Assembly (NCBI RefSeq): GCF_029891735.1
Contig: NZ_JANQDH010000038.1
Coordinates: 1-64,000, forward strand
Length of the DNA stretch: 64,000 bases
Source of the DNA: Chrysosporum bergii ANA360D
Lineage (GTDB): Bacteria > Cyanobacteriota > Cyanobacteriia > Cyanobacteriales > Nostocaceae
Direction: 5' to 3'
Within the stretch, counting starts at the first letter, position 1, and the number at the start of each line of letters is the position of its first letter. The notes under the pieces were generated by a model. The model was not told the DNA's origin. It was given only the letters and a program-made list of their open reading frames with translations, and did not search any database. Both the position numbers and the translations under genes were made by a program. Below, one piece after another: positions 1-64,000 of this stretch.

Positions 1-26
1 GCAAAATTGGCTTTTTACTGGAGTTT

Positions 27-60
27 AGTCTCGGCGCGACGCTTCCGCCGCACCGAGACT
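27..60. repeat. 8-bp inverted repeat (hairpin)
   Basis: AGTCTCGG at 27-34 is complementary to CCGAGACT at 53-60, with a GC-rich loop. It lies just past the 3' end of the radical SAM gene and could be its terminator, but no T-run follows on the minus strand. The direct repeat TGTGCCAGTT at 64-73 and 119-128 lies between the hairpin and the last codons of that gene. Confidence 0.35.
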
Positions 61-80
61 GATTGTGCCAGTTATGTTAT

Positions 81-1148
81 TTATTGTAGTACAATAATAC
101 TATATTCTAGCGATCGCCTGTGCCAGTTGCGTAAGTCCTGCAAAGCTTGAATCAGTTCTTCATCAGGTCTAAGATCGGTGCTTTCGTAGTTACGCCCACT
201 TCCCAAGGTTGTTTTCCTCAGTTCCAAACCGTTCGGCCACATTAGAGATACACCTATCTCCCGCGCACCATTGGTAATTTCTATGATCTCTTGTCGTCCT
301 TCAGGAAACAGACCACGGGCGAGGAATTGATCAGAACCGATATTGATAGCCAGCGCCCCCGCTTCTTTCTGTATAGCCAACCATTTCATGGCTGTTTGTG
401 GGGACATTCTGCGATAGCCTGTACCGTAGGTAGGAGTCATACAAAAATCACAGGTGCGATCGCAACCAATATCCGCCACCAGTGAACCAACAGGTGCTTT
501 TCCTTGAACATTAGGTAGCGTCCCTAAACATTCCCTGGCCACTTCCACCGAAGGTAACGCCCACTCCTCTGGACTTTTGGCTTTAGTCTTTCTAGGATAT
601 TGTTTACCATCGGCAAAAATCACCCCAGAGAGTTCTTCTCTTGGTGTTCTTCCCAATACATAATCAAAAAGCGCCCAATTTGCCGCCCCAGATTTATCTT
701 GAACAACTGCTGTTGCACCTGCTTTTAAATAGTGATGGGGTTCAGCCAAAGCATCAGAACCACCAACAACAATGGGGCGATTTCCTTGAGCCAAATGTTC
801 AATTAGCATACAGGTAACTTGACGATCTTGAGAAAAATTAACTGTCACACCCCAAGCATCAAAAGCTTCAGGATCAAGGGCGGAAATTTTGCCCCCCACA
901 TAAGTTTTCCGCAAGGTCATTCCTTTCCAGAACACATCACCGAATTCTTCACTATAATTATCATCTCTGAGGTTGACCAATTGGGCATCAAATCCTCCCG
1001 CTTGCAAGTCAGGAATCAACACTTGTTTACTGATTAAGGAACGATGTCTATATAAAGATGTCCAATTCTTTCCTTCTGCATCGTATAGTCCAGTGGCAGG
1101 AACTTCAATTAATCCAATTGTTGGTCTTTTATGAGATGTTGAGGTCAT
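81..1148 (-). CDS. B12-binding-like / radical SAM protein, possibly 3'-truncated
   Basis: The 355-residue protein has an alpha/beta N-terminal half resembling a cobalamin-binding domain (IVVGGSDALAEPHHYL near residues 126-141). A radical SAM cluster motif CDRTCDFC follows, with cysteines at about 229, 233 and 236 in the CxxxCxxC spacing that binds the [4Fe-4S] cluster and SAM. Proteins of this class are usually longer after the cluster motif, whereas this one stops about 120 residues later. Its tail (NWHRRSLEYSIIVLQ) reads like non-homologous sequence over a HIP1 site and A/T-rich DNA, so I infer loss of the C-terminal end. The substrate cannot be told. A decayed paralogue lies directly upstream on the same strand. 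The start ATG at 1148 is supported by colinearity with that paralogue. Confidence 0.7.
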   Translation of the reverse strand: MTSTSHKRPTIGLIEVPATGLYDAEGKNWTSLYRHRSLISKQVLIPDLQAGGFDAQLVNLRDDNYSEEFGDVFWKGMTLRKTYVGGKISALDPEAFDAWGVTVNFSQDRQVTCMLIEHLAQGNRPIVVGGSDALAEPHHYLKAGATAVVQDKSGAANWALFDYVLGRTPREELSGVIFADGKQYPRKTKAKSPEEWALPSVEVARECLGTLPNVQGKAPVGSLVADIGCDRTCDFCMTPTYGTGYRRMSPQTAMKWLAIQKEAGALAINIGSDQFLARGLFPEGRQEIIEITNGAREIGVSLMWPNGLELRKTTLGSGRNYESTDLRPDEELIQALQDLRNWHRRSLEYSIIVLQ

Positions 1149-1230
1149 AATTATCCCCGCTAATACTTAATGTTTTTATTGCATTTTTTGATCTCAAAAA
1201 TCAACAAAATTTACCTAACTTAACACAAAA

Positions 1231-1536
1231 TCAATCCAAACCATCCTTTTTCATTTGTCCAAGTTCTAAACCGTTAGTCCATAGAAGTGGTATTCCCATT
1301 TCTCTTGCACCTTTGGTAATTTGTAGAACCAGTCTAAAATCGACGCAATCACCAGCTTTCAAATTCACAAGTTGAGCATCAAAACCACCAGCTTGTACAT
1401 ATGCCATTAATACCTGGTTACTTAATAAGGTATTGCGTCTATATAATGCCGTCCAATTATGTACTTCTTGGTCATATAATCCCAAACCGGGAACTTATAC
1501 TAATCCGATGCTGTGATTTTTTGATTTTATAATCAT
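1231..1536 (-). pseudogene. Remnant paralogue of the radical SAM gene
   Basis: The frame from ATG 1536 aligns from its start with the neighbouring radical SAM protein (SIGLV-stop-VPGLGLYD against TIGLIEVPATGLYD). It carries a TAA at 1497-1495 where the neighbour has Glu15. After the LVNL stretch it jumps to the region equivalent to neighbour residues about 287-310 (GAREMGIPLLWTNGLEL against GAREIGVSLMWPNGLEL). About 225 residues, including the whole Fe-S cysteine motif, are therefore deleted. An in-frame nonsense codon plus an internal deletion mark it as dead. It probably arose by tandem duplication followed by decay. Confidence 0.85.
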
Positions 1537-1570
1537 CCTCTGTTAATCCTTGCTAGTTTCAATTATTGAT

Positions 1571-1660
1571 GTTTCCATCCCCTTGCGGGGGAATTGGGGT
1601 GTTGAATACACTCTAGAAGAGTGTGCTACTTATTCAATTTTCCATCCCCTTGCGACGGTT
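1571..1660. repeat. Two CRISPR-like repeat units (degenerate)
   Basis: TTTCCATCCCCTTGCG occurs at 1572-1587 and again at 1639-1654, a period of 67 bp. The first copy continues as a partial palindrome (CCCCTTGCGGGG) and then GGGGTGTTGAAT, which resembles Nostocales CRISPR repeats of about 36-37 nt ending in TTGAAAC. The second copy is degenerate after CTTGCG. With only two units and no cas gene nearby, I treat it as a possible relic. The rest of 1537-1795 shows no gene. Confidence 0.3.
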
Positions 1661-1795
1661 TTGAGGCAGGCTTTACATTTCTTAATATAGTTGTAACAGT
1701 GACTGGGGTTTGGGGGTTTTGGGCTATTTGGTGGGCTTTACATTTTGTAATCTTGTTGGGGTGTGGGAGACCTTCTAAAATCTCAAATCCAAAAT

Positions 1796-2941
1796 CTAAA
1801 ATTTAGTGCTGATGTGACCAGATTTGATTAAGAGAATTTGTGAGCCTTTTAACCATTGGGAGTCAAAGGAACTAAGGTGAGTGGTGGTAATTAAAGTTTG
1901 AAAACGATTTTCAATGGCTTCTAGTAGTTGATTTTGGCGGTATGGGTCTAGTTCAGCGAGAACATCATCTAGTAATAATAGGGGCGGGTCTTGGATGATT
2001 TGTTCTATTAGTTGTAGTTCCGCTAGTTTTAAAGCCAAGACCAGGGTTCTTTGTTGACCTTGGGAACCGTATTGACGGGCTGGTGTTTGGTTGATGGTTA
2101 GTTCTATTTCGTCACGGTGTGGCCCGACTTGGGTTGAGCCTTGGTATAATTCTGCTACTGCCCGTTGGTGAATCTTGCTGAGGAAGGAAGTTTGTATTTC
2201 TTGTGGATGGGGTTGGGTGATGGGGACATTGGGGAGGTAGTTGATTTGTAATTTTTCAGTGTCACCACTAATTTTTTTGTGCCAGGCGGCGGCGATGGGG
2301 GTTAGTCTTTGTAGGATACGATCGCGTCTGGTGATGATTTTTGTACCGGTGGTGACTAATTGGGTGTCCCAGATGGCCAGTGTTGATTTTTGGCTAGAGG
2401 AGTGATTTATCTGGGTGGGTGAGTTTTCTGAGTGTTGAATTTTCTTCAGAAAAGCGTTGCGTTGGCGGAGGATGTGGTTATATTGCTGCAAAGTGTGGGC
2501 GTAGATGGGTTCCAGTTGCATCAGGAGTGTATCTAGCCAGTGACGACGGTTTTCTGGGCTACCGCGTACTAAGTCTAAATCCAAGCTGGAAAATTGCACC
2601 GCATTAAGTACACCCAGAAAATCCATTTGTCGCCGCAGGGTTTGACCGTTGATGGCCACGGTGCGGCGACCGTTGCGGCGCATGGTTAATGTGGCTTCTG
2701 TGATGCTGTTATCTCGGTCGATGAGGGCGTGAATTTGGGCTGTATCCTGTCCCGTTTGAATAAAGTCCCCATCGCGTCCTAGGCGATGCGATCGCAATGT
2801 AGCCAAGATTTCCACAGCTTCCAGTAGGTTGGACTTACCCTGGGCGTTGTTACCCAGGATGATTGTTTTAGGGGCGGTGAACTGAATTTTTTGGTCTTGG
2901 TAATTACGAAATTGTTTAAGGTGTAGGTTTTTCAGATACAT
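1796..2941 (-). CDS. recF: RecF, DNA replication/repair protein
   Basis: RecF is an SMC-like ABC ATPase that helps load RecA at single-strand gaps through RecOR. The 381-residue length is usual for the family. The N-terminus MYLKNLHLKQFRNY is typical. Walker A GNNAQGKSN is at residues 30-38, the signature region GSQGQQRTLVLALKL lies in the last third, and Walker B LLLLDDVLAELD follows. The upstream P-ATPase gene ends 30 bp before the start on the same strand, so the two may be co-transcribed, although their functions are unrelated. Confidence 0.96.
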   Translation of the reverse strand: MYLKNLHLKQFRNYQDQKIQFTAPKTIILGNNAQGKSNLLEAVEILATLRSHRLGRDGDFIQTGQDTAQIHALIDRDNSITEATLTMRRNGRRTVAINGQTLRRQMDFLGVLNAVQFSSLDLDLVRGSPENRRHWLDTLLMQLEPIYAHTLQQYNHILRQRNAFLKKIQHSENSPTQINHSSSQKSTLAIWDTQLVTTGTKIITRRDRILQRLTPIAAAWHKKISGDTEKLQINYLPNVPITQPHPQEIQTSFLSKIHQRAVAELYQGSTQVGPHRDEIELTINQTPARQYGSQGQQRTLVLALKLAELQLIEQIIQDPPLLLLDDVLAELDPYRQNQLLEAIENRFQTLITTTHLSSFDSQWLKGSQILLIKSGHISTKF

Positions 2942-2971
2942 AGATCATGAAGACTGGATTTATGGTTGTTT

Positions 2972-5860
2972 TCATACACTTTTTTTACCAGTGAGGCGAA
3001 AGAAAACTTTTTCTAGTTCAATCCAGACAAACATTAACGAACTAAAGCCAAAACAAATGGCTAATTCTGGTAGAGGTAGGAAATGCGTCCCAAAAAAAGC
3101 GCGGATGGGGGGTATGTATATTAACATCAGTTGTAAGATTGTTGTCACCACCACCGCCACCAGTACAAAAATATTAGAAAATGGGTTCATTTCGATAGTG
3201 AGTTTATTGTTAGAACGAATAGCGATGGCGTGACCCATTTGGGCAATACATAGGGATGTGAAGACCATTGTTTTCCAACGTTCCGGGTCAAGGTCCGGGT
3301 TAACTGTAGCCTGGGTGTGATCATATGCCCACCGCATTAAGATAATAGTGATGATGGCAAAAATGATTCCTATGCGAACCATGTATGCACCCAGTCCCCT
3401 AGCAAAAATGCTTTCCCGAGGGCTAAACGGGGGGCGCTTCATGACATCTGCTTCTGGGGGTTCAACCGCCAGAGCCAAAGCCGGTAAACCGTCTGTGACT
3501 AAATTCATCCAGAGAATTTGTAATGGTGTGAGGGGAACGCCTCCTAATCCTAGCAGTGGTGCCGAGGCGATGGTGAGGACTTCGCCGATATTACTACCGA
3601 GAATGTATTTAATAAAGCGGCGAATATTAGTATATACCACCCTCCCTTCCTTAGTAGCGGCGACAATGGTGGCGAAGTTGTCGTCTAGCAATATCATATC
3701 ACTAGCCTCTTTACTAACATCAGTGCCAGTGATGCCCATGGCAATCCCAATATCTGCTTGTTTTAATGCTGGAGCATCGTTGACACCATCCCCGGTCATA
3801 GCTACGAATTTGCCCCGTTGTTGTAGTGCTTGAACGATTCTGAGTTTGTGTTCCGGGGCGACTCTAGCGTAAATACTCACCAAATCAACTTGTTGTTGTA
3901 GTTCTTGGTCGCTCATGTGCTGCAATTCTTGACCAGTGAGGACCCGATCTGTTTCCCCGGCTATTCCCAGATCAACGGCGATGGCTCTGGCTGTTAGTTG
4001 GTGGTCGCCTGTAATCATGATAGGGCGAATACCTGCCGTGCGGGATTCTTGTACTGCTGCTCTCACTTCTGGTCGGGGAGCATCCTGCATTGCTATTAAC
4101 CCCAGCCAGATCATTTCTTGCTCCCATGTTTCATCTGGTGCTGATGGTGGGGTGTCAGTGAAAGGTTTGTAGGCAAATCCCAGGACTCGCAGACCCTTTT
4201 GAGCCATGCGGTTGTTTTCCTCCAGGATTTGTTGGCGTTGTGAGTCCGTTAAAGGGGCAAACTCATTACCTAAATGTATATGAGTGCAATTACCTAGGGT
4301 TAGTTCTGGCGAACCTTTGGTAAACATTAGGTAAGGTTGACTTGCTGTGAGGTTGGCAATGAGGGGGTCTAGGTCTGTTAAAGATGGTTCTGGTGTGGCT
4401 ACCTGTTCTATTTGACAAATTACGCTCATGCGTTTCCGTTGGGAGTTAAACGGAATTTCGCTGATGCGGGGTAATTTGCTTTGCCATTGGTCCTGTTCAA
4501 TGCCGGCTTTGGCGGCGACAGTGACTAATGCGCCTTCAGTAGGGTCGCCAATGATTGTCCATTCTTTTGGTTGTTTTTGTAGTACAGAATCGTTACAAAT
4601 GGCGGCTGCGATCAGAATTGCAGGGATTTCTGGGTAATCTTCTATGGCGATCGTTTGATTATTGAGGTAAAATTCCCCTGTGGGTGTATAACCTTCCCCT
4701 GTGACGGCAAAAATATGATTGTTGGCATACATTGACTGGACTACCATTTTATTTTGGGTCAATGTGCCGGTTTTGTCGGAGCAGATGGTGGTGACTGAAC
4801 CCAAGGTTTCCACTGCGGGTAGTTTGCGAATTAAAGCATGATGGCGTACCATGCGCTGGGTTCCCAGTGCTAGAGTAACTGTGATCACCGCTGGTAAGCC
4901 TTCTGGGACTACAGCTACTGCCATACTCAGGGATACTTCTAATAATTCCCGGATATTGCTCAGTCCCCTAGCTTGAATGACTCCACCTATGACCACAAAG
5001 GCTACCAGAATTAAGGAACCCGTAACTAGGATGTTGCCAAGCTGTGTCATCCGCTGTTGCAGAGGGGTAGGTTCGTTAGCTACAGACTGCAACATCGTGG
5101 CAATTTTACCTAGTTCCGTTTGCATTCCCGTATTGGTAACCAGGACTTTACCCCGTCCTTGGACTACTTCTGTACCTTGATAAACTAAGTTGAGGCGATC
5201 GCCTAATGATGTTTCTTCCGGTAAAATTAAATTAGCCTGCTTGTTAACCGCTTCTGCTTCGCCTGTGAGCGCTGACTCTCGCACCTGTAAATTAGCTTGT
5301 GAAATTAACCGTCCGTCCGCGGCTATTTGCATTCCGGCTTCTAGCAGCATAATATCCCCTGGTACTACTTCTGGAGCCGCTATTTCCATAGTGGTACTGT
5401 TGCGGATGACTCGCACTAGGGGGGAGGAAAGTTTTTTCAAGGCTGCTAACGCTTTTTCTGCCCGGGTTTCTTGGACATAGCCCAACGCTCCATTGAGAAT
5501 GACAATGGCTAAAATGGCAATGGTATCTTTGAAGGGTACTTCACCGGGTTTAAATTCTCCCGCTTGCCAGGCGATGAGGTCTAAAAAACCTGATATAAAA
5601 GCCACAGCTATTAACATCAGTAACATGATGTTTTTAAACTGGTCTAAAAAAATTTCCCAAGGGCTGCGAGTTTCTTTTTCTTCCAGTTCGTTGGGTCCAT
5701 ACTTTCCTAGGCGCTCTTGGGCTTGTTGAGATGTTAAGCCGTTGTTTGGGTCACTATTGAGCAAGTCTAGGGACTCGTCAATTTCCCAACTATGGGAAGG
5801 GCTAGTATTTTCAGGCTGAGAGTTAGCAGACATTGTATATGTCACTGAAGTAGTTTCCAC
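2972..5860 (-). CDS. pacL: Ca2+-transporting P-type ATPase (PacL type)
   Basis: A type II P-ATPase of 962 residues that would export Ca2+ or another divalent cation. Seen in order: an N-terminal cation-ATPase domain ([20 protein letters not shown]), the TGEA actuator motif, the membrane motif PEGLP near 320, the phosphorylation site [12 protein letters not shown] near 358-370, the hinge [15 protein letters not shown] near 685, and a C-terminal bundle of hydrophobic segments. Substrate assignment as calcium rests on family resemblance. The start chosen is GTG at 5860 because AGGGGAGAT lies just upstream. An ATG ten codons in (5833) is the alternative and lacks a clear ribosome site. That Shine-Dalgarno is the end of a dispersed repeat element (5861-6043). 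Confidence 0.92.
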
Positions 5861-6043
5861 ATCTCCCCTAGTTGAAACAAAGGGGATTCTAAACCGATGT
5901 TGCTACGCCGTCATCAGACAAGCTAGGCAACGCACACGATATGATTTATTAAATAATATCGTCTTGGGATTGTCAAAGCTCACCCACTCACCTTGACTAA
6001 GATTATACTTAGCCGTGTGACTACTTGAGTTTGCATCTTATGG
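5861..6043 (-). repeat. Dispersed ~185-bp element, copy 1 (inverted relative to 14120-14316)
   Basis: Read on the minus strand, this stretch matches 14120-14316 almost end to end. Shared blocks include CCATAAGATGC, AAGTAGTCACAC, GTCTGATGAC, GCGTAGCAACATC and TTTAGAATCCCC, and both finish in a CCCC...GGGG hairpin. The small reading frame present in the other copy is broken here by TGA and a short deletion. The layout (a structured region ending in a hairpin, then A-TGT) resembles the right ends of IS200/IS605-type elements. That assignment is inference. The rest of the gap to 6194 holds one palindrome (6074-6090) and no gene. Confidence 0.75.
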
Positions 6044-6073
6044 TTTTTTTACCAATTTGTTAATTGTAGCGCG

Positions 6074-6090
6074 AGCATCCAGCTTGCTCA
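6074..6090. repeat. Short palindromic repeat (GGATGC family)
   Basis: GAGCA at 6074-6078 pairs with TGCTC at 6086-6090. On the minus strand the core reads CTGGATGC. It belongs to the same family as palindromes at 26742, 35687, 35905, 36099 and 54341. Confidence 0.4.
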
Positions 6091-6194
6091 TGATGTACCT
6101 CACTAAGCAGCCAAAAACGTAATAAGCCCTTACCCATTAAATTTAGATGAATATGCCCAAATTAATTGGGGGCGTGGTAAATCATTAAATAAAT

Positions 6195-7883
6195 ATGCTT
6201 AATATGAGTTTTGCACTTCCTAGTTTGATTACCAGCCAAATGTTTGGTCAAAGAACAATTCGACCGTTAACAGCAGCCTCTCTTTGTGGGATTGCTTTTA
6301 TCAAAGATACACTAATTGCTGTTGATAGTATTAAAGGGCATTTACTGGAGATTGATCCAGCTTCAGACAACAGCAAAATTAAAAATCCCCATCAAGTGAG
6401 GGAATTTCGAGATGTCACGGGTCTAGCTGTATGGTCAGATTCTCTCTGGGTAACGCGGGAAAATAGTGTTTATGTGTCTAAACTCCCGTCCTTGGGGCTG
6501 GAACATTTTGTCACATTGCCTTACACTGCTGATGGAGTGGCCGTTTGGGAATCAACAGTTTATGTAAGCTGTCAGAAGTTGGGTTACATTTTGATTTTTG
6601 ACCGCCAGAGCCGGAAGGAAATTACTCGGTTTTATGCTCCAGGGGTGGGTGTGGAAAATTTGGCAGTTAGCCATGACACTCTGTGGGTGTGCGATCGCAC
6701 GGAACAAACAGTTTATGCTATGGATAGGGCAACGGGAGAAATACAGTTTAGTTTATTAACCCCCTTTGAATGTCCTACAGGCATTGCTATACACAAGCAT
6801 CAACAAACCGGAAAGGAAACCTTGTTTGTGGCCTATGCTTCAGATGAGCCTTATATCCGGGATAATCCCAATGCTGATCCCAGTCATGAGCTAACCTACC
6901 GCGATCGCACTTTTATTCACCCTCTACATTACCATCACAATGAGGACAAAAAATATGCCTTGTCTAATGGCTATTTAATAGAAATGTCCTATGTTGAAGA
7001 AATTGCTCCTTTAGAAGAGGTGTATTTACCAGATGTGGAATGGCGCATTGCTTTACCTTCAGACACCGAAAGGCAAAAGTTGCAACACGTCGAACCTATT
7101 GGTATTCCCTTCACAGAAGAAGTGATAGATGGACAACGTGTCGCAGTCTTTAAGTTTGATGCTTTGACTCCTGGGGAAAGGCATATATTTGGGTGGAAAG
7201 CACTGTTAGAAGTGCGGGGCATTAAGTATCGCATTACTCCCAGGGATGTAGAAGATATACCGGAATTATCCCCAGAGTTTGAAAGTCGTTATTTAGTTGA
7301 TGACGATGATTTGGCTATGGATACTGGCATTGTTCGCCGGGCTGCTAGTGAGGCCATTGGTTCGGAAACCAATCTGCTGCGAAAAATGTACAATATCCGC
7401 AATTATGTTTATGATGAGTTGTCCTATGGCATAAAACCCTATATTGACACTCCTGATTTAGTCTTAGAACGGGGCATTGGCTCTTGTGGTGAGTATGTAG
7501 GGGTTTTACTGGCTTTGTGCCGTTTAAATGGTATTCCTTGCCGAACAGTGGGCAGATATAAATGTCCCCCCCATAGCGAACATCAAGGAGTCCCCTTACA
7601 ACCAGATTTTAATCATGTTTGGTTAGAGTTCTACATACCCGGTCTTGGTTGGTTACCCATGGAATCTAATCCTGATGATTTGGGGAATAATGGACCCTAC
7701 CCCACCAGGTTTTTTATGGGTTTATCCTGGTATCACATTGAAATTGGCAAAGGAATAACCTTTGAAAGTTTGAGTAGTCAAGGAGTACGGCTCACCAAAG
7801 AAGATTTACCCATTGGGGATTTAGCAATTAATCACATTCGCTTTACAATTCTTAAGGAACTGCCACCTTTTGATGAGCAGTGA
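6195..7883 (+). CDS. Beta-propeller-like N-terminus fused to transglutaminase-like domain
   Basis: The 562-residue protein has two parts. Residues about 30-220 show repeated blade-like strands typical of NHL/YVTN-style propellers (for example VAVWESTVYVSCQKLGYILI and LAVSHDTLWVCDRTEQTVYA). Residues about 330-520 form a transglutaminase-like cysteine peptidase/transferase fold. The catalytic triad is visible as Cys in GSCGEY (about 432), His in FNHVWLEFY (about 474) and an acidic position in MESNPDD (about 491-495). No signal peptide is evident, so it is probably cytoplasmic. The domain type supports a peptide-bond-acting or cross-linking activity, but the substrate is unknown. The start ATG at 6195 has a weak ribosome site; an ATG three codons later is equally possible. 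Confidence 0.8.
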   Translation: MLNMSFALPSLITSQMFGQRTIRPLTAASLCGIAFIKDTLIAVDSIKGHLLEIDPASDNSKIKNPHQVREFRDVTGLAVWSDSLWVTRENSVYVSKLPSLGLEHFVTLPYTADGVAVWESTVYVSCQKLGYILIFDRQSRKEITRFYAPGVGVENLAVSHDTLWVCDRTEQTVYAMDRATGEIQFSLLTPFECPTGIAIHKHQQTGKETLFVAYASDEPYIRDNPNADPSHELTYRDRTFIHPLHYHHNEDKKYALSNGYLIEMSYVEEIAPLEEVYLPDVEWRIALPSDTERQKLQHVEPIGIPFTEEVIDGQRVAVFKFDALTPGERHIFGWKALLEVRGIKYRITPRDVEDIPELSPEFESRYLVDDDDLAMDTGIVRRAASEAIGSETNLLRKMYNIRNYVYDELSYGIKPYIDTPDLVLERGIGSCGEYVGVLLALCRLNGIPCRTVGRYKCPPHSEHQGVPLQPDFNHVWLEFYIPGLGWLPMESNPDDLGNNGPYPTRFFMGLSWYHIEIGKGITFESLSSQGVRLTKEDLPIGDLAINHIRFTILKELPPFDEQ

Positions 7884-8030
7884 TTAGTCAACTCAAACAA
7901 GTAATGTAGGGGCAATTTAACCTGTCCCTACAGAAAATGAGAAAAAATACTCTAGGGGATACTTGCGGCTACGCACCCTTTGCGAGAAGCTTCCTATAGT
8001 AGTAAAGTTGTGCGGGAGAAAGTGGTAAAC

Positions 8031-9473
8031 ATGAGCGCTAGTAGCAATTCTAAACAAATCAAGTTTGGTACTGACGGTTGGAGAGGAATTATTGCCGATG
8101 ATTTTACCTTCCCTAATGTACGGAAGGTAACCAGAGCCATCGCCAGTTATTTAGAAACAGCTTATGCAAAAGACAGACCGGTTTTAATTGCTTACGATAC
8201 TAGGTTTTTAGCTGACCAGTTCGCCCAAACCGCGGCGGGAGTGTTGGCTGACTTGGGTTGGAACGTAAAAATTACTGACCGGGATTGCCCAACACCAGTA
8301 ATCGCATATAATGCCCGGTTGTTAAATTCTGCTGGGGCTTTGATGTTTACTGCCAGCCATAATCCAGCCCCTTACTGTGGTATTAAGTATATTCCTGATT
8401 ATGCCGGACCTGCCACCCCGGAAATTACTGATACCATTGTAGCCAACATTGAAGGGGCATGGGATGGACTGCCCAGCAGTAACCCTGTGGGTCAGATTTC
8501 TACCTTTGACCCTAAACCAGAGTATCTCAAGTTTATTTACACTTTGTTGGACGTAGAAAGAATTAAGAGCGCCAATTTAAAGGTAAAATATGATGCTCTT
8601 TATTCTACTTCTCGCGGATACTTAGATGAAGTTTTGCAATATTGCGGCTGTCAGGTAGAAAGTTTTAATACTAAGCGAGATGTTTTATTTGGTGGGGGAA
8701 TGCCTGAACCAAAAGGTGAACAACTAATAGGCTTAGTAGCAGCAGTACAAGGAGATAAAGCCGATGTGGGCTTGGCTACAGATGGGGATAGCGATCGCTT
8801 TGGGATTGTCGATGAGTTGGGAAATGTGCTGACCCCTAATACTGTGCTGCTATTACTCGCACGTCATTTAATGAAAAACAAAGGGAAACAAGGGGCGATC
8901 GTTCGCACCGTCGCTACAACTCACTTATTAGATAATTTTGCAGCTAAACATGGGCTGCCAATTTATGAAACAGCTGTAGGCTTTAAATACATTGGCGAAA
9001 AAATGCGGGAAACCACAGTGTTGATTGGCGGTGAGGAGTCCGGCGGTTTAAGTGTAATTGGGCATATTCCTGAGAAAGATGGTATTTTGGCCGATATGCT
9101 CGTGGCAGAAGCCATTGCTTATGAAGGTAAACCCTTGAGTCAATTGGTACAAGAAGCCATAGCCGAAGCAGACGGTCCGGTTTACAATCAGCGTCTAGAT
9201 TTACATCTAACTGAAGCACATAAAACCACTGTCATAGACTCTTTTACTCACAATCCTCCTTCAGAGGTAGCTGGGATTAAAGTTAAAGAAGTAGGACGGA
9301 AAGATGGAATTAAGTTGTACCTAGAAGAAGGTAGCTGGATTTTGCTACGTCCCTCCGGTACAGAACCTTTGGTCAGGGTTTACATGGAAACTAATTCAGC
9401 CGAGAAATTAACCAAAGTTGCTGAAGCAATGAAAAATGCCATCACCAAACTAGAACCTGTAGCAATTCATTAG
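8031..9473 (+). CDS. Phosphoglucomutase/phosphomannomutase family protein
   Basis: An alpha-D-phosphohexomutase of 480 residues that interconverts hexose-1- and hexose-6-phosphates, feeding glycogen or sugar-nucleotide synthesis. All four family signatures are present: the phosphoserine loop TASHNPAPYCG near 106, the metal loop DGDSDRFG near 251, the sugar loop GGEESGG, and the phosphate loop RPSGTEPLVRVY near the C-terminus. I chose ATG 8031, preceded by GGGAGAAAG, rather than a TTG further upstream. The 7884-8030 leader contains the common cyanobacterial repeat GGCTACGCACCC...GCGAAAAGC-like. Sugar specificity cannot be decided from sequence alone. Confidence 0.92.
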   Translation: MSASSNSKQIKFGTDGWRGIIADDFTFPNVRKVTRAIASYLETAYAKDRPVLIAYDTRFLADQFAQTAAGVLADLGWNVKITDRDCPTPVIAYNARLLNSAGALMFTASHNPAPYCGIKYIPDYAGPATPEITDTIVANIEGAWDGLPSSNPVGQISTFDPKPEYLKFIYTLLDVERIKSANLKVKYDALYSTSRGYLDEVLQYCGCQVESFNTKRDVLFGGGMPEPKGEQLIGLVAAVQGDKADVGLATDGDSDRFGIVDELGNVLTPNTVLLLLARHLMKNKGKQGAIVRTVATTHLLDNFAAKHGLPIYETAVGFKYIGEKMRETTVLIGGEESGGLSVIGHIPEKDGILADMLVAEAIAYEGKPLSQLVQEAIAEADGPVYNQRLDLHLTEAHKTTVIDSFTHNPPSEVAGIKVKEVGRKDGIKLYLEEGSWILLRPSGTEPLVRVYMETNSAEKLTKVAEAMKNAITKLEPVAIH

Positions 9474-9487
9474 TAAATTAGCATCAA

Positions 9488-9511
9488 CCCCTCTTCCTTA
9501 ACGGAGAGGGG
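9488..9511 (+). terminator. Hairpin after the phosphohexomutase gene
   Basis: CCCCTCTTCC and GGAGAGGGG form a stem around TTAAC, 14 bp after the stop codon. No long T-run follows (GCCTTTG). The right arm also serves as a purine-rich ribosome site for the next gene at 9522, so the hairpin could modulate that start. Confidence 0.5.
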
Positions 9512-9521
9512 CCTTTGAACT

Positions 9522-9800
9522 ATGAGAATTTTGATTCCTATTGCCATATCTTTAGTGATGGCTACATGGGTAATGGCCATAGCCATTGTCTCTGTCCAAA
9601 ACGCCACCCCTGTATCTTTGAAATTTTTAATGTTTCAGTCCATTCAAATACCAGTGGGTTTACTGCTGGCTTTCTCTATGGGGGTGGGTTTAATTGGTAT
9701 GGCGCTGTTGCAGCCACTGTGGGATATTGGCAGTTTTGAGCAGAGTCAATCTCAATGGAATGAAGATGCCGAGTTTTTTGTGGATGATGAGGATTTTTAG
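9522..9800 (+). CDS. LapA/DUF1049-like small membrane protein
   Basis: A 92-residue protein with two hydrophobic segments (about 3-24 and 44-66) linked by the NATPVSLKFLMFQ stretch, then an acidic tail (WNEDAEFFVDDEDF). This is the arrangement of the lipopolysaccharide-assembly-protein-A domain family (formerly DUF1049), in which a short polar loop separates two membrane helices. The cyanobacterial role is not established. It follows the phosphohexomutase by 48 bp and converges on pstB, whose stop is 20 bp away. GGAGAGGGG ends 10 bp before the ATG. Confidence 0.75.
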   Translation: MRILIPIAISLVMATWVMAIAIVSVQNATPVSLKFLMFQSIQIPVGLLLAFSMGVGLIGMALLQPLWDIGSFEQSQSQWNEDAEFFVDDEDF

Positions 9801-9820
9801 GAATTTGGAAATTTAGCAAT

Positions 9821-10633
9821 TTAGCCAAATCTACCACTAACATAATTGCGGGTGTCTTCTTGCTGGGGGTCATTGAAAATGGCTTCTGTGGAATTGTATT
9901 CAACTAAGTAACCACTGCGACCACCTTCTGAGACTTTAACATTAAAGAATGCCGTGTAGTCAGAAACCCGTGTTGCTTGCTGCATATTATGGGTGACGAT
10001 GACAATAGTATAATTCTCTTTAAGTTGGTGAATAAGTTCTTCAACCCGCAGAGTAGAAACCGGGTCCAGGGCTGAACATGGTTCATCCATGAGAATAACT
10101 TCCGGTTGCACCGCGATCGCTCTGGCAATACACAAGCGTTGTTGTTGTCCCCCAGATAAAGATGCGCCACTTTGCCGCAGTTTATCTTTGACCTCATCCC
10201 ACAACGCTGCTTGTCGCAGACTTCGTTCTACTAATTGATCAAAATCTTCCTTAGTACCTTTGTAGCCATTGATTTTCGGTCCAAAGGTAATGTTGTCATA
10301 AATTGATTTAGGAAGCGGGTTTGGTCTTTGAAACACCATCCCAATTCTGCGGCGCACTTCTACTGGGTCTATGTTTGGAGCATACAAATTATCATTGTAG
10401 AAATAGATTTTACCTTCAGCGCGGAATGATTCAATCAAGTCATTAAGACGATTATAGCATCGCAGTAATGTACTTTTACCACAGCCCGAAGGACCAATAA
10501 AAGATGTCACCTTATTTTTGGGGATATCTAGCCAAATGTTCTGCAAAGCTAAAAATTTGCCATAGTACACATTGAGATTTTCCGTCCGTAAAACAGTTTC
10601 GGTGTCATTCACCGTAGTAGTGTTAGTAGCCAT
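9821..10633 (-). CDS. pstB: Phosphate ABC transporter ATP-binding protein PstB
   Basis: The ATPase of the high-affinity phosphate importer, acting at the inner face of the plasma membrane. It has 270 residues, usual for the family. Walker [10 protein letters not shown] is at 47-55, the Q-loop lies in [17 protein letters not shown] (a PstB hallmark), the signature LSGGQQQR is near 161, Walker [14 protein letters not shown] follows, and the H-switch is VTHNMQQA. It is the last gene of pstS-pstC-pstA-pstB, 46 bp after pstA. Only one pstB is present, whereas many Nostocales carry two in tandem. Confidence 0.97.
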
Positions 10634-10679
10634 GATTTATTCTTATGTGGTGTGAATTTTGACTTGAGATAGAGTTTAA

Positions 10680-11561
10680 CTAACCATTACGACTGGTTGC
10701 CCAACGAGCAAAGACACTAGTAATTAAAACCATCAATACCAATACCAATGACCCCGCCCAAGCCAGCGACTGCCAATTTTCAAAAGGAGAAATGGCAAAG
10801 TTATAAACTAAAACAGCTAGGGAAGGAGTAGGCTTAAGTAAGCCACTAGGCCAGAATTGGGAGAACAAAGCCGTAAACAATAACGGGGCTGTTTCCCCAG
10901 CAGCGCGGGCTATAGCCAAGCTGGAACCAGTGACAATAGCTGGTAGTGCGGCTGGTAAGACAACTTGTGTTACTGTTTGAAAATTTGTCGCCCCTAAACC
11001 TACAGATGCTTGTCGTAAGTCTTGCGATACTAACTGTAACGCTTCATCTGTGGTTTTTATAATAATCGGCAGCATCAAAATCGCTAAAGCAAAGCCACCA
11101 CCAATGGCTGAGTATGAGCCTAAATTAAGTTTTACCAATCCCAAAACTACAATCCCGTAGGCAAACACTCCAGCAATAATTGACGGAACTCCACTCAGGA
11201 CATTAGTAGCAAACCTAACCCATCTAGCTAGACTGCCAGTGCTGAATTCTGTTAAGTAAATTGCAGCTAAAACACCAAAAGGAATGCTAATTAATGCGGC
11301 AATGGTGACCATGATGAGAGTTCCCAAAATGGCGTTACCAAAGCCTCCTCCCCCTCTAGCAGGTGGGGGTGGGAGTTCAAAAAATACACTAGGTGATAGG
11401 CTGCCGAAGCCTTTAATCACAATGTAACTCAATACCGCCACCAAAGGCACTAACACCAACACCCCACAGATAAATGATACCACTGTCATCACTGTATTAA
11501 ACAGGGTCCGGGGAGATGTAGGAGAATAGGTCAAACTACGTTCCGGAAATTTCGATGTCAT
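10680..11561 (-). CDS. pstA: Phosphate ABC transporter permease PstA
   Basis: A membrane permease subunit of 293 residues with about six hydrophobic helices. The binding-protein-dependent transport motif is seen as ALQLVSQDLRQASVGLGATN followed by VVLPAALPAIVTGS, the loop that docks with the ATPase. Family and gene order identify it as PstA. It follows pstC with a 19-bp gap, consistent with one transcript. A poly-Pro/Gly loop (LPPPPARGGGGFG) sits in the first periplasmic segment. Confidence 0.96.
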   Translation of the reverse strand: MTSKFPERSLTYSPTSPRTLFNTVMTVVSFICGVLVLVPLVAVLSYIVIKGFGSLSPSVFFELPPPPARGGGGFGNAILGTLIMVTIAALISIPFGVLAAIYLTEFSTGSLARWVRFATNVLSGVPSIIAGVFAYGIVVLGLVKLNLGSYSAIGGGFALAILMLPIIIKTTDEALQLVSQDLRQASVGLGATNFQTVTQVVLPAALPAIVTGSSLAIARAAGETAPLLFTALFSQFWPSGLLKPTPSLAVLVYNFAISPFENWQSLAWAGSLVLVLMVLITSVFARWATSRNG

Positions 11562-11580
11562 AATTAAATTCCAAACTACC

Positions 11581-12534
11581 CTAGATCGGCTTTACGCGCT
11601 GAACAATCCACTCTGCCATGATGTTGACAAACAGTGTGATCAAAAACAAAATCAAGCCTGCATACATTAAAGCAGCAACTTGCAACCCACTGGCTTCAGC
11701 AAATTGATTTGCTAGTAGAGAGGCTATGGTATTGGCAGGAGCAAAAATTGAGATGTTAATTTTGTTGGCGTTCCCAATCAACATTGTTACTGCCATTGTT
11801 TCCCCCATGGCGCGACCAAGAGCCAACATAACAGCACTGACGATACCAGAAAAGGCAGATGGAATAATCACTAGAAAAATGGTTTCCCAACGAGTAGCGC
11901 CCAATCCTATGGATGCTTGACGCAGGGCAGAAGGGACAGAAATTAGTGCATCACGAGATATAGCCGTGATAATTGGCACAATCATCACCGCCAAAATCAC
12001 TCCCGCCGGAAACATAGATGGACCCGTGGGAGGAGTGCTAAACAATGGTATCCAGCCAAAATAGGTATGAATCCATTTTCCAACTTCGTTCAAAATGGGA
12101 ATTAAAACAAAAATTCCCCAGATACCGTAGACAACACTGGGGATTGCCGCCAGCAGTTCTACTAAAAATACTGTTACTGTCCGCACTTGAGTGGGGAGAA
12201 AATTCTCGCTCAATAATATAGCAGTGCCCACACCAATGGGTACAGCTATTAACAACCCAATCAAGGAACTTAAAAGAGTTCCATAAATTTGCGGTAGCAC
12301 CCCATATTCATCTACAACTGGGTTCCAGGAACTTTGAACTAAAAAAGCTGCGCCATATTTTTGAATAGCAGGCCAAGCTTCAACAGTAACTTGGAGGGCA
12401 ATCCATAATAAAGTACCAGCCACCGCTAGGGCAAAAATTCGAGTTAACCAGATAAAGGACTGGTCCAAAGAATTTCTGAGTTGAGAACGTTTTTTAGTTT
12501 CTTCCGATAGCAGACTTGAAGAACTTGTAGTCAT
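11581..12534 (-). CDS. pstC: Phosphate ABC transporter permease PstC
   Basis: The partner permease of PstA, 317 residues, with about six membrane helices and the coupling motif SVPSALRQASIGLGATRWET near 200-220. The N-terminal 30 residues are polar and cytoplasmic (SSSLLSEETKKRSQLRNSL). It is separated from pstS by 177 bp that contain no gene and no strong hairpin. That gap may still let PstS be made in excess, as is common in this operon type. Confidence 0.96.
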   Translation of the reverse strand: MTTSSSSLLSEETKKRSQLRNSLDQSFIWLTRIFALAVAGTLLWIALQVTVEAWPAIQKYGAAFLVQSSWNPVVDEYGVLPQIYGTLLSSLIGLLIAVPIGVGTAILLSENFLPTQVRTVTVFLVELLAAIPSVVYGIWGIFVLIPILNEVGKWIHTYFGWIPLFSTPPTGPSMFPAGVILAVMIVPIITAISRDALISVPSALRQASIGLGATRWETIFLVIIPSAFSGIVSAVMLALGRAMGETMAVTMLIGNANKINISIFAPANTIASLLANQFAEASGLQVAALMYAGLILFLITLFVNIMAEWIVQRVKPI

Positions 12535-12711
12535 AACTACTCAATACAAAAGTTAAATCACGGAAAAAAAATGTGCGAGCGAACCAGATTATTAAAGTTG
12601 TCGCTCTATCAAATCTGCAAGGGTTGCTAGTTGGGAATGTTAATAAAGCGACAGCCTAGTTAATCAACTAATTAACCCTAAAGTTTAGGTACACCTGACA
12701 ATTTATTAACA

Positions 12712-13881
12712 CTAATTACTAGCGCTAGAACCACTGCCAGCTATGGATATTTGATAATCTGAAGAGATTTGATCTGCTGCTTTTGCCACTTTTTCTGCCA
12801 CAGATGCAGGTACGGGAATATACCCTAATTCTCCAGATATTTTTTGTCCTTCAGTTAAAACGTACTCAATTACTGCTTCCATTGCTTTTGCTTTGTTAGC
12901 ATCAGCATAATTTTTGTACGCTAAAATCCAACTGAAACTAACAATGGGATAGGATTCATCACCCTCGGGATCTGGTACAAAGGCGCGGAGATTTTCTGGT
13001 AGTTCTATAGCAGCTAAAGTCTTAGATGCTGAGTCATCATTGTACTTAACAAATTTGCCCGCTTTGTTTTCTAAAGCAGCAAAGCTGAGGTTGTTTTGCT
13101 TGGCGTAGCCATACTCAATATAACCAAGGGATCCTTGAGTTTGTTTGATTTGGGCTGTTACACCTTCGTTACCTTTACCACCTACGCCCACCGGCCATTC
13201 TACAGTTTTACCTTCGCCCACTTTGTCTTTCCACTCTGGGCTAATAGCCGCTAGGTGTTTTGTAAACACACCTGTAGTACCACTACCATCAGAACGATGT
13301 ATCCATGTAATTGGTTGGTCGGGAAGTTTGGCACCTGGGTTAGCTGCAACAATTCTGGGGTCGTTCCACTTTGTCACTTTACCCAAAATGATATCTACGT
13401 ATAAGTCCCTAGGTAGTTGGAGTTCGGGAACATCGGGCAGGTTGTAAGCTAGTACAACGCCACCTGCTGTCACCGGGAGCAAAATTACCCCTTTATCTGC
13501 TGGTACTTGCTGAATTTCTTCATCCTTCATGGCCACATCACTGGCACCAAAGTCTACAGTACCTTTAGTAAATTGTTCAACGCCAGCACCACTACCCACT
13601 GATTGATAGTTAACCTGCAAGTTCGGGTATTTTTTGTTGATATCTACAAACCAACTCTGAAATAAAGGTGCAGGAAAAGAAGCACCCGCACCAGTTAATG
13701 CTATGTCTCCGCCTAAGTCCAATTTCACAGGACTGGTAGCCGTAGTATCTGTAGCAGCACCACCAGTGGTGTCTGAGGCTTGCTGTCCGCCGCCACACGC
13801 TCCTAGTCCGATGGTTAGTGCTAACAGGGAAGCTGTGGTAGCTAAACGACTCTTATTGATTACAGTGCAGATTGATAACAT
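12712..13881 (-). CDS. pstS: Phosphate-binding lipoprotein PstS
   Basis: The periplasmic phosphate receptor of the Pst importer. The N-terminus has a charged segment, a hydrophobic stretch (LATTASLLALTIGLG) and a lipobox LGAC with Cys29, so it is a lipoprotein. The mature part has the family motifs GAGASFPAPLFQSWF, GSGAGVEQFTKGTVDFGASD and RSDGSGTTGVFTKHL, which supply phosphate ligands. I chose ATG 13881; a TTG three codons upstream is possible. A Pho box lies about 60 bp upstream, predicting induction by phosphate starvation through the SphS/SphR two-component system. Confidence 0.96.
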   Translation of the reverse strand: MLSICTVINKSRLATTASLLALTIGLGACGGGQQASDTTGGAATDTTATSPVKLDLGGDIALTGAGASFPAPLFQSWFVDINKKYPNLQVNYQSVGSGAGVEQFTKGTVDFGASDVAMKDEEIQQVPADKGVILLPVTAGGVVLAYNLPDVPELQLPRDLYVDIILGKVTKWNDPRIVAANPGAKLPDQPITWIHRSDGSGTTGVFTKHLAAISPEWKDKVGEGKTVEWPVGVGGKGNEGVTAQIKQTQGSLGYIEYGYAKQNNLSFAALENKAGKFVKYNDDSASKTLAAIELPENLRAFVPDPEGDESYPIVSFSWILAYKNYADANKAKAMEAVIEYVLTEGQKISGELGYIPVPASVAEKVAKAADQISSDYQISIAGSGSSASN

Positions 13882-13937
13882 TGTTGTCAATTTTTGGTTA
13901 ATTGAATAATACGGGCGATACCAGGATACCTCTAAGT

Positions 13938-13967
13938 GGTAACTTTAAAGGTTAACAAAAGGTTAAG
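13938..13967 (-). promoter_or_regulatory. Pho box (SphR-type tandem repeats) upstream of pstS
   Basis: On the minus strand CTTAACCT and GTTAACCT are spaced 11 bp apart, and a weaker third unit GTTACC follows one turn later. Tandem PyTTAACC(T/A) units at an 11-bp period are the known cyanobacterial Pho box. The position about 60-85 bp before the pstS start fits an activator site. Confidence 0.8.
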
Positions 13968-14119
13968 AAAAATCAAAAAGTCTATCAAAACATAGTAAGA
14001 GCCTGAGAAACCCTACCCTAGGATTTATCCTGTTGCATCCTTAACAAAAGGCCATGGGTATTTACAAAGCATTTTTGTTCAGTTAAAATAAAAAAAGCAT
14101 CCACGAGTCGGTGAAAGAT

Positions 14120-14316
14120 CCATAAGATGCCAAATCAAGTAGTCACACAGCTAAGTACAATCTTAGTTAAGATGAGTAGGGGAGCTTTGAAACTCCCAAA
14201 ACAATATGATTTATTTAGTAGGTTAAATAAATTATGTCGTAAACCTTGCCTAGGGTGTCTGATGACCGCGTAGCAACATCAGTTTAGAATCCCCCGTGTT
14301 TCAACCAGGGGAAATG
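14120..14316 (+). repeat. Dispersed ~195-bp element, copy 2
   Basis: The better preserved copy of the element found inverted at 5861-6043. It begins CCATAAGATGC and ends in the hairpin CCCC-GTGTTTCAACCA-GGGG followed by AAATGTCAAG. The segment GATGACCGCGTAGCAACATC before the hairpin is conserved between copies more strongly than the 5' half. I infer a structured RNA or a transposon right end. It occupies most of the gap between pstS and bioB; the rest holds the Pho box and nothing else obvious. Confidence 0.75.
14127..14273 (+). CDS. 48-residue reading frame inside the dispersed element (doubtful gene)
   Basis: ATG 14127 opens a 48-codon frame (MPNQVVTQLSTILVK...) ending in a Cys-rich tail with CRKPCLGC. 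GAAAGAT lies 13 bp upstream. The equivalent frame in copy 1 starts the same way (MQTQVVTRLS) but is broken by a stop and a deletion. No family is recognised. It may be coincidental coding within a structured transposon end. Confidence 0.25.
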   Translation: MPNQVVTQLSTILVKMSRGALKLPKQYDLFSRLNKLCRKPCLGCLMTA

Positions 14317-14340
14317 TCAAGTCAAATATTCCTAACTCAA

Positions 14341-15369
14341 TCAAACCAACTCCTGTGATGGTAGTTGTTCAGAGTAATGAGCTTGTTCTGGTTTGACGTG
14401 GGGAGGACGCATTTCTAAGCCCAGTAGGTTCAGCATTTCTCTGTCAGCGTCGTAATCTGGACAGGGTGTGGTGACTGTGAGCATTTTATGATCGTCGCTG
14501 GAAAAAATGGAATTTGCTCCCGCCATAAAGCACATGGACTGTTCCACTGGGGACAGTCTCGCCCTACCAGCGCTGAGACGCACGTCAGCAGTAGGTATGA
14601 TCATTCTGGTGGTGGCGATCATGCGTACTACTTCCCAAATGGGTACATCTGGTTGATTTTCTAGGGGTGTACCCGGAACTTGGGAAAGAATGTTGATAGG
14701 TACTGACTCAGGATGAGGCTGTAAATTGGCGAGGGTCTGTAACATTCCCATACGATCATCTACACTTTCGCCTAAACCTAAGATACCACCAGAACATACA
14801 GTGACCTTTGTTTGGCGGACATTTTCTATGGTATTAAGGCGATCGCCATAGGTTCTCGTGGTAATAATGGTATTATAATACTCTGGTGATGTATCTAAGT
14901 TATGGTTATAAGCGTATAGTCCAGCAGCTTCTAGGCGTTTTGCTTGTTCTGCGGTCAGCATTCCCAGAGTACAGCAGACCTCTAAACCCATGTTAGTTAC
15001 TGCTTTCACCATTTCCAATACTGTCTCAAATTGAGAATTATCTCGCACTTCCCGCCAGGCCGCACCCATGCAAACCCGGCTTACCCCCGATGCTTTAGCC
15101 TTTTGGGCCATGTCAACCACGGTTTGTTTTTCTAACAGTGCTTGGGGCTTGACCTCCGTTTTATAACGGGAAGATTGGGCGCAGTAACTGCAATCTTCCG
15201 GACAAGCACCTGTTTTAATTGAGATCAGCTTACAAACTTGTATTTTTTTGGGGTCATGATATTGGCGATGTACGGTAGCAGCTTGATAAATTAGCTCTAG
15301 CAAGGGGGTATTGTATATCGCCTGAATTTCTGCTTTCTCCCAATTGTAGCGTATTTCCACCGAAATCAT
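14341..15369 (-). CDS. bioB: Biotin synthase BioB
   Basis: A radical SAM enzyme that inserts sulfur into dethiobiotin. The SAM-cluster motif CPEDCSYC places cysteines at about 56, 60 and 63. The family stretches [31 protein letters not shown] and RLSAGRARL are present, the last supplying the arginine ligand of the [2Fe-2S] cluster. I chose ATG 15369, with AAGGAT just upstream, giving 342 residues. The frame stays open to a TTG 11 codons earlier. It stands alone; no other biotin gene is in the window. Confidence 0.96.
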
Positions 15370-15539
15370 TATCCTTAATATAAACTTTCTTGGATTTGGC
15401 AAAACACAGCATGATAGACTAAATAACTTTAATCTTTGGGCTGTAGATATCAGAATTCAGTGTACCAAGATTTTACTGAAGTGGCAGAGCCATTATCAGA
15501 AAACAGGCGGAAAACCCTTGAAGTAATCTAGTTGTGGGT

Positions 15540-15635
15540 GTGAGTTGCAATAGAGATGTGAATGCAGCAGTAAATATTTTAAATCTTGCCAAGCAAGCTA
15601 GGGGAGGACATCCCCAAAGTTTGGCAACCAGATGA
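15540..15635 (+). pseudogene. TnpB (IS200/IS605 orfB) C-terminal fragment
   Basis: The frame reads VSCNRDVNAAVNILNLAKQ and stops at TGA 15633-15635. This is the end of the OrfB zinc-ribbon domain (CxxC...RDxNAAxNIL), with the final catalytic Asp of the RuvC-like nuclease. A frame change just upstream (SSCGC in another frame) and missing 5' sequence show it is a relic. It lies in the 318-bp gap between bioB and the PEP-synthase-like gene. Confidence 0.75.
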
Positions 15636-15687
15636 GCATTACTGCTTACCCTCTCCTGACTAAGAAGAGGGAAAAGTTCACAAAAGA

Positions 15688-18564
15688 TTAATCTGGTCTT
15701 AAGTCCTTAGATAATTCCACAATTCCTCTAGTTCCATCCATTCTAACTCGTTGCCCATCTTGTAATAACCAGGTGGCATTGTGAACATCCATGATAGCGG
15801 GGATACCGTACTCACGGGCTACGATAGCACCATGAGAAAGTCGCCCGCCGGCTTCAGCAATTAAGCCCCCAGCCCTAACCAACAAGGGAGCCCAGCCGGA
15901 ATCTGTGTAAGGTACTACTAAGATGGTCTCACGGTTGATTTCTGGTAAATTTTGTAAGTTTCGTAAGACTTTGATTCTTCCTTCTACTTGACCGTGACTG
16001 GCGGGAATACCCTGTAATACTTGGTCTGAGTAAAGAGGAGAAGGGGGTAGAGGATGGGGGGGTGTATGGCCGTAAACCACTAGGGGGATTTGATTAAATT
16101 CACTGTCTTGTTGGAATTGCCATCGCCTCAATTCCACTGTTGCAGATAGATTTTCTCTGAGTTGAAAATCATCATCAGTTACTAAGCGGCGAATTTCATC
16201 TAATTCTAGAAAAAAGATATCTCCGGTTTGTTGGAGTAAGGCGGAGTTTAACCAAATTTGCTCTAAAGCGATAAATCGCCAGCGCAATTCGGCTAATAGG
16301 CGAGAATAAAGTTCTGTAACTCGTCCTTTAATATCCACTCGTCGCTGCACTACTCCTCGTTTACGTTTGGTTATGGAATCTACATCTTTTGTTGGTGGTT
16401 GGTTTTGTAATAACTGGACAAATAATTCTTTGATGGGTTGGGGGTTTTCTTTCCAGGTGGGAATGGCAATATTGGTTCCCACATCACTTAAATAACCGTA
16501 ATCTTCCAGGAGTTCGTTAAATTCAGCAATAATTTTACTCCCTGCTGGGGTTTGTGCCAATTGCTCAAATACTTGTTCTGGTGGACAGTTAGGTAATATT
16601 GCCTTGGCATCTGCGGCTAAAACAGTGAGCGATCGCAACGCTGACACCTCTGGGGTAATACTGTTATCAATTTGCCCATCTTTGACGCGAAAAATTGCTT
16701 GTCTGAGAGCAACACTCAAGGGGGCTAAAATGCTGTAGTAAGTTGCACTGCGAAGCAATTCCAGGATCAAGTCTATTTTTTCTAATAGCTGGGTTGCTGG
16801 TAGTTCTTCTACAGACTCATGTGCTAATTGTGATAAACCTGGAACAAAGATATTACCATAGTCCCCCTTGAAGTCTTTTTCTAAGCTGAGTTCTCGCTTT
16901 ACCAAACGGATTAAACCAGGCAAATTTTCTAAGGTAGACTTTAAGGGCGGTTTGCTCATTTTTGTGCCTCTGGTTAAAAATTCCAGACTTTCCGGTGGTA
17001 GGCCCATCCGCAAAAAAATCTCTCCTAAGAGGGAGGCATTAAAATAAGCTCTGGAATAGTGCAGGGTTGCAGTTTCGGTAAAATCCAACCCTGAAGCGCG
17101 ATCGCCTAAAACGATGGTAAAAATATCTCCCCACACTCCACAAGTTAAGGGGCGATTAATTGACCAAGTTAAGGGGTGAATCACACCGGGAATAACTTCG
17201 GCTGCTATTTTCCTTGTCCAGATAGGTAATAGAGTAGTAATCGGTCGGGATTGCAAAACCCAGAGATTCTGGCCGTCATAAGTCCACTCCATGTCTTGGG
17301 GGATGCCATGATAGTGTTTTTCTAATCGCCGGACTAAATAGGCTACTTGTTTAATTAATGCCTGTGGTACTTGTCCTTGTCCTTCCACTTGCACAGAAGA
17401 AATATTATCTGTTTCCATGACAAAGGCGCGATATTGTTCTGGTGTGACTTGGCCGGAAACTACTTGAGTAGGGCTACCTGGTAGGGCTTCAATCACAATA
17501 GCATCCCCTTGCTGGGTAACAGGGTCACGACTGAAAGCAACCCCAGAATAAACACTTTGAATTTGTTGTTGTACCAGCACAGCCATAGCGGTATCTGGTA
17601 AACCACGATGGCGACGATATTCTACAGCAGATGGCTGATGGTAAGAAACTTGGACTTGAGCGATGGCGGCTTGTAGTTCCTCTTGGCTGGTGACAGACAA
17701 AATTGTTGTGTATTGTCCAGCCGCAGAGGCTTGTTCCGAGTCTTCACCGATGGCAGAGGAACGCACCACTAAAGGCGATAAATCAGAGGGTTGAAGCATA
17801 GCAACCAACTCTTGGGGATCATCCACAGGAGAAATCACCCATCCTTTGGGGACTGGATAGCCCCAGCGCTTAATTTGAGATAAGGCTGCTGCTTTTTGTC
17901 CAACTACAGCCGGATCTAACTCGTCATCCAGAGAAAGAATCTGGCCTTGGCCTCGTAGATATGTAAAGGCTACTTGGGAGTTTGTGTCGGCTGCTTCTGC
18001 CGGTAGCTTTAAATCATCGGGAATTTTTGTGTAAATCCACCCCAACATTCCGGCCAGAACAATGGCCGCCATGATTTTAGGGAAGTTCTCTACATTCAGA
18101 AGTACTACGAACAGAGGAAACACAAATAAAACTCCGAATTTTACCAGTTGTTTAGATTTTAAAAGGGTAAAACTGATAATTGCCAACAAACTTGTAAATA
18201 CCGTAACCAGAGGGTCATGCACCAAGAACCCCCAAACCACATTAGTTGTACCTGCGCCCCTGCCTACCCCGTATCTACCTAATACTAAAGTAATCAGTGC
18301 TATTAATTCCCAGACCGATCCAGGGGGAAAAAACAGCCGACACAGCAACACTGCGGTAATTCCTTTGAATGCTTCTGATAAAACAGCCAAAATTCCTACC
18401 CATGTACCACCATGGTAGAAAGCAGCTGAAACGCTGATATTTTTTGTGCCAATTTGTGACAACTGCCTGCCTTTCAGGGCGTTGGTAATCCAACCGATAA
18501 TTGGCAATGCGCCCAGAATAGGACAGGTAATGAAAATGATTAGGACACCCCAAAGTTCAATCAT
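15688..18564 (-). CDS. PlsY-like membrane domain fused to PEP-synthase-like domains
   Basis: A 958-residue fusion. Residues 1 to about 195 form a multi-helix membrane region resembling glycerol-3-phosphate acyltransferase PlsY (GTKNISVSAAFYHGGTW near the place of the PlsY GSGNIGATN motif, but diverged). From about 215 a pyruvate/PEP dikinase ATP-binding domain follows (VVGQKAAALSQIKRWGYPVP, then VVRSSAIGEDSEQASAAGQY near 262-282). At the C-terminus is the PEP-utilising mobile domain with the phosphoryl-carrier His in GGRLSHGAIVARE near 907. The central 450-850 region has no recognised motif and no PEP/pyruvate barrel is evident. It is likely a phosphotransfer enzyme anchored in the membrane. 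The substrate is unknown. Confidence 0.8.
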   Translation of the reverse strand: MIELWGVLIIFITCPILGALPIIGWITNALKGRQLSQIGTKNISVSAAFYHGGTWVGILAVLSEAFKGITAVLLCRLFFPPGSVWELIALITLVLGRYGVGRGAGTTNVVWGFLVHDPLVTVFTSLLAIISFTLLKSKQLVKFGVLFVFPLFVVLLNVENFPKIMAAIVLAGMLGWIYTKIPDDLKLPAEAADTNSQVAFTYLRGQGQILSLDDELDPAVVGQKAAALSQIKRWGYPVPKGWVISPVDDPQELVAMLQPSDLSPLVVRSSAIGEDSEQASAAGQYTTILSVTSQEELQAAIAQVQVSYHQPSAVEYRRHRGLPDTAMAVLVQQQIQSVYSGVAFSRDPVTQQGDAIVIEALPGSPTQVVSGQVTPEQYRAFVMETDNISSVQVEGQGQVPQALIKQVAYLVRRLEKHYHGIPQDMEWTYDGQNLWVLQSRPITTLLPIWTRKIAAEVIPGVIHPLTWSINRPLTCGVWGDIFTIVLGDRASGLDFTETATLHYSRAYFNASLLGEIFLRMGLPPESLEFLTRGTKMSKPPLKSTLENLPGLIRLVKRELSLEKDFKGDYGNIFVPGLSQLAHESVEELPATQLLEKIDLILELLRSATYYSILAPLSVALRQAIFRVKDGQIDNSITPEVSALRSLTVLAADAKAILPNCPPEQVFEQLAQTPAGSKIIAEFNELLEDYGYLSDVGTNIAIPTWKENPQPIKELFVQLLQNQPPTKDVDSITKRKRGVVQRRVDIKGRVTELYSRLLAELRWRFIALEQIWLNSALLQQTGDIFFLELDEIRRLVTDDDFQLRENLSATVELRRWQFQQDSEFNQIPLVVYGHTPPHPLPPSPLYSDQVLQGIPASHGQVEGRIKVLRNLQNLPEINRETILVVPYTDSGWAPLLVRAGGLIAEAGGRLSHGAIVAREYGIPAIMDVHNATWLLQDGQRVRMDGTRGIVELSKDLRPD

Positions 18565-18712
18565 TATGGATTTTAGATTTTAGACTTATTTTCCATCTAA
18601 AACCGCAAATCAGAAATTCTCAAGTTTTTTGGCACTTTTTCCTTGTGGTGGATGGACACTTGGCCACGGTGGTAACCGTTGTTGCCAGTGTCCTCATTCA
18701 ATGCTAATTAGG

Positions 18713-18853
18713 TTAGTTTAAGGCATAGGCGGATTGCAGCGCCCAGATAATCAAGGCAGCAATGGAACCCAATAGCAGCACAGTAGAGATAGTGACTACT
18801 TTGGGTGAGTCCGCACCTTTAAATTTCATAATTCCTCGGTTTAAATCGGACAT
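18713..18853 (-). CDS. 46-residue single-helix membrane protein
   Basis: MSDLNRGIMKFKGADSPKVV is followed by one hydrophobic helix (TISTVLLLGSIAALIIWALQ) and a short tail. AGGAGG sits 9 bp before the ATG, a strong ribosome site, so this is very likely a real gene despite its size. The pattern (polar N-terminus with Gly-Ala-Asp-Ser-Pro, one helix) is that of small subunits of thylakoid complexes, and it recalls the NDH-1 subunit NdhP. I am not certain enough to assign the symbol. It is flanked by about 150 bp of empty sequence toward the fusion gene and 100 bp toward the flavoprotein gene. Confidence 0.75.
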   Translation of the reverse strand: MSDLNRGIMKFKGADSPKVVTISTVLLLGSIAALIIWALQSAYALN

Positions 18854-18949
18854 AGCTTTGTAATCCTCCTTTGTTACAGTGCTAATTTGTCCGTCTTGAT
18901 TGTAATCTTTCTATTGGCTAATTAGGCTAAACTACAGATAATATTTTGT

Positions 18950-20248
18950 TTAAGCTTTGCAACAGTTATTTTGGGGCTGCTTTTGCGAACAGTCGCTACT
19001 TCCCATAGCATTACCCGCTAAATATGCTGTTGTCCAAGCACTTTGGAAGTTAAAACCACCGGTGACACCATCAATATCTAAAATTTCTCCGGCAAAGTAA
19101 AGACCTGGAATTAACTTACTTTCCATAGTCTTAAAGTTAACTTCTTTCAGGTTAACACCACCACAGGTGACAAATTCTTCTTTAAAAACTCCTTTACCGG
19201 TGATTAAATATTCTCCCTGAGTTATTTCTTGCAGTAGCTGATTTAATTTTTGGTTGGATAGTTCCGCCCAACGGTCTTCTGTGGTTATACCTGCCCGATC
19301 AATAACATATTGCCAGAGGCGATGGGGTAGCTCAACTCCCCGATGTAAAGCTATGGCTTTTTGTCCCCATTGGCTCTTAATTCCTAAGATTTTTTGCCGC
19401 ACTTGTTCTTGATGGAAATCAGGTAGCCAATTGATTAATAATCTGGCTTGATAGCGGTTTTCATGGAGAAATCTTGCACCCCAAGCCGAAAGTTTGAGGA
19501 CAGCAGGACCACTCATACCCCAGTGGGTAATTAATAATGACCCTGTTTGTGTTAGTTGGGGTTTGACTGTATCAGGTAAACGTAATTGTACTGGGTTGAC
19601 ACTCACCCCAGCTAAACACCTTAGCTTAGGGTCGGGAATATTAAAGGTAAATAAAGAAGGTACGGGGGGTTCTATATGATGACCTAGTTCTCTGGCGATT
19701 TTATAACCTATGGGGTTGCTTCCCGTGGCCAATAGTAGGCGATCGCACTGTTGCTTTACTCCTGATTTTAAACTAATTTCAAAACCATCTGCTGAAGCAA
19801 GTTTTTTCACAGCAACTACTGCTGTCCCCATGCGTAGTTCTACCCCACATTGAGCCGCAGTTTTGATGAGACATTCTACGATAGTTTCTGAACTATCTGT
19901 AATGGGAAACATCCGCCCATCGGCTTCTGTTTTCAAGTGGACACCATGGTCTCTAAACCAATTTACAGTATCTTGGGCTTGAAAACGGCTAAAAGCACCC
20001 CGCAAGGCTTTACCACCTCTGGGGTAATTTTGTACCAATCTAGCGGGTTCAAAGCAAGCATGAGTAACATTACAACGCCCTCCACCAGAAATTAATACCT
20101 TTGCTAGTGGTTGACGACTAGCTTCCAGTAAAGTGACTTGAGCGCCGGGATTAACTTGAGCAGAGGCGATGGCGGCGAAAAATCCCGCAGCCCCTCCCCC
20201 AATAACGACTATGTTTAATGGCAACGGTTTAATATTCAACAACAACAA
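18950..20248 (-). CDS. HI0933/BaiN-family flavoprotein
   Basis: An NAD(P)/FAD-dependent oxidoreductase-like protein of 432 residues. The FAD-binding Rossmann motif VVIGGGAAGFFAAI is at about 14-27, the family block SGGGRCNVTHACF near 54-66, and the C-terminal FAD motif GLYFAGEILDIDGVTGGFNF near 390-410. The family is widespread but its physiological substrate is not settled. It ends about 40 bp after the small gene at 20293 on the same strand, which suggests co-transcription. Confidence 0.88.
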   Translation of the reverse strand: MLLLNIKPLPLNIVVIGGGAAGFFAAIASAQVNPGAQVTLLEASRQPLAKVLISGGGRCNVTHACFEPARLVQNYPRGGKALRGAFSRFQAQDTVNWFRDHGVHLKTEADGRMFPITDSSETIVECLIKTAAQCGVELRMGTAVVAVKKLASADGFEISLKSGVKQQCDRLLLATGSNPIGYKIARELGHHIEPPVPSLFTFNIPDPKLRCLAGVSVNPVQLRLPDTVKPQLTQTGSLLITHWGMSGPAVLKLSAWGARFLHENRYQARLLINWLPDFHQEQVRQKILGIKSQWGQKAIALHRGVELPHRLWQYVIDRAGITTEDRWAELSNQKLNQLLQEITQGEYLITGKGVFKEEFVTCGGVNLKEVNFKTMESKLIPGLYFAGEILDIDGVTGGFNFQSAWTTAYLAGNAMGSSDCSQKQPQNNCCKA

Positions 20249-20292
20249 GGTTTTTATATATGATAATAACCTCCTTTAGTCCAACATACAGA

Positions 20293-20487
20293 CTACAAGC
20301 GCCACCAAGTCCTTTGCATATAGCTAAAAATCCCTGTGGTGATAGCCCCTAGGAACAACAGACCAATTACTCCCCCTGGAATAAAGGTCAAAATACCAAA
20401 ACCTCTTAGTATCCAGATGGCTAATCCAATACCCAGCAAAACACCAAAAATTTGCGTTAATGTCCGATTTAAGGAAGAACGATTCAT
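20293..20487 (-). CDS. 64-residue membrane protein, conserved type, function unknown
   Basis: The protein starts MNRSSLNRTLTQIFG and contains two hydrophobic helices (about 13-31 and 34-55) separated by a short Gly/Pro turn, ending in the basic-aromatic tail YMQRTWWRL. GAGAGGTAAATT lies before the ATG. No family is named with confidence. It is upstream of the flavoprotein gene with a 44-bp gap. Confidence 0.65.
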   Translation of the reverse strand: MNRSSLNRTLTQIFGVLLGIGLAIWILRGFGILTFIPGGVIGLLFLGAITTGIFSYMQRTWWRL

Positions 20488-20840
20488 TACAATAATTTAC
20501 CTCTCACATCAAGATTAACCAGCACCCAAGAAATCATTTTTTTAGCTTATATGGAGATTTTTAGCCCAAATTAGTGGTAAAAACCGATTTTTTGATGCCA
20601 GACACATTTGAATATTTATTTTTTGATGTTGACAATATCAATTTGCTAACCCACAATCAGAAAATATCAGATTGTATTTGTGCCATTCTAGCTGTTTCAA
20701 GTCCAATTTTCCTCCACAAGTGCTACTATTTTCAGAAGTACTAACCTATGGTTGTAAAAAAGTGACAAAAAATACAGTTATCCCAGTAAACTTTCGGTAT
20801 CCCTAACCGATGGAGAAGTTGAGGAGTAAGTAAAATTAAT
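20488..20840. other. Gene-free divergent intergenic region
   Basis: This 353-bp AT-rich gap separates divergent genes and should hold promoters for both. A small hairpin TCGGT-ATCCCTA-ACCGA lies near 20792-20809, and GAGGAG near 20820 precedes the plus-strand gene. No further gene was seen. Confidence 0.5.
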
Positions 20841-21398
20841 ATGTCTGCGTCTAATATCTCGGACTCAATTATTAAAGGTTTGAATATGCCTTGGAGTCAA
20901 GAAAGGCAATCGTCTTTGATGCAGGGTGAAATATTATTGCAAACGGAATCCCACACGGCCTGGGGTGGATGTGTGACAGCCTGTATGTATTTACCTTTGC
21001 TGCGCTGGCAGGTATGGCAGCAATTAACTGATTACCCCCGTTGGGTACAGTATTTTCCTGACATCACCACCAGCCAAGTTTTATCTAAAGGTGAAGTCAA
21101 ACGCTTGTATCAGGCGGCACAAAAGAGTTTTTTATTTTTTACGGCTCAAGTGGAAATTTATCTGGATGTAGTAGAACTACTAGGGCAGCAAATTCAATTT
21201 CGGATGCAAAAAGGGAGCTTTCTGGATTTTACAGCTAATTTAGACTTAAAAGACTTTGCCAATGGCACTTTGTTGGCATATCAAGTCAAAGCTACACCGA
21301 ATATTCCCATCCCGGCAGTTTTTATTCAACAAGCCATGAATTATGAGTTGCCCGCAAATATGCGTAAAATGCGACAAGTTCTATGTAAAGTTGAATAA
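20841..21398 (+). CDS. SRPBCC / polyketide-cyclase-like lipid-binding protein
   Basis: A 185-residue protein with the START-like SRPBCC fold pattern: LLRWQVWQQLTDYPRWVQYF near 50-70, then alternating strands and a long C-terminal helix (MNYELPANMRKMRQVLCK). Proteins of this class bind hydrophobic ligands, and the cyanobacterial relatives are mostly uncharacterised. It converges with clpB and shares a strong terminator with it. Confidence 0.75.
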   Translation: MSASNISDSIIKGLNMPWSQERQSSLMQGEILLQTESHTAWGGCVTACMYLPLLRWQVWQQLTDYPRWVQYFPDITTSQVLSKGEVKRLYQAAQKSFLFFTAQVEIYLDVVELLGQQIQFRMQKGSFLDFTANLDLKDFANGTLLAYQVKATPNIPIPAVFIQQAMNYELPANMRKMRQVLCKVE

Positions 21399-21401
21399 GA
21401 G

Positions 21402-21440
21402 AGGCCGGGGTGAGGAAAATCTCATTCCCCGGCCTTTTTT
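21402..21440 (+). terminator. Rho-independent terminator between the SRPBCC gene and clpB
   Basis: AGGCCGGGG (21402-21410) and CCCCGGCCT (21427-21435) form a perfect 9-bp stem followed by a T-run. The hairpin overlaps the last base pairs of clpB and can work for both converging genes. Confidence 0.92.
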
Positions 21441-24057
21441 AGACTGTGAATACCTCCGCAGGTAAACGATTGAGGGAAAGGCGCTCATTTTCTACGTCAA
21501 CAAAAATAGTGTCACCGTCGTTGAATTCTCCACGCAGGATAGCTTTGGCAATTTGAGTTTCTAATTCTCTTTGGATAGCCCGCTTGAGTGGACGCGCCCC
21601 ATAAACTGGGTCATATCCTACTTCAGCTAAAAAGTCAAGGGCAGCATCTGATAATCTCAAGGACATCTTGCGATCGCTTAGTCTTTCCCTTAGTCTCTCA
21701 ACCTGTAACAGAACAATTTGCCGCAGTTGTTTTTTATCCAAACTGTGGAAGATAATAAATTCATCAATACGGTTGAGGAATTCTGGGCGGAAAGTATTCC
21801 GCATAGCTTCCATGACTCGGCGACGCATTTCGTCGTAATGGGCTGGTTCCCCGGCCACATCCAGAATATACTGAGAACCGATATTACTGGTCATGATAAT
21901 AATTGTATTCTTGAAGTCTACAGTATGACCCTGGGCATCAGTGACACGACCATCATCGAGAATTTGCAGGAAGATATTAAAAACGTCTGGGTGTGCTTTT
22001 TCGATTTCATCGAACAGTATCACAGCATAAGGGCGACGACGAATGGCTTCTGTCAATTGTCCCCCTTCTTCGTAACCCACATATCCAGGAGGCGCACCAA
22101 TTAACCGGGAAACTGCGTGCTTCTCCATATACTCGGACATATCAATTCGCACTAAAGCTTCTTCAGTGTCGAACATATAAGCCGCCAGGGCTTTGGCTAA
22201 TTCTGTTTTACCTACCCCTGTAGGTCCCAAAAAGATAAAGCTAGCTATGGGACGATTAGGGTCCGCCAGTCCAGCACGCGATCGCTGTATAGCATCGGAC
22301 ACAGCCGTGACGGCTTCCCCTTGCCCAACTACGCGGTGATGTAGTTCTTCTTCCAAGTGTAACAGTTTTTCTTTTTCCGATTCTACTAATTTGCTGATGG
22401 GGATGCCTGTCCACTTAGAAATAACTTCGGCAATGTCGGCTTCTGTCACTTCTTCCCGCAATAGTGATTTACCAGTTTTTTGGGCGTTGGCTAATTCTCC
22501 TTCTGCTGTTTCTAATTTGCTGTGTAAATTGGTTAACTTGCCATATTTCAATTCAGCCGCCCGATTGAGGTCATAATTTCTTTCTGCTTGCTGGACTTCT
22601 AAGTTAACCCGGTCAATTTCTTCTTTAATTGATTGAATTTTGGTGATAATATCTTTTTCAGACTGCCATTGAGCCGTTAGGGTCCTTTGTTCTTCTTTAA
22701 GATCCGCTAGTTCCTTTTCAATTCTTTCTAAACGTTCTTTGGAAGCTGCATCTGTTTCTTTTTGTAAAGACAGCTTTTCCATTTCTAATTGTAAAATTTT
22801 GCGATCAATTTCGTCCAGTTCTTCTGGTTTAGAGGTAATTTCCATTTTCAGCCGGGCCGCTGCTTCGTCTACCAAATCAATGGCTTTATCTGGGAGGAAG
22901 CGATCGCTAATATACCGACTAGATAATGTAGCAGCCGCCACTAAAGAACTATCGGAAATTCTCACACCGTGGTGGACTTCATAGCGTTCTTTCAACCCGC
23001 GTAAAATAGAAATTGTATCTTCTACACTGGGCTGACCCACATAAACTTGTTGAAACCGTCTTTCTAAAGCCGCATCTTTTTCGATGTACTTACGATACTC
23101 ATCTAAAGTGGTAGCGCCAATACAACGCAACTCACCCCTGGCTAACATCGGTTTTAACAAGTTACCAGCATCCATCGCCCCTTGGGTCGCCCCAGCACCC
23201 ACCACCGTATGAATTTCATCAATAAATAAAACTATATTCCCACCTGATTCCGTCACTTCCTTTAATACTGCTTTCAGCCGTTCCTCAAATTCCCCCCGGA
23301 ATTTTGCCCCAGCGATTAAAGCCCCCATATCTAAGGCGATTAATTTCCGGTCTTTGAGAGACTGGGGGACATCTCCAGCAATAATGCGTTGTGCTAGTCC
23401 TTCAGCAATGGCTGTTTTACCAACCCCCGGTTCACCAATTAGCACGGGGTTATTCTTGGTACGACGGGAGAGTATTTGCACAGTGCGGCGAATTTCATCA
23501 TCCCGACCAATCACTGGATCAAGTTGACCTTTACGTGCTGCTTCTGTCAGGTCACGCCCGTATTTTTCCAGTGACTGGTATTTTCCTTCTGGATTTTGGT
23601 CGGTCACTTTTTGACTCCCACGAATTTGCTTAATAATGTTTTTTAGCTTGCCTTCATCTAACCCAAATTCTTGGCATAAACTTTTACCAAAGCGGTCATC
23701 TTTGGCGTAAGCCAACAATAAATGCTCGATGGAGATGTATTCGTCTTGGAAATCCTGACGATATCGTTCTGCTCTATCTAACAGGGTATCTAAGCTGCGT
23801 CCCAAAAATACAGATGTGCTGCTACCAGATACTTTGGGCTGGCGTTGGATGAATTGGTCGGTGCGATCGCGAATTTTTGGCAAATTCACACCCGCTTTAG
23901 TTAAAATACTACTAGCTAAACCTTCCTGTTCTAACAACGCTTTTAACAGGTGTTCGCTTTCTAGTTGCTGTTGCTGATGTTGTTTAGCTATATCTGGAGT
24001 TTGGGCGATGGCTTCCCAGGCTTTTTCAGTAAATTGGTTAGGATTAGTAGGCTGCAT
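21439..24057 (-). CDS. clpB: ClpB disaggregase
   Basis: A hexameric AAA+ chaperone that resolves aggregated proteins with DnaK. The chosen ATG at 24057 gives 872 residues, the size of cyanobacterial ClpB1; the frame stays open 40 codons further upstream but that segment looks non-coding. Seen in order: Clp N domain, first Walker [14 protein letters not shown] near 205, first Walker [15 protein letters not shown], the coiled-coil middle domain (about 400-525, rich in K/E heptads), second Walker [14 protein letters not shown] near 608, and second Walker [15 protein letters not shown]. No CIRCE element was found upstream. Confidence 0.97.
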
Positions 24058-24250
24058 AGGCTTTTGCAATAATAAAGAGGAATTGCCAAGAGTAACTGCT
24101 GGCTCTGCCGACTTCAAACTTCTATGATTAATCAATATTCTAAGAACCGGGGATAATTTACCTGGATCGGTGTTCACGTCTTGAGCAAGTAGTATTTTCC
24201 TCTAATCTTCTGCTACCCCGTCCCACTAATTTTACTAATAATACTCAACC

Positions 24251-24282
24251 AGGGGAGATCAGCTAACACACCCATCTCCCCT
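24251..24282 (-). terminator. 9-bp stem after the YqaE-like gene
   Basis: AGGGGAGAT (24251-24259) and ATCTCCCCT (24274-24282) form a perfect stem with a 14-base loop, six bases past the stop codon at 24288. There is no T-run, so termination is inferred. Confidence 0.55.
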
Positions 24283-24287
24283 AACTA

Positions 24288-24446
24288 TTATTTCCTAGCA
24301 ATGATCCACACTGCGTGAACTATTCCTGGAATATAACCCAACAGGGTCAACAGGATGTTAATCCAAAAATCCATACCAAAACCAACCTGTAGAAATACTC
24401 CCAGAGGTGGGAAGAAAATAGCACATAAGATCCGAATTATATCCAT
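24288..24446 (-). CDS. YqaE/Pmp3-family (UPF0057) membrane protein
   Basis: A 52-residue protein with two hydrophobic helices (IIRILCAIFFPPLGVFL and FWINILLTLLGYIPGIVHAV). It shows the family hallmarks FPPLGVFLQ and LGYIPGIVHA. Relatives in yeast and plants (Pmp3, RCI2) protect membrane potential under salt or cold; the bacterial role is less clear. AGGAGG five bases before the ATG supports the start. It stands between clpB and the SUI1-like gene on the same strand. Confidence 0.9.
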   Translation of the reverse strand: MDIIRILCAIFFPPLGVFLQVGFGMDFWINILLTLLGYIPGIVHAVWIIARK

Positions 24447-24537
24447 TACAACCTCCTGTTAATATTCAAATCTGCTCATCCAGTACCATTAGATTGGTGA
24501 GTAAATGGTTTTATGGAAGTGTAGTAACCCACACCCA

Positions 24538-24879
24538 TTAACCACCGCTAATTTTGGCTTTGTAACCTAACTTGGTGAGAATTTCCCAAATTTTTTGTTT
24601 ATGGTCTCCCTGAATTTCAATTTCATTGTCCTTGACAGTCCCACCACTACCGCATTGAGTTTTTAACTGCTTAACTAAACCTGCTAAAACTTCTGGCTTG
24701 GTCTGAAAACCGCTAATCACTGTCACAGTTTTACCCTTGCGTCCTTTACGAGAAGCCTGTACCTTGAGGTTTTGTTGCTGTGGGGGTAGTTCAGGAGTCG
24801 CTCTTTCTGTAGCCGCAGAATTATCATCGCCAAATTCGCGGTAGACAAAACGTTGCTGGGAAGGTTGAGAAGAAGACAT
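24538..24879 (-). CDS. SUI1/YciH-family translation factor
   Basis: A 113-residue protein with a disordered, charged N-terminus and a C-terminal SUI1 domain (KTVTVISGFQTKPEVLAGLV, then GSGGTVKDNEIEIQGDHKQK, then ILTKLGYKAK). The family is related to eIF1. Bacterial YciH may affect start-site fidelity, but its role in cyanobacteria is not established. It is followed upstream by the remains of an insertion element. Confidence 0.9.
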   Translation of the reverse strand: MSSSQPSQQRFVYREFGDDNSAATERATPELPPQQQNLKVQASRKGRKGKTVTVISGFQTKPEVLAGLVKQLKTQCGSGGTVKDNEIEIQGDHKQKIWEILTKLGYKAKISGG

Positions 24880-24935
24880 AAATTTTTTGAACAGAAAAAA
24901 TCTAACATGAATTGGGATGGGACTTGCACTCCCAT

Positions 24936-25097
24936 CTATGCTTTATATCTAAAAAATGGGTTGAAAACCCCGTTGTAGAACGACGGCTTTTCTTGATTCT
25001 GGATATATTTCTTCAGCACCTCAAATGGCGCACCACCAACAGAAGACACAAAGTAACTATAAATTAGTTCAAGACTTTCATGCGTAAAACTTTTCTT
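24936..25097 (-). pseudogene. IS200/IS605 TnpA C-terminal remnant
   Basis: The minus-strand frame reads SFTHESLELIYSYFVSSVGG, then APFEVLKKYIQNQ, and stops at TAG 24938-24936. The SYFVSSVGG...KKYIQNQ block is the C-terminal alpha-helical region of the Y1 transposase TnpA. The catalytic tyrosine-bearing helix and the HUH N-terminus are absent, and an in-frame stop lies at 25100-25098. It sits divergently to the right-end module at 25317-25437, as tnpA does to tnpB in IS605 elements. Confidence 0.8.
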
Positions 25098-25316
25098 CTA
25101 TAGTTAGTAACACAAACCCAGTGTATTTTCAAGTCTGAGATACTATGTGTTTCATGTCTTAAACCACTTGTGATTTTTGCTTAAACAGTGTAGAATCTAT
25201 TGGCTATGTTATCAACAGACTAATGTTAGCACAAATCTGTTTGCTCAGTGTTGTGTTTAAATTGCAATACTCTTGCAGACAGAAATGAGAATGGTGCTAA
25301 GAATATAAAAATAAAT

Positions 25317-25437
25317 GGTCGGCATGGGGCATCGGCACGACCTAAAATGGACAGGGAGTGACTGTAAGACTGTTTCGGCAGCGAGTTACTGTGAACTGTC
25401 AAGAATCACCGACCTTCAAGGCCGGTGAGTATGTCAA
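25317..25437 (+). mobile_element. IS605-type right end / omega-RNA-like module, copy a
   Basis: A 121-bp module with strong identity to 60404-60573 and to part of 52605-52742: shared blocks are GGCATGGGGCATCGGCACGAC, GTGAAC-GTCAAGAATCACC and a terminal hairpin (ACCGACCTT / AAGGCCGGT) followed by GTATGTCAA. The two complete copies differ by paired G-C/G-U changes in the hairpin stem, so RNA folding is conserved. The layout matches the 3' end of tnpB elements from which the omega RNA and transposon right end derive. No tnpB is present. It ends 35 bp before trpB. The 25098-25316 stretch shows no other gene. Confidence 0.75.
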
Positions 25438-25472
25438 AATGATAATGTCCCTGCTGTAATCAAAAAATTTCC

Positions 25473-26717
25473 GTGACTACTACACCCCTTTCTCCAAATT
25501 CCCGATTAAATATTCAAGTTCCCGACGTACAAGGACGCTTTGGACGCTTTGGCGGTAAGTACGTCCCGGAAACACTTATGCCGGCTTTGGCTGAATTAGA
25601 AACAGCTTATCAGCAATACCGCCATGACCCCAGTTTTCAACTAGAATTACAACAACTACTGCGAGACTATGTAGGACGTGTAACACCTTTATACTTTGCT
25701 GAACGCCTGACCGCTCATTATGCCCGACCAGATGGCACTGGAGCGCAAATTTACTTAAAGCGTGAAGATTTAAATCACACAGGCGCTCACAAAATTAATA
25801 ACGCATTAGGTCAAGTATTATTGGCCAAGCGCATGGGTAAGCAAAGAATTATTGCTGAAACAGGCGCTGGACAACATGGAGTAGCAACGGCCACGGTTTG
25901 CGCTCGTTTTGGGCTGGAATGTGTAATTTATATGGGCGTTCATGATATGGAACGCCAGTCCCTAAATGTATTCAGAATGCGACTGATGGGGGCTGAGGTT
26001 CGTCCAGTAGAAGCGGGAACGGGAACCCTGAAAGATGCTACTTCTGAGGCCATCCGGGATTGGGTAACCAATGTAGAAACAACTCACTACATTTTGGGTT
26101 CTGTAGCGGGACCCCATCCTTACCCCATGATAGTACGGGATTTCCACGCTGTGATAGGTCAAGAAACTCGCGCCCAATCCCTGGAAAAGTGGGGCTGTTT
26201 ACCTGATATTCTCATGGCTTGTGTGGGTGGTGGTTCCAATGCTATGGGCTTATTTCACGAGTTTGTTAATGAGGCTTCTATCCGGTTAATTGGTGTAGAA
26301 GCAGCAGGTGAAGGTGTCAACACAGACAAACACGCAGCCACCTTGACAAAAGGACAAGTTGGTGTATTGCACGGTGCCATGAGCTATCTGTTACAAGATG
26401 AAGAAGGGCAAATCACTGAGGCACACTCAATTAGTGCGGGTTTAGATTATCCCGGTGTAGGACCAGAGCATAGTTATTTAAAAGATACCGGACGGGCTGA
26501 ATATTACAGCGTCACCGATGCAGAAGCTTTAGCAGCATTCCAGCGTTTATCCAGGTTAGAGGGAATCATACCAGCTTTAGAAACTGCTCACGCCATCGCC
26601 TATCTGGAAACCCTCTGTCCTCAACTGAGTGGTAGTCCGCGCATTGTTCTTAACTGTTCTGGACGGGGCGATAAGGATGTGCAAACCGTCGCCAAGTTTT
26701 TAATGCCGGCAGAATAA
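25473..26717 (+). CDS. trpB: Tryptophan synthase beta subunit
   Basis: The PLP enzyme joining indole and serine. It has 414 residues. The PLP-binding Lys is in [13 protein letters not shown] near 106. The motif [12 protein letters not shown] follows, then GGGSNAMG for the phosphate group and the C-terminal [10 protein letters not shown]. The start is a GTG at 25473 with no good Shine-Dalgarno; no better start lies nearby. trpA is not adjacent, as is usual in cyanobacteria. Its leader runs into the mobile-element end at 25437, which may have moved its promoter. Confidence 0.97.
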
Positions 26718-26741
26718 CTCTGATGCGATTATAAGTCACGG

Positions 26742-26760
26742 GGTGGGCATCTTGCCCGCC
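26742..26760. repeat. Short palindromic repeat (GGATGC-like family)
   Basis: GGTGGGCA (26742-26749) pairs with TGCCCGCC (26753-26760) with one G-U pair and a 3-base loop, between trpB and the ATPase gene. It resembles the palindrome at 54341-54357. Confidence 0.5.
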
Positions 26761-26833
26761 TAATGTTAATAATATGTAATTTTGAATTTCTTATAGTTAC
26801 GATAGAAGGAATTTACTAAACACCTCAATAATT

Positions 26834-28180
26834 ATGTTAATCCGGTTTACAGTAGAAAACTTCCTTTCCTTCAACCAAAGGATAGATTTTAATATGATTG
26901 CTTCCCATGATACTAATCACAGTCATCATGTAGTTGGAGGTGATTCTCAGGAGTCAATAAAATTACTCAGAACCTCTATAATTTATGGTGCTAATGCTTC
27001 TGGCAAATCTAACTTAATTAAAGCTATGAAATTTGCTAGAGATTTTATTGTAAATGGGGTTGAAAAAAATACAAATATAAATATTAATAATTTTAAACTA
27101 GATAAAACCTGCTACATAAAACCATCTAGATTTGAGTTTGAGTTTAGGACTCATAATAAACAGTATGCTTATGGTTTTTTAGTTGATAAACATCAAATCC
27201 ATGAAGAATGGTTGTTTGAAATTGGTATAAATATAGAAACACCAATTTATGAAAGAATGGGAGAAGATATTAATTTTCATGATTTTAATCATGAGTTTTT
27301 TATGAATATTTCTGAAGATGAAAAAAATAGAATTCGTTATGAAGCAAAGAGTACAAGAGAAAATTTACTTTTTTTGACCAATTCACAAGAACGGAAAATA
27401 AAAGAGGTAAAACCTATATATCAATGGTTTAGTGATGTTTTAAAAATTGTTTTTCCTAATTCCAAGCCTTCACTACCTTTTTTTACAGTTCAAGATTCTT
27501 TAAGTAAGTTTTTAGAATCATTAGATTTAGGAATTAAAAAAATTACTACTAAGAGAATTGATTTAGAAAAGTATAAAGAAATACCCTCAGAAATTAAAGA
27601 GGAAATCAAGAAAGACTTTCCTTATGCAGAAGGTGAAAATAACGCAATATTTATACCCACATTACAATGTATTATCTCTAAAGCACAAGATGAAACCGAC
27701 AAATTGATAGTTATTAATTTATCACCAGTCAGGTTCGATAAAGAAAATAGCGAAGTAGAATTTGAAATATCAGAAGAGTCCGATGGGACACAAAGATTAA
27801 TGGATTTATTCCCTATGCTACAGCACTTAGCCCGGGGAAATGCTGTTTATGTAATAGATGAAATTGAAAGAAGTCTACATTCTCTACTAATGAAAAAACT
27901 GTTTGATTATTTTCTAAATCAACCAAATCAACCGGGAAAAAACTTAAATAGTCAATTAATTGCAACTACCCATGATGTTTACTTACTAGATATAAAAAAT
28001 ATTTTTAGAAAAGATGAAATTTGGTTTGTAGAAAAAGATAAATACGGCCAATCTTTACTTTATTCCCTAGCGAATACAGATGTTGAAGGTCTAGATTTAG
28101 CTGCTGGATATCTTAATGGAAGATTTGGAGCAATACCTTTTATTGAAGATTTAAAATTATTGGGATGGAGTCAGGAGTAA
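26834..28180 (+). CDS. AAA/SMC-like ATPase (RloA/AbiL type) of a putative defence pair
   Basis: A 448-residue ATPase. The N-terminus MLIRFTVENFLSFNQRI is typical of the AAA_21/OLD-like group. Walker A GANASGKSN is at 52-60, an ABC-signature-like ESDGTQRLMDL near 315, Walker B VYVIDEIERSLH near 337, and an H-switch TTHDVYLLD near 377. It is followed four bases later by a RloB-like gene. In related systems (AbiL, RloAB, PARIS) such an ATPase senses a phage signal and controls the partner effector. The pair is clearly more AT-rich than trpB and psaB on either side, suggesting horizontal acquisition. The specific trigger cannot be told. Confidence 0.85.
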   Translation: MLIRFTVENFLSFNQRIDFNMIASHDTNHSHHVVGGDSQESIKLLRTSIIYGANASGKSNLIKAMKFARDFIVNGVEKNTNININNFKLDKTCYIKPSRFEFEFRTHNKQYAYGFLVDKHQIHEEWLFEIGINIETPIYERMGEDINFHDFNHEFFMNISEDEKNRIRYEAKSTRENLLFLTNSQERKIKEVKPIYQWFSDVLKIVFPNSKPSLPFFTVQDSLSKFLESLDLGIKKITTKRIDLEKYKEIPSEIKEEIKKDFPYAEGENNAIFIPTLQCIISKAQDETDKLIVINLSPVRFDKENSEVEFEISEESDGTQRLMDLFPMLQHLARGNAVYVIDEIERSLHSLLMKKLFDYFLNQPNQPGKNLNSQLIATTHDVYLLDIKNIFRKDEIWFVEKDKYGQSLLYSLANTDVEGLDLAAGYLNGRFGAIPFIEDLKLLGWSQE

Positions 28181-28184
28181 TAAC

Positions 28185-28943
28185 ATGGGGAGAGAAAGGA
28201 ACACAGATTATCAAGGTAGATCAAGTTATATTGCTAGTAAATGTGGTAAAGATGGAAAATGGAGACTATATATCATAGCTGCGGAAGGGGATAAAACAGA
28301 ATATAAATATTTTAAGGCCTTAAAGACACAATATGAACAGCATTTTAATCTTGGTAATGTTCATGTGGAGTTTATAGATAGAAAAGAAGAGGAAGCTGGA
28401 AACTCATCTCCTCGGTATGTATATAAAACTTTGCTTAAATTCTCTGAAGAGTTAAAGAAACAATGGGATCTTACAGAATATGATGAATTATGGATGATAA
28501 TAGACACTGACGAATATGATAATCGTAGAACAGATATTTCTGAGATAGAGCAAATATGTCGTGAAAATCCTATGTATAAATTAGGCATTAGCAATCCATG
28601 CTTTGAAATCTGGTTGATTCTCCACTTTTTTGATTTAGAAACCGGGTTACAAGATGCTATTCCAGGAAATACAGAAGATATTACCTTAAAAGATTATATT
28701 CAAAATCAATCTATTAAACAAAGAGCAAAATATTGTAAAAAATTGTGGAATATGATTCACCAAAGACAGAAGCAACCATCTTATGTACAACTAATAGAAT
28801 ACATACCACAAGCCATTCCGAGAGCCAAAATCCTGGGTGAATGTAACCCCAATGATCCACATTATCCACAAAGTAAAATTGCTACGGAAGTTTACAAGTT
28901 GCTCGAAAAATTGACACAACTGTCTATGAATGTACAGATTTAA
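28185..28943 (+). CDS. RloB-like (TOPRIM-type) putative effector
   Basis: A 252-residue protein with the RloB fold pattern: LYIIAAEGDKTEYKYFKAL near 28-46 with a conserved Glu at 34, and WMIIDTDEYDN near 103-113 with Asp107 and Asp109. This E...DxD set resembles TOPRIM nuclease active sites. ISNPCFEIWLILHF near 138-151 is another family block. It starts four bases after the ATPase stop, so the two are surely co-translated. By analogy with AbiLii and AriB it may be a toxin or RNase acting after ATPase release. That activity is inferred. Confidence 0.85.
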   Translation: MGRERNTDYQGRSSYIASKCGKDGKWRLYIIAAEGDKTEYKYFKALKTQYEQHFNLGNVHVEFIDRKEEEAGNSSPRYVYKTLLKFSEELKKQWDLTEYDELWMIIDTDEYDNRRTDISEIEQICRENPMYKLGISNPCFEIWLILHFFDLETGLQDAIPGNTEDITLKDYIQNQSIKQRAKYCKKLWNMIHQRQKQPSYVQLIEYIPQAIPRAKILGECNPNDPHYPQSKIATEVYKLLEKLTQLSMNVQI

Positions 28944-29009
28944 GGAATTTTGAAGGATAATTGAGATTAATATTATTTTTTTATTTTAATTAAGTTAAAA
29001 GAGAAATAT

Positions 29010-29036
29010 CCCCACCTTACGGTGGGGCTATTTTTA
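29010..29036. terminator. Bidirectional terminator between the RloB gene and psaB
   Basis: CCCCACC (29010-29016) and GGTGGGG (29021-29027) form a stem with loop TTAC, followed by a T-rich run on the plus strand. On the minus strand the hairpin stands just past psaB and is followed by A/T-rich sequence. Confidence 0.85.
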
Positions 29037-29064
29037 TTATTCACCTACAAAACTAGAGTTAGGA

Positions 29065-31296
29065 TCAACCGAACTTACCAGCAGTGGAGGCGATTAAGAA
29101 CGCGGCATAGGTGAGGACGTAGCCGACGGTGAAGTGAGCTAGACCTACCAAGCGAGCTTGAACAATGGAGAGAGCAACGGGCTTATCTTTCCAGCGAACT
29201 AAGTTAGCTAGAGGTGTACGCTCGTGGGCCCAAACCAGGGTTTCAATTAACTCTTGCCAGTAACCTCTCCAAGAAATCAGGAACATGAAACCGGTTGCCC
29301 AAACTAGGTGTCCGAACAGGAACATCCAAGCCCAAACAGACAAGTTATTCACGCCGTAGGGGTTGTATCCGTTAATCAACTGAGCAGAGTTAGCCCAGAG
29401 GTAGTCACGGAACCAGCCCATGAGATAAGTAGAGTTTTCGTTGAACTGAGCAACGTTACCTTGCCAAATACCTAGATGTTTCCAGTGCCAGTAGAAGGTT
29501 ACCCAACCAATGGTGTTTAACATCCAGAACATAGCCAGGTAGAAGGAGTCCCAAGCGGAAATGTCGCAAGTACCGCCACGGCCTGGACCGTCGCAGGGGA
29601 AGGCATAACCGAAGTCCTTTTTATCGGGCATCAGTTTAGAACCACGAGCATCCAAAGCACCTTTAACTAGTACCAGGGTGGTGGTGTGAATTGCCAAAGC
29701 GAAGGCGTGGTGTACTAGGAAGTCGCCGGGGCCAATTGTTAAGAACAGGGAGTTAGTGCCAGAGTTGATGGCATCTAACCAGCCGCCTAACCAAACGTTG
29801 CCGTGGTTAGGATAAGCTGTGTAGGCGATGCTATCGGGGTTAGATAGTAAGGTATCTAAACCGTACAGAACCTTACCGTGAGCAGCTTGAATGAACTGAG
29901 CAAACACAGGCTCAATCAAGATTTGCTTTTCAGGAGTACCGAAAGCAACTACTACGTCGTTGTGTACATACAAACCGAGGGTGTGGAAGCCTAAGAATAG
30001 CGATACCCAGCTGAGGTGAGAGATAATCGCTTCTTTGTGCTGTAAAATCCGGTCTAGTACGTTCCCCTTGTTTTGTTCTGGGTCATAGTCACGTACCCAG
30101 AAGATGGCGGCGTGGGCGAAAGCACCAACCATCAAGAAACCAGCAATATATTGGTGGTGAGTGTACAGCGCTGCTTGAGTTGTGTAGTCCTTAGCAATGA
30201 ATGCGTAAGGAGGCAGAGAGTACATATGCTGCGCTACCAAGGAAGTAATGGTTCCTAGTGCTGCCAAAGCTAAGGACAGCTGGAAGTGCAGTGAGTTGTT
30301 AATGGTGTCGTATAAACCTTGGTGAGGCAGGTTAAATTGACCTTCACTCTTGCTACCAGGGATTAAACCAGATTTGGAATTGAGCATTTCTTTAATGCTG
30401 TGACCAATTCCAAAGTTAGTCCGGTACATATGACCAGCAATGATGAAGATAACTGCGATCGCCAAGTGGTGGTGAGCCATATCGGTCAGCCACAAGGATT
30501 CTGTCTGGGGATGGAAGCCGCCTAAGAATGTGAGGATCGCTGTACCGGAACCTTCAGATGTACCAAAAATATGGTTGGCAGTATCAGGGTTTTGAGCGTA
30601 AACGCCCCAGTTACCTGTAAAGAAAGGAGTCAAACCTGCTGGGTGGGGTAATGTGGTGAGGAAGTTATCCCAACCAACGTGCTGTCCGCGAGATTCGGGG
30701 ATAGCAACGTGAATCAAGTGACCAGCCCAAGCCAGAGAACTAACACCAAACAAACCTGATAAGTGGTGATTCAGGCGGGGTTCAGCACTCTTAAACCAAG
30801 AGAGGCTAGGACGGAACTTGGGTTGCAAGTGCAACCAACCAGCAAATAAGAATAATGCTGCCAACAACAACAGGAATACTGAACCTGTGTACAGTTCGTT
30901 GTTTGTCCGCATCCCGATGGTGTACCACCAGTGGTAAACACCAGAGTAAGCGATGTTTACCGGATTGCTTGCGCCACCTTGGGTAAATGCTTCAATAGCA
31001 GGTTCGCCAAAGTGGGGGTCCCAAATCGCATGGGCGATGGGACTGACATGAAGCGGATCTTTGATCCACTGTTCAAAGTTACCTTGCCAGGCTACGTGAA
31101 ACAGGAGGCTGGAAGCCCACAGGAAGATGATTGCCAAGTGACCGAAGTGAGTGGCGAAAATCTTTTGGTAAAGATTCTCTTCCGTCATGCCATCGTGGCT
31201 TTCAAAGTCGTTTCCAGTGGCGATCGCGTACCATATCCGACGAGTAGTCGGGTCCTGTGCGAGATCCTGGCTAAATTTGGGAAATTTGGTTGCCAT
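29065..31296 (-). CDS. psaB: Photosystem I P700 apoprotein A2
   Basis: One of the two reaction-centre subunits of photosystem I in the thylakoid membrane. It has 743 residues with eleven expected helices. The FX iron-sulfur ligand loop [18 protein letters not shown] lies in the last third. Many His residues for antenna chlorophyll are in conserved contexts ([26 protein letters not shown]). The start [20 protein letters not shown] is the standard one. It is 137 bp downstream of psaA and co-transcribed with it in all known cases. Confidence 0.99.
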
Positions 31297-31395
31297 AGGT
31301 TTTGATAATTCCTCTGACCCTTAGCCATTAGGTGTCAACTTGTAGAGTTCTGAGTTTTGAGTACCAAGTTTTCAGATTTGATGAATTACTCATCA

Positions 31396-31421
31396 CCCAG
31401 TACTCAGCACTCAGCACTCAG
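31396..31421. repeat. Short tandem heptads in the psaA-psaB spacer
   Basis: Heptads of the type (A/T)CTCAGC(A) repeat near 31400-31421 (TACTCAGCACTCAGCACTCAG). Short tandem heptamers are common in intergenic DNA of heterocystous cyanobacteria. Confidence 0.6.
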
Positions 31422-31433
31422 TCAAGTTAATTG

Positions 31434-33692
31434 CTACCCTACTGAAAGGATGTGTGCGTGGAAGAATGCCCAGGTGGTTACAATTCCTCCTAGGAGATAG
31501 TGAGCTACACCCACAGCCCGACCCTGAATAATGCTCAGAGCGCGGGGCTGAATTGCTGGTGCTACTTTCAGTTTATTATGTGCCCAAACAATGGACTCAA
31601 TTAGTTCTTGCCAGTAGCCGCGACCACTGAACAGGAACATTAAGCTGAATGCCCAGACGAAGTGAGCGCCTAAGAACAGTAACCCATAGGCAGATAAAGC
31701 ACTGCCGTAGGAGTTGATTACTTGTGCAGCTTGCGCCCACAAGAAGTCACGCAGCCAGCCGTTGATGGTGATGGCACTTTCGGCAAAGTTACCACCAGTA
31801 ATGTGAGACACATCACCTGCTGCATCTACTGTTCCCCAGACATCTGATTGCATTTTCCAGCTGAAGTGGAAGATGACAATAGATAGGGAGTTGTACATCC
31901 AAAATAATCCGAGGAACACGTGGTCCCAACCAGATACTTGGCAAGTACCGCCACGACCGGGACCATCACAAGGGAAGCGGAAGCCCAAGTTAGCCTTGTC
32001 TGGAATCAAACGAGAACTACGGGCGAACAATACACCCTTGAGCAGGATGAGGACAGTAACGTGAATGGTGAAGGCGTGGATATGGTGAACTAAAAAGTCC
32101 GCAGTCCCCAATGTAATGGGCATCATTGCCACTTTGCCGCCCACTGCCAAAATACCGCCGCCAAAGGCATAGCTAACCGGTTCTAAGGCATTGGGAGCAG
32201 TACCACCAGGCGCTAGAGTATGCAGGTTTTGCACCCACTGAGCAAATACTGGTTGTAACTGAATTGCCGTGTCGGAAAACATATCTTGGGGGCGACCCAA
32301 AGCACGCATTGTATCGTTGTGAATGTATAGTCCAAAGCTATGGAAGCCCAGGAAAATACACACCCAGTTCAGGTGAGAAATGATCGCATCCCGGTGACGA
32401 ATCACACGATCTAGCACGTTATTTTGGTTAACAACCGGATCGTAGTCCCGCACCATAAATATGGCTGCGTGAGCCGCACCGCCCACAATCAAGAAGCCAC
32501 CTATCCACATATGGTGGGTGAATATACACAATTGCGTTGCGTAATCCGTTGCTAAATACGGATACGGGGGCATTGCGTACATATGGTGAGCAATGATGAT
32601 TGTCAGTGAACCCAAGAAAGCAAGGTTAGTTGCCAACTGAGCGTGCCAAGATGTGGTCAGGTTTTCGTACAGACCTTTGTGACCTTCTCCTGTGAAAGGA
32701 CCTTTATGGTTTTCCAGGATCTCTTTGATGCTGTGACCAATACCCCAGTTGGTACGGTACATATGACCAGCAATGATGAACAGAACCGCGATCGCCAAAT
32801 GGTGATGGGCGATATCAGTCATCCACAAGCCCCCTGTTACCGGGTTTAAACCGCCTTTGAAGGTGAGGAAGTCAGCATACTGACCCCAATTCAAAGTGAA
32901 GAATGGTGTTAACCCGTTGGCAAAGCCGGGGTACAAATCTGTTAATAAGTCCTTGTTCAGCAGAAACTCATGGGGCAAAGGTATATCTTTTGCTGCGACA
33001 CCTGCATCCAAGAGTTTGTTGACTGGTGCTGACACGTGAATTAGGTGTCCTGTCCATCCCAGAGAACCACAACCCAGCAATACTGCCAAGTGGTGATTCA
33101 GCATTGACTCCACATTCTGGAACCATTCCAACTTGGGAGCGCGTTTGTGGTAATGGAACCAACCAGCAAATAAGAACAAGCCTGCTAGTACCAAGCCGCC
33201 AATAGCTGTTACATAGAGTTGGAATGAGCTAGTAATACCCCAGCCGCGCCACACTTGGAACAAGCCAGAGGTGATCTGAATACCGTGGAATCCTCCACCC
33301 ACATCACCATTTAAAATGTCTTGTCCCACAATAGGCCAAACGACTTGAGCGCTAGGACTCACATTTAAGGGGTCACTTAACCAAGCTTCGTAGTTCGAGA
33401 ACTTAGCGCCGTGAAATAACATCCCGCTCAACCAAATGGTTACTACGGCTAAATGGCCGAAGTGGGCTGCGAAGACTTTGCGGGAAATGTCTTCTAAATC
33501 GCTTGTATGTGTATCAAAGTCATGGGCGAGAGCGTGAAGGTTCCAAATCCATGTGGTGGTTTTGGGTCCCTTTGCTAAGGATCTGTCGAAGTGTCCTGGC
33601 TTTGCCCATTTTTCAAATGAGGTAGGAACCGGATCTTTATCGACTATGACCCTTGCTTTCTTTTCCTCTCGCTCCGGAGGACTAATCGTCAT
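31434..33692 (-). CDS. psaA: Photosystem I P700 apoprotein A1
   Basis: The A1 reaction-centre subunit, 752 residues. The N-terminus [20 protein letters not shown] is standard. The FX ligand loop [18 protein letters not shown] is present, as are the paired His blocks ([26 protein letters not shown]). AGGAGG precedes the ATG. psaA leads the psaAB operon with a long upstream region that may carry light-responsive sites. Confidence 0.99.
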
Positions 33693-34216
33693 TCGACCTC
33701 CTCTCTTGATAAGGAATGAGGAATCATAAGTACCACACAGTTAATCCCAGTCGCAAACTACAGAAACTCCGTAAGCCGTGATAATGAGTCCATGTGGAAT
33801 TTCGTTTCTGTTGAATTATAGAGTCATAACTGGTGAATTGTTAAACACATTTTAACAATAATTCAAATTAGCTGGAATAATTGTCTAATAAGCTTTTGAT
33901 ATTTCAAGGTTTGAGCAAAAAGTCAAGAGATTTTGCATTTAATTTACAAAGCATAACAATTTGTAATACTTATGATTTAACTTCAACCAAACTTAACCGA
34001 AAAAGAATTTATCTGTTTCCGTTGCTACAAACAAAAACACCCAATTATTAAGTTTTCTAAATTTTTCTAAAGTTTTCTTAAAAAAGAATAAAGAAATAAG
34101 AAATAATGTTAAAAGCTGTAATAAAAATTTAACCTTTTGGGATATGGTGTCAGATGCAGAATTAAGCCACAATTAAGCCACAATAGCTTATTCAGTTACT
34201 GACGACTCATAGAAGG
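33693..34216. other. psaA upstream region, gene-free
   Basis: This 524-bp, very AT-rich region lies between psaA and a divergent lipoprotein gene. It must hold the psaAB promoter and that of the lipoprotein. No further gene or strong hairpin was seen apart from an HLR1-like site (33951-33967). Confidence 0.6.
33951..33967 (-). promoter_or_regulatory. HLR1-like (RpaB-type) site upstream of psaA
   Basis: On the minus strand ATTACAAATTGTTATGC shows one good half (TTACA), then AA, two bases, G and a degenerate second half (TTATG for TTACA). HLR1 sites bound by RpaB control psaAB in other cyanobacteria. The match is partial and the distance of about 260 bp to psaA is long. Confidence 0.3.
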
Positions 34217-34225
34217 ATGAAATGT

Positions 34226-35620
34226 ATGAAATCCTGGCAGCAAGCGGTGTTAGATCGGATATTTTCTATGAAATTGACTATTTTTAAGTGGCTCATGACA
34301 TTTGTTCTGGTATTGAGTGTAACCAGTTGTAGTGAAAAAGCTGGTGGCAAAGAAATACCCGTGAGCAATACCAGTAACCCTTCGGAAATTTCTCAGATAT
34401 CAGCACAATTTTCCGAAGTTTCCCCACCGGCGGTAATTCAAGAACTACGCCCAACTTTAGAAAATTACCTTCCACAGGTGACAATAGTTACTCCCCAACC
34501 TGATAAAATTCTTCAAGATAATACAGTTACAGTCAACTTTGAGGTGAAAGACTTACCCATATTTAAAGATCCTCAATTAGAACTGGGACCCCATCTCCAC
34601 GTAATTCTGGATAATCAACCTTATATAGCGGTTTACAATATTAACCAGCCCCTAGTTTTACCAGACCTTTCTCCAGGTACACACACCCTGCGGGTTTTTG
34701 CTTCTCGTCCGTGGCACGAAAGCTTTAAAAATGAGGGTGCTTATGCCCAGACAACATTTCATATCTTCACCAAAACAGACGACAATAACCCAGATCCTAC
34801 TCTACCAGTCCTAACCTATAGCCGTCCTAAAGGCAGTTATGGAGCAGAACCAATTTTACTAGACTTTTACTTAACCAACGCTCCTCTGCACCTTGTGGCT
34901 GAAGACAACCCCAACGATACCATCAGCGATTGGCGTATTCGTTGCACTATTAATGATGAAAGCTTTATTTTAGATCGCTGGCAACCAATTTACCTCAAGG
35001 GCTTCAAACCTGGTAAAAACTGGGTAAAACTAGAATTTCTGGATAATCAAGGCAATCCCATCAAAAATGCTTTCAATACCACCGCCAGAGTGATCAATTA
35101 CCAGCCCCAGGGAGAAGACACACTGGCGAAAATTGTCAGAGGAGAATTAAAAGCGGATCAGTCCCTTGGCATTGTAGACCCTGATTACACAGCCAAAAAA
35201 GAAGTTAAAAAAGAAGTTATTGAACCAACACCCACACCCACCGTTGAAAAAACACCGGAACCACAGCCCCAGCTGATTCCTGAAACTGAAGTTACAGAAA
35301 CACCCCCAACGGAGTTACAAGAACCAGAAATAACTCCCACTCCTGAAGTTAAGGAACTGGAAGAACCGGAAACACCACAGCCCACTGAGTCACCAGCACC
35401 AGAAACACAACCACAAATAACTCCCACCCCTGAAGTTAAGGAACTGGAAGAACCGGAAACACCACAGCCCACTGAGTCACCAGCACAGGAAGAACCAGTA
35501 GAAAAATATTTTCCCCCTCAAGAACCCACCATACCAGTAGTTCCAGAAACTACCCCCATACCAGAAGAGGAAGAAAGGGCTGGCGAATTTAAAGTTACCG
35601 GATATAGACAGGGAATATAG
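34226..35620 (+). CDS. Lipoprotein with Pro/Glu/Thr-rich repeat tail
   Basis: The protein starts with a membrane segment and a lipobox (KWLMTFVLVLSVTSC), so it is anchored outside the plasma membrane. A folded region of about 90-340 contains the block PDKILQDNTVTVNFEVKDLP and ASRPWHESFKNEGAYAQ, which resembles an Ig-like fold. The remaining ~110 residues are Pro/Glu/Thr-rich and contain a 29-residue tandem duplication (ITPTPEVKELEEPETPQP in each unit). I chose ATG 34226, nine bases after AGAAGG. ATG 34217 (three codons earlier) and ATG 34268 are alternatives. Function is unknown; the tail may be a flexible spacer through peptidoglycan. Confidence 0.75.
   Translation: MKSWQQAVLDRIFSMKLTIFKWLMTFVLVLSVTSCSEKAGGKEIPVSNTSNPSEISQISAQFSEVSPPAVIQELRPTLENYLPQVTIVTPQPDKILQDNTVTVNFEVKDLPIFKDPQLELGPHLHVILDNQPYIAVYNINQPLVLPDLSPGTHTLRVFASRPWHESFKNEGAYAQTTFHIFTKTDDNNPDPTLPVLTYSRPKGSYGAEPILLDFYLTNAPLHLVAEDNPNDTISDWRIRCTINDESFILDRWQPIYLKGFKPGKNWVKLEFLDNQGNPIKNAFNTTARVINYQPQGEDTLAKIVRGELKADQSLGIVDPDYTAKKEVKKEVIEPTPTPTVEKTPEPQPQLIPETEVTETPPTELQEPEITPTPEVKELEEPETPQPTESPAPETQPQITPTPEVKELEEPETPQPTESPAQEEPVEKYFPPQEPTIPVVPETTPIPEEEERAGEFKVTGYRQGI
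35331..35495 (+). repeat. 87-bp tandem duplication within the lipoprotein gene
   Basis: TAACTCCCAC(T/C)CCTGAAGTT starts at 35331 and again at 35418. The two units are almost identical over about 75 bp. The period of 87 bp keeps the frame, so the copy number may vary between strains. Confidence 0.9.
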
Positions 35621-35686
35621 CCGGGGGAATATAGCCGGGGAATTTATTCCCGAAACCCAAACCAGCATCCTGCTTGTCCACGTAAC

Positions 35687-35703
35687 ACAAGCATCCTGCT
35701 TGT
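35687..35703. repeat. Short palindromic repeat
   Basis: ACAAGCATCCTGCTTGT, a 7-bp stem with a 3-base loop. A near copy (AGCATCCTGCTTGT) lies just before it at 35664-35677, and the same palindrome in reverse lies at 35905 and 36099. Confidence 0.7.
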
Positions 35704-35737
35704 CCGAGAATAAATTACCCAAGCCCAAGCAAAAGTC

Positions 35738-36170
35738 AGTCAAGCTAAAACCCAAACCATAAAACCCCCTCCCCACACATCCAAACCATAAAACACAAAC
35801 CATAAATCAGTCGGTTTTAACCGACTTAAGCTATTAGACAGGGAATTTATTCCCTGGCTCCCCCCCCACCGATCGCCAACCCATCCCACCCCACAATAAA
35901 TCAAACAAGCAGGATGCTTGTGTTACCAGTCGGTTTTAGTCAAGCTAAAACCCAAACCATAAAACCCCCTCCCCACACATCCAAACCATAAAACACAAAC
36001 CATAAACCAGTCGGTTTTAACCGACTTAAGCTATTAGACAGGGAATTTATTCCCTGGCTCCCCCCCACCGCCCGCTAACCGATCGCACAATAAATCAAAC
36101 AAGCAGGATGCTTGTGTTACTAGTGGGTTTTAACCGACTTAAGCTATTAGACAGGGAATTTAAAGCTATA
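35738..36170 (+). repeat. 200-bp direct repeats with hairpins upstream of the CyRepA1 gene
   Basis: AGTCAAGCTAAAACCCAAAC begins at 35738 and again at 35938, exactly 200 bp apart, and about 130 bp of the two units match closely. Each unit contains the palindromes GTCGGTT-TT-AACCGAC, CAGGGAAT-TT-ATTCCCTG and ACAAGCA-GGA-TGCTTGT. A truncated third unit (TTAACCGACTTAAGC to ACAGGGAATTTA) ends near 36170. The arrays fill much of the 804-bp gap 35621-36424. The remaining 250 bp before the replication-protein gene show no gene. An origin or copy-control role is inferred from position only. Confidence 0.85.
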
Positions 36171-36424
36171 TTTTCCCTGGCTGCTAATCAGGATTATTGA
36201 GCAAATTTACTGAAATATCAAAAATAATCCCCCTTAAATCTGACAATACAAGTTTATTAATACAGCAATATACTCTGATAGAGTTATGCACTTGCTCATT
36301 TACCGATGTATTTAGTCGTGCATAGCTAAAAAAACATCATTTAAACTTAGTAATAATCCCCATAGAAATCCAGGCCAGGCATGATAAGTTTTAAATCCGT
36401 CGTATTCCGTTCAAGGGTCTTACC

Positions 36425-39400
36425 ATGCCTCTGCAATCCTTACACATCAAACACCTTGAGGAATTAGTCAAGAAAAGCAGTATAGATGTAGACTTAGCTC
36501 AACTCAACTTTAAATCTCTCCAAGACGCATCAGCCTTAGAATATCTCTTAATTTCTCAGCATCTGCCCCGTACCAACACAGGTATGGTGAAAAATAGTTG
36601 GTTACAACGTTATAATCATGTCACCGCAGGTGGTTGGTGGTGTTCTGGTTTAGATCCCCTCAATAATTGGCAATCAATGGAATGGGGATGCTTTAAGCCC
36701 AACCAACCCCGAAGCAATCAAAATGGCAAACCCATCAAATATGAACATCCACCCAGCACCCCAACACGAGTATTTTGTTTGCGGGTGACATTAAAAATCT
36801 GGCAGCTAGTTTCTCAACGCTATAATCTAGCCATGCCCAATAGTATCAACATTGACCCCCATGGCGCAGCCGAAGGGTTTTGGCAGTGGGTAATGCAACA
36901 TAACCTACCAGTGATTATCTGCGAAGGAGCAAAAAAAGCAGCAGCCCTATTAACACAAGGATATACGGCGATCGCCATTCCAGGTATTACCAGTGGTTAC
37001 CGGGTCGTCAAAGATATATTTGGTAAAGTCACCAGTCGCCAACTAATTCCCGACTTAGGAGCATTCGCCATAACAAAGCGCTCTTTTTTGATTTGCTTTG
37101 ATTTTGAAACTCAACCCAGAAAAATTGCTGCTATCAACAATGCTATTTCTCAGTTAGGTTATTTATTCCAGTCCAAAAAATGCCCGGTCAAAGTCATAGA
37201 ACTTCCAGGAACAGAAAAAGGTGTTGATGAGTTCATTGTTGCTAAAGGCGCAGGTGCTTTCGATAAATTGTATCGCCAAAGTACTGATTTAGAAATTTAT
37301 TTATCCCAAAGCCAACCCCATACTCAGTTAACCATTCCCCCAGCACTCACAGTCAACTGTCCTTACCTAGAAAATGTATCTTATCCCACCACTGGACTAG
37401 TAGGGATAAAATCAGCCAAAGGCACAGGAAAAACCACAGCACTGCAAACTATTGTTAACAAAGCTAAACTTGCCGATAGACCAATATTATTAATTACACA
37501 TAGGATTCAGCTAGGTAGATTTTTGTGTGATAAAATTGGGATTCAATGGGGATTAAATTCTAGGGAAGATTTAACCATAACAGATAACAAATTAGCTAAT
37601 AAAGCTTTTGGTTTATGTGTTGATTCAATTTGGAAACTTAACCCTAAAGACTGGCAAGGGGCAATATTAATTTTGGATGAAGTAGAACAGAGTTTGTGGC
37701 ATTTACTCAACAGCAACACTTGTAAACATAAACGAGTCAAAATTTTAAAATTATTTCAACAATTAATTAATACAGTTTTGACTACTGGAGGATTAGTAAT
37801 TGCTCAAGATGCTGACTTATCTGATATATCTTTAGAATATTTGCAAGGATTATCAGACATTAAACTAACCCCCTGGGTGTTAATAAATCAATGGAAACCC
37901 CACAAAGGCTGGGATGTTACCTTTTATGACTCTCCCAACCCCACACCCTTAATTCATCAACTGGAATTAGATTTAATAGCCGGGCGTAAATGTTACGTTA
38001 CTACTGATAGTCGTTCAGGGCGTTATAGTTGTGAAACCATTGAAAGCTACCTCCAAGAACGTTTAGAAAAATTACGCCGGCAATTTCCCAAATCTTTAGT
38101 AATTAGTAGCCACACAACCAGCACACCCGGTCATCCAGCAGTTGATTTTGTCAGAGATATTAATCAAAGAATTGCGGAATATGATACAGTTTTTGTGACT
38201 CCTAGTGTGGGTACAGGAATTAGTATTGATGTGCAACACTTCGACCGAGTGTATGGCATTTTTCAGGGAGTAATTCCTGATTCAGAAGCACGACAAGCAT
38301 TAGCAAGAGTAAGAGATGATGTACCACGTATTATTTGGTGCGCCAAGCGAGGAATAGGTTTAATTGGTAGTGGTAGCACTAATTACCGACTACTATCTGA
38401 CTGGTATCAAGAAAATCAGAAAGAAAACCTAGCCTTGCTCAGTCCCTTACATAAAATAGATGTAGACCTACCATTAGTTTATGACCCTCTGCATTTGCGG
38501 ACATGGGCAAAACTATCTGCTAGGGTAAACGCTTCTATGAGTTTATATCGTCAATCCATGCAAGATGGTTTAATAGCAGATGGACATCAAATTTGGTTAC
38601 GCAGTAACGCGGTTCACAATAATATTATTAGAGATTTACGCCTAGCATTTTTAGCAACAGATTCCCAGGATGTAGAAAACCGCAAAAGATTAGTTTTAGA
38701 AATAGTTAAAGTGCAAAAAGATTGGGCAGAAAAGCGTCAGAAAGCCAAAGATATTAAACACAAAATTAGACAAATTAAGCAACAACATCAGTTCACGTCC
38801 GCCACTGCTGTGGCTACAGCGCGAGATATTAATTATATGGAGTATGAGGAATTATTAAATAAACATTCTCTCTCAGAAGCAGAACGTCACCAAATTCATA
38901 AATATAACCTCAAACAGAGGTATGGTATTCCAATTACTCCTTTATTGAAATTAAAAGATGATAAAGGTTACTATTCTCAATTACTAATTCACTATTATCT
39001 CACACATGAAAGCGAGTTTTTTCATGTTAAAGATCAGCAAGAATGGCGTGAACAATTATTGTGGGGGGATGGTAAAGTTTTTCTACCAGATTTAACAATT
39101 TATACCTGCAAAGTTGAAGCTATGAGAGCATTAGGAATGCTTCAATTGTTAGAACCAAAAAGACAATTTACAGAACATGATGTTGATTTACTCTTGCTAA
39201 AAAATGTAGTATTTCAGCATAGTAAACACATCAAAAGATTACTGGGTATTGATTTAATCAAAGGGAACGGGCATATTTCACCAATAAAAATACTGAGCCG
39301 ACTTTTAGCTCTCTTGGGGTTAAAGTTACGAAAGGTAAATGATTGCTATCAAATAGATACAGAAACTTTATTTGATGGTAGAGAGAACATATTTACAGTT

Positions 39401-39478
39401 TGGCAACAACGGGATGAATTAATGTTAGCCCGTATCAAAGGTTTGAGCAACAAAAAGGCTGATTATGTCCTCTGCTGA
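36425..39478 (+). CDS. CyRepA1-type plasmid replication protein (DUF3854 + helicase-like)
   Basis: A 1017-residue protein. The N-terminal third carries the DUF3854/TOPRIM-like region (VIICEGAKKAAALLTQGYTAI near 158-178, then FLICFDFETQPRK near 220-232). A superfamily-2-like ATPase follows with Walker A AKGTGKTT at 331-338 and Walker B LILDEVEQS near 416, then motif VTPSVGTGISID. This is the architecture of the cyanobacterial plasmid initiator family CyRepA1 (for example on pSYSA). Here it stands between psaA and dusB, with a repeat array upstream. The window therefore looks like a chromosomal copy or an integrated replicon. AAGGG precedes the ATG. Confidence 0.82.
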   Translation: MPLQSLHIKHLEELVKKSSIDVDLAQLNFKSLQDASALEYLLISQHLPRTNTGMVKNSWLQRYNHVTAGGWWCSGLDPLNNWQSMEWGCFKPNQPRSNQNGKPIKYEHPPSTPTRVFCLRVTLKIWQLVSQRYNLAMPNSINIDPHGAAEGFWQWVMQHNLPVIICEGAKKAAALLTQGYTAIAIPGITSGYRVVKDIFGKVTSRQLIPDLGAFAITKRSFLICFDFETQPRKIAAINNAISQLGYLFQSKKCPVKVIELPGTEKGVDEFIVAKGAGAFDKLYRQSTDLEIYLSQSQPHTQLTIPPALTVNCPYLENVSYPTTGLVGIKSAKGTGKTTALQTIVNKAKLADRPILLITHRIQLGRFLCDKIGIQWGLNSREDLTITDNKLANKAFGLCVDSIWKLNPKDWQGAILILDEVEQSLWHLLNSNTCKHKRVKILKLFQQLINTVLTTGGLVIAQDADLSDISLEYLQGLSDIKLTPWVLINQWKPHKGWDVTFYDSPNPTPLIHQLELDLIAGRKCYVTTDSRSGRYSCETIESYLQERLEKLRRQFPKSLVISSHTTSTPGHPAVDFVRDINQRIAEYDTVFVTPSVGTGISIDVQHFDRVYGIFQGVIPDSEARQALARVRDDVPRIIWCAKRGIGLIGSGSTNYRLLSDWYQENQKENLALLSPLHKIDVDLPLVYDPLHLRTWAKLSARVNASMSLYRQSMQDGLIADGHQIWLRSNAVHNNIIRDLRLAFLATDSQDVENRKRLVLEIVKVQKDWAEKRQKAKDIKHKIRQIKQQHQFTSATAVATARDINYMEYEELLNKHSLSEAERHQIHKYNLKQRYGIPITPLLKLKDDKGYYSQLLIHYYLTHESEFFHVKDQQEWREQLLWGDGKVFLPDLTIYTCKVEAMRALGMLQLLEPKRQFTEHDVDLLLLKNVVFQHSKHIKRLLGIDLIKGNGHISPIKILSRLLALLGLKLRKVNDCYQIDTETLFDGRENIFTVWQQRDELMLARIKGLSNKKADYVLC

Positions 39479-39485
39479 TAGATAA

Positions 39486-40538
39486 TTAAGCGACTTGAAA
39501 GTTACTAGCTTCCTCCATGGGCTGATAACTATGATTTAACTGTTCTACCCCTCGATCAATTAAATCCAAACCCTGCTGCACTGTTTCAATGACACTTAAC
39601 TGTCCCCGCAACTCAGCAGCACCCACAAAACCTTTAGCGTACCAAGTCATATGCTTACGGGCTTGACGGACACCGCGATCGCCTTTATATTCCCATAAAG
39701 CTTGTAAATGCTCTCTGGCACATTCTAAACGCTGAATTGGGCTTGGTGGCGACAATATTTCCCCTGTTTTCAAAAAGTGGTCAACCTCTCCCACCAAAAA
39801 AGGATAACCTAAAGTCCCACGAGAACACATCACCCCATCAGCGCCAGTTTGTTCCAAACATTTAACAGCAGCTTCCACGGAGAAAATATCACCATTGGCA
39901 ATTACCGGGATAGAAAGCACCTCCTTTACACGAGCTATCCATTCCCATCGAGCATTACCATTGTAACCTTGAGCGCGGGTGCGTCCATGCACCGTAATCA
40001 TTTGCGCCCCCGCATCTTCCATGCGCTTGGCAAAATCAAGAATAGTGATTTCCCGGTCATTCCAGCCAATACGGGTTTTAACTGTCACAGGAACATCAAC
40101 CGCCTTCACCACCTCCCGCACAATAGCTTCAGCCACTTCTGGTTGACGTAACAAAGATGAACCACCCCCATTTTTAGTAATTTTATTCACCGGACAACCC
40201 ATATTAATATCAACAGTGTCAGCACCTTCCCCCACAGCCTTAATAGCTGCTTGTGCCAAAAAATCTGGCCGACAGTCAAATAATTGAATACTAATTGGTC
40301 GTTCCCTGGGGTCTACCTCCATGATTTTGGGCAACTCTTTCACATAGTGTAATCCCGTAGCATTGACCATTTCCGTATACAACATAGAATCCGGCGCATA
40401 GCGACGCACCAGACGACGAAACACCATATCCGTCACCCCAGATAAAGGTGACTGCAAAACTCGACTTTTTACCTCAAAAGAGCCGATTTTTAGGGGTTGA
40501 GACAGAGTAGCTTTTAAAGTGGGAGATAGTGTCACCAT
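39486..40538 (-). CDS. dusB: tRNA-dihydrouridine synthase (DusB/NifR3 type)
   Basis: A flavin enzyme reducing uridine in tRNA D-loops. The 350-residue protein from ATG 40538 has the FMN-barrel motifs LQSPLSGVTDMVFRRL, MGCPVNKITKNGGGSSLLR (with the catalytic Cys) and TVHGRTRAQGYNG. The frame stays open eight codons upstream to a second ATG at 40562; I prefer MVTLSPTLKATLSQPL because the longer N-terminus looks unlike the family. It converges on the replication-protein gene, seven bases apart. Confidence 0.93.
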   Translation of the reverse strand: MVTLSPTLKATLSQPLKIGSFEVKSRVLQSPLSGVTDMVFRRLVRRYAPDSMLYTEMVNATGLHYVKELPKIMEVDPRERPISIQLFDCRPDFLAQAAIKAVGEGADTVDINMGCPVNKITKNGGGSSLLRQPEVAEAIVREVVKAVDVPVTVKTRIGWNDREITILDFAKRMEDAGAQMITVHGRTRAQGYNGNARWEWIARVKEVLSIPVIANGDIFSVEAAVKCLEQTGADGVMCSRGTLGYPFLVGEVDHFLKTGEILSPPSPIQRLECAREHLQALWEYKGDRGVRQARKHMTWYAKGFVGAAELRGQLSVIETVQQGLDLIDRGVEQLNHSYQPMEEASNFQVA

Positions 40539-40654
40539 AGAACTTAAAGTTGTGAAAATCAAAGATGATGATATTTAAGGTTATTTACGGGCCTTTAATC
40601 TTTACAAGTCCTGCTTGCTAATGACATACGTCACTAAGCGCGAAAACCGCTATA

Positions 40655-40912
40655 TTATTCACATTGCATCACCATCTTCATACCTGTTGGAGTCAAGTCC
40701 CAACTATCTCGTGGTGATCCAGGCTGTATGTGTCTTTTTAGCAAACCCTTAGCCACCAGATTCTTGAGAACAGTCATCATATCAGGTTCTCTTGGTACAT
40801 CCAGACGAGAAAGAGAATTGGCTAGTTCATACCAGCTAAAATTTCCCTGTCCTTTGGCAACTAATTTGAGAAGTACTAACTCCAGTTGAGTTAATTGAAT
40901 TGAGTTTTTCAT
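40655..40912 (-). CDS. Small winged-helix-like protein, possible immunity partner
   Basis: An 85-residue protein with a winged-helix-like pattern (LTQLELVLLKLVAKGQGNFSWYELANSL, then MMTVLKNLVAKGLLKR, then the wing DSWDLTPTG, all shorter than 20 residues when split). AGGAGG just before ATG 40912 supports this start over ones further upstream. It follows the toxin-like gene by 85 bp on the same strand. Immunity proteins of polymorphic toxins occupy this position and many have this GNFSWYEL-like N-terminus. That role is inferred. The alternative is a transcription regulator of the toxin gene. Confidence 0.6.
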   Translation of the reverse strand: MKNSIQLTQLELVLLKLVAKGQGNFSWYELANSLSRLDVPREPDMMTVLKNLVAKGLLKRHIQPGSPRDSWDLTPTGMKMVMQCE

Positions 40913-40997
40913 AAATATTCCTCCTATATGCAATTGTAAAAGGATTTGATTAAGTTTAAAAATTGAATATGCTAGAAGAGAATTATTTGACAAAGTT

Positions 40998-41393
40998 TTA
41001 CTCAAAAAATAAAACACCTGGGCCTTCCTTTAGCCCATAATCCTCTAGTGTTGCTGTGTGAGCATTATTCCAGAGTTCATAAGCTGCATCTGGATCATCT
41101 GGTTGTCCAATTGGGTATTTAAGTTTTTTGTATCTCAGATATTCCCGTAACTCATGAGTATAAAAACGGATATCTACTGGTTCTGCTTCAAGTTCATCTG
41201 CTGCAATTTTTCTTAATCTCTCTACCATTTTCATTTCTTCATTACCAACAGGATTAAATCTCCGAATATGCGCTTCAACGATATCAGTACCTTTGTGTGT
41301 AATCCTGACCTTTGTATAAAAGAGATTCAGGATTTTGCCACCCGCCCTTGATGGATCGAAGGGTCTGCCACTACTAGCACCTTTTTCCAGCAT
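40998..41393 (-). CDS. Orphan polymorphic-toxin-like C-terminal domain
   Basis: A 131-residue protein without signal peptide or membrane segment. It begins with the linker-like ASSGRPFDPSRAGGKILNL and continues with VRITHKGTDIVEAHIRRFNP, FYTHELREYLRYKKL near 77-91 and YELWNNAHTATLEDYGL near 105-121. This block resembles the C-terminal toxin domain of CdiA/Rhs-type polymorphic toxins, in which H, E, N and H residues are likely catalytic. Here it stands alone rather than at the end of a giant delivery protein. No ribosome site is obvious. The family call is from memory of such tails and is not certain. Confidence 0.55.
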   Translation of the reverse strand: MLEKGASSGRPFDPSRAGGKILNLFYTKVRITHKGTDIVEAHIRRFNPVGNEEMKMVERLRKIAADELEAEPVDIRFYTHELREYLRYKKLKYPIGQPDDPDAAYELWNNAHTATLEDYGLKEGPGVLFFE

Positions 41394-41772
41394 TTAAAAT
41401 ATTAAATTTTTTATAAATAAAAAATATACTTAAATATTCTATCACACTACTTTAAGTTCTTTATAATTCGCTCAAAGACGGCAAACACCACTTTGAGATT
41501 ACGGTTGACCCTAATTACTGAAAGTATTAATTCTCATACATTAGACAGAGTGAAAGTAAATTTCTCAATCAACGAACTAAATACATCCTTTAAAATTAAC
41601 CGTCCCGTCCAAGGTTCGGTAAACCCTCCCTAATCAACTGACTATAACTGAACTCATCAGTATATATATCAGGATAACTTGAGGTGTTAACCCCAGGGAA
41701 GCCGAATTAAAGGTTGTTAGTCCCTTATATTCCCATTCATTCATTTGTAGTTATACGGAGCCAGCACTTAAA
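41394..41772. other. Gene-free region upstream of dnaK
   Basis: This 379-bp gap separates divergent genes and must hold the dnaK promoter. No gene, no CIRCE element (TTAGCACTC-N9-GAGTGCTAA) and no strong hairpin were seen. Confidence 0.5.
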
Positions 41773-43674
41773 ATGGCAAAAGTAGTTGGAATTGACTTAG
41801 GTACAACGAACTCTTGCGTAGCAGTAATGGAAGGTGGTAAGCCCACAGTTATTGCTAACGCAGAAGGGTTTAGGACAACACCATCAGTAGTGGCATTTGC
41901 CAAAAATGGTGATAACTTAGTTGGTCAAATCGCCAAACGCCAGGCGGTGATGAACCCTGAAAATACCTTTTATTCAGTCAAACGCTTTATTGGCAGACGC
42001 TACGACGAGGTTGGTAAGGAAACCACAGAAGTTTCCTACAAAGTCCTGAGCAGCAACGGTAATGTCAAGCTAGATTGTCCCATAGGCGGTAAACCCTTTG
42101 CACCAGAAGAAATTTCTGCCAAAGTTCTGCGTAAACTCGTTGAAGATGCCAGCAAATATCTTGGTGAAACCGTCACCCAAGCTGTCATCACCGTTCCTGC
42201 ATACTTTAACGATTCCCAGAGACAAGCCACAAAAGATGCTGGCAAGATAGCAGGTATTGAAGTTCTGCGGATCATCAACGAACCGACAGCAGCTTCTCTA
42301 GCCTATGGTTTTGATAAGAAAAGCAACGAAACCATTTTAGTATTTGACCTTGGTGGTGGTACTTTTGATGTATCCATCCTAGAAGTAGGTGATGGAGTAT
42401 TTGAAGTACTAGCCACTTCCGGTGACACTCACCTAGGTGGTGACGACTTTGATAAAAAAATAGTTGACTTCTTAGCGGAACAATTCAAAAAAGAAGAAGG
42501 TATAGACCTACGTCAAGATAAACAAGCCTTACAACGTTTAACTGAAGCCGCAGAAAAAGCCAAAATTGAACTTTCTAGCGTTTCCCAAGCAGAAATAAAC
42601 TTACCATTTATCACTGCTACCCAAGACGGTCCCAAGCACCTGGATACAACCCTCACCCGTGCTAAGTTTGAGGAACTCTGCTCAGACTTAATCGACCGTT
42701 GCCGCATTCCGGTTGAAAACGCCATTCGCGATGCCAAGTTAGGCAAAGGTGATATTAATGAAGTTGTACTAGTTGGTGGTTCTACCCGTATTCCTGCTGT
42801 ACAACAAGTGGTGAAGCAGATATTAGGTAAAGAACCTAACCAAACCGTTAACCCTGATGAAGTGGTAGCGGTTGGTGCAGCTATTCAAGCGGGTGTGCTA
42901 GCAGGTGATGTCACAGGCATCTTATTATTAGATGTGTCTCCACTGTCTTTAGGTGTAGAAACCCTGGGCGGTGTAATGACTAAAATTATCCCCCGCAATA
43001 CCACCATCCCCACCAAAAAATCCGAAGTTTTCTCCACCGCAGTGGATGGACAAACCAATGTGGAAATTCATGTTCTTCAGGGTGAACGGGAATTCTCCAA
43101 TGATAATAAGAGCTTAGGAACCTTTAGACTTGATGGTATTCCCCCAGCACCACGGGGCGTACCACAAATTGAAGTTACCTTTGATATTGATGCTAACGGT
43201 ATCCTCAACGTTACCGCTAAAGACAAAGGTACTGGTAAAGAACAATCTATCAGCATTACTGGCGCTTCTACCTTAGATAAATCCGACGTTGACCGCATGG
43301 TGAAAGAGGCAGAACAAAACGCTGCTGCTGATAAAGAACGCCGTGAAAAAATCGAACGCAAAAACCAAGCCGACTCCTTAGCCTACCAAGCCGAGAAGCA
43401 GTTGCAGGAGTTAGGTGATAAAGTTCCTGAAGCTGACAAAACCAAAATAGAAGGTTTGGTCAAAGACCTACGGGAAGCCGTGGCCAAAGAAGACGACGAG
43501 CAAATCAAGAAGCTGACACCAGAATTACAACAAGCATTATTCGCCGTTGGTAGCAATATCTATCAACAAGCTGGTGGTGATGCTGGTGCTAGTGCTGGGC
43601 CTCAAGATGCTGGTTCAACCCCACCCGGCGGCGGTGATGATGTGATTGACGCTGATTTTACTGAAAGCAAGTAG
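41773..43674 (+). CDS. dnaK: DnaK chaperone (DnaK2 type)
   Basis: An Hsp70 of 633 residues, the length of the essential cyanobacterial DnaK2. The N-terminus is [15 protein letters not shown], the phosphate loop [12 protein letters not shown] is near 194, the interdomain linker [14 protein letters not shown] is near 385, and the C-terminal tail is Gly/Pro-rich ending in [17 protein letters not shown] lies 13 bp before the start. It works with ClpB in disaggregation. No dnaJ or grpE is adjacent. Confidence 0.97.
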
Positions 43675-43705
43675 TTGTAAAATTTACCGCCATTTAATAG
43701 TGTTA

Positions 43706-43736
43706 CCCATCCAAGCCGATGCCTGGGTGGGATTTT
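43706..43736 (+). terminator. Terminator after dnaK
   Basis: CCCATCCA (43706-43713) and TGGGTGGG (43724-43731) form a stem with one G-U pair, followed by ATTTTAT. Confidence 0.75.
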
Positions 43737-43740
43737 ATAA

Positions 43741-43828
43741 GAAAATGCGCGGAGAAACCTTCTTTAGGCAAGGGATGAAAGCCAGTCGAAGCGTAAACGC
43801 CTCGGTTATTTAAGCCGGGGTAGTTCAT
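43741..43828 (+). mobile_element. Right-end / omega-RNA-like module of a second IS200/IS605-type family
   Basis: The stretch GAGAAACCTT...GGCAAGGGATGAAAGCC...AGCGTAAACGCC, then a hairpin CCTCGGTT / AAGCCGGGG followed by TAGTTCA, matches the layout of cyanobacterial tnpB 3' ends. I recognise this layout from other Nostocales; it is not related to copies a-c. No tnpB is present. Its last bases (TTCA) overlap the stop codon of patB on the other strand. Confidence 0.55.
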
Positions 43829-45423
43829 CTAATATTTAACACCTTCCGTAACAGTGCTTGGTCTTCCACTTTAACTTTCAAACGCCCATTTTCCACATCG
43901 CGAATCCAGCTTTGACTTTTACCCGTCAACTTTGCCAACTCCCTCTGGGATAGATGTAAATTTTTTCGTGCTTGTAAAATTTCCTCACCGGGTAAGTTGC
44001 TACTGGTAGGGGTCTTTCTTCTCCTTTTTACAGTTCGCCGTGGCTTTTTTGATGATTCCGAGGTGTGCTGTTGCCATTCCGGCGGTAGTTCAAAAGACAA
44101 AATGCGAGCATTCATCAACAGATTCCACTTACCACGGGGGGCTGAATCTGTGATACTGGTATTAGAACCACCATCATTAATCCAAAATTCTAAAGCCTCG
44201 TCTGGATCTTCCGGAATACTCATTAACTTAGCCCACAATGGTTGAATTTCTAAGGGGTAAGTGATGGGGTCAAAAATAGGTTTAATTCCATGATGGTTGA
44301 GAACTTCCAAGTCACTTTCAAAAGTCCGTACTAAGCGTTTACGTTCTTCTCTCTGTCTACAGGCAATGGCAATTTTTTCTTCACCGTAAGCAATACGTAG
44401 TAATGTGGGAATGGTAATGCGCTGTTCTTTGCCCATTTTGGTTTTAAACAGTAACCATAGCATCAGTCTTACAGCACCTTCATGTTGTTGCCAAATGCTC
44501 ATGACTGTGGTTAATAGCGTTTTGGGTAAACTGCCATATTGATAAAATGCAGTTCTCTCTTTACAGGCTTGTTTGTTTAAGAAGTATTGCGTCCAGATTC
44601 CCGGTTTTACTTTAAAAGTCAGTCCCACCAAATATTTACACCCCAAATCATCTTCTTGAAAGTGATGCTGAATATTGATTAAGTGCCATAAACGGCTTTT
44701 TTTGACTGAAAAGCCTAAAATGCGACCTTGTTGCGGCCAGTCAATGGAAACCATCAACGAACAAGCTTGACTGACGATATTTTTAATTAAGGCTAGTTTG
44801 GCATTTTTGCTTAAGTCCTTGCGCTTTTCTAAACCTAAATATTTCTCAATTTGGCGTTCATCAATGGCGAATTCTTCTTGCCAAGGTTGATCTAATAAGG
44901 TGGCATAAGCGGCAAATATCAGATGAATAACAGCGGCTCTAATATCAAGTGCAGCAATTGCTGGTAAATCAGTTATGCTATTCATGCTCTGATTCACTGG
45001 AAATGGATCTTGGAGATGAAAAGCGATCGCACCCCGTCCTTGTTTGACTTTTCGTTGATAACATAAATTACCTTGTGGATCATTTTCCCAATTAAGGGAT
45101 GTACGTTGTGCCAATACATTGCAGGCTTCCCAAATCACAATAGCCGAAGCAAAGGGATTATTCTTACCATTGGCAAATAAATCTGGGCTTGGCGCTTCTC
45201 TCGGTTCAACCTTGCATCTACCTTTTTTTGCTTGCCAAGGTATGGGAGAATTATTAGGACAAGCTACTACACATTGCGGTTCAGGATAATAACCCTCACA
45301 GTTATTACAAAGACCAGGATCAATCCAGTATTCATTATTCTCTATTTTGATTGCACCCGTAGGACATTGGGGGCGGCAGTTGTCACATCCAACGCAATTG
45401 TTGTTAGGAATTGTATAAGGCAT
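43825..45423 (-). CDS. patB: PatB/CnfR, ferredoxin-HTH regulator of nitrogen fixation in heterocysts
   Basis: The 532-residue protein begins with two [4Fe-4S] motifs (CVGCDNCRPQCPTGA, then CNNCEGYYPEPQCVVACP) and ends with a helix-turn-helix (LSQRELAKLTGKSQSWIRDV, about 490-510). In Anabaena sp. PCC 7120, PatB/CnfR senses the low-oxygen state and activates nif genes in mature heterocysts. It lies beside the same cox2/ferredoxin genes as here. It is divergent from fdxB across a 742-bp gap. The stop codon coincides with the end of a mobile-element module, so the last few residues may not be ancestral. Confidence 0.92.
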   Translation of the reverse strand: MPYTIPNNNCVGCDNCRPQCPTGAIKIENNEYWIDPGLCNNCEGYYPEPQCVVACPNNSPIPWQAKKGRCKVEPREAPSPDLFANGKNNPFASAIVIWEACNVLAQRTSLNWENDPQGNLCYQRKVKQGRGAIAFHLQDPFPVNQSMNSITDLPAIAALDIRAAVIHLIFAAYATLLDQPWQEEFAIDERQIEKYLGLEKRKDLSKNAKLALIKNIVSQACSLMVSIDWPQQGRILGFSVKKSRLWHLINIQHHFQEDDLGCKYLVGLTFKVKPGIWTQYFLNKQACKERTAFYQYGSLPKTLLTTVMSIWQQHEGAVRLMLWLLFKTKMGKEQRITIPTLLRIAYGEEKIAIACRQREERKRLVRTFESDLEVLNHHGIKPIFDPITYPLEIQPLWAKLMSIPEDPDEALEFWINDGGSNTSITDSAPRGKWNLLMNARILSFELPPEWQQHTSESSKKPRRTVKRRRKTPTSSNLPGEEILQARKNLHLSQRELAKLTGKSQSWIRDVENGRLKVKVEDQALLRKVLNIR

Positions 45424-46165
45424 AAGGCTATAGAACTTGTTCCCAATTTAATCATTGAGATGTTTGGTTTAAATCTTCCCTGGATGTTTCCTCTGTGTTT
45501 ATCACTTGCCACCCAACTATATTTTCAGCTAAAATAATTTCTATTTGCTGTCAAAATTCCCCAGATCCATATTTAAATAACACATCCAAATAGAAGGTAT
45601 TTTCATCTCTTAATGGGAGGCTTAGATGACTTCTTTATTAACTATAAATTTCATAAGTAATTAGATAAGTTTGTTCATAATGAGCCTGAGTTAAAAACTA
45701 TTTTTAAATTGTTTGGTTAGAACATAGATGTATTTGACTAAATGTAATCTTCTTTATTAAAAATTTTAATATTTAACCCAAGCAACTCTTCTGTTACTAA
45801 AGATACCATTTACTCTAGTGAAAAAATATTAAATGTAATAAATAAACATAAACAGTGTATTAATCAACACTATTAGTGATATATTTGATATTAATATAAA
45901 AGAAAAAATTTCATTATTATTAGAGCTATTTTACCTAAAAAAACTCGGTATAAAGGAGTATTTAGAGGTTAAATAATTTAATTGAAATTAAAGTTATTGA
46001 TAATAAATTTCAACTAATGGTTAAATATCTAAATTAATCACCGATATTTTCACAAGTCAGGAAAAATTAAATTGATAAAAAAATAATTGCTTAACCGTAA
46101 AGCAAAAGAATAATTTTAGGTTAGGATGATGATTAAGGTACAAAGAAATTCGTAGGCGTTTATTC
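45424..46165. other. Divergent intergenic region between patB and fdxB
   Basis: A 742-bp, very AT-rich gap carrying the promoters of both genes. An imperfect palindrome GTGT-ATTAATCA-ACAC lies at 45855-45870. No NtcA box (GTA-N8-TAC at proper spacing) and no gene were found. A start-site map would be needed to go further. Confidence 0.5.
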
Positions 46166-46459
46166 ATGGCACAACTAACAGGATTGACATTTGGAGGTAA
46201 TACCTGGATACCAAAATTCGCCCAGGAAATTGACCAAGAAAAATGTATAGGATGTGGCAGATGCTTTAAGATATGCGGCCACAATGTATTGGCATTGCAA
46301 GCCCTCAACGAAGAAGGGGAATTTGTCGAGGATGAAGATGATGATGAAATTGAGCGTAAAGTAATGGTTGTTGCTCACCCAGAAAACTGTATTGGTTGTG
46401 AAGCTTGTTCTCGGATATGTCCTAAGAATTGCTACACCCATACTGTATTAGACAATTAA
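46166..46459 (+). CDS. fdxB: Nif-type 2[4Fe-4S] ferredoxin (FdxB, ferredoxin III)
   Basis: A 97-residue ferredoxin with two cluster motifs, [15 protein letters not shown] near 30-44 and [15 protein letters not shown] near 77-91, separated by an acidic insert ([14 protein letters not shown]). The N-terminus [17 protein letters not shown] is typical of the nif-specific ferredoxin III family. It likely donates electrons in heterocysts. It precedes the cox operon by 369 bp and is divergent from patB. Confidence 0.92.
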
Positions 46460-46828
46460 GTTTTTGGGAATTTGCTCAAAATTGTTCTAGTTACAAGAGG
46501 TACTTTATAAATCAAGCGCATCAGCACAAAGCAAGGTAACTAGAGGGGAATAATAGAGACTTACTGTTACAAGCCACAAGTTAACAGTAAACAGAATTGT
46601 AAATCTTAAGTTGTTAGTTATTAACAAATTAATACTTGCTTTTGAGTACCTAAATTTCTGGTGGTAGAGGCATCTGGTCAAATAATTTAATATAGTATTA
46701 ATTTTTGGGGGAAGGATATGAAAATATCTGGAAAATTCCCCCAATTTTTGTCAGAGTAAGCTAGAAAGTTAATAAGTGAAAACGGAAAATCACACCTTGA
46801 ATCATGGCTTAAACAGCAGGTAGTATAT
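46460..46828. other. Gene-free region upstream of coxB
   Basis: A 369-bp AT-rich gap with no gene or strong hairpin. It should carry the promoter of the cox operon. Nothing else is supported. Confidence 0.5.
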
Positions 46829-47809
46829 ATGCAAAAAATTCCTGTTTCACTATGGACTCTAGTTGCTGGGGTAATAGTTACAGTAATCAGTATTTGGCTC
46901 GGACAAAATCACAATCTACTGCCAGTACAAGCCTCGGAACAAGCGCCCTTGGTAGACGGATTTTTCAATATCATGTTTACCATTGCCATCGCTCTGTTTT
47001 TGGTAGTAGAAGGAACTATACTGATTTTTTTGGTGAAATACCGTCGCCGTCAGGGTGATAATACCGATGGCGTACCCGTAGAAGGTAACCTTCAGTTAGA
47101 AATTTTCTGGACAGCAATTCCCGCAGTGATTGTAATTGGTTTGGGCATCTATAGTGTAGATGTTTATAACCAAATGGGGGGATTTGAACCAGGGAGTCAT
47201 CCCCACAGTTCAGCCCATGTTACCCATGTAAGGGGAACAGCCCTCGCAGCTACTTTGGATGACACCTTACCACCTACAACTAATACAAATATCGGCATTG
47301 GTGCATCTCCCCACTCCCAAGGAAAACAACCGGACTTGCTTGTGGATGTTCAAGGAATGCAGTACGCCTGGATATTTAACTATCCCAATAGTGGAATTAC
47401 CACCAGCGAGTTACACATTCCCGTTGGTGCAGATGTGCAACTGAATCTTTCAGCGCAAGATGTCATTCACTCATTTTGGGTTCCACAATTCCGCTTGAAG
47501 CAAGACGCTCTTCCCGGTATGGCTACCCAATTGCGATTTGTGGCCACTAAACCAGGTACATATCCCGTAGTATGTGCAGAATTGTGTGGTGGTTATCACG
47601 GTTCCATGCGGACACAAGTCATTGTCCACACCCCAGAAGAATTTGATAGCTGGTTAGCACAAAGCCAAATTGCTCAAAAGCAAGACCTCAACTCCTTAGT
47701 TGCAGTTAATCCAGCTGAGTTATCAACATCAGAATTTCTCGCTCCCCATGTTCATGATTTGGGGATTAGTGCAGCAACCCTCGCACAACTGGAGCAAAAT
47801 AACTTATGA
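46829..47809 (+). CDS. coxB: Cytochrome c oxidase subunit II (heterocyst-type set)
   Basis: Subunit II accepts electrons from plastocyanin or cytochrome c through the CuA centre. It has 326 residues, a leader helix (about 6-24), a second helix (about 46-70), and the CuA motif CAELCGGYHGSM near 250-261 with HSFWVPQFRLKQD before it. It overlaps coxA by four bases (ATGA). In Anabaena the corresponding cox2 operon is heterocyst-specific and removes oxygen near nitrogenase; the adjacent patB and fdxB support the same role here. Confidence 0.96.
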   Translation: MQKIPVSLWTLVAGVIVTVISIWLGQNHNLLPVQASEQAPLVDGFFNIMFTIAIALFLVVEGTILIFLVKYRRRQGDNTDGVPVEGNLQLEIFWTAIPAVIVIGLGIYSVDVYNQMGGFEPGSHPHSSAHVTHVRGTALAATLDDTLPPTTNTNIGIGASPHSQGKQPDLLVDVQGMQYAWIFNYPNSGITTSELHIPVGADVQLNLSAQDVIHSFWVPQFRLKQDALPGMATQLRFVATKPGTYPVVCAELCGGYHGSMRTQVIVHTPEEFDSWLAQSQIAQKQDLNSLVAVNPAELSTSEFLAPHVHDLGISAATLAQLEQNNL

Positions 47810-49464
47810 CACAAGTAGAATTTGCCCCCAACATCCCACCCCAAAAATCCAGCGCTGAAAATCATCCCCAGTCCTGGAGATGGTACGACTACTTCACATT
47901 TAATGTTGACCACAAAGTTATTGGGATCCAATACTTAGTCACAGCATTTGTGTTTTATCTCATCGGTGGACTGATGGCTGTGGCTCTCCGCGTTGAACTA
48001 GCAACGCCAGCATCAGACTTCCTCGACCCTAATCTGTATAACGCCTTTATGACCAACCACGGAACGATTATGATCTTTCTGTGGATTGTTCCCAGTGCCA
48101 TTGGGGGATTTGGTAACTATCTCATCCCCTTGATGGTGGGGGCGAGGGATATGGCCTTTCCAAAGTTAAATGCGATCGCTTTTTGGTTAAACCCAGTGGC
48201 CGGACTGCTGGTTTTAGCTAGTTTTATCTTTGGTGGTTCCCAATCAGGTTGGACAGCTTACCCACCATTGAGCTTAGTAACAGCACCCATCGCTCAAACT
48301 CTGTGGATATTAGCCATTGTTTTAGTGGGAACTTCCTCAATTTTGGGTTCTGTGAACTTTGTTGTTACCATCCTGATGATGAAGGTTCCCAGTATGAAAT
48401 GGGATCAACTACCCTTGTTTTGCTGGGCAATCCTAGCAACTTCTGTTCTGGCTTTGCTTTCTACACCTGTATTAGCTGCTGGTTTGGTGCTGTTGTTGTT
48501 TGACCTCAACTTTGGCACATCTTTCTTTAAACCAGATGCAGGGGGTAACGTTGTTATTTATCAACATTTGTTCTGGTTCTATTCTCACCCGGCAGTATAT
48601 TTAATGATTCTGCCCATCTTCGGCATTATGTCGGAAGTAGTACCAGTTCACGCCCGTAAGCCAATCTTTGGTTATAAGGCGATCGCTTACTCTAGTGTAG
48701 CTATTTGTATTGTTGGTTTATTCGTCTGGGTACACCATATGTTTACTAGTGGTACACCCGGTTGGATGCGGATATTTTTCACCATCTCCACTCTCATCGT
48801 CGCTGTACCCACTGGCGTAAAGATTTTTGCCTGGGTTGCTACCCTTTGGGGTGGTAAGATTCGCTTCACCAGTGCCATGCTATTTGCCATTGGCCTACTG
48901 TCCATGTTTGTCATGGGTGGCTTAAGCGGTGTCACCATGGGAACTGCGCCCTTTGATATTCACGTCCACGATACATATTATGTAGTGGGACATTTCCACT
49001 ATGTTTTATTTGGTGGTTCGGTGTTTGGCATCTATGCCGGTGTTTATCACTGGTTCCCCAAAATTACCGGACGTAAGTTGAATGAAACCTGGGGACGCAT
49101 TCACTTTGCCCTAACTTTCATCGGCACAAACTTAACTTTTTTACCTATGCACGAATTGGGTTTACAAGGAATGCCCCGCAGAGTGGCTATGTATGACCCC
49201 CAATTTGTCAACCTCAATCAAATTTGTACTATAGGTGCATTTGTACTGGGTATTTCAGTAATTCCCTTCACCATCAACATTATTCAAAGTTGGCGCAAAG
49301 GAGAATTAGCTGGTGATAATCCTTGGCAGGCTTTAAGTTTAGAGTGGACAACCAGTTCACCACCCCTAATTGAAAACTGGGAAGTATTACCTGTTGTCAC
49401 TCATGGTCCCTATGACTACGGCCATAGTCAAACAGAAGTTGGCACACCAGAAATTAGCGCCTAA
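47806..49464 (+). CDS. coxA: Cytochrome c oxidase subunit I
   Basis: The haem-copper catalytic subunit, 552 residues with twelve predicted helices. The CuB ligand His and the cross-linked Tyr are in SHPAVYLMILPIFG near 260-273, the His pair in WVHHMFTSG near 308-316, and the haem ligands in HVHDTYYVVGHFHYVLFGG near 385-403. It overlaps coxB and is followed by coxC after 31 bp. Confidence 0.97.
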   Translation: MTQVEFAPNIPPQKSSAENHPQSWRWYDYFTFNVDHKVIGIQYLVTAFVFYLIGGLMAVALRVELATPASDFLDPNLYNAFMTNHGTIMIFLWIVPSAIGGFGNYLIPLMVGARDMAFPKLNAIAFWLNPVAGLLVLASFIFGGSQSGWTAYPPLSLVTAPIAQTLWILAIVLVGTSSILGSVNFVVTILMMKVPSMKWDQLPLFCWAILATSVLALLSTPVLAAGLVLLLFDLNFGTSFFKPDAGGNVVIYQHLFWFYSHPAVYLMILPIFGIMSEVVPVHARKPIFGYKAIAYSSVAICIVGLFVWVHHMFTSGTPGWMRIFFTISTLIVAVPTGVKIFAWVATLWGGKIRFTSAMLFAIGLLSMFVMGGLSGVTMGTAPFDIHVHDTYYVVGHFHYVLFGGSVFGIYAGVYHWFPKITGRKLNETWGRIHFALTFIGTNLTFLPMHELGLQGMPRRVAMYDPQFVNLNQICTIGAFVLGISVIPFTINIIQSWRKGELAGDNPWQALSLEWTTSSPPLIENWEVLPVVTHGPYDYGHSQTEVGTPEISA

Positions 49465-49495
49465 GTTCAACCATGTTCTTAGAGGGTAAAAAAAT

Positions 49496-50083
49496 ATGAC
49501 CATAGCGACAACAAGGGAAGATCACGAAGAACATCACCCAGATTTACGCATCTGGGGGCTATTGACTTTTCTCTGTTCTGAATCATTGATGTTTGGGGGC
49601 TTTTTTGCCACTTACTTATTCTTTAGAGGCATTACTGAAGTTTGGCCTCCAGAAGGAACAGAAGTAGAACTGTTTTTACCCACCATTAACACCATTATTC
49701 TGCTATCTAGTAGTTTCGTCATTCATTTAGGTGATGTGGCGATTAAAAAGAATAATGTCAAAGCCATGCGGTTTTGGTATCTTGTCACCGCAGTGATGGG
49801 AACAGTTTTCCTATTTGGTCAGGTTTATGAGTACATGAATTTGGGATATGGGCTGACTGCTAACGTTTTCTCCAACTGCTTTTATATCATGACTGGGTTC
49901 CACGGTCTACACGTGTTTGTGGGACTGTTATTGATTTTAGGTGTAGTGTGGCGATCGCGTCGTCCCGGTCATTATTCTGCTACCAAACACACTGGTATTG
50001 AAATGGCAGAAATCTATTGGCACTTTGTAGATATTATCTGGATTGTTTTATTCACTTTAATCTACATTTTGACCTTGTTTTAA
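49496..50083 (+). CDS. coxC: Cytochrome c oxidase subunit III
   Basis: The 195-residue subunit III has five membrane helices. The family motifs GGFFATYLFFRGITEVWP, MTGFHGLHVFVGLLLI and AEIYWHFVDIIWIVLF are present. The N-terminus is polar (TTREDHEEHHPDLRIWG). It closes the coxBAC operon. Confidence 0.97.
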   Translation: MTIATTREDHEEHHPDLRIWGLLTFLCSESLMFGGFFATYLFFRGITEVWPPEGTEVELFLPTINTIILLSSSFVIHLGDVAIKKNNVKAMRFWYLVTAVMGTVFLFGQVYEYMNLGYGLTANVFSNCFYIMTGFHGLHVFVGLLLILGVVWRSRRPGHYSATKHTGIEMAEIYWHFVDIIWIVLFTLIYILTLF

Positions 50084-50159
50084 GGTATGAGGGAGTAGGG
50101 ATTATTGATTTACCCTATTCCCTACCTTCTGTACACCTTAACCAACTAAAGAAATTGTT

Positions 50160-50645
50160 ATGCTGGAAACAAATAAATTTTCCTGGTTTCAGGTTCCAGA
50201 AGATGTCAAAAAATTATTAATTTTGGCAACACAAACCTGGGAAAACACCTCACAATCAGAACAATATATTCATCAAGCCTTAGCTAAAGCCGGGGAAAAT
50301 ACAGATATTTTAGTATCAGCCTACAGATTTTTTTATTACAAGAATAATTATCCCCTAGCGCTACAAACAGCAGTTAAAGTTTTAGATAAGATTAAACAAG
50401 TAGAGAACTTTCCAGATGATTGGGAACAACTCCAGCCCATATTAATGCAACGGCAAGAGCAGCCCCAAATCAGACTATACTTAAACGCTTATGCCGCTTC
50501 TGGATTGGTATTAGCAAAATTAGGGGAAATCGAGCAGGCCAAAGAAATCATGAACAAAGTCAAACAAATTGACAAACACAATGATTTTGGTGCCGGAATC
50601 CTGCTGGATATTTTAACACGTCCAGCCGATAATGACCATGAATAA
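50160..50645 (+). CDS. Helical TPR-like protein downstream of coxC
   Basis: A 161-residue, soluble, mainly helical protein. Repeats such as AYRFFYYKNNYPLALQTAV and YAASGLVLAKLGEIEQAKEI resemble TPR units. It follows coxC by 76 bp and precedes a run of small genes leading to a nitrogenase-associated protein. The same order suggests a nif- or heterocyst-linked assembly role. Function unknown. Confidence 0.7.
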   Translation: MLETNKFSWFQVPEDVKKLLILATQTWENTSQSEQYIHQALAKAGENTDILVSAYRFFYYKNNYPLALQTAVKVLDKIKQVENFPDDWEQLQPILMQRQEQPQIRLYLNAYAASGLVLAKLGEIEQAKEIMNKVKQIDKHNDFGAGILLDILTRPADNDHE

Positions 50646-50669
50646 ATTCACTATCAACCATCAATAGCC

Positions 50670-50831
50670 ATGAATAATTTTCCCATTAATCAACCAGTGG
50701 TAATATCGGAAAATTCTAACCCTTTCCTGCCGATGCTACCCATCAATACTTTACCTCTCATTCCCCCAATCCCTAATAACTTAACTCCTCCTAAATTGGT
50801 GCTTTCCCAATCTTCCCAACTTATGATTTAA
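50670..50831 (+). CDS. 53-residue Pro-rich small protein (possible)
   Basis: ATG 50670 opens a frame of 53 codons rich in Pro, Asn, Leu and Ile (FLPMLPINTLPLIPPIPN). It fills the gap between the TPR-like gene (stop 50645) and the cupin gene (start 50834), leaving only two bases before the latter. The tight packing supports a real gene. The lack of a clear ribosome site argues against it. No family recognised. Confidence 0.4.
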   Translation: MNNFPINQPVVISENSNPFLPMLPINTLPLIPPIPNNLTPPKLVLSQSSQLMI

Positions 50832-50833
50832 TA

Positions 50834-51448
50834 ATGATTAAAGGTCAGGATTGGCTAGTAACTGCCAACGGTAAATATCAGGCTTGTAAATCCCTCAGAG
50901 CATGGAATTTATTACGGGAAAATTATCGTCTATATCGGTTTTTAACCGAAGTAGAGGATGTTCTCAATGGGGTAGAAGATCAATCTAGTCATCTACCAGA
51001 AATCCGTATGCTTGTCAGACGCTTAATTGTCAATTCCTACTGGGTACAAACTCAGTATGTATCACCCTCTTCCCAAACGGGATACTCAGTTTTACTTTTG
51101 TATGATGAATTGGGTTTTCCCCTAACTGTGCAAACGGTAACATTTGCGCCGGGAACTCGTTCAAATATACATAATCATGGAACCTGGGGAGTAGTCGCAG
51201 TCTTAAAAGGTCAGGAAAAAAACACATTTTGGCGACGTGTTCATAACCCTGACTTTCCAGACCAAATTGCACCTACCGGAGAAATAACTTTATTTCCAGG
51301 AGATATTGTCAGCTTAACCCCTGATGCAATTCATAGTGTGGAAGCAATGGGTGAAGAACCAACTGTGACTTTTAACGTGTATGGGGAAACTGACCCAGAA
51401 CAGAGGTTTGAGTTTGACCCAGTTACCCATAAGGCTAAAAAGTTTTGA
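50834..51448 (+). CDS. Cupin protein of cysteine-dioxygenase type
   Basis: A 204-residue single-cupin protein. The metal-binding motif PGTRSNIHNHGTWGVVAVLKG lies near 109-128 with two His, and a third is in PDAIHSVEAM near 174. This matches the non-haem-iron fold of cysteine or thiol dioxygenases. It is directly followed by an ArsC-like nitrogenase-associated gene and may supply sulfite-type or thiol chemistry for cluster metabolism. The substrate is inferred, not shown. Confidence 0.75.
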   Translation: MIKGQDWLVTANGKYQACKSLRAWNLLRENYRLYRFLTEVEDVLNGVEDQSSHLPEIRMLVRRLIVNSYWVQTQYVSPSSQTGYSVLLLYDELGFPLTVQTVTFAPGTRSNIHNHGTWGVVAVLKGQEKNTFWRRVHNPDFPDQIAPTGEITLFPGDIVSLTPDAIHSVEAMGEEPTVTFNVYGETDPEQRFEFDPVTHKAKKF

Positions 51449-51474
51449 TGATTTCAAAATTGGGAGTAAATGCA

Positions 51475-51942
51475 ATGGCTAAAGTGATTTTCTATGAAAA
51501 GCCTGGTTGCAAAGGTGGTGTAAAGCAAAAAGTTTTACTCACAGCAGCTGGTCATGAAGTTGTAGTATGTAACCTGCTGAAAGAACCTTGGACAGTTGAG
51601 CGCTTGCGGTCTTTTTTTGGTCATCGCCCCGTGGCTGAATGGTTTAATCGTTCTGCGCCCAAAATCAAATCTGGTGAAGTCGTTCCAGAAATCATTGATG
51701 AACAAACAGCCTTAAAACTAATGCTAGAAGATCCTTTGTTAATTCGCCGTCCCTTAATAGAAGTAGACAGTCGTCGTGAAGTAGGTTTCGATGTGGAAAC
51801 AATAGATGCTTGGATTGGCTTACAGCCTGTGGATGATTCCTTAAAAGCACTTAGCGAAAGCCTCATGAGTCAGAATTTACAAGGCTGCACCCACGGTCAC
51901 AGTCATGACCACCATCATGATCAAGGTGGTTGTAAGCATTAG
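51475..51942 (+). CDS. ArsC-like nitrogenase-associated protein
   Basis: A 155-residue member of the ArsC/Spx-like family called nitrogenase-associated protein in diazotrophs. MAKVIFYEKPGCKGGVKQKV carries the CxxxxxQ pattern of ArsC-like thiols; DPLLIRRPLIEVDSRREVGF is the conserved C-terminal block. The tail is His-rich (THGHSHDHHHDQGG), suggesting metal binding. I chose ATG 51475, with GGGAG upstream; an ATG ten codons earlier overlaps the cupin stop. It ends the run that starts at fdxB. Confidence 0.88.
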   Translation: MAKVIFYEKPGCKGGVKQKVLLTAAGHEVVVCNLLKEPWTVERLRSFFGHRPVAEWFNRSAPKIKSGEVVPEIIDEQTALKLMLEDPLLIRRPLIEVDSRREVGFDVETIDAWIGLQPVDDSLKALSESLMSQNLQGCTHGHSHDHHHDQGGCKH

Positions 51943-51970
51943 GAAAATAGGTTGAGATTTTTCACGCTTC

Positions 51971-51999
51971 CAGGGGATAGTTTTCCCTGACATTTTTTG
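51971..51999 (+). terminator. Terminator after the nitrogenase-associated gene
   Basis: CAGGG (51971-51975) and CCCTG (51985-51989) form a stem that is followed by ACATTTTTT. Confidence 0.75.
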
Positions 52000-52025
52000 G
52001 TATTGAGCTTCTCTCATCTGCGTCT

Positions 52026-52048
52026 GGGGGGTTAGGAACTAACCCCCC
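52026..52048. repeat. Perfect 10-bp palindrome
   Basis: GGGGGGTTAG (52026-52035) and CTAACCCCCC (52039-52048) with a 3-base loop. No T-run follows. The rest of 51943-52229 shows no gene. Confidence 0.8.
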
Positions 52049-52229
52049 GGTAGTTTATGGTAATTGAGCGCAGTCGAAATTCAGGACAAGTTTGATATTT
52101 TCCTCATTCAATAGTTAGATATTTTCTTTATGGCATTAGTTAGAAGTAATTGCACCCATCAACTTTTAAGGTGAGTTTAGGGGTCAAGACACCTCATCAA
52201 TCAATTCAAAAATTCCAGGATTGACACTA

Positions 52230-52604
52230 ATGTCTATAGAACAACTAAGCTTAAATCAAGTTAACCGCGATCTGAGGGATTGTATTCAAAACTGCTGGGA
52301 CTGTCATAGTATTTGCCTAAATACTGTGACATATTGCCTGCAAGAAGGCGGTCGTCATGCAGACCCCAATCACATCCGGCTCATGCTTGATTGCGCCGAG
52401 ATTTGCAGCACCAGTGCTAATTTTATGCTGCGAAATTCGGATTTACACACTCGTACCTGCGATGTTTGTGCTATGGTATGTGAGCGCTGTGCAGATGACT
52501 GCGACAGTATAGGCAGTAATGGTCAGATGAAAGCCTGCGCGGATATGTGTCGTCGTTGTGCTGAATCCTGTAGAAGATTAGCAATGACCACAAGAATGGG
52601 ATAA
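52230..52604 (+). CDS. Four-helix-bundle Cys-rich copper-binding-type protein (DUF326/Csp-like)
   Basis: The 124-residue protein has 14 or so Cys in the spacing of four-helix copper storage proteins: CIQNCWDCHSIC, then CAEICSTSANFM, then CDVCAMVCERCADDC, then CADMCRRCAESC. Csp relatives store Cu(I) inside a bundle through these Cys. Being downstream of a cytochrome oxidase operon, it could buffer copper for CuA/CuB assembly; that link is inference. I chose ATG 52230 over a TTG three codons upstream. Confidence 0.85.
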   Translation: MSIEQLSLNQVNRDLRDCIQNCWDCHSICLNTVTYCLQEGGRHADPNHIRLMLDCAEICSTSANFMLRNSDLHTRTCDVCAMVCERCADDCDSIGSNGQMKACADMCRRCAESCRRLAMTTRMG

Positions 52605-52742
52605 AAAGCTCGTCCTTCTAGGACGGCTTTTTAGTTATGATGCAGGAGCAGTCCCCATGGGGCATCGGTCAGACTACTTCGGTAGCAGGTTGCAGTGAAC
52701 CGTCAAGAATCACCTACCTTCTGGGTCTGTGAGTAGGTCAAA
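52605..52742 (+). mobile_element. IS605-type right end / omega-RNA-like module, copy b (deleted)
   Basis: AGCTCGTCCTTCTAGGACG and CATGGGGCATCGG match the start of copy c; then 29 bases are missing (copy c positions between CATCGG and TCAGAC) and TCAGACTACTTCGGTAGCA, GTTGCAGTGAACCGTCAAG continue the match. The terminal hairpin (CACCTACC / GAGTAGG) is eroded. The first hairpin (GTCCT-TCT-AGGAC followed by GGCTTTTT) doubles as the terminator of the copper-protein gene. The rest of the gap to 52886 has no gene. Confidence 0.75.
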
Positions 52743-52886
52743 GCTACGTAAATCATCTTGAGACACAAGATACTCCCGTTAATCCCTGGGGATGTAACGG
52801 GAGAAGAAATTAAACATATCCGCGGCTGATGGAGTAAATTTTCCGTAAGTTTTCCTCAGATATGTAGTTTATTTATCTTTTGTTTT

Positions 52887-54239
52887 TTACAAAGCTCCAG
52901 CAGCCGTTTTATCTAGTACTCCTCCACTCAAATGACTGGTAATATTCATTGCTTGTACCACTGGTAAACCATTTAATCCAGATGGGTAATCAATGACGCT
53001 AACAGCACCGTTACCTTGGCGGAAGTTCCAGAAGTTAGTTGTTGGCAAACCTAGAATATGGCAGAGTAAGGTTTTATTAGTGGCATCGTGAGCTACTATT
53101 AATCCTGTTTTGAGTTGATTTGTTAATGCCTGTTGTACAATTAACTGCCAAGTTGTCACACTACGCTCCCAAACTTGCTGTAAATTTTCTCCTTCAGGCA
53201 TTTGTACTTCTGCTGGTGTGAGTCGCCAGCGTTGCAACTCTCCGGGGAATTCTTGTTCTATTTCTGTTTCTAGTTTTCCTTCCCAAAGTCCATGACTGAT
53301 TTCTTTTAAACCCTGTTGTAATTGCAAATTCACTTGAGGATGGTGGGCTAAAATCAACTCTGCTGTTTCTTTGGGACGCTGCATGGAACTACTAACAGCA
53401 AAGTCAATAGGCACTTTCCGCAGAAATTCTCCTGCTGTTTGTGCCTGTTTTCTGCCATTATCATTCAGGGGGATATCAATTTGACCCTGAAATCTGGTCT
53501 GGCGATTCCATTCTGTTTCTCCATGACGTACTAATAACAACCGCACTCCCTGATGATGGGGTCGCAAGGAGGGAAGAGTATCTCCCAGGTGTTGCGTTTG
53601 GTTCATGGATTCTAGCTGCACTGGTTCTCCTAAACCGCCAGTAAAATTCAGTACGCTAATACCACAGTTAGATTGCTGTAAGCAATGGTAACGACTAGGG
53701 GGAATACCTAAAGCTGTACTGATGAGAGCGCGATTAATGCCATTATGGGCGACTATGAGAATGGTTTGTCCTTGATGAAGGGGCAGAATTTCTTGCCAAA
53801 ACAACCGCGCTTGTTCATAAATAGCCAAGACAGGAAAATGTTCTCTTGTACCTTGCCCATCTTTCACTAACATCCGCAGTTCATGAGGACGTTCTTTCCA
53901 GATTTGGTAGTCTTCGCTAAACTTGTCTTTAACCTCAGCACTAAGCATTTCTGCCCACAAAGGCAAGTCAATTTCCATTAGATGATGGGAAACTTGCGGA
54001 CTAACAGACTGTGTGGAATTAGTGATTAACTCACTATAAATAATTTCTGCTGTTTTTTTAGCCCGTTGCAAAGGGCTGCTATAAATAGCACTAAATAAAA
54101 TATTGCTGAGGGCTTTTCCTGCTTGACTGGCATCCTCACAACCTTTGTCTGTTAAAATTGATATGTCTGTGCGTCCTTGGATGCGCCGCTCGGTGTTATA
54201 GCTGCTTTGTCCGTGGCGCACAATGATGACACGAGTCAT
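52887..54239 (-). CDS. Double histidine-phosphatase domain protein (phosphoglycerate-mutase-like)
   Basis: A 450-residue protein with two complete histidine-phosphatase domains in tandem. Each has the RHG box: VRHGQSSYNTE near 8 and VRHGETEWNRQTR near 234. Each has the second catalytic His in VAHNGINRALI and VAHDATNKTLL. Such fused forms occur in cyanobacteria and plants. Substrates may be phosphoglycerate, sugar phosphates or phosphoserine and cannot be told. GGAGGG eight bases before ATG 54239 sets the start, not the earlier TTG. Confidence 0.88.
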   Translation of the reverse strand: MTRVIIVRHGQSSYNTERRIQGRTDISILTDKGCEDASQAGKALSNILFSAIYSSPLQRAKKTAEIIYSELITNSTQSVSPQVSHHLMEIDLPLWAEMLSAEVKDKFSEDYQIWKERPHELRMLVKDGQGTREHFPVLAIYEQARLFWQEILPLHQGQTILIVAHNGINRALISTALGIPPSRYHCLQQSNCGISVLNFTGGLGEPVQLESMNQTQHLGDTLPSLRPHHQGVRLLLVRHGETEWNRQTRFQGQIDIPLNDNGRKQAQTAGEFLRKVPIDFAVSSSMQRPKETAELILAHHPQVNLQLQQGLKEISHGLWEGKLETEIEQEFPGELQRWRLTPAEVQMPEGENLQQVWERSVTTWQLIVQQALTNQLKTGLIVAHDATNKTLLCHILGLPTTNFWNFRQGNGAVSVIDYPSGLNGLPVVQAMNITSHLSGGVLDKTAAGAL

Positions 54240-54340
54240 CTCTGTTGCCCTCCTATATCTCAAGGAATCATTCTACCCTGAAAATACCGCGATCGCCCGA
54301 TCAGTTTCTCATGAGTGCATTTCACACACCAGGTACTACA

Positions 54341-54357
54341 GCGGGCTGGATGCCCGC
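54341..54357. repeat. Short palindromic repeat (GGATGC family)
   Basis: GCGGGC-TGGAT-GCCCGC in the 154-bp gap between the phosphatase gene and proS. Confidence 0.6.
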
Positions 54358-54393
54358 GCCACAAAATAGTAAGAATTTATACTTATATTTCCC

Positions 54394-56199
54394 TTATCTT
54401 GAATCTGCTGTAATCCACTGTTGCAGTGTATTTACCACTTCCTCAATGGCTATTTCTTGAGATTCACGAGTGGCTCGTTTTACCACTTCTACCTTACCAT
54501 TGGCAATAGCCCGACCCGTGACTATTCTGTAGGGGATGCCTATTAAATCGGCATCTTTGAATTTTACTCCCGCTCGTTCATCTCGGTCATCCAGTAATGT
54601 TTCTACACCAGCTTGGTTAAGTTGAGTGTAAAGTTTTTCCGCAACTTCCACTTGTTGAGCATCTTTGATGTTAGGAATTGTGACTATGGCGTGGTAAGGG
54701 GCGATGGCCACTGGCCAAATAATGCCGTTTTCATCATAAGATTGTTCCACAGCAGATTGTGCCAATCTAGATACACCCACCCCATAGCAACCCATAAACA
54801 GGGGGTGTTCTTCTCCTTGTTCGTTTGTATACGTTGCTCCCATGGCTTGGGAATATTTTGTACCCAATTGGAAAATATGCCCTACTTCAATTCCTCTGGC
54901 TGTTTGTAGAGTTTGGCTGGGGTCATGAATTGCGCGATCGCCTGGTCTGGCTTTACGCACATCTACTTTTGCATTTGGTAATTTAAACTGCTCTCCCCAG
55001 TTAGCACCAACAACATGATACCCGGTTTGATTAGCACCAGTGACAAAGTTTTTTAAATCAACTGCTGTTTGGTCAACTAAGCGCAGGAACTGGGAATGTA
55101 ACTGTTTATGACCATTAATATACTCATCTGCCAAGTCCGGGGCAATATAACCTAAAGGTAAAGATTTACTTGCCCATTTTTCTTGAGTTTCCCCATCGGG
55201 TACACTCAAAGAAATTATGGTTTTAGCGCCATAATTACCAGCTAGTTTAGTCAACTCATTCTGTAACTTAACTTCATTGACTTCTTGATCACCGCGAATA
55301 CTCACCAGTACTAACACCGTCAGTCCATTGTCATAAACTGTTTGGTAAATCACGTTTTTAACAACTTGCGTGGGAGAACACCGGAGAAAACCACAAACCT
55401 TTTCTATGGTTTCTGTTCCTGGTGTTTCCTGTTTTTCGTAGCTTGTAAAGGGTGAAAGCTCCGCATCAATGGGTAAAGAAATGGCTTTTTCCACATTAGC
55501 GGCATATTTACCATCTTCAGTGTAGAGAACCTCATCCTCTCCTGCTTCCGCCAACACCATAAATTCTGTAGAACCAGAACCGCCAATAGCGCCAGAGTCA
55601 GCCTCCACTGCCCGAAACGCCAAACCACAACGGCGTAACATATTACTATAGGCTTGATACATATCTTGGTAGGTTGCCTTAAGGCTGACTTGATCCACAT
55701 GGAAGGAGTAGCCGTCCTTCATAATAAATTCCCTTCCCCGCATCAAACCAAAACGGGGGCGAATTTCATCGCGGAATTTAGTTTGAATTTGATATAAATG
55801 TAACGGCAGTTGCCGATAAGAGCGAATCATATCCCTGGCAATAGTCGTGATCACTTCCTCATGGGTCGGCCCCAGTCCTAATTTTTGTTGGCGGCGGTCG
55901 ATGAGGGAAAACATGATTCCCTCTGCTTTGGTGTAGGTATCCCAACGTCCCGACTCTTGCCACAATTCAGATGGTTGTAATTGGGGTAAGAGACATTCTT
56001 GCGCCCCTGTGGCGTTCATTTCTGCCCGGACAATTTGGGAAACCTTTTGTAATACCCGCCACATCAAAGGCAAGTAAGCATAAATACCGCTACCGATGCG
56101 ACGAATGTAACCTGCACGCAGTAATAATTTATGGCTGGGAATCTCCGCATCAGCCGGATCATCCCTGAGTGTAACGAATAATATTTGTGACAGTCGCAT
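54394..56199 (-). CDS. proS: Prolyl-tRNA synthetase
   Basis: Class II synthetase of 601 residues, bacterial type with an editing insert. Class II motif 1 and the motif 2 loop ([21 protein letters not shown]) and motif 3 ([13 protein letters not shown]) are present, as is the C-terminal anticodon-binding domain ([13 protein letters not shown]...[13 protein letters not shown]). The start [20 protein letters not shown] is the family norm. Confidence 0.97.
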
Positions 56200-56258
56200 C
56201 GTTATTTTTCCTTTTCAAAATTGCTAATTTAAAAAAACACTTAATTTGATAATTTTCC

Positions 56259-57677
56259 ATGTTAGATGTCATTTACCAAGCACAAGCACCCCTAGAATTT
56301 ATTCCTCCGGCTTTTAATCCCTTAGTTCTCAGAGGTTGTCATCTATTACTACCAAGTTGGATCAGGTGGCAAACAGCTATTACCCAAATTGAAGCAGATA
56401 ACGTGGAGGTGTTGGTGGATCTTTATCGCCAGTTTCAAGAGGGTAAGATCCGCTTTTTGTTGGCATTTCGCCATCCCAAAACAGAAGATCCCTTTTGTTT
56501 GGGCTACTTGTTTTCCCAAATTATGCCAAAAGTAGCACGCAAACACCACACACCCTTACAAATGCCCATCCATGCTCATTTTATCTATGATCGCGGCATT
56601 CCTCTTTGGGCGGGTTCCCATGTGGGCTGGATAGCTTCTCGGTTGGGTGGAACTCCCATTCAACGCGGTAAAGCTGACTGGACGGGGTTACGTTCGGCGC
56701 GTGATTTGTTCGCTCACGGGAAATTCCCCATGGCTGCTGCGCCTGAAGGTGCTACTAATAATCTATCGGAAATTATTAGCCCTTTGGAACCCGGTATCGC
56801 CCAATTAGGTTTTTGGTGTGCAGAAGATTTGCAAAAGCAGCAACGCTCTGAACAAGTTCTCATTGTACCAGTTGGAATCAAATATAGTTATGTAACAACT
56901 CCTTGGAGTGCCATTGCCGATCTGTTAAGTGAGTTAGAAGTTGCTAGTGGTGCAGTGGTCAATCCCTCAGCACAAGATCAGCTTCCTAGTTGCGAGTCAC
57001 TTTACCCCAGGTTATTAAGTTTAGCAGAACATCTACTGTGCTTAATGGAACAGTTTTACAAGGGATTTTATCATCAAAATTTTGCCGACGCTCAAACCAT
57101 AGCTCAAGAAACAAGCGATCGCAATCAAGCCCTAGCCATGCGGTTGCAAGCCTTGTTAAATAAAGCCTTACACATATCAGAGGAATATTTTGGATTACAG
57201 CCCAAAGGACAATTAAACGATCGCTGTCGTCGAGTAGAACAAGCGGGTTGGAATTATATCTTTAGGGAAGATTTTAAAGATATTAAAGCATTATCTGCTG
57301 TAGAAAAGGCGTTAGGCGATCGCGTTGCTAACGAAGCCAATGCGCGAATGTGGCACATGAGATTAGTGGAAAGTTTTGTGGCGGTTTCCGGTAGTTACAT
57401 CCGGGAAAAACCTACAGTAGAAAGGTTTGCCGAGACAACTTTAATTTTGTGGCAGATGATTGCTAAAATTAAGGGTAATAAAGCTGTCATGCCTCAGTTA
57501 GGTAAACAACGAGTCCAAATTACCATTGGTCAGCCCATATCAGTATCGGAACGTTACCCACTATATAAAGAAAGTCGTTTGACCGCAAGACAGGCTGTTG
57601 CTGATTTGACCAATGATTTACAGCAAGAAATGGAAAATTTAATTAGGAACACTGATTTTAATCAACCACCTCATTAA
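56259..57677 (+). CDS. Glycerolipid acyltransferase-family (PlsC-like) protein
   Basis: A 472-residue protein. The first ~200 residues carry the acyltransferase pattern: the H-x4-D-type position is YDRGIPLWAGSHVGWI, followed by RLGGTPIQRGKADWTGL and the APEGATNN block (equivalent to PEGT), near 110-165. The second half is helical and unique. The fold suits transfer of acyl groups to lipids; the canonical HX4D is not clear, so activity is uncertain. It overlaps the helicase gene by 20 bp at the 3' ends. It starts 59 bp from proS, divergently. Confidence 0.75.
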   Translation: MLDVIYQAQAPLEFIPPAFNPLVLRGCHLLLPSWIRWQTAITQIEADNVEVLVDLYRQFQEGKIRFLLAFRHPKTEDPFCLGYLFSQIMPKVARKHHTPLQMPIHAHFIYDRGIPLWAGSHVGWIASRLGGTPIQRGKADWTGLRSARDLFAHGKFPMAAAPEGATNNLSEIISPLEPGIAQLGFWCAEDLQKQQRSEQVLIVPVGIKYSYVTTPWSAIADLLSELEVASGAVVNPSAQDQLPSCESLYPRLLSLAEHLLCLMEQFYKGFYHQNFADAQTIAQETSDRNQALAMRLQALLNKALHISEEYFGLQPKGQLNDRCRRVEQAGWNYIFREDFKDIKALSAVEKALGDRVANEANARMWHMRLVESFVAVSGSYIREKPTVERFAETTLILWQMIAKIKGNKAVMPQLGKQRVQITIGQPISVSERYPLYKESRLTARQAVADLTNDLQQEMENLIRNTDFNQPPH

Positions 57678-60354
57678 CCGGGAATTTATCAATTAATTGC
57701 ATTGCTCGGTAAGCATTGCGTTGTAAATCTGGGGATAAATGGGGAACGTGGGGGATTTGAGATAATAAATCCAAGGTACGGCGTAAAATTCTCACCACAT
57801 CGCCTTCGTCTAAAGTGGTGTGGTGGCAGAGTTCCGCCCAGGGTGTCCCCAAAGCCCACTGTTCTATTATGGCAATTAATTCAAATTCCAACCAAATAGG
57901 CAAAGCCACATTATACCGTCTTTGCAGTTGAAAGATTTTGCGGCGAATGTTCCGCAATTTTGCCAAAGCTTCTACTACTTGATTACTAATTTCAAAATGT
58001 ACTCTGGTATCTGGCCGGGGGGTTTCAATGACCAAAGCTGCTACTGCTGCGGCTAAATGCTGGGGGTCTAAATGATTTAATTCACCACTAGCCAGGACTA
58101 AACCCAGCCATAATTCATTCTCTCCCCGAATGGCAGCTGCAATTTGCCCTAATTCCGTAGGAACTAAGTTATCTAAACCCTCAAAATATTCTAGGATAGA
58201 AATCAAATTGACAAATTCTTCCCAATGACGCTGTGAGTGTTGCTGCACACGTGATTGTAACTCTTCGAGTTCCGCTTCTAATTCCACATAACGAGCGCGG
58301 CGTTTAAAGATTTTACTGACATTGCCAGACTTATGGATGGGATGGGCTTCTAATTGCTCTTGAAGGGCGTTAACGCGACTAAGTTGTTCTGTCACTTCAG
58401 GTGGCATATAAAATGAGCCATCGACTTGAGGAATACGTTGAGCGATGACAAAGGTTTCTTCACTACCACGCAATGATTTCCCCGGTTTTAACTGCAAATC
58501 TGGCGGTGGGAAAATATGGGAGGGCACATCCACCCGTGGTAATTCAGCATACAAATCAAGTACATCCTTAGTTGTCACCACATACCAGCGATTATCTTGC
58601 CCCAGACATATTAAGTAAGGAGGTTCTGTAATGGTAGACCCACGGGAAACATCAGCACTAAGGGTTTTTGCCACTAACACTGCGGTTATGGGTGCGGACA
58701 CGGCGATGTTTTTCCCCTTGAGACTTAACAGAGTTCCCGACACTGCAAAGCTCAACATCATCACAAATTCTTCCTGTCGGGTTTCCTGGGCTTGTTCTTG
58801 CAGGGTGGTTAATAATCGCCGTTCCACTTTCAGACGTTGCCACAACTTCTCATAAACTGCTAGTTCATTTTCATTAACCGCGGCAATTTGTTCTTGAAGT
58901 TGGGCTAATTGTGTTTGCAGTGCCGCAATTTCATCATATTCTGGTTTTAAATGCACAGTTGCCATGTACTGCCCAAAGCTGCGCTCTATTAGTTCCCTGG
59001 CTTGGTCTAGAGTGTGGATTTGTAGTAAGTTCAGTACCATACCATAGCTGGGAGTAAACTGACTGACCAAGGGGTCTGGTTTAGATGTGGCTAAATAGGC
59101 TGCTTCCTTGGAGCCTTCAAAGGGTGTTTGTACTGTCACCACATAACCTTGTAAGTCCATCCCTCGCCGTCCTGCCCGTCCTGCCATTTGCAGGAATTCC
59201 GAAGCATTTAATAGGCGATGTCCAGAGTCAGTGCGTTTGGAAAGGGTAGAAATTACTGTTGTCCGGGCAGGCATATTGATTCCTGCTGCTAGTGTTTCTG
59301 TGGCAAAGACAACTTTAATTAACCCTTGCTGAAATAATTCTTCTACCAATCCTTTCCACGCAGGTAAAATTCCCGCATGGTGAGCAGCAATACCCCGGTA
59401 GAGGGGGGCAATTTGCCCTGAGCGTCCGGCTTCGGGATTACGGTTTAAAAAATCATCAATTTGCCGCCGTAATATTTGCGACTCTTCATTGTTGACTAGC
59501 CACAAATCCCCAACTTCTGCCACCGCTTTATCACATCCCCTGCGACTGAAAATAAAGTAAATTGCCGGTAGCATATCCCTTTGCTGTAGCTGGCTGAGGG
59601 TGTAAGCTATGCCTGGAGCCTCTGGTCTGCCACCTTTGCCATTGTCTCCTTGCTTTCTTTTGCCTCTGTTTCCCAGTCGGGGGTTAATTTTGGTTTTGCT
59701 ATCATTTAGCAGGGGAAATAGCCCTTTGGGATTGCAATAGTAAAATTCCAAAGGAACTGGACGAAAATCAGAATAAATCAGGTCTGTGGGTCCGTGAACG
59801 CGATTCAGCCAATCGGTAAGTTGGTCGCTATTAGCCACTGTAGCGGACAAGGCTACTAGCTGAACTTCACGCGGACTGTAAATAATTGATTCTTCCCAAA
59901 CAGTACCGCGTTGGCGATCATTCATGTAGTGGCACTCATCTAGTACCACTGCTTCAACATCTACTAAGGAGATACCCACTTGCCCGATAGGTGTTCCATA
60001 GAGCATATTGCGGAAGATTTCTGTGGTCATCACCAAAATGGGCGCATCCCTGTTAATAGAAATATCTCCTGTTAACAATCCCACTAGGTCATAACCAAAT
60101 TTGTCTCGAAAATCACGTAATTTTTGATTTGACAAGGCTTTGAGGGGAGTGGTGTAAAACACTCTTTTTCCCCTTGATAAGGCTCTATATATGGCATATT
60201 CCCCAACTAAGGTTTTGCCCGAACCTGTGGGGGCACACACAACTACGGAGCGTCCATCATTGAGGGACGCGATCGCATCTTTTTGGAATTGATCCAATTC
60301 AAACGGAAATATTAACCCCAAGTCAAGTTCTGGAGAAGGTGCGGGATAATTCAC
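57658..60354 (-). CDS. Ski2/Mtr4-like DExH RNA helicase
   Basis: An 898-residue superfamily-2 helicase. Walker A APTGSGKTLVGEYA is near 42, the DExH box VVLDECHYMND near 137, motif SATVANSDQL near 170, and the C-terminal helicase motifs FATETLAAGINMPARTTV and QMAGRAGRRG near 350-400. An rRNA-processing-like arch/DSHCT C-terminal domain follows (WALGTPWAELCHHTTLDEGDVVRILRR split over the last 60 residues). Cyanobacterial members and plant ISE2 act in RNA processing. The stop lies within the acyltransferase gene. Confidence 0.88.
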   Translation of the reverse strand: MNYPAPSPELDLGLIFPFELDQFQKDAIASLNDGRSVVVCAPTGSGKTLVGEYAIYRALSRGKRVFYTTPLKALSNQKLRDFRDKFGYDLVGLLTGDISINRDAPILVMTTEIFRNMLYGTPIGQVGISLVDVEAVVLDECHYMNDRQRGTVWEESIIYSPREVQLVALSATVANSDQLTDWLNRVHGPTDLIYSDFRPVPLEFYYCNPKGLFPLLNDSKTKINPRLGNRGKRKQGDNGKGGRPEAPGIAYTLSQLQQRDMLPAIYFIFSRRGCDKAVAEVGDLWLVNNEESQILRRQIDDFLNRNPEAGRSGQIAPLYRGIAAHHAGILPAWKGLVEELFQQGLIKVVFATETLAAGINMPARTTVISTLSKRTDSGHRLLNASEFLQMAGRAGRRGMDLQGYVVTVQTPFEGSKEAAYLATSKPDPLVSQFTPSYGMVLNLLQIHTLDQARELIERSFGQYMATVHLKPEYDEIAALQTQLAQLQEQIAAVNENELAVYEKLWQRLKVERRLLTTLQEQAQETRQEEFVMMLSFAVSGTLLSLKGKNIAVSAPITAVLVAKTLSADVSRGSTITEPPYLICLGQDNRWYVVTTKDVLDLYAELPRVDVPSHIFPPPDLQLKPGKSLRGSEETFVIAQRIPQVDGSFYMPPEVTEQLSRVNALQEQLEAHPIHKSGNVSKIFKRRARYVELEAELEELQSRVQQHSQRHWEEFVNLISILEYFEGLDNLVPTELGQIAAAIRGENELWLGLVLASGELNHLDPQHLAAAVAALVIETPRPDTRVHFEISNQVVEALAKLRNIRRKIFQLQRRYNVALPIWLEFELIAIIEQWALGTPWAELCHHTTLDEGDVVRILRRTLDLLSQIPHVPHLSPDLQRNAYRAMQLIDKFPVNEVVD

Positions 60355-60403
60355 TCAATCAAATTTACAACCGGGTTTTGTTACTATGTTAACGGCTATT
60401 TCT

Positions 60404-60573
60404 TGACATACCCACCGACCTTCTAGGTCGGTGATTCTTGACGGTTCACTGCAACTTGCTACCGGAGTAGTCTGACAGTCGCTCCCCGTCCGTTTAAAGT
60501 CGTGCCGATGCCCCATGCCGACTACTCCTCCATTATAACACACTAAAAAGCCTTCCCAGAAGCACGAGCTTCT
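60404..60573 (-). mobile_element. IS605-type right end / omega-RNA-like module, copy c (most complete)
   Basis: On the minus strand: a first hairpin AGAAGC-TCGT-GCTTCT and GGCTTTTTAG, then GTCGGCATGGGGCATCGGCA, ACGGGGAGCGACTGTCAGAC, GTGAACCGTCAAGAATCACC and a terminal hairpin (ACCGACCT / AGGTCGGT) then GGGTATGTCAAG. It matches copy a along about 120 bp and copy b in its first and last parts. It fills the gap between the helicase gene and proC. No transposase gene is present. A minus-strand reading frame at 60355-60543 runs through it and is not a gene. Confidence 0.78.
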
Positions 60574-60616
60574 AATCCCACTCTTTTGGTCATGATAAAA
60601 TTCCCCCCCATACTGC

Positions 60617-61429
60617 TCAGTTTCCTAACTCTTGCGATCGCAGCGTGGCGGCTTTCACTGCTTCAATCACAGCCGAGCGAAATCCTGACCGTTCTAGTTG
60701 GGCGACACCTGCAATTGTTGTCCCACCGGGACTGGTAACACGGTCTTTTAGTTCTGCCGGGTGGATTTTGTTTTCTTGCAATAGTTTTGCTGTTCCTAAG
60801 ACAGTTTGTAAAGCCAGTTGATTGGCGATACTTCTGGGTAATCCTGCTGCTACTCCTCCGTCAGCCAGTGACTCTACCATCAAAGCCACGTAAGCAGGAC
60901 CACTACCTGACAGTCCTGTAACTGCATCCATCAGCATTTCTGAAACTTCCACCACCTCTCCCACAGATGCAAAAATTTGATGTGCTAATTGCTGATGCTT
61001 GGTGTTGGTGTATGCGCCTGAACAGATGGCGGTAATTCCTGATCCCACCGTGGCTGGGGTGTTGGGCATAGCTCTAATTATTGGTAACTGGGGAAATGCG
61101 GATTCTAGCTGACTTAAAGACACTCCCGCTAAAATAGAAATTATCAGGGGGGATATTTGTATAGTAATAAAGTTTGCCAGTTCTTGCGCGATGGCAGTGA
61201 ATATCTGGGGTTTAACTGCTAGAAATATTACTTGTTTTGCTTCCGTAAACACCAGGGTATTTTCTGTAGTTACAGTTACCTTATATTTTTCCTGTAAATA
61301 ACTTTGGCGTGCAGGTAGAGGTTCGCTAACTATTACTTCCTCTGGTTGATAAATTTCTCGCGCAATCAGGCGGGATAACAGCGCTTCTCCCATTACACCA
61401 CCACCAATCAAGCCAAATTTAATACTCAT
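60617..61429 (-). CDS. proC: Pyrroline-5-carboxylate reductase
   Basis: The final enzyme of proline synthesis, 270 residues. The NAD(P) fold starts GLIGGGVMGEALLSRL; AVKPQIF and AMPNTPATVGSGITAI follow; the signature GLSGSGPAYVALMVESLADGG and the C-terminal SPGGTTIAGVAQLER are complete. It belongs to the conserved cyanobacterial row pipX-pipY-sepF-proC, 130 bp after sepF. Confidence 0.97.
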   Translation of the reverse strand: MSIKFGLIGGGVMGEALLSRLIAREIYQPEEVIVSEPLPARQSYLQEKYKVTVTTENTLVFTEAKQVIFLAVKPQIFTAIAQELANFITIQISPLIISILAGVSLSQLESAFPQLPIIRAMPNTPATVGSGITAICSGAYTNTKHQQLAHQIFASVGEVVEVSEMLMDAVTGLSGSGPAYVALMVESLADGGVAAGLPRSIANQLALQTVLGTAKLLQENKIHPAELKDRVTSPGGTTIAGVAQLERSGFRSAVIEAVKAATLRSQELGN

Positions 61430-61559
61430 TAATTTATGTAATCAATAGTCAATCAGAGCAGGTTGAACCAATCAATTTATGCTATGATACATTATTACGT
61501 TAAACCTGCCCCTACAATCATCAAAAATTTTGGTTTTTGAAGCTTTGACTACTTTAACT

Positions 61560-62162
61560 TCACTGTGCCATTCTACCTTCTTGACCCCAAACTGGATTAG
61601 AAGTAGTTGCCGGACGTGATGGGCGAACGACGGGGGTTTGTGGTACTTCATGAATAACTCCACCTTGAGTGCTAACTTGCACACAACTGGGGGTAAACAA
61701 AAAGATACTTTCTCCAATTCGCTCTTGATGTCCATCCAGTGCGTAGGTCCCACCAGCAACAAAATCTACTGCTCGTTGTGCCTGATCTGGGTCCATAATA
61801 GTCAAGTTTAACACAACTGACTTACGCTCTCTCAGTGCTTGAATGGCCTGGGGCATTTCTTCAAATGTGCGCGGCTCAAGTACTAAAACTTCCGAAATCC
61901 CGTTAATTGCTCCTGGCATATTAATCACATTTCCCATGGTAGACTTTGGTTCTGGCGCTACATTATCACCCATTGTACTCACTGGTTCCCGCCAGCGTCG
62001 GTTTTGAGTAGTGGTTTCTGCTGGTGCTGGTTGGGGGTTTTGCTCTTGATACAAGTTTTGGTAGTTACCATTATTTGTATCCGCCTCTTCTTCGTAGTAT
62101 TCGTATTCCACTTGCTCATTGAGACCCACAAAGTCTCGCAATTTACTAAATATGTTGTTCAT
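61560..62162 (-). CDS. sepF: Cell division protein SepF (Cdv2)
   Basis: SepF bundles FtsZ and tethers it to the membrane. The 200-residue protein has an N-terminal helix ([15 protein letters not shown]), a disordered acidic-Gln linker, and the SepF core ([20 protein letters not shown], then [20 protein letters not shown], then [18 protein letters not shown]) near 90-170. Its neighbours (pipY upstream and proC downstream on the same strand) are the usual ones. Confidence 0.95.
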
Positions 62163-62377
62163 TGTTATGCTCCTGATACCAAGTTAACTTGATTGGTTCG
62201 GCTCTATGGTTGATGCAGCCAGATTTGATGGCTACCAAGGTGATAAACCTTTGTAACCTCTGGATGTTTTGGTTAACGCCTGTAGAATAACTCACACAGA
62301 ATAATGAGTCAAGATTATAGCTCAATTATGATGAGAAATAAATATGACTTTGCCCCATTTTTTGATGGTTATCTTCC

Positions 62378-63046
62378 CTAAGAGCGATCGCCAAATAATA
62401 TAGTTCCTAATCTTACCATGGTTGCCCCAGCTTGCACTCCTAGTTGGTAGTCTCCTGACATACCCATGGAAAGCTCTTCCATTTTGACATGAGACCAGTT
62501 TTGTTCCTTGATGGCTTGCGCTAATTTATAAGTACTATCAAATACATTTACTATTTCGGCATCATTTAACCCTAAAGGTGGAATTGTCATCAAACCTTGA
62601 ATTTGTAAATTTTTACACTGGTTGAGCGCGGGTAAATCATGTAGTAGTTCTGGGACAGTCCAGCCACCCTTATTAGGGTCAGGAAGAATTTTCACTTGTA
62701 GGCAAATCCGGGGGGTGACTCCTAGCTGCTGCGCCAATTGATTAAGGCGTTGTGCCAGTTTTAGACTATCCACTGAGTGAATCCAGTCAAATAATTCAAT
62801 GGCATTTTTGGCTTTATTGCTTTGCAACCGTCCAATAAAGTGCCAGGTAATATCAGCTAAGTCTTGTAATTCGGCTTGTTTACTGGCAGCTTCTTGGATA
62901 CGGTTTTCCCCAAAATCGCGGATTCCGGCTGCATAAGCAGCCCGAATGTCCTCAGAAGAAAAGGTTTTGCTTACAGCAATTAACCGCACTGAAGGAGGTA
63001 GAGAAGCAGAAATTTTGGTAATGCGTTCGCGAAGGGAACTAATCAT
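62378..63046 (-). CDS. pipY: YggS/PLPBP-family PLP protein (PipY)
   Basis: A 222-residue PLP-binding protein involved in vitamin B6 homeostasis. The PLP Lys is in RLIAVSKTFS (Lys27), with GENRIQEA, WHFIGRLQSNKAKN and ELSMGMSGDYQLGVQAGATMVRLG further on, the last containing phosphate contacts. It overlaps pipX by four bases, so the two are co-translated; PipY and PipX are linked in cyanobacteria. It begins with ATG 63046. Confidence 0.95.
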   Translation of the reverse strand: MISSLRERITKISASLPPSVRLIAVSKTFSSEDIRAAYAAGIRDFGENRIQEAASKQAELQDLADITWHFIGRLQSNKAKNAIELFDWIHSVDSLKLAQRLNQLAQQLGVTPRICLQVKILPDPNKGGWTVPELLHDLPALNQCKNLQIQGLMTIPPLGLNDAEIVNVFDSTYKLAQAIKEQNWSHVKMEELSMGMSGDYQLGVQAGATMVRLGTILFGDRS

Positions 63047-63321
63047 TGGAATGTGCGTTGGAAAACACTCTGAAGTTGATCGTACTCCTGGGAGGAACCA
63101 TTGCGGCGTAGAGTACGCAAGCGGTTTTCTAACAACATTCTCGCTTCAGTACGTCCTATAGGCTGAAATTTGATGCCTTTAGTCTCATTGATAACTAAAA
63201 AAAACAGCCTTTGAGCATAAAGTGTAGTGAACAGATCCTGGTTATCATCCACCATGCAGATCCGATAAAGCAAACCCCAAGTTGGATGATTTATGTAAGT
63301 TTCTGAGTGTTCTGGATTCAT
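63043..63321 (-). CDS. pipX: PII-interacting protein PipX
   Basis: The 92-residue NtcA coactivator that switches between NtcA and PII according to nitrogen status. The N-terminal Tudor-like part (ETYINHPTWGLLYRICMV) and the helical tail (GRTEARMLLENRLRTLRR) match the family in order and length. It is exclusive to cyanobacteria and overlaps pipY. Confidence 0.95.
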   Translation of the reverse strand: MNPEHSETYINHPTWGLLYRICMVDDNQDLFTTLYAQRLFFLVINETKGIKFQPIGRTEARMLLENRLRTLRRNGSSQEYDQLQSVFQRTFQ

Positions 63322-63593
63322 TTAACAGTCAAGGTAGGAGTATATATCTTTTGGCAGTTCAGTACAAATGTGCAGAAGATAATACACCCCTTTTACCAGA
63401 ATATTTGGTTAATCTAGAGAAAAATCAGCGATGGTAAGCCATTTAGCGGCCACCATCAAAACCTTGATGTTGTTCTCAATGGGCAGATGAAGGTGGTAGT
63501 GGCAACCTAGAACTGCACAAGACATGAAACTGGCTTTTTTCCATATTGCCATAATTATCGCCCTGTGGCACAAAATTAATGAGAAGATGAGTG

Positions 63594-64000
63594 TTAAGCT
63601 AAATTGCCTAGAACTAGCCTAGCACCCCAAAATAAGGTCAGGATGGCGATGGCCAGCCAATCTCTGGCTTTCAGTCTTAATTCATGCCATTGGACCTGAT
63701 GTTCATTGGGGCTAGTGAAGCCACGCACCATCATGGCACTGGCCATTTGTTCTGCTCGCAATAGCAGATTATTTAACACTCTCTCTGCCACTATTATCCA
63801 TACTTTGACTGCTCCTTTTAACCCTAGTTTTTTCCAGTTAATTGCCCTGGTCATCACAGAACGAATTAAGTTTTGCACTTCTTCTAAAACCAGGGGGATA
63901 AATCGCAGGGACAAAGTTAAAGTTAAAGTAATTTCCGTTACTGGTACTTTTAGCCGTCTCAAGGGCTGCATTAAGCTTTCTATGGCAGTGGTGATTTCTT
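63594..64000 (-). CDS. Energy-coupling-factor transporter permease EcfT/CbiQ, partial
   Basis: The 3' portion of a gene that leaves the window at 64000, so the start is not seen. Upstream codons (EITTAIESL, before MQPLRRLKVP) keep the frame open to the edge. The block LMQPLRRLKVPVTEITLTLTL and SRFIPLVLEEVQN-like segment (LRFIPLVLEEVQNLIRSVMTR) followed by MASAMMVRGF match the C-terminal half of EcfT, the scaffold subunit of vitamin ECF transporters. No other ECF subunit is in the window. The 272-bp gap to pipX holds no gene. Confidence 0.8.
   Translation of the reverse strand, partial: EITTAIESLMQPLRRLKVPVTEITLTLTLSLRFIPLVLEEVQNLIRSVMTRAINWKKLGLKGAVKVWIIVAERVLNNLLLRAEQMASAMMVRGFTSPNEHQVQWHELRLKARDWLAIAILTLFWGARLVLGNLA

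Follow-up and report, generated by a model that had tools for sequence, protein, structure and literature searches.

A chromosomal CyRepA-family gene of filamentous cyanobacteria and its conserved 222-nt upstream element

CyRepA1 of the Synechocystis 6803 plasmid pSYSA (Slr7037) has the same architecture as the protein studied here, a DUF3854 domain together with a helicase; it matches the same NCBIfam model (NF042913) and likewise has Walker A, DE and arginine motifs. It is, however, plasmid-borne, shares 33.8% identity with the Nostocales protein and carries DxD (FDND) in its Toprim domain, where the Nostocales clade has DxE. In the published account of pSYSA, a regulatory region lies directly upstream of the gene, as here, and the ssr7036/asRNA1 locus is controlled by two overlapping RNAs (PMC9978351). 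Unlike these RNAs, the Nostocales upstream element described below has no consensus RNA structure, and no match to it was found in the pSYSA locus. The Rep protein of pAQ1 belongs to the same family (NF042913 match) at 33% identity and falls outside the Nostocales clade, and CyRepA2 (ORF B of pCC5.2), for which DUF3854 and autonomous replication were reported, is placed in the same family here by its published description (PMC10079941). CyRepA homologues on chromosomes, the phenomenon to which the present gene belongs, were reported in 80 of 145 cyanobacteria, their function to be validated (PMC10899382); beyond the part of that report cited here, we find that the Nostocales copies form one clade, which has an upstream element of its own and characteristic Toprim residues. 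Some filamentous cyanobacteria are described as replicating their chromosome without DnaA, by a route given as unknown in the cited text (PMC7198777).

We analysed a window of 64,000 nt from Chrysosporum bergii ANA360D, whose genome holds a single CyRepA copy (Table 1). A first-pass annotation had called the gene a CyRepA1-type plasmid initiator, and its assignment to the family was borne out: the reading frame is intact, and the protein scored above the cut-offs of both curated models, NF042913 (404.8 bits against 200, residues 323-970) and Pfam DUF3854 (161.5 bits against 23, E 1.2e-47), the latter marking a DUF3854/Toprim-like domain at residues 152-276. It also has the helicase motifs of the family, which we take to be Walker A, DExx and an arginine motif. 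The protein is intact and combines a primase-like part (Toprim, DUF3854) with a helicase-like ATPase. The AlphaFold2 model was too poor for a fold search (mean pLDDT 52.3), and no sequence relatives were found in the PDB at E 0.1.

Table 1. Positions of the features of the locus in the window.
Feature	Position	Strand	Remarks
ORF467	34217..35620	+	467 aa, no Pfam match; also in L033, L040, L042, L061, L067
Repeat copy 1	35738..35866	+	129 nt; interspersed genome repeat, two palindromes
Repeat copy 2	35938..36066	+	129 nt; 99% identical to copy 1, spacing 200 nt
Repeat copy 3, partial	36119..36162	+	44 nt, 95%
Conserved noncoding AT-rich element	36203..36424	+	222 nt; promoter/regulatory region, possible Rep-binding region (predicted)
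Most conserved distal block	36236..36262	+	consensus AAATATCACAATACAAAnTTATTACTT
Extended -10-like motif TGnTAnnnT	36382..36390	+	inside element; invariant alignment columns; predicted
CyRepA-family gene, chromosomal	36425..39478	+	intact ORF, 1017 aa; HMMs, motifs, tree
dusB-like tRNA-dihydrouridine synthase gene	39486..40562	-	convergent neighbour; near the CyRepA gene in close relatives too

Walker A and DE were kept in all 42 Nostocales rows of the alignment (39 distinct sequences), and motif VI, LARVR, in 40 of them, the remaining two showing conservative changes. One locus (L115), for which the longest-ORF rule had chosen a wrong frame, was excluded both from the tree and from the counting of motifs. 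The active site of the classical, DnaG-type Toprim domain consists of a conserved glutamate and a DxD pair. The glutamate is present as CEG in 42/42 Nostocales rows; the DxD pair is replaced by DxE, again in 42/42. DxE also occurs in 12 of 13 sister-type rows, as opposed to DxD in all 16 plasmid rows and in 15 of the 17 'other' rows; it is not exclusive to the Nostocales clade, since two of the 17 'other' copies carry it, and several of the DxD 'other' copies sit on chromosome-sized contigs. The Nostocales gene is under purifying selection (dN/dS 0.10-0.15 against 8 orthologues).

We then examined the distribution of the gene and found a CyRepA match of any grade in 142 of the 145 family genomes, and one of at least 68% identity in 133 (own genome counted). 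One of the 12 genomes without a clade-grade match is only 54% complete. Ten of the 11 single-contig genomes have the gene on that one contig; in G135 the match is limited to residues 247-1013, in a 797-aa frame. In a class-wide search, the highest identity among the matches listed outside the family was 48%. All 451 matching plasmid records lay below 60% identity, the best among the matches listed at 39.6%. In the tree, the Nostocales rows formed one clade (SH-aLRT 100) with all 16 plasmid copies outside, and the sister clade includes three plasmid copies; this tree was built by a quick method, and long-branch joins were flagged in it, such as that of L161/L162 with the Nostocales clade. The gene thus appears to be old and inherited on the chromosomes of filamentous cyanobacteria, and not to be a plasmid remnant.

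The first-pass annotation had suggested an integrated plasmid with an origin, and the plasmid-type Rep name and the direct repeats upstream do point that way. A recent integration with a working origin is nevertheless extremely unlikely: the gene is spread widely as one clade, its chromosomal neighbours are common to relatives, all plasmid copies are distant, the repeats are unrelated to it, and no further plasmid genes were recognised among the ORFs of 30000-46000. By distribution, context, plasmid identities and tree, the gene is neither on a plasmid nor recently plasmid-derived. The NCBI model labels it a plasmid replication protein, so that in Nostocales genomes it can easily be mistaken for the remains of a plasmid. 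A chromosomal Rep could also be kept for the sake of plasmids, replicating CyRepA-type plasmids in trans or interfering with them. Family membership and the several CyRepA matches in many family genomes agree with this; however, the gene is retained in single-contig genomes and in single-match genomes, the own genome included, has diverged far from the plasmid copies and differs from them in its Toprim motif, which makes such a role improbable.

The gene lies between psaAB and dnaK, with psaB, psaA, dusB and dnaK around it, in line with the first reading of this DNA; the convergent neighbour is presumably dusB, judging by its sequence. The dusB gene was found within the 1.5-kb flank of the CyRepA gene in all 12 closest loci (L032-L043) and in the examined flanks of 7 of the 80 named loci, and the order psaB-psaA-ORF467-CyRepA-dusB-dnaK is repeated in L061 and L067. 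Nostoc and Fischerella loci have a different neighbourhood in common. The first-pass annotation had held that a lack of replication activity, together with the same locus in all Nostocales chromosomes in a conserved non-plasmid context, would speak against a replicon; such a distribution was largely seen, in 133 of 145 genomes and in non-plasmid contexts, but the context is not uniform, the dusB-dnaK neighbourhood being limited to close relatives of the window. Between L061 and the window, CyRepA is 84% identical, below PsaA and PsaB (99%), DnaK (96%), DusB (92%) and PatB (88%) and above ORF467 (70%). A look for empty sites in G013 and G068 delimited none: the protein chosen from the flank had no match in G013, in a search without a positive control, and only paralogue-level matches in G068, the best of them 33% identical along most of the protein. 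A link to nitrogen fixation was rejected: genomes without a clade match, bar the incomplete G134, show strong nifH matches, and the own genome has the CyRepA gene and no nifH above the cut-off (nifH calls were taken from E-values).

The direct repeats upstream had been described as exact; the spacing of 200 nt stands, and the two 129-nt copies are inexact because they are 99% identical. With up to 3 mismatches allowed, a 29-mer of the repeat turned up three times in the window, where 100 shuffles gave an expectation of 0.00. Of the hairpins noted earlier, two were recovered in each of copies 1 and 2 (z -3.3 and -3.7); folding was weaker and less clear in the third copy (z -1.6) and in the ACAAGCAGG.. 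hairpin stretch (z -1.3). The stretch 35600-36200 had at least 101 matches in its own genome, itself counted (40 of 124 candidates scored), and among the 109 related loci (L032-L140; for 29 of these the flank covered was only about 1.5 kb) a repeat match was found at one, L114, and was weak (41 nt, 83%). The repeats are lineage-specific members of a genome-wide interspersed family and are unrelated to the gene; they would have inserted into the spacer upstream of it. We liken them to the small dispersed repeats (interspersed miniature repeats) of cyanobacteria, which are also short palindromes spread over the genome. Their upstream position and their palindromes of low folding energy had suggested iterons or antisense-RNA copy control of the CyRepA gene. 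This was rejected as very unlikely: the copies are genome-wide, 108 of the 109 related loci have no match, so that these are not origin-specific repeats conserved with a Rep gene, and none of the copies at this locus falls within the conserved element. The lone Rfam match in 33700-41800 (23.6 bits against a gathering score of 80, E 0.18) was taken as chance. What remains of the earlier alternative, a chromosomal copy with copy-control elements, is the chromosomal copy. Terminator-like matches (4 against 1.1 expected) are located in the repeats.

The conserved feature upstream of the gene, which the first-pass annotation did not name, is the 222 nt directly preceding its start codon, downstream of the repeats. 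This element was present once per locus in all 80 named orthologous loci, near full length in 75 and as the proximal half in five; 15 of the 80 were also among the training rows of the element model. Upstream regions were reduced from 118 to 104 distinct ones; 49 of 78 diverse regions were aligned, and 34 entered the model. A search of 46 other CyRepA loci gave one weak match (E 0.024), and none was found in G013 or G068, both without the gene, in whole-genome searches scoring 115 first-look candidates per genome. In 28 of 29 overlapping comparisons the element was more conserved than the DNA upstream of neighbouring genes; for this work, clusters of more than 20 loci were randomly cut to 20 and starts were longest-ORF starts. 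Sequence comparison thus shows the element to be closely tied to the CyRepA gene. All 104 distinct upstream regions contain TGnTAnnnT at 27-58 nt ahead of the aligned start, compared with a mean of 6.5 and a maximum of 17 of 104 in shuffled regions; we read it as a predicted extended -10 promoter motif. A promoter scan gave its sole match on the opposite strand, against 2.0 expected.

An RNA regulator was not supported: RNAalifold gave 0 pairs (49 sequences, given strand only), and in a helix scan of 104 sequences no helix exceeded 6 pairs and most changes were one-sided; a stem at the start codon, suspected at first, was among these helices. A hidden small protein was rejected, the six frames having no shared open frame and no 3-base periodicity. 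The extended -10 motif and the absence of both an RNA fold and coding lead us to infer that the element contains a promoter and, upstream of it, control sites. The core of the distal block has its one mismatch-free occurrence in the own genome at this locus. A regulon-wide operator was rejected (one exact match in the own genome; two one-mismatch matches, against one in a reversed-pattern control), as was a palindrome TATGCAC/GTGCATA, its ATGCAC..GTGCAT pair occurring in 1 of 104 regions. No iteron array was noticed in the element by eye. The element offers a compact target for finding the regulator of the CyRepA gene.

The explanation that we favour, and consider probable, is a domesticated, vertically inherited chromosomal CyRepA primase-helicase with a dedicated 222-nt promoter/regulatory region, now in chromosomal DNA metabolism. 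The protein would be expressed from this unusually long and rigid region and, less surely, may act in chromosomal DNA metabolism instead of plasmid replication; its likeliest task would be to unwind and prime DNA at stalled or alternative initiation sites on these chromosomes, which can replicate DnaA-independently. It probably serves chromosomal DNA replication or repair, and the gene is a concrete candidate for DnaA-independent chromosome replication in filamentous cyanobacteria. Counted against this explanation were gene loss in 12 of 145 genomes, the dnaA-less G013 among them, the lack of association with dnaA given below, the non-exclusive DxE, the plasmid copies in the sister clade, the CyRepA identity of L061 below that of most neighbours, and the quick tree with its long-branch joins.

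The element could instead be the cognate binding or melting site of the adjacent CyRepA, a cryptic or conditional second origin backing up DnaA/oriC. The Rep gene and the adjacent AT-rich element occur together, the element core occurs without mismatch nowhere else in the own genome, and 10 of the 11 genomes without dnaA above the cut-off retain the gene. According to the cited reports, pSYSA-derived vectors require slr7037 and its upstream region to replicate (PMC9978351), and an ancestor of Nostoc 7120 lost DnaA-oriC dependence (PMC7198777). In the window the cumulative GC skew has its turning point near 32 kb, about 4 kb away from the element; the strand of psaAB may be the cause. However, no GC-skew switch was found at the CyRepA locus over 62 loci (right flank above left in 27, p = 0.13), and 20 sampled 20-kb stretches around the G014 locus showed only small sign changes, one about 40-80 kb off. 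The distance to dnaA in single-contig genomes is also not fixed (roughly 63 kb in G080 but 2.9 Mb in G026 at the extremes), five loci have the proximal half-element alone, and a link to dnaA loss was rejected (CyRepA presence against dnaA, Fisher p = 1.0). As G013 has neither dnaA nor the gene, CyRepA cannot be the sole DnaA-independent factor. A second origin is hence not favoured on GC skew, dnaA co-occurrence and gene losses, and we hold it to be unlikely. Equally doubtful is that gene and element form a second initiation module of plasmid origin, inherited vertically on Nostocales chromosomes and coming into play where DnaA/oriC fails or is missing; if true, it would explain the DnaA-less replication of Nostoc-type chromosomes. 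The CyRepA reading frame is open in G014, which we take to be Nostoc azollae 0708.

The first-pass annotation had described a CyRepA1-type initiator gene with psaAB and dnaK nearby, and all of these were found. The intact CyRepA-family gene (listed below) encodes a protein that scored 404.8 bits with the CyRepA1-family profile (curated cut-off, 200), and it is flanked on one side by a 467-aa ORF (ORF467) adjoining psaAB, and on the other by a convergent dusB-like gene followed by dnaK. The hairpins noted upstream were also recovered, two in each of repeat copies 1 and 2. These two 129-nt repeats are indeed spaced by 200 nt, but they are 99% identical rather than exact, and a third copy is partial. 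A search of the window genome with 35600-36200, in which 40 of 124 candidates were scored, yielded at least 101 matches, counting the locus itself, spread over many contigs, and a repeat counterpart was present at only one of 109 related loci (L114 among L032-L140), as a weak match of 41 nt. Hence, the repeats do not form part of a replicon-like unit, as had been proposed; they are interspersed repeats in the spacer upstream of a conserved stretch.

Features of the window discussed in the text
Feature	Position	Strand	Remark
CyRepA-family gene, intact, 1017 aa	36425-39478		DUF3854 domain (Pfam)
Conserved 222-nt element	36203-36424		AT-rich, noncoding
Tandem duplication, 87 nt, 93%	35322-35495		in Pro/Glu/Thr-rich tail of ORF467
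Protein with 4Fe-4S and HTH	43825-45423	(-)	domain search

The protein with 4Fe-4S and HTH domains is presumably PatB/CnfR-like. No nifH was found above the TIGR01287 cut-off in the window genome (best E 5.2e-75), which apparently has this nitrogen-fixation-type regulator without its nitrogenase.

The annotation had left open whether the locus is an integrated plasmid or a chromosomal copy. The gene is single-copy in the window genome, and 142 of the 145 family genomes have some match to it. With at least 68% identity taken as the criterion for the chromosomal CyRepA clade of Nostocales, 133/145 genomes carry it, the window genome included; the 12 others are G007, G013, G068, G111, G134 and, with absence judged from the best E-value, G009, G037, G044, G047, G084, G105 and G119. 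G134 is 54% complete, and the upstream element is partially matched there. Where a genome is a single contig, the gene lies on that contig in 10 of 11 cases, one match (G135) covering residues 247-1013 only. Across the class, 147/291 genomes gave some match, with identities outside the family of 48% or less among the matches listed. The plasmid collection yielded 451 matching records, every one below 60% identity (39.6% at most among the matches listed). The wide presence in the family supports the chromosomal copy, and the low plasmid identities speak against an integrated plasmid; the gene is chromosomal and old. According to one survey, chromosomal CyRepA homologues occur in 80/145 cyanobacteria, with their function still to be validated (PMC10899382). 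The plasmid tally was high for Klebsiella (174) and Escherichia (26), neither of which is among the 60 records listed.

In a tree of 88 rows, built by a quick method with SH-aLRT support only, the 42 Nostocales rows (39 distinct) formed one clade with support of 100 and a long stem, within which named rows grouped broadly by genus and family and none of the 16 plasmid copies fell. Two long-branched copies from family members (L161, L162) and L170 adjoin this clade, which is a weaker claim. Other families supply the larger sister group, in which three plasmid copies occur alongside L144, L146 and L147, whose contigs measure 5.7-6.3 Mb. All 42 Nostocales rows have the Walker A and DE motifs. The Toprim residue pair was DFE or DYE in each of the 42, DxE in 12/13 sister-type rows and DxD in 16/16 plasmid rows. 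Since 15 of 17 other rows have DxD and two have DxE, the DxE pair is a marker of the clade rather than of a chromosomal location in itself. A dN/dS of 0.10-0.15 against eight orthologues, with synonymous sites partly saturated in the distant ones, shows that the protein is maintained. In L061 and in L033, which comes from a genome of the same genus as the window's, ATA stands at the position of the other orthologues' ATG start, and the nearest following ATG is two codons downstream.

At all 12 closest loci (L032-L043) dusB lies inside the 1.5-kb flank, and it lies inside the available flanks at 7 of 80 named loci; among these seven, L061 and L067 (Anabaenopsis elenkinii chromosome) have the order psaB-psaA-ORF467-CyRepA-dusB-dnaK. 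Many Nostoc loci have another neighbourhood in common, whose right-hand genes are matched at Fischerella loci. We read this change as rearrangement around a chromosomal gene, rather than repeated plasmid capture.

The 222 nt preceding the start codon are conserved across the Nostocales upstream regions compared, more so than the regions upstream of neighbour genes at the same loci in 28 of 29 clusters, which overlap in loci; the exception seems to sit inside an operon, as read from gene order. The element has no shared open frame, no 3-base periodicity and, on the given strand, no consensus RNA structure. A sequence-only model built from 34 sequences matched once per locus, just 5′ of the gene, in 80/80 named loci; 15 of these supplied training rows, so that their match is built in, and a small number of others share a genome with a training row. 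Five loci (L110, L115, L117, L118 and L125), belonging to Scytonema, Tolypothrix and Brasilonema, keep the proximal half only, which suggests two separable parts. Among 20 whole genomes, all eight with the clade gene scored strongly and G134 partially, whereas G013, G068 (both devoid of the gene) and eight genomes without the clade yielded nothing; three weaker matches (E 0.0005-0.008) lay in G134, G111 and G016. Of 46 plasmid or other CyRepA loci, for most of which the available flank was about 500-900 nt, a single one matched (L190, E 0.024). An extended -10-like TGnTAnnnT occurs 27-58 nt ahead of the start in 104/104 distinct regions (mean 6.5 and maximum 17 of 104 in 200 shuffles), and was not reported by a two-hexamer promoter scan. 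The distal core motif has one mismatch-free occurrence in the window genome. In our reading, the element is a promoter whose control region extends far upstream; less probably, it may be a Rep-binding site or origin. Vectors derived from pSYSA require CyRepA1 and its upstream region to replicate (PMC9978351). In the portions of the literature on CyRepA1 or cyanobacterial DUF3854 that were available, no description of the element or of the DxE letters was found.

We then considered the role of the gene. No dnaA above the cut-off was present in 11/145 genomes, two of them (G016 and G081) less than 90% complete, and 10 of these 11 carry the clade gene, including G014, whose copy (L174) is an open frame. 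As 123 of the 134 dnaA-bearing genomes carry it too, there is no association with dnaA absence. The eleventh, G013, has no dnaA above the cut-off, no chromosomal CyRepA and no DUF3854 match. A dedicated second origin would be a further reading, but besides this lack of association there was no GC-skew switch at the gene over 62 loci (p = 0.13). Sign changes around the G014 locus are small only, and the turn in cumulative GC skew near 32 kb of the window may be explained by the psaAB strand. From the dnaA comparison, G013 and the GC skew, we infer that an auxiliary chromosomal role (initiation, restart or repair) is favoured over a dedicated second origin.

According to PMC7198777, cyanobacteria have lost their dependence on DnaA several times (an ancestor of Nostoc 7120 is one case), and dnaA is disrupted in Nostoc azollae. 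G013, in which neither initiator gene type was found, is a single contig of 3.8 Mb and 99% complete. Five further 99%-complete genomes (G053, G086, G106, G120 and G136) have no dnaA above the cut-off, apparently through repeated losses; four of the five share a genus (g53), whose fifth member, G131, has dnaA.
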